DNA of 31,562 nucleotides from a bacterium (GTDB taxonomy: Bacteria > UBP15 > UBA6099 > JAJRTR01). The position numbers and the translations under genes were made by a program. A model generated the notes under the pieces. The model worked only from the letters and a program-made list of their open reading frames with translations, ran no database searches and was not told where the DNA came from. Every line of letters begins with the position of its first letter. Position 1 is the stretch's first letter. Below, piece after piece: positions 1 to 31,562 of this stretch. Location of the stretch: NCBI GenBank assembly GCA_024278215.1, contig JAJRTR010000021.1:1-31562 (forward strand), read 5' to 3'.

Positions 1-999
1 CGCATCCATAAGAACATTTCCCAGAACCGTTGTATATGCGGCGTAATGAAACAGGATGTTAGCAGGCTGCGTATACACGTCTGAAAATAGAAACCCCGGA
101 TTCTTACTACAGTTGTATTTGAATCCTGCGCCTTCCGGCACGAACAGTGGCGCGAAACCGCAATCCGAATAGGGACGACCGAATTCGATATAATCATTCA
201 GAGGATAAAAACCCAGCATAACGACATCCGGTCGAATCAGGTTGAAGAACCTGTCGAGCATGACTTTCGCGAAATCCGTCGAGGTGCTTCCCACAGCCAG
301 TACGTACTGTGGCACCCCCACAGTCTCCTCGAGCAGATGCGGAAATCTTTTTTCCCATGGAACCTGTGCCGCTTCGGTCATCGAGTCACCCAGCCACACT
401 ATCCGTCTTTCACCGTCCGGCTTTTCCGGAGATGGTATAACGTGCCGGTCTGCCAGTGAGAATGTCTCCATCATAATTATATTGTTCTTATTAAGGCGGC
501 TGAGTTCCTGTGTGTCCGGTATCGGCTTGTGCAGCATAATATCTACGTCATCATAATTGACGCGTTCATATTTCCTGCCGATCCTGTTCTCGCTCAGTTT
601 GTCGATGTAGAAGCCTCGCAGAAGCAACTCGCATACGAACAGCGATAAGGAAGTGAAGACAAGAACAGCAATTATACCGAAATATAATCTGCGCGAATCA
701 ACCTTACTTGTCACCCACAAAAACAGCAGGGACGCCGCAACAAACAGATCGAGCAGCAGCATATCCTCGAACCAGAACGGCGCGTAAGCGCCGACCTTCA
801 TAACGCTGACAACAGTCAGATACGCGCATAGCCCCAGAGTCGCGAGAACCGATAACAGCGCATATACAGCGGAGCGCCTTTTTCCCTGTTGCGATTCACG
901 GATAAAATCGCCGCAAACGTATACCAGAAATATCGGGATAATAACTGCGTAATAGCTGTTCATGTCTTTGTTATAATAGTTTCTCCGGGAGAATTCCAT
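1..999 (-). CDS. Membrane-anchored SGNH/GDSL-hydrolase family protein (C-terminus beyond window)
   Basis: An uninterrupted minus-strand reading frame runs off the left edge, so only the first 333 codons are present. The first ~130 residues carry about four hydrophobic segments (near residues 14-30, 43-64, 80-98 and 105-127). A soluble SGNH-type domain follows: block I is VWLGDSMTEA, whose Ser is the expected nucleophile, and block III is GFYPLNDY. The C-terminal Asp-x-x-His block must lie outside the window. Family members are esterases or acyltransferases acting on glycans or lipids; no substrate is visible here. Two in-frame ATGs are possible, at 999 and 963, and neither has a convincing ribosome binding site; an in-frame stop at 1021-1023 limits the frame. 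The gene lies about 50 bp behind the nitrogenase-like beta subunit on the same strand and may be cotranscribed with it. Confidence 0.8.
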   Translation of the reverse strand, partial: MEFSRRNYYNKDMNSYYAVIIPIFLVYVCGDFIRESQQGKRRSAVYALLSVLATLGLCAYLTVVSVMKVGAYAPFWFEDMLLLDLFVAASLLFLWVTSKVDSRRLYFGIIAVLVFTSLSLFVCELLLRGFYIDKLSENRIGRKYERVNYDDVDIMLHKPIPDTQELSRLNKNNIIMMETFSLADRHVIPSPEKPDGERRIVWLGDSMTEAAQVPWEKRFPHLLEETVGVPQYVLAVGSTSTDFAKVMLDRFFNLIRPDVVMLGFYPLNDYIEFGRPYSDCGFAPLFVPEGAGFKYNCSKNPGFLFSDVYTQPANILFHYAAYTTVLGNVLMDA

Positions 1000-1018
1000 T
1001 CCGGCAATGATGGTATCA

Positions 1019-1030
1019 CACTATATAGTG
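1019..1030. promoter_or_regulatory. 12-bp perfect palindrome upstream of the SGNH gene
   Basis: CACTATATAGTG is a perfect 12-base palindrome in the 50-bp gap between the nitrogenase-like beta-subunit stop and the SGNH start. It could be an operator or part of a promoter. It overlaps the in-frame stop that precedes the SGNH gene. No function can be shown from sequence alone. Confidence 0.3.
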
Positions 1031-1049
1031 CAGCCGGCGGCGGAGCGAT

Positions 1050-2387
1050 TCAGTGTCTGAAAGACGCGGCGTTCATGATGCGCTGGGTCAGGGCGACAGT
1101 TCCTTCGTAGCCGAGGCAGGGGGCCGGGTAGATCATGTGTTTGTAGTATGAGGGAGAGCCGAGTTCCACGATGTTCAGTTCGAATATCAGTTGTTTTTTC
1201 ATTTCGATAGTCGGAGATATTATAATGGCGGGCAGGCGTTTATTTTTGTCTTCGTGAAATTCCGGCAGGCCGGCTACTTTATCCCAGGAAGGATTTTCGA
1301 GGATATTGAGGTCGTCGGGGCTGTTTTCTGCGGTAAGGCGAGAGAGCGCGCGGAGGAACTCGTCCGCGCCGCCGAGTGAGGAATCGAGAAGAACGATATT
1401 TTTCAGGTCCATGCCAAGCTCGAGGGCAAGTGCGGCGCAGCCCGCGGCAAGTGGTGTCGGCTGAATTATACATGCTGTGCTTTCACCCAGAAATCTCTTT
1501 GCAATGTCCAGCAGAATCCTGACCCGCGCTGTTTCGTTTTTTATGAAAGTCCCGGTTTTGTCCGGGTCGGCGCCTGCGGCGGCGGCGATGTTATTCAGCC
1601 ATTTTGTCGTTCCGGCTATGCCCATCGGGAGGTCTCCGGCGAGTGCAGGTCTGCCGCTTGTTTCCTCCAGTTCTTTTCTGTATTTGTTGAAATAAGGAAG
1701 AACAGAGTTGACGGCGCCTTTATGCGCGGACAGCAGTTGGCCCGCTCTCTGCCCCGATAAGAACCACGCGCCGGGGTGCAGGCCTATCGCTTCGACAAGC
1801 CTCTTAAGTTCCCTGATATTTGCTCCGTGGTCCATTTCATATCTTTCGAACGGGTATCCGAAGATGTTGACGGTTCCCGGTTCCGGCTCGAGTGTCCAGT
1901 CTACGAATCCCGCCAGCGCCCTGGTGAAATCCGCTAAACCATCGTACATGTCGCCCTCGTAGCCGGAAGTGGGCACAAAGACAAGGGGACAGCCAACTTT
2001 CGGCTGCAACAGTTCGACGCTTTCGCGCATATCAAAGCCGGTCAGTTCTATCACACTGGAAGTTGCAAGGGCAATAAGGCCGGGGCGGCGTCTTTCGTAG
2101 TTTGTCAGCACCGTGTCTTCTATCATCGCATGGCTGTCGGTCAGGATGTCCACACCCGAAACTTCCGTCCAGCAGATCTGGCTGAAACTTTCATGAAAAA
2201 GGTCGGAGATGTGTGTGCTGCCTTTCATTTTGCAGCCTGTGCCTTTGTGGAGTACAAGTATCGAATCCGGTATCGAGTGGCTCGCCATGAAAACGCCGAA
2301 GTAGCGGGCATGGTTCATCATGGGAATTCGGAATTCACGCAGCCTGTCTTCGGTTCTTTCGCTCAAGTTTCCCTCCGGGGTATTCAT
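1050..2387 (-). CDS. Nitrogenase component 1-like beta subunit (NifK/BchB-like)
   Basis: This 445-residue protein belongs to the nitrogenase component-1 oxidoreductase family. Hallmarks are LHKGTGCKMKGSTHISDL near residues 46-63, a SxGVDILTDSH segment, LIALATSSVIELTGFDM where NifK has TTCMAEVIGDD, and a C-terminal PCLGYEGTVAL segment. Of the three NifK P-cluster cysteines only the middle one is kept (C52). The first is replaced by Ala at the matching spacing (A27) and the third by Ser. C52 aligns with the position of the BchB ligand Asp36. The start overlaps the upstream alpha-subunit stop in an ATGA junction (2384-2387), so translation is probably coupled and the two proteins probably form an alpha2beta2 complex served by the NifH-like protein encoded divergently. 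At 445 residues it is shorter than NifK (about 520). Substrate unknown. Confidence 0.88.
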   Translation of the reverse strand: MNTPEGNLSERTEDRLREFRIPMMNHARYFGVFMASHSIPDSILVLHKGTGCKMKGSTHISDLFHESFSQICWTEVSGVDILTDSHAMIEDTVLTNYERRRPGLIALATSSVIELTGFDMRESVELLQPKVGCPLVFVPTSGYEGDMYDGLADFTRALAGFVDWTLEPEPGTVNIFGYPFERYEMDHGANIRELKRLVEAIGLHPGAWFLSGQRAGQLLSAHKGAVNSVLPYFNKYRKELEETSGRPALAGDLPMGIAGTTKWLNNIAAAAGADPDKTGTFIKNETARVRILLDIAKRFLGESTACIIQPTPLAAGCAALALELGMDLKNIVLLDSSLGGADEFLRALSRLTAENSPDDLNILENPSWDKVAGLPEFHEDKNKRLPAIIISPTIEMKKQLIFELNIVELGSPSYYKHMIYPAPCLGYEGTVALTQRIMNAASFRH

Positions 2388-3628
2388 TCGCGCCGGTCGG
2401 CAAGTGCGTTTTCTATCAGTGCAAGGTTCCGCAGGCAGCCCCTGTAACCTGTCAGAAGGCTGCCCAGCGCTATCATGGGGACTTTTGCCGGACTCACCAT
2501 TTCAGCCATTGCACCGACACAGTACACCAGATCGTATGCCTTTTTTCTCAGGGCGGGGGTCATCGAGACATTGTCCACGAAGATGTCGAAATCGGCGGTG
2601 ATTTTCATTTCATCCAGGAGTCTCGATATGAAAAGAACCCGGTCCGCCTCCGGGCTGCCCTGTATGAGAAGTGTGACATCGAACCCGAGTTCCCTGAATG
2701 AATTGACCTCACAAAGCCCGTTCTTTGCTGTTATATAAGGAACATAGTTTCTCTCGGTGCCGATATTATAAGCAAGCTTCAGGCCCTTCCAGTCCGCAGC
2801 TTTTGCGGAAAGCGCGTCAGCCGCTTCTTTTCTGTTTTCGTCGATTACCGCCTTCATTTCAGAGCGTCGTTTGAAGTGTCCGGCGATCTTCATAAAAAAA
2901 CTGTCTGTCCCGGCCACACCCGTTGGGATCGGAACTTCCATAAACGGTGTACCGACTTCCTTTTTTATTTTTTCCATAAGATTCGAGTACAGGTCTTTAT
3001 CAATGACGACATTCAACGCGCCCGCGGGCAGTCGACACCAGTCGGACAATGGCGATTTTTCGTTAAGGTGAACATTCACGCCGATTCCCGCCCCGGCAAG
3101 AATTTCTTCTATCTCTCCATCGTCCCACGCGAGCCCGATCAGGTTGACCGTCAGCGGTTGCGGATCGGGTTTGTTTTGTGCGGCACAGTACATCAGCTCA
3201 GCGTGCCTGTCGATAACCCGCTTCTGCGAAGTGTCGTCCAGTCCGGATGACGTCACTGCAATTACCGGGGTAGAGAGACTGCCTGCCGCGGCGGCTGCAA
3301 CGCTCTCGATGTCGTCGCCTATCAACTCCGAAAGGCAGCTTCCGAACACATAGATAGCAACCGGATTTTCCACTTCCGCCACAAGTTTGATACACTCGGA
3401 CAGCCGGTCGGTCGTTGTGCCGGCCATCACATCGCTCTCGCGCAGGTTTGTACAGAAGAAACGGCCGGGAAGCTGCCCGGGGATGCCTCTGGGCAATACA
3501 TTGGCACAGTCGGGATAGGAGTGAATTATCACGGCGAAGTCGCCGCCGGTTCTCATAAGACAGATGCAGAGCCCTTCGAGAAGACAGGCGCTCTGGGATA
3601 GTTTCGCGTGGTCGTATTTTCTTCTCAT
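2384..3628 (-). CDS. Nitrogenase component 1-like alpha subunit (NifD/BchN-like)
   Basis: This 414-residue component-1 paralog precedes the beta subunit. Three cysteines match the NifD cluster ligands: C15 and C41 (HSYPDC) are 26 residues apart, exactly as C62 and C88 in Azotobacter NifD, and C98 in YVFGSCLSELIGDDIE corresponds to C154. Other family signatures are FFCTNLRESDVMAGTTTDRL around residues 57-76, the GVAGTDSF segment, and the C-terminal GYRGCLRN. I do not find the FeMo-cofactor ligands (the Cys275/His442 equivalents), and the protein is shorter than NifD (about 490), like BchN, BchY or CfbD. It should therefore carry a [4Fe-4S] relay cluster and reduce a non-N2 substrate. It is the first gene of the leftward operon. 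No good Shine-Dalgarno precedes the ATG, and the upstream TATATT is very close to it. Confidence 0.88.
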   Translation of the reverse strand: MRRKYDHAKLSQSACLLEGLCICLMRTGGDFAVIIHSYPDCANVLPRGIPGQLPGRFFCTNLRESDVMAGTTTDRLSECIKLVAEVENPVAIYVFGSCLSELIGDDIESVAAAAAGSLSTPVIAVTSSGLDDTSQKRVIDRHAELMYCAAQNKPDPQPLTVNLIGLAWDDGEIEEILAGAGIGVNVHLNEKSPLSDWCRLPAGALNVVIDKDLYSNLMEKIKKEVGTPFMEVPIPTGVAGTDSFFMKIAGHFKRRSEMKAVIDENRKEAADALSAKAADWKGLKLAYNIGTERNYVPYITAKNGLCEVNSFRELGFDVTLLIQGSPEADRVLFISRLLDEMKITADFDIFVDNVSMTPALRKKAYDLVYCVGAMAEMVSPAKVPMIALGSLLTGYRGCLRNLALIENALADRRE

Positions 3629-3858
3629 AAATAATATAAAGACAGGTCGGATTGCGGATGAGAGACGCCCCTGATATAAGCAGCGCCGCGAAGAGCCGGT
3701 CTCTCTCGATTCATATCCGGGCGACGCATGGGAATTCTAACCCCGTCGCACCCGGCGGTCAAGGACGGGCATGTCTCCGCTGAGTGCGCCGGTAGCCGGC
3801 TTATCCCGATTCCGGCCCGCGCTGGTGAAATATGCGGGCTGGCCGGCGACAGCCTGGT
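3629..3858. other. Divergent intergenic region between the nitrogenase-like operons
   Basis: This is the gene-free stretch between the leftward alpha-subunit gene and the rightward iron-protein promoter. It holds a copy of the REP-like palindrome (3815-3840) and GC-rich sequence. A short reading frame (83 codons, minus strand) can be drawn through it but has no recognisable domain. I could not assign a promoter for the leftward operon with confidence. Confidence 0.5.
3815..3840. repeat. REP-like palindrome, copy 1
   Basis: This is one of six copies of a ~26-bp imperfect palindrome with a GCCCGC...GCGGGC-type stem around a TTTCACC/GGTGAAA core. The others are at 10902, 13381, 16672, 21063 and 30143. 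It is the only copy not just 3' of a gene and lies in the divergent promoter region. Confidence 0.65.
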
Positions 3859-3887
3859 TTGATAGACTCCGCTCACGCGGTTATAAT
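3859..3887 (+). promoter_or_regulatory. Sigma70-type promoter of the iron-protein/radical SAM operon
   Basis: TTGATA (3859-3864) and TATAAT (3882-3887) are separated by exactly 17 bp. Transcription would start near 3894, giving a leader of about 50 nt before the NifH-like ATG at 3945. Confidence 0.7.
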
Positions 3888-3944
3888 TGATTAACAGTCA
3901 TACCAATGCCGCAAATTGAAAGAACATAAGAAAGTCGATTGCTA

Positions 3945-4775
3945 ATGAGAAAGATAGCGTTTTACGGCAAAGGCGGCGCCGGCAAATCCACTATAGTATC
4001 GAACCTGAGCGTGGTCGCCGCCGAAGCGGGAAAAAAAGTTTTGCAGGTAGGCTGTGATCCGAAACACGACTCGACCCGCAGTCTGCTCGGCGGGGCGCGC
4101 CCGGCGACGGCTGTCGAACTGTTCCAGAAAAAACGTCCCGAAAAGATATGCGCCGACGAGCTTGTATTCAAGGGTGTGCTGGGCATAGATTGCATCGAGG
4201 TGGGCGGCCCCGAGCCGGGCGCGGGCTGCGCGGGTCTCGGTATTATCAAAACCATGGAACTCATGAAATCGCTCGGGCTGATGAGCCGGAATTACGATTT
4301 CATCTTTTTCGATGTTCTGGGCGATGTCGTATGCGGGGGGTTTGCCACACCCATGCGTCTTAAGTTCGCCGACGAAGTCTATGTCGTCATTTCCGGGGAA
4401 ATGATGTCTCTTTACGCGGCAAACAACATCTGTCGCGGTATTCTAAGATATGCGAAGATGGGCAAAGTGCGGCTCGGAGGTTTCATCGGCAACCAGAGAA
4501 GTCCCGGCGCGCCGACGGAAATACTCACGGCTTTCGCCGACAGGATCGGTGCCCCTCTGGTATTCCTTATGCCCTGGAGCAGCGACCTGCCGGAAGCCGA
4601 GCGAGCGAGGAAAACCGCCGTCGAGTTCGCTCCCGATTCGGAAACTGCGCGCAGATTCCGCCGGCTTGCAGAAAAAATCGATAACAACACCGGTCAATGT
4701 ATCCCGGAACCGATGACCGACGAGGAATTCGAATCGTTTTTCGCACGAAACTCGCAAGCCGGAAGCAACTGCTGA
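3945..4775 (+). CDS. NifH/BchL-like nitrogenase iron protein paralog
   Basis: This 276-residue ATPase should form a homodimer that binds one [4Fe-4S] cluster and passes electrons to the component-1-like proteins encoded divergently. The P-loop GKGGAGKST is at residues 8-16. Switch I is CDPKHDST (37-44); the His is typical of BchL/ChlL, where NifH has Ala. The cluster cysteines are C95 in GAGCAGLG and C130 in DVLGDVVCGGFA, 35 residues apart as in NifH C97/C132. The NifH arginine that is ADP-ribosylated (CAGRG) is Leu here, so DraT-type control is unlikely. The chosen ATG gives the normal MRKIAFYGKGG start; a TTG two codons upstream (3939) also fits. Spacing to the radical SAM gene is 39 bp, in one operon. 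Length matches the family. Confidence 0.93.
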   Translation: MRKIAFYGKGGAGKSTIVSNLSVVAAEAGKKVLQVGCDPKHDSTRSLLGGARPATAVELFQKKRPEKICADELVFKGVLGIDCIEVGGPEPGAGCAGLGIIKTMELMKSLGLMSRNYDFIFFDVLGDVVCGGFATPMRLKFADEVYVVISGEMMSLYAANNICRGILRYAKMGKVRLGGFIGNQRSPGAPTEILTAFADRIGAPLVFLMPWSSDLPEAERARKTAVEFAPDSETARRFRRLAEKIDNNTGQCIPEPMTDEEFESFFARNSQAGSNC

Positions 4776-4814
4776 ACAGACTTTGCAAGTGGCGCAAACC
4801 TTAACGAGGACTCC

Positions 4815-6617
4815 ATGAGTGATATAACGCGAAACGCGCCGAGAGGTCCGATGGCTCTGATCCGGCTGGGATATGCCTGCAACAACAACTGCATCTTCTG
4901 CCATAGCAGCGACCACCGCGGCGCGGGCCACGAACAGGATATCGACCGGATAAAGAGAAAGATACGGCTGGCCTCGGAACACGGAGCCGGCACAGTTGTT
5001 TTTTCGGGTGGTGAACCGACTATAAGAAAAGATATCCTTGATATATTTGAATACACGCATGAGCTGAACCTGGGTGTGGGTCTCATAACAAACGGACGGA
5101 TGTTCTGCTACCCGGATTTTACCCGCCGCGTCGCAGACATCGGACTTGAATATATACTTGTATCAATCCATGGTCCGGATGCGAAAACGCACAACATGCA
5201 CACCGGCGTCGATTCTTTCCGGCAGTCGCTTGGCGGCCTCGCGGCCATATCCGGTTCGGCTGCCCGCGTGGTTGTGAACACGGTTCTGACACGCCGCAAT
5301 GCCGCCGGTCTCGCACAGACCGCCCGGTTGCTGGAAAGATTCGCGCCCATCCATTTCAAGATTTCGCTGCCCGAGCCCAGGGGGGCGGTTCTCAATCACT
5401 TCGACATTGTTCTGTCTACTCATGCCGCGGCCGGGGCGGTCGAGAACTTCCTGATGGAATATGAGCCCGGAAACGGGCTGACTGCGGGTATCGACGGCCT
5501 GACGCCATGCCTGCTGGCCGATTATTCATCACTGAACGACGACTTTTTCACTCACGGGTTCTACCTCGTGAGCGAACCCGGCGAGGACGACTTCTTCCCG
5601 CCTTCGCACGGGCTCAGGGGATTCGACCGCAACTGCATGTTCTGCTCGATGCGTCACCTGTGCCCCGGTATCTATGTCAAGTACTTCGAAATGTTTCCCG
5701 GCATCTCTTTGACACCGCTCAAGCGGGAAGTATCGAACGCCGTGCGCTTCGACATCGAAGAAGTGAGGCAGGGAAGAGATATGGGGAATTGCGAATGGGA
5801 GACCCTCCGCTGTGCCGACCCGGCGCGCCGTCTGGCGGTCAGAAAAAAAGACCGGCTCGATATATTCGTCACACGTGAGATCCAGACGGCAACCCCGGAA
5901 CTGATGACACTGAAATACGATATCGAGCAGGTTTATAAAACAAAGAAAGAAGTGGAGATAAAGCGGGGCTTTCCGGCCCATCTGCGGAAATTGCAACTGA
6001 CGGAAAAGTGCCGGGCGTGCGGCAGGTTAAGACTCTGTCCGGGCGTATACACAATAGCGCGGAAACAGCCTTTCGCCACGTTGAAAAAGCGGGTATATGA
6101 GCTGCTGGACACACTCGCGGGCCGGGTCTTCGAGGTCGGCTGCGGCTCCGAACCATACGCCGCGACCATGAAAAAGTCGATAAGTTCGGGCCGCATTTCT
6201 TACTATCTCGGGATAGACCCGGCACTGCCGCTGGAAATAAAAACAGAAATGCAGGGCCGTTATGTTCTGAAGAAAGGACTGTTCGAGGAATTTCGCGCGG
6301 AAGGTGAAAAGTTCGATTCTGTAATCATGTTCCGCTCATACAATCACCTTGCGGACCTCAGGCGTGCCGGCTCCGTCCTGTCTGGAATAACAACTGCGGG
6401 ATCGAAAATCATCATTATAGAAGATTGCAAGTGTATCGAATTGAAAAAGGAAGAACCCGTTGCCGGCGGGCAACCCGCCCACAGGTTCGAACACATGCGC
6501 AACCATACGGCACAGAACGCCGCGGAATTCCTGCGGCGGACCGGGTTCGAGCCGGAGGTCCTCTGGGAACCGGACATGAGCAGCGCCGGTTGCTGGGCTG
6601 TTGCGGCGCAGAGATAA
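4815..6617 (+). CDS. Radical SAM protein with duplicated cysteine motif and C-terminal methyltransferase-like domain
   Basis: This 600-residue protein starts with a radical SAM core: C22-x3-C26-x2-C29 (CNNNCIFC) binds the SAM-cleaving [4Fe-4S] cluster, and FSGGEPT is the SAM-contacting motif. Two similar downstream motifs, CMFCSMRHLCPGIY near residue 272 and CRACGRLRLCPGVY near 398, share a C-x2-C-x5-CPG-hydrophobic-Y pattern and suggest auxiliary cluster segments of the twitch/SPASM kind. From about residue 435 the sequence resembles a class I methyltransferase (VFEVGCGSEPY as motif I, then GIDP). A GAGGA site 6 nt before the ATG supports the start. It follows the NifH-like gene by 39 bp, which suggests that it makes, modifies or matures the substrate or cofactor of the nitrogenase-like enzyme. 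The actual reaction is unknown. Confidence 0.88.
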   Translation: MSDITRNAPRGPMALIRLGYACNNNCIFCHSSDHRGAGHEQDIDRIKRKIRLASEHGAGTVVFSGGEPTIRKDILDIFEYTHELNLGVGLITNGRMFCYPDFTRRVADIGLEYILVSIHGPDAKTHNMHTGVDSFRQSLGGLAAISGSAARVVVNTVLTRRNAAGLAQTARLLERFAPIHFKISLPEPRGAVLNHFDIVLSTHAAAGAVENFLMEYEPGNGLTAGIDGLTPCLLADYSSLNDDFFTHGFYLVSEPGEDDFFPPSHGLRGFDRNCMFCSMRHLCPGIYVKYFEMFPGISLTPLKREVSNAVRFDIEEVRQGRDMGNCEWETLRCADPARRLAVRKKDRLDIFVTREIQTATPELMTLKYDIEQVYKTKKEVEIKRGFPAHLRKLQLTEKCRACGRLRLCPGVYTIARKQPFATLKKRVYELLDTLAGRVFEVGCGSEPYAATMKKSISSGRISYYLGIDPALPLEIKTEMQGRYVLKKGLFEEFRAEGEKFDSVIMFRSYNHLADLRRAGSVLSGITTAGSKIIIIEDCKCIELKKEEPVAGGQPAHRFEHMRNHTAQNAAEFLRRTGFEPEVLWEPDMSSAGCWAVAAQR

Positions 6618-6664
6618 GAATAGTGAAGCATCTCGTTCCCAAAAACATACAAGTAATCGTCCTT

Positions 6665-8752
6665 ATGTCTATACAAAAACGCACACCTGGCAAAACCTCG
6701 CTCCGCTCGTGGCCCGGCATCCTGTGGTTTGTTGTCGTCATGCTGATCGCCTCTCCATGCCTCGGGTATCCCAGGATGGGACCGGCTATGGACCGTGACA
6801 TTGCAAGGCTTGTCTATACGAACAGTACCTCTTATCCGCTTCCCGAGGGCTGGGAGATACAGAGCCGGAGCTTTACCGATACGGACATTACGGTAACTCT
6901 CAAATCGGAGACCGGCGACGAAGCCGTTGTCCGGCTTTCTTATCCCTGGCTTCCGGTTCGCGGGGAAATCGTGGGGAGAACACTCAGTTTCAGGCTGGAA
7001 ATACTGACCGCTGAAGGCGCGGAAGCCCGAACAGCCGCCCTGGATTTCTGCAACAGAATAAGAAAAAACGACAGGGTATATTTTTTCGCATCGAAAAATA
7101 TGCTCAAGCGTGAACTCTGGACTCAATATCTGTTCAGGCGATTCATCTTTACTCCCATTATTGATTACAAACTATTATTTGTGATATGCCCGCTCCTGGG
7201 ATTATATATGATGAAATCTTCCATAGTAAGAAAATATTTCCTGCCGGAGGGAGCTTACGGTCGTCTCGCGCTTCTGGCGGTTTTCGTTCTTGGATTGACC
7301 CTGAGGCTGTACGTTTCGCCTTCGGTGCCGATACACTGCAACTCACACGGAATCGGTGAAGTCAGATTGTATCTCTCACTCATGCAGGACGAAACGCTGG
7401 AGACAGCATACGGGAGAGCTTTTCCATCTATAATGAGATGGATTCTGGGATTTATCGGGCCGGTGGAAAAGAACATTTTTCTGATAAATAAAATTCTGGG
7501 CGCGCTCGCCATTCCGGCAATATTTTTGTTTGCGAAAGGGCTTACGGGGTCCGACGCGGCTGGGATTTTTTCCGCGTTTTTCCTCAGCTTGTCCCCGGCG
7601 CAGGTATGGATGGCAGGCACTGAATCGCAAATTCCGATGTACATGCTCATCGGCCTCACCGGTCTCGGGCTACTGTGCCTGTCGGCTCGAACGAGGAGTA
7701 TCTCCATTCTGTGGCTCGCGGCTATCATGATCTCTTATGCGTCTTCTTTAAGGATACTGACGGTGCTGATAGTTCCCGTCGCAGTCGCCACAGGGCTATA
7801 CCTGGGGGTTCATAAAAAAAAGGATATTCATGACACATACTTGAAACATGTCATAGTGTGCCTGGCGGTGGCTGCGATATGGATGACCTTTCATTATCTC
7901 TCTATTTCGGCAATGACGGGCAAGGGATGGTCGGAATCGAATCCGCTGAAGGTTCTGTGTATTTTCTTCTTTCACGATGGACTGTCTTTTAAAAATACTA
8001 TTCTCGACCCGACTCTGACACCTTTTATCGTACCATTCGCTGCCGCCGCCGCTTATGTTTATGCCTGGAAAAGGGACAGGCGATTCGCGCTTTTTGCTAC
8101 GGTTGTTTTCCTGATCGCGGTTCCGATGACGTTTTCGGTGCTGGACTGCCGGACATCGGCCGTAAGATATCAGACTCAGGCACACTGGGTATATTTCATA
8201 CTTGCGGCATCTCTTTTCACCAGTATTGCGCCCGAATATCTTCGCCGTAAGCGGAAAACCCTGGCAGTGCTCGTGATTATTCTTACTGTTGTGGGTTCCG
8301 TTCCGGGACTCGCCATGCTCTACAGAGGCGACGAAGAAATGAATGAATACCGGTTCATGCGGGAAACCGCGCATAAGATTCCGGCGGGTACGGTGATAAG
8401 GCTACCTGTCGAAAACGCGGGCAACGGCAAATTAATAACCGATTTCCCCGATTATATCAATAGCCATATTGTCGTGAAAGACAGGGAGAAAGCCCCTGAC
8501 GGATACAGAGAACTCATCTACGACGGCCTGGACTGCTATAGATTCACAACAGTAGAAGAAAGGGCAACCGACTTTCTCCCTGACGGCAAAAACAAACAGT
8601 GTGTAGAGATATGTGACGGGCGACTCGTACCGCTTTATGAGAAAAAACTCGATGCCGGAGTTCCGTTCATCGGATACCATAAGCGATTCTATAAATTAAG
8701 TACTAAAAAACCAGTAGTCGGTTTCTATGAGTGTCTTCCTGATGGAAAATAA
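6665..8752 (+). CDS. GT-C/GT39-like multipass membrane glycosyltransferase, first of a tandem pair
   Basis: The 695-residue product begins with a signal peptide or anchor (WPGILWFVVVMLIASPCLG), followed by a ~140-residue extracytoplasmic domain (GWEIQSRSFTDTDITV...). Many membrane segments follow, then a C-terminal soluble domain with four cysteines, the first in GLDCYRF and the last in VGFYEC. The membrane part has the look of lipid-phosphate-sugar-dependent GT-C enzymes (ArnT/PMT-like). The loop after the first core helix reads HCNSHGIGEVR, with His, Asn and Glu where Asp-Glu is usual, so activity is not certain. An ATG at 6665 fits the signal peptide; a GTG at 6623, five bases after the radical SAM stop, is an alternative. 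The frame is open further upstream, but that part overlaps the radical SAM gene and is not protein-like. It overlaps its paralog downstream. Confidence 0.75.
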   Translation: MSIQKRTPGKTSLRSWPGILWFVVVMLIASPCLGYPRMGPAMDRDIARLVYTNSTSYPLPEGWEIQSRSFTDTDITVTLKSETGDEAVVRLSYPWLPVRGEIVGRTLSFRLEILTAEGAEARTAALDFCNRIRKNDRVYFFASKNMLKRELWTQYLFRRFIFTPIIDYKLLFVICPLLGLYMMKSSIVRKYFLPEGAYGRLALLAVFVLGLTLRLYVSPSVPIHCNSHGIGEVRLYLSLMQDETLETAYGRAFPSIMRWILGFIGPVEKNIFLINKILGALAIPAIFLFAKGLTGSDAAGIFSAFFLSLSPAQVWMAGTESQIPMYMLIGLTGLGLLCLSARTRSISILWLAAIMISYASSLRILTVLIVPVAVATGLYLGVHKKKDIHDTYLKHVIVCLAVAAIWMTFHYLSISAMTGKGWSESNPLKVLCIFFFHDGLSFKNTILDPTLTPFIVPFAAAAAYVYAWKRDRRFALFATVVFLIAVPMTFSVLDCRTSAVRYQTQAHWVYFILAASLFTSIAPEYLRRKRKTLAVLVIILTVVGSVPGLAMLYRGDEEMNEYRFMRETAHKIPAGTVIRLPVENAGNGKLITDFPDYINSHIVVKDREKAPDGYRELIYDGLDCYRFTTVEERATDFLPDGKNKQCVEICDGRLVPLYEKKLDAGVPFIGYHKRFYKLSTKKPVVGFYECLPDGK

Positions 8753-10877
8753 GCCCGCCGACCGGCACACCCGACAGGTGTGGTACGAGAAGCGAAGCGC
8801 ATTATCCTGCAAACACGCGGTTGCCGTTCTCTTCGCGTTCCTTTTTCTTTTTACCTGTTCTCATCGTGTATTTTCACTTCCGATAATGGGCCCGGAAACC
8901 GGGCCGCGAATAGAGAGCCTCATAAGCCGAAGCGCCGATCGTTTCCCGCTTCCCGACGGTTGGGACATCGCCGGGTATCATTACACTGATTTCGACGTTT
9001 TTGTCCGCCTCGAAAAACCGACCGGCGCACAAGCTGTTTTCCGTCTTGCCTGCACTTCGCTTCCGTCGAAAAACACACTTGTCGGCGAATCCCGCAATTT
9101 CAGGATGGAACTCTCCGACTTCTCCGGCGTGAGCGCGCCAGAAACGCTCCGGGTCGGCGACTCGCTTCTGGAAAGAATAAAACATAATGATCAGCCATTG
9201 TTCTTCGATCAGCCCGACATGCAGAACAGAGAAGGCATATATGAATTCCTGTTTAGGAAATATTTGTTTATACCTTTGATTTTTGCAGGTTTTGCAGCCG
9301 GTGTTTTGCTCCTGCTTGTCGGCTTCCCGCTTATCCGGAAGCACCTGCTGCCTGGAAATGTAGTATGCGCCGTGATCCTGGCGTTCCTGCTGATTGCAGG
9401 CGCGGCGTTAAGGTTTGGCGTCGGCCCCGGAGCACCTGTCCACAACAACGGGCATGGAGTCCGCGAGCTGAGATCGATCCTTTACACAGAGTCGCCCGAG
9501 CAGAAAGAGATGCTGTACGGCAGCGTATATACAACCCTGATGAAGAGTCTGGCCGGTGTCGCGGGGAACACCGACAGTGCGGTCTTTAACATCAACAGGA
9601 TTTTGGGAACACTCGCCGTTCTTGGAATGTTCATGTTGGCGCGTGCACTGCTCTTTTCCGAAACCGCCGCACTCACAGCCGCTGCCGCATTCAGTTTCAA
9701 CCCCGGTCTGGTGTGGCTTTCCGGCTCGGAGTCCCCGGCGTCCATGTATCTGTTTTTTGCCCTGTCGGGATTCGCTTTTACGGTCGTTTCCGCGAAAACC
9801 CGAAGTTGGCGTCTACTGTGGCTGTCGTTGATTTTTATATGTGCGGCTTCCACTATGAGGTTGCTTACGATGGCTGCCGCTCCGGTCGCTATACTGCTGT
9901 TCGTCTACTCTTCATATCAACCTGCAAGTCCCGGCAACGATGCCGGAGACAAGAACAGTTTCAAACAACACGCATTACTTTGTTTCGGGATATTGATTGT
10001 CTGGTTGTGCTTCCATTGTCTCACTCTTGACCCCGACAATGCGGCAAACGGGATCGCGCGCATTTCCGCGTCAATGTACCTGCACAACATGCGAATATAC
10101 AATATACTGTTCGACCCGACATTGACACCTGCCTGCCTGCCGTTTTTCGCGGCGACCGGATTCCTTCTGTTGCTGTGGAAGCGCCCGGTGCTTGCCGCTT
10201 TGCTGGCGGTTGTTTTCGTTCTCATAGTGCCGGTGAGTTTCACTACCATGGCCGACCGCACCGACTTCCTGCGCTATCAACCCCAGACACACTGGCTATA
10301 CTTCCTCCTTACGGCTTCGCTCGTGGATTTCATCGCGAAAAGTTCTTTGTCACGTCGAATCGCGGATGTCGTCGCCCTGTCTGTCCCGGCGGCAGTTGTG
10401 ATGTTTTCAATAGCCGGCCTCACATTCCTTGCTGCCGGAAACGAGGAAATAGCGGAGTATCGTTTCATCAGCAACATGTCCGCATCGTTGCCCCCCGGGA
10501 CCGGTATCGCACTTCCCGTGCGCCCGGATGCCGATGAACGAATGATCTCCGATTTTCCGGATTATCAGGGAAGATTCAAGTTGAATAAAACAGGAATCAT
10601 CGGGAGAAAAACCGACGAACTGATATACACAGGGCTCGACTGTTACCGCTACAACGACATGAAAGAAATGAGTCGGAAAGCAGAGGCCGGAGGCATGAGA
10701 CCGGAATGCGCGTCGATCTGCGGCGGGCACCCGATTCCTGTCAGAGAGAAAAAACTGAAAGTCGAAATTCCCGACAGTGTTCTGCACAGGAGATATTTCA
10801 TGCTTGGAACCGACCGGCCAGTCATCGGATTCTACAAATGTCCGGAACACGTGGACAATAAACGCGAGGGTAATTGA
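8727..10877 (+). CDS. GT-C/GT39-like multipass membrane glycosyltransferase, second of a tandem pair
   Basis: This 716-residue protein is a divergent paralog of the gene before it, sharing the same order of parts. It has an N-terminal signal segment (AVAVLFAFLFLFTC), an extracytoplasmic domain (FPLPDGWDIAGYHYTDFDV), a multipass region with HNNGHGVREL after the first core helix, and a C-terminal domain with four matching cysteines (GLDCYRY, PECASIC, IGFYKC). The conserved DPTLTP loop (ILFDPTLTP here, ILDPTLTP in the partner) also recurs. The pair probably arose by tandem duplication and may act as a heterodimer or on related acceptors. The chosen ATG overlaps the preceding gene by 26 bp; an ATG at 8742 would overlap by 11. 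It is the last gene of the operon headed by the NifH-like gene. Confidence 0.75.
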   Translation: MSVFLMENKPADRHTRQVWYEKRSALSCKHAVAVLFAFLFLFTCSHRVFSLPIMGPETGPRIESLISRSADRFPLPDGWDIAGYHYTDFDVFVRLEKPTGAQAVFRLACTSLPSKNTLVGESRNFRMELSDFSGVSAPETLRVGDSLLERIKHNDQPLFFDQPDMQNREGIYEFLFRKYLFIPLIFAGFAAGVLLLLVGFPLIRKHLLPGNVVCAVILAFLLIAGAALRFGVGPGAPVHNNGHGVRELRSILYTESPEQKEMLYGSVYTTLMKSLAGVAGNTDSAVFNINRILGTLAVLGMFMLARALLFSETAALTAAAAFSFNPGLVWLSGSESPASMYLFFALSGFAFTVVSAKTRSWRLLWLSLIFICAASTMRLLTMAAAPVAILLFVYSSYQPASPGNDAGDKNSFKQHALLCFGILIVWLCFHCLTLDPDNAANGIARISASMYLHNMRIYNILFDPTLTPACLPFFAATGFLLLLWKRPVLAALLAVVFVLIVPVSFTTMADRTDFLRYQPQTHWLYFLLTASLVDFIAKSSLSRRIADVVALSVPAAVVMFSIAGLTFLAAGNEEIAEYRFISNMSASLPPGTGIALPVRPDADERMISDFPDYQGRFKLNKTGIIGRKTDELIYTGLDCYRYNDMKEMSRKAEAGGMRPECASICGGHPIPVREKKLKVEIPDSVLHRRYFMLGTDRPVIGFYKCPEHVDNKREGN

Positions 10878-10901
10878 CGACAGTCGTCTTGATGCTGAAT
10901 A

Positions 10902-10925
10902 ACCCGCATATTTCACAAATACGGG
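10902..10925. repeat. REP-like palindrome, copy 2
   Basis: An ACCCGCAT...ATACGGGCT palindrome lies 25 bp after the stop of the second glycosyltransferase gene, in the gap between convergent genes. It abuts a solo MITE end (10930-10977). Confidence 0.6.
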
Positions 10926-10929
10926 CTAT

Positions 10930-10977
10930 GGACAATAGCAGCCGACCGCCGCCGAATCAGAATTCTGCAATTGGCTC
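10930..10977 (+). repeat. Solo right end of the 178-bp MITE family
   Basis: This 48-bp block runs from GGACAATAGCAGCCGACC to CAATTGGCTC. It matches the right end of the complete element at 15026-15203 and the solo end at 24221-24268. The left end is absent here, so it looks like a decayed or recombined copy. Confidence 0.65.
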
Positions 10978-10987
10978 TTTAGTAAAA

Positions 10988-12244
10988 TCAGGGGCAGGTT
11001 CTGTGCGCCTTTCGTACACTTCTTCCGCAGAAGTACGGTGTGGGGTCTATGGCGACGCCGTTTTTCCTGATCTCGAAGTGGAGGTGGCTCCCTGTAGAAT
11101 AGCCGCTGCTGTCCGCTTTCATTATCACCTGTCCTTTTCTCACTCTGTCGCCCTTTCTGACGAGCAGTTTCAGTCCGTGAGCGTAGACAGTGGCATAGCC
11201 GGAACCGTGCCTTATAACGATGTGTCTTCCATAGCCGCGTCCATTCGATGCGCTGAAAACCACACCGTCCGCGGCAGCGCAGATGTCCGATCCGTAGCGC
11301 GCACGCAGGTCGACACCCTTATGGTTGGTCGAAGCGCGCCGTGTAGGACTCTTGCGCGGACCAAACGGAGAAGTGATATAAAAACTCCGCCCGCAAACCG
11401 GAGATGAAAACCTTCCGGTGAATGACGGAACAACAGGCTGCTGGCCGTGCGCCCGGCGCAACTGATTCTCTATTGCCTGATTCTCTTTTTCAAGCTGCGC
11501 ATATTCCTCCTCCAGCAGTCGACGCTCCTTTTGTATGCTTAGCAGAGCCTTCCTTTTTATACTTTCCAGCTTCGCATTGTTAGCTTTCTTCTCCGCAAGT
11601 ATTCTTTTCTTTGTTTCCATCTCACGAGCGTTTCTGTCCACCACCGCGCGTTTCGACACTACATCTTCGTGCAACACCTTTAGTTTTTTCATCACATCGA
11701 GATCATGCTGAGTCAGAAGTTGCAAATAGTAGACACGTGTTATCAGATCGCTGAAACTCGATGAGTTGAACAATACTTCAAGATAACCGGCCCGCCCATT
11801 TTTATAATACGCTACGAGTCGCTCCTCGTACCTTTTTCGGTAGGTCTCGAATTTATCTTTCGAAATCTTCAGTTGCTTCTCGAGATATGAACTCTGTGCC
11901 TCTGTCTTTTTCAGATCCCGTGTTGTTCTGTTCAGGTCTCTCTGCGTCCGGTAAAGTTCATTCTGCACTTTATCAAGCTGTGTACTGACACCTTTTTCTT
12001 CCATCATTTTCTTGCTCAGCTCTTCCATTAGCCGCTTCTGCCTTTTTTCATTAACTTTTCGGACCTTTGCCAACTCCGACTCGTTATACGTATCTGCAGA
12101 TCTGATTTGAAGTGAAAGGGGAGACAAACATACAAGGCAAAAAGTGAAAAATATCATTAAGAAACAGTTTATGCGAAAGTCGTCTTTTATATGTGTAGAT
12201 TTCACCAACAATACCCAATTGTACCTTTTCGTTATCATTATCAT
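10988..12244 (-). CDS. EnvC-like M23 murein hydrolase / hydrolase activator
   Basis: This 418-residue envelope protein should act in the periplasm on peptidoglycan at division or growth. A membrane segment (CFLMIFFTFCLVCLSPLSL, about residues 27-45) is followed by a long coiled coil (about 50-275) rich in Lys, Glu and Arg. The C-terminal LytM/M23 domain (about 290-405) keeps the zinc ligands and catalytic residues: HKGVD, VYAH and HLHFE. It may therefore be an active endopeptidase rather than a degenerate activator like E. coli EnvC. The N-terminus is uncertain: the ATG at 12244 gives a 26-residue cytoplasmic tail, and an ATG at 12157 would start just inside the membrane segment; neither has a clear ribosome binding site. 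It is divergent from lexA and its 3' end faces a repeat cluster. Confidence 0.88.
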   Translation of the reverse strand: MIMITKRYNWVLLVKSTHIKDDFRINCFLMIFFTFCLVCLSPLSLQIRSADTYNESELAKVRKVNEKRQKRLMEELSKKMMEEKGVSTQLDKVQNELYRTQRDLNRTTRDLKKTEAQSSYLEKQLKISKDKFETYRKRYEERLVAYYKNGRAGYLEVLFNSSSFSDLITRVYYLQLLTQHDLDVMKKLKVLHEDVVSKRAVVDRNAREMETKKRILAEKKANNAKLESIKRKALLSIQKERRLLEEEYAQLEKENQAIENQLRRAHGQQPVVPSFTGRFSSPVCGRSFYITSPFGPRKSPTRRASTNHKGVDLRARYGSDICAAADGVVFSASNGRGYGRHIVIRHGSGYATVYAHGLKLLVRKGDRVRKGQVIMKADSSGYSTGSHLHFEIRKNGVAIDPTPYFCGRSVRKAHRTCP

Positions 12245-12374
12245 AATTTATCAAATGAATTTTTCCTATGAATGCCGTTAAAAAGTTTTTACTACACCGA
12301 ACACCGTCAATTGCTATCCCCCAATAAGAACATCCATCTGTAAAATCCCGTAACTCAGAAATTTTACACATCAA

Positions 12375-12403
12375 TTGACAGCTATACATATTTACACTAT
12401 ACT
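12375..12403 (+). promoter_or_regulatory. Consensus sigma70-type promoter toward lexA
   Basis: TTGACA (12375-12380) and TATACT (12398-12403) are separated by 17 bp. Transcription would start near 12410, giving lexA a leader of about 330 nt that contains the SOS box and hairpins. A second promoter nearer lexA cannot be excluded. Confidence 0.6.
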
Positions 12404-12459
12404 AGTTTACAGTTATACGGTTCAGATCGTCAACTTGCTGTGACGGATAAATTGTTGCA

Positions 12460-12475
12460 GTTGTTACGTGACAAC
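12460..12475. promoter_or_regulatory. 16-bp pseudo-palindromic operator candidate
   Basis: GTTGTTACGTGACAAC is palindromic except for one symmetric mismatch pair. It lies 20 bp before the SOS box and could bind a dimeric regulator. Confidence 0.35.
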
Positions 12476-12494
12476 CGACAATGATCGGCCATAA

Positions 12495-12508
12495 CGAACG
12501 TGCGTTCA
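12495..12508. promoter_or_regulatory. LexA operator (SOS box, GAAC-N4-GTTC type)
   Basis: CGAACGTGCGTTCA fits the CGAACRNRYGTTYG consensus of Bacillus and actinobacterial LexA at 13 of 14 positions. The core is GAAC-N4-GTTC at 12496-12507. Its place upstream of lexA indicates autorepression. It lies about 90 bp past the predicted start of the consensus promoter, so it may act as a roadblock or mark a second promoter not recognised here. Confidence 0.65.
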
Positions 12509-12591
12509 GCATTTTAAAGCATCTTGACCGACTTTGACAAAAATATCGTTTTTAAAAATGACTTGTTACGCACGAATCAATAATGAGATTG

Positions 12592-12643
12592 CCGGAAGCT
12601 GGAGCTTCCGGTTCCAGACGTTCACGGGATAGACCCCGGGAAC
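12592..12643 (+). repeat. Two hairpins in the lexA leader
   Basis: CCGGAAGC-TGGA-GCTTCCGG (12592-12611) is a perfect 8-bp stem with a tetraloop. GTTCaCGGG...CCCGgGAAC (12620-12643) is an 8-bp stem with one mismatch. Neither is followed by a T-run, so they do not look like terminators. The first resembles the hairpin cores of non-autonomous dispersed repeats. Confidence 0.5.
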
Positions 12644-12655
12644 AATAAAAATCTT

Positions 12656-12727
12656 TGTGCCGTGCCCGAACCGCATTTGTTTGGGTACGAAAATGCGACT
12701 TTTTCGGTGCTGACTACGCCGGGTTAG
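12656..12727 (+). repeat. 72-bp structured repeat, copy 1 (lexA leader)
   Basis: The block is about 85 percent identical, without gaps, to 18934-19005. A 10-bp stem (12662-12671 with 12679-12688, two G-U pairs) encloses the loop CGCATTT. That loop is also perfectly complementary to AAATGCG at 12691-12697, so two mutually exclusive pairings are possible. A CTTTTT run follows. The block ends at the AGGGGG Shine-Dalgarno of lexA. Confidence 0.65.
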
Positions 12728-12737
12728 GGGGAAAAAG

Positions 12738-13334
12738 ATGTCACCTAAGGAACTGACGAAAAGACAACAGCAGATTCTTGATTACATTTACGACTATGCG
12801 AGGGAGGCCGGATACCCGCCGACTATCAGACAGATCGGAGCATTCTTTGGAATCAAGTCGCCAAACGGTGTCGCGGACCACCTGAAGGCCCTCGAAAAGA
12901 AAGGCGAAATACGGCTGCATAAAAACACAGCGCGCGGCATCGAACTCCTGAAATCACCAAAGAAGGGGATACCTCTTGTCGGGCGCATCGCAGCAGGCGC
13001 ACCGCTTCTTGCAGCCGAAAATATCGAAGATTTCATCACTATCGAACGCATGTTCCCATTCGACGGCAGATGCTTCGCCCTGCGCGTGAAGGGCGACAGC
13101 ATGAAAGACAGCGGTATACTCGACGGCGATATCGTTGTCGTGAAATCACAGAGCGTTGCAGCAAATGGCGACATCGTTGTCGCTATCATCGACGACGAGG
13201 CCACCGTAAAATATTTTTACAGAGAGAAGAAAAGCATTCGTCTTCAGCCTGCCAACGATAGCTTCGCACCGATATTTACAAAGAAAGTCGAGATCCGCGG
13301 CATCGTAATTGGAGTTATCCGTTCCATGAATTAA
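12738..13334 (+). CDS. lexA: LexA repressor
   Basis: This 198-residue protein is the SOS repressor and self-cleaving peptidase. The N-terminal winged helix-turn-helix spans about residues 1-65 (TIRQIGAFFGIKSPNGVADH contains the recognition region). The cleavage site is A86-G87 in RIAAGAP. The catalytic dyad is S121 (VKGDSMKD) and K158 (EATVKYF), as in all active LexA proteins, so RecA-stimulated autocleavage is expected. Length is normal for the family. The AGGGGG Shine-Dalgarno at 12726-12731 fixes the ATG. An SOS box upstream points to autoregulation, and the long structured leader may add a second layer of control. Its recognition helix should match the GAAC-N4-GTTC operator, which is not the E. 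coli CTG-N10-CAG type. Confidence 0.97.
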   Translation: MSPKELTKRQQQILDYIYDYAREAGYPPTIRQIGAFFGIKSPNGVADHLKALEKKGEIRLHKNTARGIELLKSPKKGIPLVGRIAAGAPLLAAENIEDFITIERMFPFDGRCFALRVKGDSMKDSGILDGDIVVVKSQSVAANGDIVVAIIDDEATVKYFYREKKSIRLQPANDSFAPIFTKKVEIRGIVIGVIRSMN

Positions 13335-13380
13335 TCGATGGGCACATACGTAACCATTTGCAATTAGCTTTAAAGGAGAT

Positions 13381-13407
13381 AGCCCGCATATTTCACCAAT
13401 GCAGGCC
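13381..13407. repeat. REP-like palindrome, copy 3
   Basis: AGCCCGCAT...ATGCAGGC, with the shared ATTTCACCA core, lies 47 bp after the lexA stop. Confidence 0.6.
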
Positions 13408-13560
13408 AAAAACAGGTAAAAACAGTGTCGAAAACCTGTAAACCCTTCAGTTACGCCTCAGAATGACGCAATTCCGTTACCGGTATATGTTGATTTTATC
13501 TAAGAAATAGAATAACCTAGTGCCGAGCAAATCATCGAATGTTTATGCAGGAGGTTTTAC

Positions 13561-13779
13561 ATGGAAGAAGGATCCGAGAAAAGATATTGCCCGATACTTA
13601 AAAGGGCATGCCTCAGAGAACAATGCGAATGGTGGACAGGCAGAGGAGAATATGCGAAATGTGCCGTGAGAGTGCTGGACGACAACAGCTTTAAATTGTA
13701 CAAGATATTGCAGGCGCTCCAGGGCGGCGGCGCACCAACGGGTGGCGGCGGGTTCGGTAAGGAACCGGACGAATTTTGA
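13561..13779 (+). CDS. Small four-cysteine protein of unknown function
   Basis: The 72-residue product has cysteines at 10, 17, 22 and 34 (YCPILKRACLREQCEWW, then KC). This spacing would suit a zinc or iron-sulfur site. The tail is Gly-rich and ends in acidic residues. Small proteins with a similar Cys-Pro...Cys...Cys-x-Trp/Leu-Trp pattern occur in many Gram-negative bacteria without a known role. A perfect AGGAGG at 13549-13554, six bases before the ATG, makes translation very likely. It sits between lexA and the RNase H gene on the same strand, but gaps of about 155-225 bp on both sides suggest its own transcript. Confidence 0.7.
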   Translation: MEEGSEKRYCPILKRACLREQCEWWTGRGEYAKCAVRVLDDNSFKLYKILQALQGGGAPTGGGGFGKEPDEF

Positions 13780-13934
13780 TACTATATCAGGCGGTTTTGC
13801 ACGCGCGGTCATAAAATATATAACCATCCTCGTTCACAGAGGCCACTGCGGGAATACAATAACGTAAGTCTTCAGCTTTCACCATAATATTTCCAGCGGC
13901 AACATGTTTCGTGTGAGACGTGCAAAGGGCATAT

Positions 13935-14738
13935 ATGGCTAAAAAAGAAGAGCATGACAAGAAAACAAAATTCGAGGAAGACAACTATTACATATTCACC
14001 GATGGCGCATGCAGCGGGAACCCCGGTCCCGGCGGCTGGAGCGCTGTAATTGTCGGCGGTGGAAGATACATTGAAACCGGCGGCGGCGACTCGAAAACAA
14101 CGAACAACCGGATGGAAATGACTGCTGTCGTCGAATCGTTGAAAGCTGTGCCACGCGGAGAAACGGTTTTCATCTTTACAGACAGTTCATACACAATAAA
14201 CGGCATCACAAAATGGATTCGAGGCTGGAAAACGAAGGGCTGGCGCAAGAAAGACGGGCTGCCTGTGCTGAATGACGATCTGTGGAAGGCGCTCGACCGG
14301 CAGAATGGGCCGAATGTGACATGGCGACACGTGCGCGGCCACAGGGGCAACTACCTGAACGAACGGTGTGACCGCATCGCTGTAGCTTTCTCCACAGGAA
14401 AAGAAATCGACCTCCGCGCAGGGCTACTGTCTGAAATGGACGACTGCGCCGAAGTAATCAGAGCGATAGAAACAGCTTTGTCCTCTCGGGCAGGCGGGGG
14501 CAACCGGAAGAAAAAAACCGTAAAAAAGCGCGTTGCGAATAATCATTGTGGAAAAGTATACCTTTTCGCGTACAGGGGGAAGCTGTACCGTTTTCGCAAC
14601 TGGCCCGCCTGCCGGGCGTTTTCGAGCGGGAAACCGGGTTACACAAAGTCGTGCCGGTCGCGAGCCGAAGAGATCGAATATGCCAAAAAAGTGGGCCTTC
14701 CCGCGGATGCCGTCGATAATGCTGTCGAGAACCCCTGA
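13935..14738 (+). CDS. rnhA: Ribonuclease HI with C-terminal hybrid-binding-like domain
   Basis: This 267-residue enzyme should cut the RNA strand of RNA-DNA hybrids. Its N-terminal RNase H fold (about 18-160) keeps the metal-binding carboxylates: D23 in FTDGACSGNPG, E60 in NNRMEM, D82 in FTDSSY and an Asp in NYLNERCDRIA, plus the RGHRGN loop. A Lys/Arg-rich linker (GGGNRKKKTVKKR) leads to a ~45-residue domain (about 210-255). Its pattern YLFAYRGKLYRF-x2-W-x2-C, then KPGYTKSC and a helix, resembles the caulimovirus viroplasmin/RNase H1 hybrid-binding domain. That domain is usually N-terminal, so this order is unusual. The ATG at 13935, preceded by AAAGGG, is preferred over a GTG at 13920. A CG-rich inverted repeat overlaps the stop. 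Confidence 0.92.
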   Translation: MAKKEEHDKKTKFEEDNYYIFTDGACSGNPGPGGWSAVIVGGGRYIETGGGDSKTTNNRMEMTAVVESLKAVPRGETVFIFTDSSYTINGITKWIRGWKTKGWRKKDGLPVLNDDLWKALDRQNGPNVTWRHVRGHRGNYLNERCDRIAVAFSTGKEIDLRAGLLSEMDDCAEVIRAIETALSSRAGGGNRKKKTVKKRVANNHCGKVYLFAYRGKLYRFRNWPACRAFSSGKPGYTKSCRSRAEEIEYAKKVGLPADAVDNAVENP

Positions 14739-15025
14739 CCGGGGTGAAGAAGATGCGCCTCGCCTGGATTCCAGGACCGCACAAGAGAATAAAAGCCTCT
14801 TCGCTATTTGGTGTGTATAGAAAAATGTAGTGTGCCGGAGGATAACCAAATATTTGCAAAGACCTATGAGTTTTCCGTGCATACCGAAGTTCTTTATGGT
14901 GAACGTGGAGATTTCAGGCCCTGCGTTCCGGGTCGGAGTTCCGGAACGTTGAAAAAACACTTTCTCGTCCAGCCAATAGCTGAAATCCTGCTTCGGCTGA
15001 AAACGCACAAGTTCAGTAAAACTAC
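14739..15025. other. Non-coding stretch between rnhA and the complete MITE
   Basis: No gene is credible here. Small inverted repeats can be seen: CCTGG/CCAGG at 14763-14775, and TATTTGGT (14805-14812) with ACCAAATA (14845-14852). A long minus-strand reading frame that covers part of this region and the 3' end of rnhA has no recognisable features. Confidence 0.5.
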
Positions 15026-15203
15026 GAGCCAATTGCAAAATTATGTTCGTAGCGAGGTCGAGCGAAATTGTACAGAGCAAGGCGGATGTGTAAAATCCTA
15101 TCAGGCGTACTTGTAAAGTACGTCGAAGACGATTTCGCGCCGACAACGCAGCTATGGACAATAGCAGCCGACCGCGGCAGAATCAGAATTTTTCAATTGG
15201 CTC
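15026..15203. mobile_element. Complete 178-bp MITE-like element
   Basis: Terminal inverted repeats of 17 bp (GAGCCAATTGCAAAATT at 15026-15042 and its complement at 15187-15203) match at 16 of 17 positions. The direct repeat CTAC flanks both ends (15022-15025 and 15204-15207), as a target duplication would. Inside are CGTACTT-gta-AAGTACG (15106-15122) and the 48-bp right-end block found alone at 10930 and 24221. There is no coding capacity, so it would need a transposase supplied in trans. Confidence 0.75.
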
Positions 15204-15223
15204 CTACAAATATCCTTTTGTTA

Positions 15224-16576
15224 TCAGACCAATAACTTACCGGCAATCGTTTCAGCCGCCGCGCCGATACTCATCGTTTCACTCCTGCGGGTGTCGAGTT
15301 CGCGAACCTCGGCATTATCCGGGTCGCCCGCCCTGAGAATGACACCGAACGCCGCGCTCCGTTTTTGCGCCAGTTGCATTGTTTTTCCGACAGTTCCGCC
15401 AGTCAGGGCAACGTCGACTTTTAGTTTTTTCGCCCTTAATGTTTCGCCGGCGGCGATTAGAGCACGTCCGCTCACGCCCGTTCCATCGGCACAAACGACG
15501 ACATCGATTCCCGATTGGTTTTCGGGCAACATTCCACGCTCTTTCATCAGCACAAGTATGCGCTCGAAGCCGATGCTGAAGCCAGTTGCCGGAATATCCC
15601 TGTTGCCGCAGAACATGCCGACAAGCCTGTCGTAGCGTCCGCCGCCCGCAAGTGAGAATCCCACATCGGGATGCGTGATCTCGAATATCGGGCCGGTGTA
15701 ATAGTCCATGCCGCGCACGAGAAATGGATCGAAAACTATGTCTATCTCCGCAACGCCCTCGCACAAATCGAGTATCTCCTCGATGCGGCCGATCAGCGCG
15801 TCCGCATCTTCGCCGCTGACTGCTTCGCGCATGGCCGCTATGCGCCCCTCACTGTTCGCGGCTTCTGTCGACTTGTAGAACGCGCTCAGATTCTGCGCGG
15901 TTTCGCCGGACGCGCCTGTCTTTTGTAATTCTTCGCACACGCCGCCGATGCCGAGCTTATCGAGCTTGTCGACCAATCTGCAACCTTCGCCAAGCAGGTT
16001 TTCAGGCAGGCCCATTGCGCCGAGCAGCAGAGGCGCGAGCGGCCTGTTGTTTATTCTCAGCGTGAGCCCTTCACCGAATCCGATTCTTTTCAGGCATGTA
16101 GCTGTAGCGCAAATAACATCAGCTTCCGCCATCATCGAATCCGAACCGATGACATCCACATCGCACTGCACGAATTCCCTGAAACGACCGAACTGAGGCC
16201 GGTCGGCGCGCCACACAGGCGCAATGTGGTATCTTTTGAACACAGGCGGCAGTTCGTTCAGATGCGCCGCCACAAAGCGGGCGAAAGGTACCGTAAGGTC
16301 GAAGCGCAGTCCCATATCGGCAAGCCTTGCCCAATCCTGCGCTCCGATAGCCTTCGACAGCTTATTGCCGCGTTTGAGCACTTTAAACATCAGCTTTTCG
16401 TTTTCGCCGCCGCCCTTGCCCTCGAGCACGTCCACATTCTCTACAACCGGCGTGTCGATGGGTTGATAGCCGTACTGCTCATAAGTCTCCGATATAATGC
16501 GCTTCAGGTACTCGCGTGCCTTAAAATCGTCAGGCATCAGGTCCCTGAATCCCTTTGGTGGTTGTATCCTGCTCAC
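15224..16576 (-). CDS. hisS: Histidine--tRNA ligase
   Basis: This 450-residue class II synthetase charges tRNA-His. Motif 2 lies in YHIAPVWRADRPQFGRFREF. The histidine-specific signatures are LRFDLTVPFARFVA and RGMDYYTGPIFEI, with motif 3 in ATGFSIGFERI. The C-terminal anticodon-binding domain spans about 350-450. The LRFDLTVP...PVWRADRP form is the longer type shared with many archaea and eukaryotes and with a subset of bacteria. The GTG at 16576 is chosen because AGCAGG lies 8 bp before it and the protein then starts close to QPPKGFRD; the frame is open 14 codons further upstream. The stop is 20 bp from the end of the complete MITE. It follows thrS on the same strand after a 181-bp gap. Confidence 0.95.
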   Translation of the reverse strand: MSRIQPPKGFRDLMPDDFKAREYLKRIISETYEQYGYQPIDTPVVENVDVLEGKGGGENEKLMFKVLKRGNKLSKAIGAQDWARLADMGLRFDLTVPFARFVAAHLNELPPVFKRYHIAPVWRADRPQFGRFREFVQCDVDVIGSDSMMAEADVICATATCLKRIGFGEGLTLRINNRPLAPLLLGAMGLPENLLGEGCRLVDKLDKLGIGGVCEELQKTGASGETAQNLSAFYKSTEAANSEGRIAAMREAVSGEDADALIGRIEEILDLCEGVAEIDIVFDPFLVRGMDYYTGPIFEITHPDVGFSLAGGGRYDRLVGMFCGNRDIPATGFSIGFERILVLMKERGMLPENQSGIDVVVCADGTGVSGRALIAAGETLRAKKLKVDVALTGGTVGKTMQLAQKRSAAFGVILRAGDPDNAEVRELDTRRSETMSIGAAAETIAGKLLV

Positions 16577-16671
16577 TATGATAACCTGCTTCTGTGGTAT
16601 TAGTTTACAACATTCCACTTCCGTATTGTGCTTGTACCGTCAGACACAGCAACATCCGCGTGCCGTGCATA

Positions 16672-16699
16672 AACCCGCATATTTCACAAATGCGGGTTA
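16672..16699. repeat. REP-like palindrome, copy 4
   Basis: AACCCGCAT-atttcacaa-ATGCGGGTT is a perfect 9-bp stem, the best preserved copy of the family. It lies 59 bp after the thrS stop and upstream of hisS. On the minus strand it is followed by a few T residues, so a weak terminator role is possible. Confidence 0.7.
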
Positions 16700-16757
16700 A
16701 ATTATTTTTGTTCCGGCGCTAATATCCTGTAGCCGGCCGGCAACGCAACATAAAACA

Positions 16758-18653
16758 TCAACCGTGAAAAATCGGTCTCTTGCTGACAAGTCGCGGCATG
16801 GGAATCCGCCGGAACGGCATCCCCTTGGACTCCGTGTGTATGCGATCGACCAGTTCGTCGAATGTCATTTTCTGTTGTTTGCCCGTCTCGCGTATGCGCA
16901 CCATCAGTTCGCCCGAATCAATCTCCTTCTGCCCGATTACAAGCACGTAAGGTATCCACTCGCGCTCGGAGTTGCGTATCTTTTTACTTACTGTGTCGGG
17001 CCTGTCGTCGAGGTCGCAGCGTATATTCGCCCTGTTGAACCTGTCGCATAGTCCGGTGGCGTATTCGAGGAATTCGTCTTTCACGGGGCAGAGCCGCACC
17101 TGCGTTGGTGCAAGCCATACCGGGAACATTGCCGGTTTTCCCTGGTTTATATCTATTGCGATATTCTCGAGGATCGTGCATAGAGTGCGCTCGATACTGC
17201 CGAAACTCGACGCGTGCAGAATCACCGGCACAGGGTGCTTTTTTCCGTCGTCGTCAACATAGCCGATGTCGAAGCGCTCGCCGTCTTTAACATCCCACTG
17301 CACCGTGGACACCTGTATATTGCTTTCGTCCTCGGTGATGCTCTGGAATTCGTTTTTGATCGCGTAATAATGCGTCATCTCCGGCATAAGTTTGAAGAAA
17401 GACGGAACCTTCATTGTTTTACATATACCGAGCAGCCACTCCTTGTTGTCCTCGTAGAAGTCGATCGTGCCCTCCCAGCCCAGCACCCAGCGACCCCGCG
17501 CGATGATGTCGTCCATCAGGCGCTGGAAAAGATAGCAGAGATCTTCGAATTCTTTTTTCGCCTCATCTGTTGTCGCGCAGGCCGCGTGCATGTCCGTCAT
17601 CATGAAGTTGCGCACACGCTTGAGACCGCTCACCTCGCCCTCCTGCTCGTTGCGGAAGCACGTGGCCTCCTCGTAGACCTTCAGGGGCGACTGCTTATGC
17701 GAGAAGCGGACCTTCTGCATGAATGGAAAGCCGAGCGGGTCGGAAGCGTAGCGCAGATAGCAGACGCCGCGCCCGCCGTCGACTTTGTAGTCGCGCTCGT
17801 GGAACTCGCCCATCAGCTCGCCTACTATATTATTGTCGCCTCGAATAATCAGCGGGTTCTTCATCTCCATCGCGCCCCATTCATGTGCCAGCATCCCGGC
17901 ATATTCCAGGATAAGTTTCTGGATGAAGAGCCCCTTCGGATACCATTTATAATGTCCCTTTTCCGACGCGTCGCAGTAGTCGACAAGCTCGAGACGCTGC
18001 ATGAATTCGATATGTTTAGGCGCGCGCGTCGTGTCCACGCCTTTGCCGAATTCGTTCGAAACAAATCGTTTGAGAAGTTTGTACACCGGCTTTTTTTTCT
18101 TGAAAATCGCGTTCTTTTTGAATTTGTCCGGCGTTACTTCATATTCGTTGCCTTCGATGTCCACGCAGATAAATTTTGTAAACTTGTCGCCCCTGACCTC
18201 ATCTTCGGACTTCTCCGCCTTTGCTTCTTCCTCATCAATAGAAAAGAAACCGCTCCATTCGGACAGAGGATGTCCCTTTGCGGAAACTTCGAATGCCTTG
18301 TACCAGCCGAACGGCGCACGCACCACCTCCAGTTTTTCCGCAAGCATCTTCTTAGCGTTTTTCAGCACAGAAAGCGCGGTGCGCGGCGACGAAGGGTCCT
18401 GTGTCAGGTGCACATAAGGATAAACAATAACCTTTTTAACCTTTAGTGTCTCCGCTCTCTTGAGTGTGTCGTCAATAAGCTTCCGCGTTACGACAAGAGG
18501 CGCGGCCTCGTCTGCTTTTTCAACGCCCACATAAACTACAATACAATCTTCTTCGAGACTGAATTCCGTCTGCGAAATCGATTCCGCCCCTTTCATGGCT
18601 TTTTCTGTCGCCTTGAATCGAAAATAATTTGTGTGTATACCAAGTGTCCTCAT
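16758..18653 (-). CDS. thrS: Threonine--tRNA ligase, archaeal type
   Basis: This 631-residue class II synthetase charges tRNA-Thr. Its N-terminus (MRTLGIHTNYFRFKATEKAM, domain to about 145) matches the archaeal ThrRS editing domain with D-aminoacyl-tRNA deacylase-like fold, not the TGS and N2 domains of bacterial ThrRS. The catalytic core has motif 2 in CFRNEQEGEVSGLKRVRNFM, zinc-site candidates including Cys and His in that region, and motif 3 near ILHASSFGSIERTL. The anticodon-binding domain starts at FPVWLAPTQVRLCPV. GGGGAG before the ATG and a TATAAT promoter upstream support the start. The surroundings are clearly bacterial, so this is most simply an old transfer from archaea, or an archaeal-type ThrRS typical of this lineage. 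No bacterial-type thrS is visible in the window. Confidence 0.93.
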   Translation of the reverse strand: MRTLGIHTNYFRFKATEKAMKGAESISQTEFSLEEDCIVVYVGVEKADEAAPLVVTRKLIDDTLKRAETLKVKKVIVYPYVHLTQDPSSPRTALSVLKNAKKMLAEKLEVVRAPFGWYKAFEVSAKGHPLSEWSGFFSIDEEEAKAEKSEDEVRGDKFTKFICVDIEGNEYEVTPDKFKKNAIFKKKKPVYKLLKRFVSNEFGKGVDTTRAPKHIEFMQRLELVDYCDASEKGHYKWYPKGLFIQKLILEYAGMLAHEWGAMEMKNPLIIRGDNNIVGELMGEFHERDYKVDGGRGVCYLRYASDPLGFPFMQKVRFSHKQSPLKVYEEATCFRNEQEGEVSGLKRVRNFMMTDMHAACATTDEAKKEFEDLCYLFQRLMDDIIARGRWVLGWEGTIDFYEDNKEWLLGICKTMKVPSFFKLMPEMTHYYAIKNEFQSITEDESNIQVSTVQWDVKDGERFDIGYVDDDGKKHPVPVILHASSFGSIERTLCTILENIAIDINQGKPAMFPVWLAPTQVRLCPVKDEFLEYATGLCDRFNRANIRCDLDDRPDTVSKKIRNSEREWIPYVLVIGQKEIDSGELMVRIRETGKQQKMTFDELVDRIHTESKGMPFRRIPMPRLVSKRPIFHG

Positions 18654-18709
18654 GTTGAATCTCCCCGCGCCGGCCGCATCGCGCCCACCGATAATTAAAA
18701 CAGTGAAGA

Positions 18710-18738
18710 ATTATACAACTTTTGTTTTGTATCCTCAA
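18710..18738 (-). promoter_or_regulatory. Sigma70-type promoter of thrS
   Basis: On the minus strand, TTGAGG (18738-18733) and TATAAT (18715-18710) are separated by 17 bp. The leader to the thrS ATG is about 50 nt. Confidence 0.6.
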
Positions 18739-18822
18739 ACAAACGCGGGGGCCGCCGCAACGCAGTGGAATGGGCATTCTTCCGGTTTTCCGGATTTCTT
18801 TGTGAGAAATCCGGTCTAAACT

Positions 18823-18912
18823 CAATACCGGTCACTTAAAGCGATAAAGAATCATAATATCATGATAAACACTGACTTTTGAGCATCTATATTACTTGAG
18901 TGACTGGTATTG
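18823..18912. mobile_element. 90-bp MITE-like element with 11-bp flanking direct repeats
   Basis: Terminal inverted repeats CAATACCGGTCACTTAA (18823-18839) and the complement of 18896-18912 match at 15 of 17 positions. GGTCTAAACTC occurs at 18813-18823 and again at 18913-18923, exactly 100 bp apart, which looks like a target-site duplication. The interior is AT-rich, with ATCAT...ATGAT, and non-coding. The ends match those of the element at 21094-21218. Confidence 0.7.
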
Positions 18913-18933
18913 GGTCTAAACTCTTAAACCCCG

Positions 18934-19005
18934 TGTGCCGTGCTCAAACCGCATTTGTTTGGGCACGAAAATGCGACCTTTTTGGTTCCGGCTACGCCGT
19001 GTTGG
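18934..19005 (+). repeat. 72-bp structured repeat, copy 2
   Basis: It aligns without gaps to 12656-12727. The 10-bp stem (18940-18949 with 18957-18966) has one G-U pair. Three pairs that differ from copy 1 all stay paired. The loop CGCATTT (18950-18956) again complements AAATGCG at 18969-18975. The block ends 2 bp from the stop of the FapA-family gene and could serve as its 3' end structure. Confidence 0.65.
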
Positions 19006-19007
19006 GT

Positions 19008-20978
19008 TTAAATCTTTGTTCTTACTATCTTTTTTTTCTCTGTGTCAATTCGGAATATACATTTTCTTACTGTTGATTCTATTCGCTCGGAATAGCCGCC
19101 GACTTTTATAAAGACTCCGGGATTTACCTTGTCGTAGGCTGCGACCCTGAACGGCAACGACATTTTCTCGACAGCTTCACGTGCTTTCTTGACTTTCGCG
19201 CCGCGAAGTTTTGTTTTTTCCGACAGTACATCGAAAGCCATAATCAGTTTTTTGTACATAAGGGCTTCCTCGCGCGATATCTTCGACACTTTCGCCCTGC
19301 TCCTGAGCGCGGCAATCTGTTTTGTGATTGCCGCGTGGCTGTTCACCAGATGGACAAATTCCTGCGCCGAGTGTTCGAAACGCACCCTGACTGCAAATGG
19401 AACACCCGCCTCGATGCTTGTCCGAGCAGGCGGCATCGAACCGAATATCTGCAATTCGACATCACCGGCAGCCACCACTCGACCGCCGGCAATAAAGCAT
19501 TTGTTGCCATTCATCGACATGACATTCGCCCCGGATATCAATTGTACCTGGCTGGCGCCGTCATGCAGATAAATGCTTCCGCCCGCAAGCAATCTCGACT
19601 TTTCAACTCCCCCCAGGTACATGTCTCCGCCGGACTGTACTTTGCTTTTCACGCAATTCCTGACATATCCGTCGACCCGCAACTTGCCGCCTGCGATGAC
19701 TTCCGCGCTCTGGATGTCGCCGTCTACCAGAATATGATGCCCGGCTACAATTGCGCTTCCGGCGGCGACATTGCCCCTGACATGCACAATGCCCGGATAG
19801 TCTATCTTTCTGCCCGGCACTGTCTTTTTCTCTATCTCCATACATTCGACAACACAGTAGGCGTCCTTCATTCTGCTGACATAGCCGTCGATTGTTGAAA
19901 ACAGTTTCAGTCCGTCGTCGCTGAGCCGTGTGTTATCTCCCGCAACGAGTTCGATGTCGCTTCCTTCGGGCGCGGGTACCGGCTCATCCAGTACGTTTCT
20001 ACCCCTGACACCTTTTCCCGGCGGTGTTTTTTCCACGATAAGCTGGTCCCTGGCTACTTTGAACAGTATCTGATTTTCCTGTGCGCCGTCTTTGAAAAGT
20101 TCCTTGATTTTCGCGGAGGGCCCGGTCAACGGTGGTTCGCCCGACGCGATTTTTATTACGGTTGTGTTGAAGATTCTGCTCGGAACACGCCTGTGCAGCA
20201 TCGGCTCGATCCCGAACTGGATGCCGTGCTGAGCAAGCAGGCCGTGGAAAAAAGCTTCGTCGTGATCGGGCTGCTTGCGTATGCCCGGAATGATGGCCAG
20301 AGCGGCTTCCATGTTGTTTTTCCTGAATTTGACTTCATAGCGCCATTCGTCGTAGTCGTGGTCACGCACTTCGACAACCCCGTTCGATAGTCCCGCCAGT
20401 CCGGGCATGGCGGATATTAAAGACAATCCGTCTTCAGAGATCCGCAGGTTGTTTCCGTACTCGAACTGCAAGTCCGCGCCGGCTTTGGGCTTTATGCGGC
20501 GGCCACGAACCGTGTAGCCCGGCACTCCGGGTGTCGCAGGTTTTTTCTCAAGCACAGGCTGGTCGAGGTCGACTTCAACACCTGTCACGATTCTCTGGCC
20601 GGGAAAGTTTTTCGCCATCTCAGGTGTCATGAATTCTTCCAGTTCCACAAGTGGCGTTATCTCGGCATCCGTCCCGTCCTCGGGTGCGAAACCCTCGGCT
20701 ATCAGTATTTTTTCATTTATTCTCCTGTTTTCGACGATGTCCGTTATCTGGTCATAAAATATGTTGATGCGTACACCTTTTTTAAAGATTTTACTTATGA
20801 TGTCGAACTCCGTGATGCCGCATTCCCTGTCGACAGCGATTACTTTAACATACGCTTCCATTGCGCCGCGTGCCACCTCGCATTGCACGCTGAATGTTTT
20901 CTTTTTCGACTCGACAGGTAGTGTGTCGACCCTGAAGAGAGCTTCCTGTTGTTTTTTTATCAACTCTTTTTTCAGCAT
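19008..20978 (-). CDS. FapA/DUF342-family protein with duplicated N-terminal unit
   Basis: The 656-residue product belongs to the FapA (DUF342) family, whose molecular role is poorly known; members are found near flagellar, surface and signalling genes. Two successive units of about 170 residues have the same layout: a GI-containing helix, a short Gly-Pro segment (AEGFAPEDGTDA, then ASGEPPLTGPSA), then EKxPxxxGVxG and GxNxRxSxDGLxLxS. A bactofilin-like Gly-rich beta-helix (VHVRGNVAAGSAIVAG onwards, about 415-540) follows, then a Lys-rich helical tail. The ATG at 20978 is chosen because GGAGG lies just before it; a TTG at 21020 is the only upstream alternative. It follows the HD-GYP gene on the same strand across a 247-bp gap filled by repeats, so the two may once have been closer. 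Confidence 0.85.
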   Translation of the reverse strand: MLKKELIKKQQEALFRVDTLPVESKKKTFSVQCEVARGAMEAYVKVIAVDRECGITEFDIISKIFKKGVRINIFYDQITDIVENRRINEKILIAEGFAPEDGTDAEITPLVELEEFMTPEMAKNFPGQRIVTGVEVDLDQPVLEKKPATPGVPGYTVRGRRIKPKAGADLQFEYGNNLRISEDGLSLISAMPGLAGLSNGVVEVRDHDYDEWRYEVKFRKNNMEAALAIIPGIRKQPDHDEAFFHGLLAQHGIQFGIEPMLHRRVPSRIFNTTVIKIASGEPPLTGPSAKIKELFKDGAQENQILFKVARDQLIVEKTPPGKGVRGRNVLDEPVPAPEGSDIELVAGDNTRLSDDGLKLFSTIDGYVSRMKDAYCVVECMEIEKKTVPGRKIDYPGIVHVRGNVAAGSAIVAGHHILVDGDIQSAEVIAGGKLRVDGYVRNCVKSKVQSGGDMYLGGVEKSRLLAGGSIYLHDGASQVQLISGANVMSMNGNKCFIAGGRVVAAGDVELQIFGSMPPARTSIEAGVPFAVRVRFEHSAQEFVHLVNSHAAITKQIAALRSRAKVSKISREEALMYKKLIMAFDVLSEKTKLRGAKVKKAREAVEKMSLPFRVAAYDKVNPGVFIKVGGYSERIESTVRKCIFRIDTEKKKIVRTKI

Positions 20979-21062
20979 TTCGTCCTCCGGCTCGAGTTTG
21001 CGAACCAGTGTTTCCCCCAATCACCTGAACATTTCCTGATATGGCAACTCTAAAAATCGCTT

Positions 21063-21089
21063 AACCGCATTGGTGAAATATGCGGGCTA
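21063..21089. repeat. REP-like palindrome, copy 5
   Basis: ACCGCAT-tggtgaaat-ATGCGGGCT is in inverted orientation relative to copies 2-4. Without the adjacent MITE at 21094-21218 it would lie about 10 bp from the HD-GYP stop, which suggests that the MITE inserted between the gene and its palindrome. Confidence 0.6.
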
Positions 21090-21093
21090 AATA

Positions 21094-21218
21094 CAATACT
21101 GTTTACTTAAGGTCATGCCCGGCCACAGGCGGGACGCCTGTGCTACTGTATCTCACAGCATCGCGGCAGTACGACAGGCGTCTCGCCTGTCGTAAAAAGC
21201 ATTAAGTAAACGGTACTG
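21094..21218. mobile_element. 125-bp MITE-like element with two hairpins
   Basis: Terminal inverted repeats CAATACTGTTTACTTAA (21094-21110) and the complement of 21202-21218 match at 15 of 17 positions and resemble those of the 90-bp element at 18823. Inside are CACAGGCG-gga-CGCCTGTG and ACGACAGGCG-tct-CGCCTGTCGT, both perfect stems. Flanks share GCTAAATA (imperfectly placed), a possible target duplication. There is no coding capacity. Confidence 0.7.
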
Positions 21219-21224
21219 GGGCTG

Positions 21225-22346
21225 CTAAATATCATCGACCACACCGACAGCCATCCTGTCGGGTTCGTCCAGAAGGTTCACAACTATTTCCTTCGAGTAC
21301 ACCTTGCCGTTTCTGTCCAGAACGAGTTTTACTTCGGGAAGAAACAGGTTTTCAGGATTGCTGCGCACAACGACACCGACCTCGCCCGAGTTGAGCATAA
21401 GCAGTGTGCTAATGGGATAGATGCCTACAACGCTGATGAAGTTCTCGAACGCGCCGGGATGGTACATGTGCCTCTGAGCCATGATCATCTTTACAGCTTC
21501 GTGCATGTGAAACGAACGCCGGTAGGGACGATCAGCCGTCATCGCTTCGAAGTGATCTATCAGCGTCGCGAGATGAACAAGCGGCGGCAGCGAATCGATG
21601 CGGATGTCGGACGGATAACCTGTTCCGTCCGCATAAACGTGATGCCCGATCGCAACAAGCAGCGCGAGCGGGTCGATACCCGGAACCTGTTTCAGGGCGT
21701 CCCATCCCTGTTGCGGGTGGTTCCTGATGGTCGATACTTCCTTCTCGCTGAGTTTTCCGCCTATTTTCAAATATTCTTCCGGCACCATCAGGAGTCCGGT
21801 ATCGTGCAGGAGCATAGCCGTCGAGAAAGCTGTAATTTCGTGTGCGGGATAATTAAGGTTTGTCGCGATGAAAGAAGCTATGACGCTGCATTCGACCGAA
21901 TGCAGATAGACATACGAAGCATGTTTTTTCATTTGCGAGAGCTTGAGTGGGACATCGGGATTGTCGGAAGTTCCTTCGACCATCTCGGAGATTGTCTGCT
22001 CGATTGAGCCGAAGTTCTTATCTTCAGCCCTGGAGCCTATTCTCTCAAAAAATTCTGTGCAGCCTTTGTCCAGTTCCTCTTTTGTTTTCTGTGACACGAT
22101 TTCATCGAATTCGAGCTTTTTAATAATTTCATCCCTGAAAGCTTTCTTGACTTTCCTGGGTTTCTTCTTTATGCCGTCCGTCAGACGGGGTTCTTCTTCG
22201 ACGATCCATGCTGAAAGTTTATCGATGAGTTCCCGAGTGACCATTGTCCCCTTGCGACACAAAATGATCGAACCGTCCATCGAGGTAATGTCTTCGCTCA
22301 GAGGTTCGTCGACCACGACCGAAACTTTTTTCTGTTTTTTCGCCAT
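21225..22346 (-). CDS. HD-GYP domain protein (probable cyclic di-GMP phosphodiesterase)
   Basis: This 373-residue protein has an N-terminal ~150-residue segment of the kind often found before HD-GYP domains (EDITSMDGSIILCRKGTMVT), then an HD-GYP domain. Diagnostic residues are HDTG in LLHDTGLLMVPEEYL, the downstream NHPQQGWDAL, and GHHVYADGTGYPSD with the GYP triad. Active members hydrolyse cyclic di-GMP and are metal-dependent; all visible ligands are kept. A C-terminal PilZ-like or beta-rich tail (about 310-373) cannot be assigned. The ATG overlaps the stop of the preceding gene as TGATG, which supports this start over an upstream in-frame one and implies translational coupling. Confidence 0.88.
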   Translation of the reverse strand: MAKKQKKVSVVVDEPLSEDITSMDGSIILCRKGTMVTRELIDKLSAWIVEEEPRLTDGIKKKPRKVKKAFRDEIIKKLEFDEIVSQKTKEELDKGCTEFFERIGSRAEDKNFGSIEQTISEMVEGTSDNPDVPLKLSQMKKHASYVYLHSVECSVIASFIATNLNYPAHEITAFSTAMLLHDTGLLMVPEEYLKIGGKLSEKEVSTIRNHPQQGWDALKQVPGIDPLALLVAIGHHVYADGTGYPSDIRIDSLPPLVHLATLIDHFEAMTADRPYRRSFHMHEAVKMIMAQRHMYHPGAFENFISVVGIYPISTLLMLNSGEVGVVVRSNPENLFLPEVKLVLDRNGKVYSKEIVVNLLDEPDRMAVGVVDDI

Positions 22347-22846
22347 CAGCTTTTCTTTTTCTTTGTCAGCACGGTTATGTCGAAGAACTTCGAATCTCCT
22401 TTGACCCTGCAACCCGTGTCCCTGATTTTCAAGACTTCCGCAAGCATTCTATTCAGTCTTCCTGCTGTGAAAAAACATTCGAGAAAACATATTGGGCCGA
22501 AAGACTCCATGTGATTGGCTTCCGCCGGCGGCACTTCATCCACGAGCAGTACAACCCGTGTCGTTCCTTTCTTCTTCAGGTCGGAAACCCTGCCCAGCAG
22601 TTCATAGCGTGTGCTTTCCGCTCCCGTACTGGCATCAATAATATAAATGTCGTGAGTGCCGTTCTTCACATTTTGCATGAAATCTGTTGTGTTGCGGCAT
22701 TGTTCGAGGTCGAAATGTCGCTTTGAGATTGAGGTGTCAAGCATTATCCGGGTGGACATTTCACGAGTGAAAGCAAGCACCTTCAATTGCTGTGACACCG
22801 TCTTGCCCTGTTTTTGATTGAGTCCGTCATTGGCTGCGATTGCCAT
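22346..22846 (-). CDS. Receiver-like signalling protein coupled to the HD-GYP protein
   Basis: The 166-residue product looks like a response-regulator receiver fold: alternating hydrophobic strands (KVLAFTREM, IYIIDAS, TTRVVLLVDEV, GPICFLECFF) with a candidate phosphoacceptor Asp in IYIIDAS. The usual acidic pair after strand 1 and the conserved Lys after strand 5 are not evident, so it may be a pseudo-receiver. No output domain is present. The HD-GYP gene starts within its stop codon, so the two probably work together and this protein may gate the phosphodiesterase. The ATG at 22846 has GAGGGTG before it. The frame stays open upstream to 22948, but that part is the repeat at 22871-22913 and is not credible protein. 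Confidence 0.7.
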   Translation of the reverse strand: MAIAANDGLNQKQGKTVSQQLKVLAFTREMSTRIMLDTSISKRHFDLEQCRNTTDFMQNVKNGTHDIYIIDASTGAESTRYELLGRVSDLKKKGTTRVVLLVDEVPPAEANHMESFGPICFLECFFTAGRLNRMLAEVLKIRDTGCRVKGDSKFFDITVLTKKKKS

Positions 22847-22870
22847 GCTACACCCTCGAATAATCTTTCG

Positions 22871-22913
22871 AGCCGATTGCAAAATTCTGATTCTGCCGCG
22901 GCTGCAATCGGCT
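22871..22913 (-). repeat. Inverted-repeat element related to the 178-bp MITE end
   Basis: Perfect 11-bp arms AGCCGATTGCA and TGCAATCGGCT flank a 21-bp core that matches the CGCGGCAGAATCAG part of the MITE right-end block. It lies in the 127-bp gap between the family 9 glycosyltransferase stop side and the receiver-like gene. Confidence 0.65.
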
Positions 22914-22972
22914 TCCTTGAATAATCTTAATAACTCTAATAGCAGCAAGTCCGGGATTGTTCCCGCCGCCGC

Positions 22973-24079
22973 CTAATTTTCAATAAGCCGCGACACTGCG
23001 GATGCGATATCCGACGGGTCGAGCGCATCCATGCAGTTCGGTGAAATATCGCATCTACTGCGGTAGCATGGCGAACAATCAAGCGGCGTGATGATCTTGC
23101 AGCCAGTGTCATACAGATCAATTTCCTGGCTGCACGTCGGGCCGAACAGCGCGACGACTTCGCGCTCCAGGGCTGTCGCTATATGAAGCGCAAGCGTGTC
23201 GCCGCACAGGATTACATCCAGTTCCCCGACATAAGCGGCAAACATTCTGACATCTTCAGTGATAACGTACGGCAGATCATGTGATATTTCCGATAGCGAC
23301 TCGACTTTCCGCCCGTCCGCCGGGCCGCCCATCAGCAACAGTGTCGTTTCCGGCCCGCATTTCTTGTTTATCGCTTCTATGATCTCTTCCCATTTAGCCG
23401 CGGACGGCGCTTTGTTTGCGAATGTCGCACCGGCGGCTGGTATTATTCCGATAAGTTTTTTCGCCGGGCCTCCGACCGTTTCTGCCGCGAACTTCTTTCC
23501 TATTTTCTTTTCGGCCTCCGTAAGATTCAGTACGGGCCTGTCGCGGCCGGGCTCGAGCGCGCATACTTCCCTGATCATATCCTGGTATGTCTTTTGGTTT
23601 TTCTCGAACTTCAAGTCGTCAGAAAGACCAAGGCTGAAGTAATACTCCGCGTCGGCATCAAGAGGGAACGGGGCGCCTGATTCGCTGAGCCCGATCCCTT
23701 TTTTTGTGTCGCACGCCGTCATCATTGCAAGTCCGCATTCGGCAACTGTTTTATCCAGGGAATACACAGAGTCGAAGCGCCTCGGCAGAATCGCGGGCGC
23801 GACCGCATCCTCCATAGTCAGCAGTTCGTCGATATAAGGATTATTTACGAGAAGGGGCAGCGATTCGGCCCGTGCGATCCAGGTGATTTTCGCGCCGGGC
23901 CGGCTCTTTCGCAGTGCGGGCAGTATAGCTGTAGTGCGCAGCACATCACCCATTGCCGCGGTTTTTATTATCAGTATTCGCTCATTCCACGGTTCATAAT
24001 GGCCGCACCCGTCGCACAGTCTCGCAAAGCCGCACGGTTTTTCGCCGACGTAATGTCTGCAATCCGTTTTTATTTCCAT
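22973..24079 (-). CDS. Glycosyltransferase family 9 (heptosyltransferase-like) protein
   Basis: The 368-residue product resembles ADP-heptose:LPS heptosyltransferases, which build the lipopolysaccharide core on the inner face of the inner membrane. Family motifs are ILIIKTAAMGDVLRTTAILPAL near residue 34 and the C-terminal ILCGDTLALHIATAL with the GDT...H sugar-nucleotide site, followed by VALFGPT. A cysteine-rich N-terminal head (CRHYVGEKPCGFARLCDGCGHY) and a further cluster near the C-terminus (CSPCYRSRCDISPNC) are additions to the basic fold that could bind metal. The ATG at 24079 is preferred to a TTG at 24100. A promoter lies 51-80 bp upstream. It is the first gene of a same-strand run with the receiver-like and HD-GYP genes, though separated from them by a repeat. 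Confidence 0.88.
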   Translation of the reverse strand: MEIKTDCRHYVGEKPCGFARLCDGCGHYEPWNERILIIKTAAMGDVLRTTAILPALRKSRPGAKITWIARAESLPLLVNNPYIDELLTMEDAVAPAILPRRFDSVYSLDKTVAECGLAMMTACDTKKGIGLSESGAPFPLDADAEYYFSLGLSDDLKFEKNQKTYQDMIREVCALEPGRDRPVLNLTEAEKKIGKKFAAETVGGPAKKLIGIIPAAGATFANKAPSAAKWEEIIEAINKKCGPETTLLLMGGPADGRKVESLSEISHDLPYVITEDVRMFAAYVGELDVILCGDTLALHIATALEREVVALFGPTCSQEIDLYDTGCKIITPLDCSPCYRSRCDISPNCMDALDPSDIASAVSRLIEN

Positions 24080-24129
24080 TAAGTTGTCATCCCGGCTCAA
24101 TGGTTTTATTAATAATATTGTTGGGACTT

Positions 24130-24159
24130 ATTATAGGATCACTTCACATAACAGGTCAA
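24130..24159 (-). promoter_or_regulatory. Sigma70-type promoter of the family 9 glycosyltransferase gene
   Basis: On the minus strand, TTGACC (24159-24154) and TATAAT (24135-24130) are separated by 18 bp. The leader to the ATG is about 45 nt. Confidence 0.6.
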
Positions 24160-24220
24160 GAAAACCGGCTTTCGCCCGTTGATTATTGGATTTGAATATC
24201 AAAAACCAAGTATTATACCC

Positions 24221-24268
24221 GGACAATAGCAGCCGACCGCAGCAGAATCAGAATTTTGCAATTGGCTC
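24221..24268 (+). repeat. Solo right end of the 178-bp MITE family
   Basis: This 48-bp block from GGACAATAGC to CAATTGGCTC is of the same length and order as the end of the complete element at 15156-15203 and the solo copy at 10930-10977. No left end is present. Confidence 0.65.
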
Positions 24269-24465
24269 TTACTACTGTCGTGTCAACTTTATGTTGACGT
24301 ATGAAGGGCGGGGTCACCGTATCCCGCCTCAACAACCTTTGCCTGCACAAACAGTTTCCGCGTAATATCCCCTCACTGCACCTCTCCGAGCCTACTACAC
24401 ACTATCGCCGGCAGCCGTGGTTCGCCGGTAGTCGCGGATGTATCGGGCAGGTTTTTCAACAGTGT
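24269..24465. other. Non-coding stretch with two inverted repeats 3' of the helicase gene
   Basis: It contains GTCAAC-tttat-GTTGAC (24282-24298) and GGCGGG...CCCGCC (24307-24328). Neither is followed by a clear T-run on either strand. No gene is credible. Together with 24080-24220 this makes a 386-bp gap without coding sequence. Confidence 0.45.
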
Positions 24466-26220
24466 TTATCTATATGAGTTTTTCGCTGCTTTGCGTTTTT
24501 TACCTGTTGCTTTCCTCTTTTTTCCAGTCGTTTTTTTCGAGCCGGTGATTCTTGATATATTCAATTGTTGTTTTCCGACTCGCGCTTTTTTAAGTATTTG
24601 AAATATCTCACGCGGCATTCCGGTAGGAAGTTCCAGCGTCGTGTATTTCTCGTGCATTCTGAGGTTGCATATATACTCGCTGCCAATGCCTGCTTCGCTG
24701 GCGATGGTGCCTACGACGTTTCCCGGTTTTGCGCCGTGCACATGTCCGACTTCGACGCGGAACAGTTCCCTGCTGACGACTGTCGCCATGGATTGTCCGG
24801 TGTTTCCGCGGTCATGCGGGCCGATGTTGTGTGTGTTTATCTTTTTTGTGGTTTCCGGCCCGGAGGGAGCTGCTTTCGATTTACCCTTTGTTGTATCCTT
24901 AACAAGGAATTGCTTGTTCCCCTCGATCTGTTTTGCAAGCGCGGCGGCTACTTCCAGTGCCGAAACATTATTCTCATGCTGGTATTCACTTATGAGCTGG
25001 GAGAAAAAAGAAAGGTCCTTATCCCGAATTGTGGCGGTGATGTTTTCCTTGAACCGGGCTATTCGTTTATTGTTGATAGCTTTTGCAGACGGTTGGCCCA
25101 TGAGTAATATTTTCTGTCTCGTGGCTCTTTCGATGGCACGCAACATGTGCTTTGCCCTGTTGGTTACGAAAAGGATCGTTTCACCTCTGCGCCCGGCTCT
25201 CCCGGTTCGGCCTACTCTGTGGATGTATGTCTTAGTATCCTGCGGTATGTCGTAATTTATAACATGGCTGATGCGGTCGACATCCAGGCCTCTTGCGGCA
25301 ACATCCGTTGCGACAAGGATATCAATCTTTCCACTTTTGAAACGCGCGACTGTCCGCTCGCGCAGGCTCTGTTTTATGTCTCCATTGAGCGCCTCCGCTT
25401 CATATCCGTGCGACTCGAGTTTTCCCACAAGTTCTATCGTGGCAACCTTGGTGCGCACAAAAACCAGCATGCCGTCGAACTGTTCCGACTCGATTATGCG
25501 AGTCAGGGCTTCGACTTTGCCGGTGTGATTCACCAGAATGTACCGTTGTTTTATTGTCAGCGGCGCGGCAGTGCGCAATTTAACAATAATTTCTTCGGGT
25601 TCCTTCATGTGTTGCTGGGCGATCCTGCGGATCGACAACGGCATCGTTGCGGAAAACAAGGCAGTCTGTCGTTCGTCCGGTGTTTGTTCCAGAATCCATG
25701 TGATGTCGTCGATGAATCCCATTTGCAGCATTTCATCAGCTTCATCCAGCACAAGGCATGAGAGGTTTCCAAGCTTCAGCGTGCCGCGGCGCATGTGGTC
25801 CATTACGCGGCCTGGAGTTCCCACGACGATATGGGCGCCACTTCTCAGGCGCTTCAATTGCCCACGATAATCCTGCCCCCCGTAAACCGGTAGAATAGAC
25901 ACACGCCTCATTCGCGCGGAATATTGTTTGAAGGCATCCGACAACTGAATAGCAAGTTCTCTTGTAGGAACAAGCACCAGAGCCTGGGTCCGCATATCTT
26001 CAGGGTCGATCATCGACAGAATAGGCATCGCGAACGCAGCTGTCTTGCCTGTTCCCGTCTGGGCCTGGCCGATAACATCTCTTCCGGCCAGCATGCCCGG
26101 TATCACCAGCGTCTGAATAGGTGTCGGCCTTTCAAACCCGATATCATCCAGGACACACATCACGGATTCAATCAAACCCATGTTCTCGAATGAAGGTTGC
26201 AACGATAAATCTAAAGACAT
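24466..26220 (-). CDS. DEAD-box ATP-dependent RNA helicase with DbpA-type C-terminal domain
   Basis: The 584-residue protein unwinds RNA duplexes in the cytoplasm, probably in ribosome assembly or cold adaptation. All helicase motifs are present in order: the Q motif RPTPIQ, AQTGTGKT, PTRELA, TPGR, DEAD, SAT, ATDVAARGLDV and HRVGRTGRAGR. A linker with KGKSKAAPSG leads to a DbpA-like RNA-binding domain (about 470-560, RVEVGHVHGAKPGNVVGTIA). The basic tail repeats TGKKRKATGKKRKA. The architecture is that of DeaD/CsdA and DbpA relatives; I cannot decide between them, so no symbol is given. GGAG seven bases before the ATG supports the start. A long upstream gap (about 300 bp) with a nested hairpin may be its 5' leader. 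Confidence 0.95.
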   Translation of the reverse strand: MSLDLSLQPSFENMGLIESVMCVLDDIGFERPTPIQTLVIPGMLAGRDVIGQAQTGTGKTAAFAMPILSMIDPEDMRTQALVLVPTRELAIQLSDAFKQYSARMRRVSILPVYGGQDYRGQLKRLRSGAHIVVGTPGRVMDHMRRGTLKLGNLSCLVLDEADEMLQMGFIDDITWILEQTPDERQTALFSATMPLSIRRIAQQHMKEPEEIIVKLRTAAPLTIKQRYILVNHTGKVEALTRIIESEQFDGMLVFVRTKVATIELVGKLESHGYEAEALNGDIKQSLRERTVARFKSGKIDILVATDVAARGLDVDRISHVINYDIPQDTKTYIHRVGRTGRAGRRGETILFVTNRAKHMLRAIERATRQKILLMGQPSAKAINNKRIARFKENITATIRDKDLSFFSQLISEYQHENNVSALEVAAALAKQIEGNKQFLVKDTTKGKSKAAPSGPETTKKINTHNIGPHDRGNTGQSMATVVSRELFRVEVGHVHGAKPGNVVGTIASEAGIGSEYICNLRMHEKYTTLELPTGMPREIFQILKKARVGKQQLNISRITGSKKTTGKKRKATGKKRKAAKNSYR

Positions 26221-26430
26221 AACTTACTCCGTTCATTTCCGTGCGCAACAACGGTGAAGTATTACAGGTTATAGGTGGCGTAATTTATGAAAGAGGCTAC
26301 CGGAAGAGTTTCCCTATCCAAAAACAGAGGGCTGTCCTGTTATACAGCAACTACCGCCGCATCGTGCGCCTATGCCGTTGAGCCGGCATATCGGCGTGTA
26401 GACACAAATGTGACACCGCCCAAAATATAA

Positions 26431-26462
26431 CCGCTTAGACAGTAACTGTCAAATATAAGCGG
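26431..26462 (-). terminator. Nested hairpin, possible terminator of the phosphoesterase gene
   Basis: Outer arms CCGCTTA/TAAGCGG enclose inner arms GACAG/CTGTC. Read on the minus strand it lies 60 bp after the phosphoesterase stop and is followed by TTATATTTT, as an intrinsic terminator would be. The internal asymmetry makes this uncertain. Confidence 0.45.
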
Positions 26463-26486
26463 CAATTGCAAAATGATGTTCGTGAG
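26463..26486 (+). repeat. Left-end fragment of the 178-bp MITE family
   Basis: CAATTGCAAAATGATGTTCG and the bases after it closely match the left end of the complete element from 15030 onward. The remainder of the element is missing. Confidence 0.5.
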
Positions 26487-26521
26487 AAATCCGGGCCAAT
26501 GGCTCCAGCGGCTTTTCTTTT

Positions 26522-27769
26522 TCAGGGCCTGAGCATTTCAATAGTTTCAATTGACGATATTCTGCTGTTTTTTACAGTTGCTATCTGGAAACCTATCGGG
26601 TGTCCTTGCGCCGGGCGGCTTGCCGCCGTGGGCACAGTAAGGATGTTCGTGTCTTTGTATTTTTCCGCGAATACAGCGTGCAGATGCCCCGTGAAAAAAT
26701 AGTCGGGCGAATACTTTTCCACCAGGCCCAGAAGTTGCAGCCGTCCGGTTTCGGAAAACGGCAGGACGGAAAACGGACCGTTCATATCCATAAAAGTATT
26801 GGTCGGGTTGTGGTGGCCGAACATTATGGCCGCTCCGCCGGCGCTCCCCGTGGTCCGCGCGAGTGTGGCGTCCAGCCATTCGAGTTGCGCCGCGCCGATC
26901 ACGCCCATATCGAGCGATTCGCCGAAACCGCCATACAGGTTTCTCTGTTTCGGTTCGCGCTCATAAGTGTTGATCCCTATGAGTGGTATGTCGCCGTATG
27001 ATGCTTCGTAGTGGAAGGGGCCGAATGTCCTGCGCCAGTATTTATATGTATCGAAATTGATTTTACTTGTGGAACCTGTCGCGTAGCCGTCGTGATTGCC
27101 CGGCACAGTGAATGTCGGGAATGTCGCCCGCGCGCTCAGAGTATCCATATACTCGGCGATTTGCTTTTTTGTTTCCGGGGGCAGAAAGCACAGGTCGCCG
27201 CAACATATACAGAATTCGATATTCCGCTCGTTCAGGATAGCTATTTCTTTCCGGAAAGTTTCCGCAACGTCGAAGCCCGGTATATCGGCAGTAATCCTGG
27301 GATCGCCGAAATGAACGTCCGAGATGATACCGAACTCGAAATCGGTTTTGTAATCTTCAACGATCTTAACAGCCATAGGCAACCGCTCGACACGTTTCTT
27401 ATTCCCCCTGGCGGCAGAGATGAAGAGGTCGTACATGCCGGGGTCCGGGTCGGATTGCGGCAGAAGCGCAGTCGGCGCACCTTCGGCGGTGCCGCCTGTT
27501 TCGAGAGATAAAGCAACCCGGCTTCCGCCGTTTGCCCCATGCAGCCAGGCAGACTCGACTTCCGTTTTTGCAGTTGCCGACATGGCGCATGGGATCGCGC
27601 CGCCCGATTTTACTATTTCAGGCGCGGTGAATGAAGGCCGTGCGATTGTCGAGGTCGATATCGTATATACCGGCCTGCCCCCGGCGATAGTAACATGCGG
27701 AAGAAAAGTATACACCGCCGCCGCTCCGGCGGCTGATCCGGCGAGTTTCAGGAAATCACGTCTGTACAT
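26522..27769 (-). CDS. Tat-exported calcineurin-like metallophosphoesterase
   Basis: The 415-residue protein starts with a twin-arginine signal (RRDFLKLAGSAAGAAA), so it should be folded, and probably metal-loaded, before export to the periplasm. A ~110-residue N-terminal beta domain precedes the catalytic domain. Dinuclear metal ligands are visible in order: DVHFGD, CGDLCF, GNHDGY, GHHNPT and GHLHA. Such enzymes hydrolyse phosphomono- or diesters; the substrate is unknown. The ATG has AGGGTG just before it and gives the Tat motif at residue 3. It is divergent from the sulfatase-fold gene across an AT-rich 154-bp region; both act on ester bonds outside the cytoplasm, but no functional link is shown. 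Confidence 0.9.
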   Translation of the reverse strand: MYRRDFLKLAGSAAGAAAVYTFLPHVTIAGGRPVYTISTSTIARPSFTAPEIVKSGGAIPCAMSATAKTEVESAWLHGANGGSRVALSLETGGTAEGAPTALLPQSDPDPGMYDLFISAARGNKKRVERLPMAVKIVEDYKTDFEFGIISDVHFGDPRITADIPGFDVAETFRKEIAILNERNIEFCICCGDLCFLPPETKKQIAEYMDTLSARATFPTFTVPGNHDGYATGSTSKINFDTYKYWRRTFGPFHYEASYGDIPLIGINTYEREPKQRNLYGGFGESLDMGVIGAAQLEWLDATLARTTGSAGGAAIMFGHHNPTNTFMDMNGPFSVLPFSETGRLQLLGLVEKYSPDYFFTGHLHAVFAEKYKDTNILTVPTAASRPAQGHPIGFQIATVKNSRISSIETIEMLRP

Positions 27770-27803
27770 ATCGGCACCCTGATCGGCTTTTATTGTAAAA
27801 TAT

Positions 27804-27833
27804 ATTATATTGTAGCAGGATACATTATGCTAA
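27804..27833 (-). promoter_or_regulatory. Candidate promoter of the phosphoesterase gene
   Basis: On the minus strand, TTAGCA (27833-27828) and TATAAT (27809-27804) are separated by 18 bp in an AT-rich divergent region. The -35 match is only moderate. Several other AT-rich hexamers nearby could serve either direction. Confidence 0.4.
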
Positions 27834-27923
27834 TATATATATGATACTACTCACACAAAATGGAAATTCACGTTATATTATAGATAGTCGAATCAGACAG
27901 GCCGGGTGGAAGGACTATGGGGT

Positions 27924-29897
27924 ATGGCTTCCGGCAGCATGAAAACGAATGGCGTCCCGTCCGGCGCTCCAGTGAACGATTCCGATAAAATCCCGATCAT
28001 TTATGTCGTTGTACCGGTGTTGATTATTATCGCCGCTGTGGCAGGCACTTACTTCTATGTGATGAACAAGGGCAGAAAGCATGATTTCGCTGAACTCGAC
28101 GCTCGTGTAGATAAAATCATCGCCGAAGTGGAAGGTGGAACAGAAGATTGGAACAAACACGAAAAGGGCGCCATCGATTCGTCGACGGCCGTTATGGAAA
28201 TACACCGCCGTCATGCGGTCGCGGACCAGTTATGCTTCGAGATCGAGGAAATGAAATCCGGGGGCGTTGCCGGGGGCGGCTCGAAAGCTTTTATAATCAG
28301 AAAGAATCACGCCCGCGACCTGTGCCTTGCGGCAACAAGCTATCTGTTCTCGATGGCTTCCACTATCCACTTCAATTTCTTTCCCGGCAGGCTTACCGAA
28401 GCCAGAGAAAGCTTCGAGTTTACAAAACGATTCAAGACAGCTACTGAAGACGCGATCCGGCGCTACAGGAAGCGCGAGTACGTACCCGAGCTTTCCGCAC
28501 CGATGAAAACAGGCGACGACGCGAAATATGTGTTTGTAATATTGATCGACGCGCAGCGGGCCGACCACTCCAGCGCTTATGGCTACAAAAGGGAGACCAC
28601 TCCGGCGATGTCCATGATCGCAAAGCGCGGTGTTCTCTTCAAAAACGCTTTTTCACAGTGCTCGACAACCGACACTTCCGTCGCTTCACTCTTCACCGCG
28701 CTATATCCACGCAGCCACAAGATGATGGGCGGCTCGGACTGGACGTGGGAGAATTCGCTCATCGAAGGCATCCGGCAGGCTGGTTTCACAACAGGCGCTT
28801 TCTCCGCGAATTCGCTCATATCCAGCGATTCCAACTACAATTACGGTTTCGATCATTTCGAAGAGATGCCGTGGGCCAGGGCGACTCTGCTCATGTCGGA
28901 GGCCATCCGGTGGTTCGAACGCGCCGCGACTCAATCAGACAGGATATTCTCATACATTCACCTGATCGACCCGCACGACATATATTACGCCCCGGTGCCG
29001 TTTACCGACTATTTCGACAAAGGCTATCCTGTCAGAACTACAGCCTACGGCATCCGGCGCGTCACCGACGATTACTTTGTCGGTTACGGCGACGAGGACC
29101 CGGATTGCGCCTACAATCCCATGCTGGAAAACTGGAACCGCAAAGACCTGTTCGTCAAATGTCTCCGGCACCACCCCGACTTCAAAGATGTTACATTGCG
29201 AGATATTCAGAACATGGAGGCCCGCTACGACGGCGAGATCAGGTATGCGGATTTCGAGATACAGCGATTAGTGAAATATCTCGAGACGCGCGGCATTATC
29301 CGCAACAGTATAATTGTCCTCCTTGCAGACCATGGCGAATCGTTCCTCGAACACAACCAGACAAAACACGGCAGGGTGCTGTACGACGATGAGATACACG
29401 TGCCGCTCGTCTTCTGGAGCGGGAAAGACGAATTCGGCACCGGCACACGCGACGAACTCGTCGAGGTTGTGGATGTTCTCCCCACGCTCTACTCCGCGCT
29501 GGGCATCGACATCCCAAAAGGTATTCACGGCAGGGACCTGTTCGCCGAAAAGAACAAAGAGGGTAAAAAAACGGTGTTTTCGCTCGCCTGGAACGGGTGG
29601 GACGCTGTAGAGAAGAAGCAACTCGAATTGACTGCCGCGCGTGATGAAAGATTCAAGTACATCCGCACGGTCGACCCCAAAAGCGGCACGTTTGTACGCG
29701 ACGAGTTCTATTCAATCGAGAACGATCCCGGCGAATTAAGAGACGCACGGCGCGTGTTCCCCGAGCAGTACGAACGAATGAAAGCCACGCTCGAGTGGTG
29801 GAACGAAACGACCGACCGCACACCACCACGCCCCGTCAAAACCGGCACGGACGAAAACAAAAAACAAAAGTTGAGGGACCTCGGCTACATAAAATGA
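27924..29897 (+). CDS. Membrane-anchored sulfatase/alkaline-phosphatase-fold hydrolase
   Basis: The 657-residue protein has one N-terminal membrane segment (IIYVVVPVLIIIAAVAGTYF, about 24-43). A ~150-residue helical region follows, then a sulfatase-fold domain from about residue 200. Metal-binding Asp lies in ILIDAQRADHSSAYG and the Asp-His pair in LLADHGESFLEH. At the nucleophile position the sequence is CSTTDTSVASLFTALYPRSH, with no CxPSR formylglycine motif, so a Thr or Ser nucleophile is likely and the enzyme may be a phosphodiesterase or phosphotransferase rather than a sulfatase. The family C-terminal pattern DPGELRDAR is kept. ATG 27924 is chosen for GGAAGGA nine bases upstream; a GTG at 27906 is possible. 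A MITE-like element begins 6 bp after the stop. Confidence 0.85.
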   Translation: MASGSMKTNGVPSGAPVNDSDKIPIIYVVVPVLIIIAAVAGTYFYVMNKGRKHDFAELDARVDKIIAEVEGGTEDWNKHEKGAIDSSTAVMEIHRRHAVADQLCFEIEEMKSGGVAGGGSKAFIIRKNHARDLCLAATSYLFSMASTIHFNFFPGRLTEARESFEFTKRFKTATEDAIRRYRKREYVPELSAPMKTGDDAKYVFVILIDAQRADHSSAYGYKRETTPAMSMIAKRGVLFKNAFSQCSTTDTSVASLFTALYPRSHKMMGGSDWTWENSLIEGIRQAGFTTGAFSANSLISSDSNYNYGFDHFEEMPWARATLLMSEAIRWFERAATQSDRIFSYIHLIDPHDIYYAPVPFTDYFDKGYPVRTTAYGIRRVTDDYFVGYGDEDPDCAYNPMLENWNRKDLFVKCLRHHPDFKDVTLRDIQNMEARYDGEIRYADFEIQRLVKYLETRGIIRNSIIVLLADHGESFLEHNQTKHGRVLYDDEIHVPLVFWSGKDEFGTGTRDELVEVVDVLPTLYSALGIDIPKGIHGRDLFAEKNKEGKKTVFSLAWNGWDAVEKKQLELTAARDERFKYIRTVDPKSGTFVRDEFYSIENDPGELRDARRVFPEQYERMKATLEWWNETTDRTPPRPVKTGTDENKKQKLRDLGYIK

Positions 29898-29902
29898 AAG
29901 TT

Positions 29903-30119
29903 TCTATCGCAGAATCTACGGGGCGAAGTAATGAAGAGAAACGAAAAGGGTTCTGTTACTGCTGATTTTCAGCAATCAATGTACAACAATATTCCACGTT
30001 CACTTCTGCCGAATAGTTTTCCACAAGTCCACCTTCCGGCAATCCTTTGAAATTGCCGGGAAAAAGTGGGCACTGTGGTAAACTCGGCTCGAAACAAAAC
30101 CCATAGATTCTGCGATAGA
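29903..30119. mobile_element. 217-bp MITE-like element with perfect 16-bp terminal inverted repeats
   Basis: TCTATCGCAGAATCTA (29903-29918) and its exact complement (30104-30119) bound the element, and similarity extends a few bases inward (ACGGG against CCCAT). Inside is CCGGCAAT/ATTGCCGG (30036-30059). I see no target duplication and no coding capacity. It begins 6 bp after the stop of the sulfatase-fold gene. Confidence 0.65.
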
Positions 30120-30142
30120 GTCGAATAAAACAGTTCGCCGGT

Positions 30143-30168
30143 AGCCCGCATATTTAACCGGTGCGGTG
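30143..30168. repeat. REP-like palindrome, copy 6
   Basis: AGCCCGCAT...GTGCGGT lies 13 bp 3' of the MBOAT gene stop. It is the most divergent copy: the core reads TTTAACCGG instead of TTTCACCAA. Confidence 0.5.
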
Positions 30169-30180
30169 GGTCAAGGTGCT

Positions 30181-31562
30181 TCAGAACTGAAAATAGATGA
30201 AAGGCTGATTGCTGTCGAAGAAAGCGAAGGCGGCGACGGCCATAGCGGCGTAGATGGCGGCGGTGAGGAGCCATTGCCCGCGTGGGAGCCGCAGCCGCGC
30301 CTCACGGATGAAGAAAACAGCGAAGAATCCGACGGTGAGCAGGAATGTGCCGAGGTAATAGGTTTCGGTGTAGCCGAGCACGGGCAGCGACGAAAAATCG
30401 AGCAGTTTCGCCAGCATCCGGAATGCTTGTTCGAGCGATGTAGCGCGAAAAAATATCCAGCCGGGCATGATGAACAATATCGTCGGTATTATACCCAGGT
30501 AACGGGTATACCACGGACGCTCGGTGTTTTTCGGATGCACGATCCGGGCATAAAAACGGTATAACTGTACGACCACCGCGTGCCAGAGCCCCCAGAAAAG
30601 AAATGTCCAGTTCGCACCGTGCCACAGCCCCATGATCGCCCAACTGACAAACAGCGCCTTCGTGCGGTTCCACCTGGAAAACCTGCCGGATGTGTCATCG
30701 GGAACGGTGTCGATACCGCCGTCTGATTGCGGTTTTCGCACCAGCACGTTCATGAGCGGCAGATAGAGATAATCGCGTATCCAGCTCGAAAGCGAGATGT
30801 GCCATCTTTTCCAGAAGTCGCGGGGCGTGACGGCGGCATAAGGGAAATCGAAATTCTCGACAAGTTTGTAGCCAAACAGCAACGCGCTGCCTATGGCGAT
30901 GCTGCTGTAGCCGGCGAAATCGAAGAATATCTGGTAGCCGAACGCGAACGCGAGCGTCCAGTTGTCCAGCATAGTGTTGTGGATGTAATTCAGGAACCCT
31001 TCGTCCACAAAATGCGCTATTCCGTCCGCGAGCGCAAGCTTCATGAACAGACCTTCGATGATACGCTTGCAGCCTTCTTTGATGTTTTCGATGCGCAGTT
31101 CGGTGGGCTCATTAAACTGGGGCACCATCTCCCCCGCGCGCATTATCGGACCCGCCACAAGCTGCGGCCAGAACGAAATATACAGTGCGTAGTCGAGGAA
31201 CGATTTTATCTCCTGCCCGGGGTCGCGCAGACAGTCCGCCACATAGGAAATCGCCTGGAAAACATAGAAACTGATGCCCAGCGGAAGGATAATGTTCCAG
31301 AGATCGAACCCGCCGTCCGCACCGATATGCGAAACGATGCCGTTAAACACATTTATAGAGAAATTCAGGTATTTGTACAGGAAGAGCAGCAGCAGTATCG
31401 AAACTACGGACGACCATGCGAACACCGGCGCGCGCCGCGCGCGCGAAACACGCACGCCGAGAAATGTTACGGCGATCACGAATATAAGCAGGAATCCGTA
31501 TTCCCACTTGAACCAGCAATAGAAGACCATGCTGGCGACAAGCAGGAGCATTTTGCGCGCCC
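30181..31562 (-). CDS. MBOAT-family membrane O-acyltransferase (N-terminus beyond window)
   Basis: At least 460 residues are encoded; the frame is open at the right edge, and the visible start resembles the LLLLASxxFY segment that normally lies 20-30 residues into AlgI-type proteins, so the N-terminus is cut off. The product is multipass, with the MBOAT signatures WKRWHISLSSWIRDYLYLPL and MGLWHGANWTF, the latter containing the catalytic His. Relatives (AlgI, DltB, PatA) move acyl groups across the inner membrane to O-acylate polysaccharides or cell wall polymers, usually with an SGNH-type partner. The partner may lie beyond the window; the SGNH gene at the other end of this window is about 30 kb away and not an obvious mate. 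Confidence 0.92.
   Translation of the reverse strand, partial: ARKMLLLVASMVFYCWFKWEYGFLLIFVIAVTFLGVRVSRARRAPVFAWSSVVSILLLLFLYKYLNFSINVFNGIVSHIGADGGFDLWNIILPLGISFYVFQAISYVADCLRDPGQEIKSFLDYALYISFWPQLVAGPIMRAGEMVPQFNEPTELRIENIKEGCKRIIEGLFMKLALADGIAHFVDEGFLNYIHNTMLDNWTLAFAFGYQIFFDFAGYSSIAIGSALLFGYKLVENFDFPYAAVTPRDFWKRWHISLSSWIRDYLYLPLMNVLVRKPQSDGGIDTVPDDTSGRFSRWNRTKALFVSWAIMGLWHGANWTFLFWGLWHAVVVQLYRFYARIVHPKNTERPWYTRYLGIIPTILFIMPGWIFFRATSLEQAFRMLAKLLDFSSLPVLGYTETYYLGTFLLTVGFFAVFFIREARLRLPRGQWLLTAAIYAAMAVAAFAFFDSNQPFIYFQF

Follow-up and report, generated by a model that had tools for sequence, protein, structure and literature searches.

The left part of the 31,562-nt stretch of bacterial DNA analyzed here (the window) encodes nitrogenase-like proteins beside a radical SAM-methyltransferase and several membrane proteins, which raises the question of what such a reductase might act on. 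All seven genes proposed in a first-pass annotation were found at the positions assigned there as intact open reading frames, except for the SGNH-like gene, which runs off the end of the contig (Table 1). Pfam matches to PF00148, PF00142 and Radical_SAM corroborate the genes predicted for NifD-like, NifK-like, iron and radical SAM-methyltransferase proteins, with the alpha-type gene overlapping the beta-type one by 4 bases. Regulation by a riboswitch was rejected, as Rfam searches of the window and of loci L011, L203, L189 and L174 gave zero matches.

Table 1. Features of the nitrogenase-like locus in the window.
Feature	Coordinates	Strand	Remarks
SGNH/GDSL-like membrane protein P0001	1..999	-	333 aa, cut off at contig end; Pfam 20.7 bits, below cut-off
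NifK-like (beta-type) catalytic subunit P0002	1050..2387	-	445 aa; PF00148 1e-42; K clade; Cys survey
NifD/NifE-like (alpha-type) catalytic subunit P0003	2384..3628	-	414 aa; PF00148 3e-38; D clade
Intergenic region, two divergent transcripts either side	3629..3944	.	no Rfam match
NifH-like ATP-dependent iron protein P0004	3945..4775	+	first ATG 3945; PF00142 1e-97
Radical SAM protein with C-terminal methyltransferase, P0005	4815..6617	+	600 aa; Radical_SAM 4e-21
Multi-pass membrane protein P0006, GT-C-like	6665..8752	+	ATG 6665 used as start, uncertain
Multi-pass membrane protein P0007, GT-C-like, P0006 paralogue (35% identity)	8727..10877	+	PMT E=0.0011, below cut-off

Family placement of the reductase components

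With the NCBIfam models for Nif, Bch and Cfb, every score of P0003, P0002 and P0004 stays under the cut-off, P0003 reaching 50 bits for NifD (cut-off 654) and 30 bits for CfbD (cut-off 268), and P0002 22 bits for NifK (cut-off 427). In phylogenetic trees, the D and K proteins of the window sit in two mirrored clades, each strongly supported and excluding the Nif, Bch, Mar and Nfl rows, with the other members mostly from Myxococcota; a larger FastTree agrees. AU tests reject a grouping of P0003 with BchN/Y (p 0.002) or with MarD plus NifD/E (p 0.0007) as well as of P0002 with BchB/Z (p 1e-4). The initial proposal of a reductase outside the Nif, Bch, Cfb and Mar systems is thus sustained by family cut-offs and D/K trees, as a position within the BchLNB or Mar clades is rejected and the Cfb models are not reached. 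Judged from their sequences, P0003 and P0002 represent a separate nitrogenase-like family, distinct from all nitrogenase-type families comparable here, with Isr set apart by description alone. A literature search found no paper describing this clade, which does not prove that it is undescribed.

The iron protein had been annotated as BchL-like, an assignment that did not hold, as P0004 scores only 215 bits on the BchL model versus 335 bits on NifH (cut-off 394) and 313 bits on CfbC (cut-off 402), all below cut-off. It matches anything found at 53% at most. While P0004 was unplaced in a first H tree, it clusters with H proteins from the same D/K subclade at moderate support (87/81) once these are added, so that D, K and H trees all point to one subclade for the window system. 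Taken alone, P0004 is weakly placed, as AU testing does not reject its grouping with BchL/X (0.43), CfbC (0.19) or NifH (0.08).

The clade is scattered over several phyla and strongly multiplied in some Myxococcota, where nitrogenase component-1 genes occur in 46 of 377 genomes. Genome G387 encodes about 15 D/K pairs and about seven NifH-like proteins. PF00148 was not detected in the other six genomes of the UBP15 phylum.

Regarding the metal center, P0003 retains three cluster cysteines (C14, C41 and C98) and P0002 only one (C52, K95-equivalent), and the position of the FeMo-co ligand Cys275 is occupied by Asp in P0003. NifB (TIGR01290) was not found in a search of the complete set of contigs of the own genome G000, extending to the genome level the absence of nifB previously seen in the locus. 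This ligand pattern together with the missing nifB therefore suggests a subunit-bridging [4Fe-4S] cluster as in DPOR and COR and an organic molecule being directly reduced as substrate. Hence, we infer a [4Fe-4S] reductase likely working like DPOR/COR. Fixation of N2 is rejected in view of the lack of NifB and of the cofactor cysteine and the unmatched Nif cut-offs.

Coupling to radical SAM enzymes and a second system

In P0005, the radical SAM motif CxxxCxxC at residue 22 is followed by two modules of the form CxxCx5C, at 274 and 399, and by a methyltransferase part at the C-terminus. A full-length homologue (L203:26-1855, E 5e-53) is encoded in the same locus as another D/K pair, and radical SAM-ND-D fusions are present in L281 from the other subclade as well as in L171 and L188, which branch as sisters of the D subclade of the window. 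Moreover, radical SAM neighbors are enriched near D/K genes (16 of 133 compared to 5 of 285 for genes far away; p=2.4e-5). Consequently, the earlier view of the radical SAM protein as partner of the nitrogenase-like enzyme is borne out by fusions, homologue and enrichment. An adjacent radical SAM gene is found in 14 of 79 D/K systems and none beside the other 65; in the window's own subclade, it occurs only at the window as separate gene and in L171/L188 on the sister branch in fused form. The association alone is not new, since a radical SAM gene also lies beside MarHDK (PMC12552129) and IsrHDK (PMC11423573).

D subunits and radical SAM partners have in common an ND domain of about 100 aa, also borne by the B12-radical SAM proteins of L203 and L258, and an HMM built from D subunits only reaches radical SAM proteins at E 1e-8 to 1e-6. 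The predicted structure of this domain is confident (pLDDT 93), and a Foldseek search against the PDB gave no match at E<0.001. The best Z in VIA, 4.7 for the fatty-acid-binding protein STK_08120, is in a range where perhaps only a common arrangement is meant.

A second, distinct nitrogenase-like system is encoded in the same genome on contig C30, consisting of a NifH-NifD fusion (P0009), a NifK-like protein (P0010) and a double radical SAM protein (P0011). Within the clade of the window, H-D fusions are represented by P0009, L258 and L286, in contrast to the Nfl H-D fusions (Methanosarcina L213, Treponema and Coriobacteriia), which belong to another clade in D and K trees and gave no ND-domain match when the fused proteins were searched. 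The C30 system probably lies next to the window in the genome, as judged from two complementary SGNH-like gene halves and from L189, where relatives of both the window and the C30 type are found within 3 kb. The open frame C30:3-455 is probably the lost C-terminus of P0001; the alignments behind this are weak, the gap is estimated at about 15 codons, and Pfam gave no match for the C30 half. Sequence overlap between C30 and the window contig C196 was looked for and none was found, and the GC content of both contigs is similar (51.6% and 52.3%) in a metagenome-assembled genome of 95% completeness and 1.26% contamination.

Membrane proteins and proposed function

The predicted pair of GT-C proteins stands as a pair of multi-pass paralogues with about 10 hydrophobic segments each, the glycosyltransferase reading being plausible but below Pfam cut-offs: P0007 gives 19.1 bits with PMT (gathering 22.7) and E=0.0026 with PMT_2, and P0006 gives none. 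A soluble domain after the first membrane segment of P0006 has the predicted topology a-b-b-b-b-b-a and aligns with the ND domain in hhalign at P=0.0015. A structure model from a two-row alignment of P0006 and P0007 was poor (mean pLDDT 39), and no fold search was therefore made from it. For P0001, having four hydrophobic segments ahead of the SGNH part, a match to the proposed hydrolase family was likewise seen, albeit under the cut-off of 32.9 bits and with the C-terminus lost. Close relatives of P0006/P0007 and P0001 were not found beside related D/K pairs. The set of seven genes as a whole is not conserved, with most D/K pairs also lacking an adjacent radical SAM gene. Raw occurrences of glycan- and lipid-type genes, uncorrected for background, are seen near some D/K pairs; others are surrounded by housekeeping genes.

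We consider a two-component ATP-driven reductase of the separate nitrogenase-like family the best reading, at a probability of roughly 0.6. By homology, a P0004 dimer would take electrons from a low-potential donor and, hydrolyzing ATP, hand them on to a P0003/P0002 heterotetramer, where the organic substrate would be reduced directly at the bridging [4Fe-4S] cluster. P0005 may act on the same substrate or activate the enzyme, and the C30 set (P0009, P0010 and P0011) may catalyze a related step. The product would be a building block of lipid or sugar type for the cell surface, then handled at the membrane by P0006/P0007 and the SGNH protein. This surface lipid or glycan precursor is a tentative best guess derived from the neighbors only and the weakest step of the proposal.

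Among other possible substrates, a porphyrinoid or a molecule resembling F430, perhaps obtained by salvage, would be expected for a DPOR-, COR- or CfbCD-like enzyme. DPOR (BchLNB) and COR (BchXYZ) are likewise H/D/K reductases that reduce an organic molecule directly without FeMo-co, having three alpha-subunit cysteines and one ligand from the beta subunit; the 3+1 pattern of the window is that of COR and near the three Cys plus Asp of DPOR. Besides, the related Myxococcota loci L122/L127 hold paired HDK sets with a TonB receptor and a weakly matching ECF-type protein in their vicinity, which could serve for cofactor import. However, Bch and Cfb cut-offs are unmet, the trees reject the Bch grouping, the partners are radical SAM proteins, and CfbD is a single catalytic subunit instead of a D/K pair. 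HemB (PF00490), present in the relatives G001-G003, was not found in the own genome, where a missing contig is possible; just as the missing NifB counts against FeMo-co, this counts against tetrapyrroles, making such a role improbable. Slightly less probable still is C-S cleavage for sulfur scavenging as in Mar or Isr, where the radical SAM protein would serve as maturase, although both of these nitrogenase-like enzymes have three parts and a radical SAM gene next to them (PMC12552129; PMC11423573) and, among solved structures, P0003 matches best to the MarD chain of 9d9u/9fmg (8e-20). Mar holds P- and [Fe8S9C]-clusters, the latter made with the NifB-like MarB, by Cys270/His429 (PMC12552129), whereas P0003 has Asp at Cys270, P0005 is not NifB-like and the trees separate the window from Mar. 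IsrHDK has about four cluster cysteines in total, no FeMo-co ligands and a BciD-like radical SAM protein, IsrB (PMC11423573); compared by description, the distribution of one Cys in IsrD and three in IsrK is reversed in the window, and P0005 is a radical SAM-methyltransferase. Hence, membership in Mar or Isr is not supported by Cys pattern, Asp substitution, lack of a NifB-like protein and, for Mar, the AU test; annotated neighbors in the loci also do not include sulfonate or ABC transport genes.

A natural-product or carrier-bound acyl reductase, with each D/K pair acting on its own intermediate (acyl-CoA, acyl-ACP, sugar or peptide) and recognition of substrate or carrier falling to the ND domain, is conceivable but doubtful. 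The excess of D/K pairs over NifH-like proteins in G387 suggests one electron donor for many specific reductases, L283 contains a polyketide synthase and carrier protein, L189 has a tandem CoA-transferase III between its two nitrogenase-like sets, and the ND-bearing B12-radical SAM proteins would fit as well. On the other hand, such genes are not found beside the window, each association was seen once or twice, and for the ND domain no clear structural relative emerged. Contamination or a freshly transferred island unlinked to the membrane proteins would agree with the six PF00148-free genomes of the phylum and with P0006/P0007 not being located beside other family members. This is rather unlikely, as two contigs of similar GC content carry members, contamination of the assembly is low and the genes are intact and diverged, including P0004.

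Returning to the nitrogenase-like reductase, the wider picture of a large separate family remains somewhat short of an even chance: catalytic subunits and radical SAM enzymes may form one machine, either fused or tied by a common recognition domain, with few iron proteins feeding many substrate-specific D/K pairs, up to about 15 in one genome. This would be reductive radical chemistry new to nitrogenases, directed in the present case at a lipid or glycan of the surface. Unusual chemistry has come to light with each nitrogenase-like enzyme whose function is known, i.e., N2 fixation or formation of chlorophyll and F430 as well as conversion of methylthio-alkanes and isethionate. With its clade outside the comparable nitrogenase-type families, the present system would stand for a whole class of anaerobic reductions, to the study of which radical SAM-D fusions and the common ND domain offer direct access. 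If the surface-lipid reading is true, ATP-driven reduction at low potential would become part of envelope biosynthesis.

Gene content and phylogenetic placement

The genes described in the first-pass annotation are present in the window (the whole of contig C196), as seen from ORF calling and translation; the source MAG (G000) has a size of 4.55 Mb and is 95% complete. PF00148 identifies P0002 (1e-42) and P0003 (3e-38) as nitrogenase component-1 proteins (here K and D for NifK-like and NifD-like), P0004 is an iron protein (H; PF00142, 1e-97) and P0005 is a radical SAM protein bearing a methyltransferase at its C-terminus. The D and K genes run leftward with a 4-base overlap, and H and the remaining genes run rightward from a 316-base intergenic region. 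The proposed paired GT-C proteins, P0006 and P0007, are paralogous multi-pass proteins (35% identical); a GT-C identity is likely, although the match of P0007 to PMT (E=0.0011) is below the cut-off. P0001 gives a weak SGNH match, its gene being interrupted by the contig end.

The window system is genuine and intact, and it belongs to a deep nitrogenase-like clade that lies outside the tested families. P0004, P0003 and P0002 stay below the cut-off of every NCBIfam model for Nif, Bch and Cfb proteins and their like: P0004 scores 335 bits with NifH (cut-off 394), 313 with CfbC (402) and 215 with BchL (345), P0003 scores 97 with NifE (505) and P0002 scores 46 with AnfK (854). For both P0003 and P0002, the top solved-structure match is the 9d9u/9fmg enzyme, 9FMG being the structure entry of methylthio-alkane reductase (PMC12552129), and no match to P0003 exceeding 31% identity was found in the 386 sampled genomes searched. 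A mixture-model tree places the D subunits (22 rows) and the K subunits (23 rows) each in a starred clade of their own, without Nif, Bch, Mar or Nfl sequences. A 166-row FastTree gives the same picture, with D and K subclades that mirror each other; the window pair falls in one and the pair of C30, another contig of G000, in the other. AU tests reject P0003 grouping with BchN/BchY (p=0.002) or MarD+NifD/E (p=0.0007) and P0002 grouping with BchB/BchZ (p=1e-4), and trees and tests together bear out the initial proposal of a reductase outside the Bch and Mar families. P0004 alone is ambiguously placed; once H proteins from the same loci as the D/K relatives are added, it groups with them (support 87/81), and thus the three subunits agree in their placement.

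PF00148 is absent from all six remaining genomes of the phylum to which the window belongs, a patchiness due to either horizontal transfer or loss elsewhere. Beyond the window's genome, the large clade is found mostly in Myxococcota, where at least 46 of 377 genomes show PF00148 above cut-off. Scanning named genomes with P0004 revealed genomes rich in component-1 genes, with 30 matches in G387 (a Lake Tanganyika MAG), 9 in G393 and 8 each in G389 and G392; NifH-like proteins are far fewer (about 7 in G387). The roughly 15 D/K pairs of G387 (VGRB01, Deltaproteobacteria MAG K_DeepCast_100m_m1_326, loci L171-L187) are mostly single and scattered among unrelated genes. On contigs of G391 and G392 (L122, L127), two complete HDK sets stand back to back; they are accompanied by a 721-aa protein that has no Pfam match, by a TonB-dependent receptor and by a weak match to an ECF transporter, an arrangement that looks like substrate or cofactor uptake. 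Chloroflexi NC_groundwater_653 (L027, L124) has another, distinct nitrogenase-like group, in which two NifH genes lie in tandem; its D has Cys at the FeMo-co Cys275 position, and a radical SAM-like gene lies upstream in L027.

A second system and the radical SAM partners

C30 (L011, 13 kb) carries a further system, listed below, besides genes for a class II aldolase, a tandem nucleotidyltransferase, a GT2 glycosyltransferase and an SGNH-like protein. The end of the frame opening C30 resembles an SGNH C-terminus, and the first 333 residues of an SGNH protein are encoded at the opening of the window; by comparison with a relative's 418-aa SGNH protein (L029), about 15 codons are missing between the two pieces. 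As no sequence overlap between C196 and C30 was found, we infer their adjacency from these complementary pieces, supported by a Myxococcales genome (L189) in which 2.6 kb separate a window-type D/K pair from an H-D-K-double radical SAM operon of the C30 type.

Features of C30, the window and related loci
Feature	Contig or locus	Coordinates	Description
P0009	C30		NifH + D domain fusion, 879 aa
P0010	C30		K-like
P0011	C30		double radical SAM
Threonyl-tRNA synthetase	window	16758-18653	editing domain of the archaeal type, PF08915 (2e-39), although the genome is bacterial
Three nitrogenase-like sets	L281	G599:C131:1-20000	within 16 kb; one radical SAM-D fusion included; several separate radical SAM genes
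Polyketide-synthase-like protein	L283	1515-6078	phosphopantetheinyl-transferase domain; carrier protein, then ND-bearing D/K pair and radical SAM gene
CoA-transferase family III protein	L189	8427-10889	tandem, 820 aa; between window-type D/K pair and C30-type HDK operon

The suggested radical SAM partnership is backed by single proteins with N-terminal radical SAM and C-terminal D domains in L171 (889 aa) and L188 (897 aa), sister group to the window's D subclade, and in L281 (996 aa) of the other subclade. A full-length P0005 homologue (26% over 603 columns, 5e-53) in the myxococcotal locus L203, which also holds a D/K pair and B12-radical SAM genes, has the same layout, with the radical SAM and methyltransferase domains and both CxxCx5C modules, and a degenerate CxxxCxxC motif. 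In many loci, K is followed by a double radical SAM protein, and across 79 systems, in which related loci are not fully independent, the radical SAM motif occurs in 16/133 neighbouring versus 5/285 distant genes (Fisher p=2.4e-5). Since such a neighbour is seen in only 14 of the 79 systems, the coupling is common but not universal.

Many D subunits and double radical SAM proteins share an N-terminal domain of about 100 aa (ND), also found C-terminally in B12-radical SAM proteins and as a stand-alone protein. A model built from D subunits alone recovers the copies in radical SAM proteins, with E-values of 1e-8 to 1e-6. The predicted fold is confident (pLDDT 93), and comparison with solved structures gave no clear resemblance. 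For the soluble domain of P0006/P0007, the same strand-helix order is predicted and a weak profile match obtained (P=0.0015), a possible relation to be taken as a lead only.

Cluster ligands and possible function

By alignment to NifD, P0003 has Cys at positions 62, 88 and 154 (C14, C41, C98) and Asp at 275, where Cys is also missing in nearly all relatives; in P0002, K95 Cys (C52) is the sole cluster Cys kept. This 3+1 pattern is the same as in COR and near that of DPOR (three Cys plus Asp), whereas Isr shows the reverse, 1+3 distribution (PMC11423573). The earlier claim of absent nifB extends to all of G000, in which NifB has no match. From ligand pattern and lack of NifB, the best inference is a [4Fe-4S] centre at which an organic substrate would be reduced directly; the system thus would work like DPOR and COR, yet belongs to neither. 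HemB (PF00490) has no match in G000 and is present in three relatives of the order, which argues against a home-made tetrapyrrole in G000; its lineage may have lost tetrapyrrole synthesis.

Sugar- or lipid-precursor genes adjoin window-type and C30-type loci in several genomes, among them GT-C-like proteins (in L174, L204 and L176), NeuB, a TPP enzyme, a nucleotidyltransferase with a CDP-alcohol phosphatidyltransferase, and UDP-GlcNAc 2-epimerase. Other D/K loci lie among housekeeping genes, and the CoA-transferase of L189 could hint at a CoA-thioester substrate. Because neighbours are so mixed (sugar/lipid, housekeeping, polyketide synthase, CoA-transferase III), a surface lipid or glycan as product is a tentative proposal, and the more general reading of a specific organic reductase with a radical SAM partner is favoured at a probability of about 0.6.
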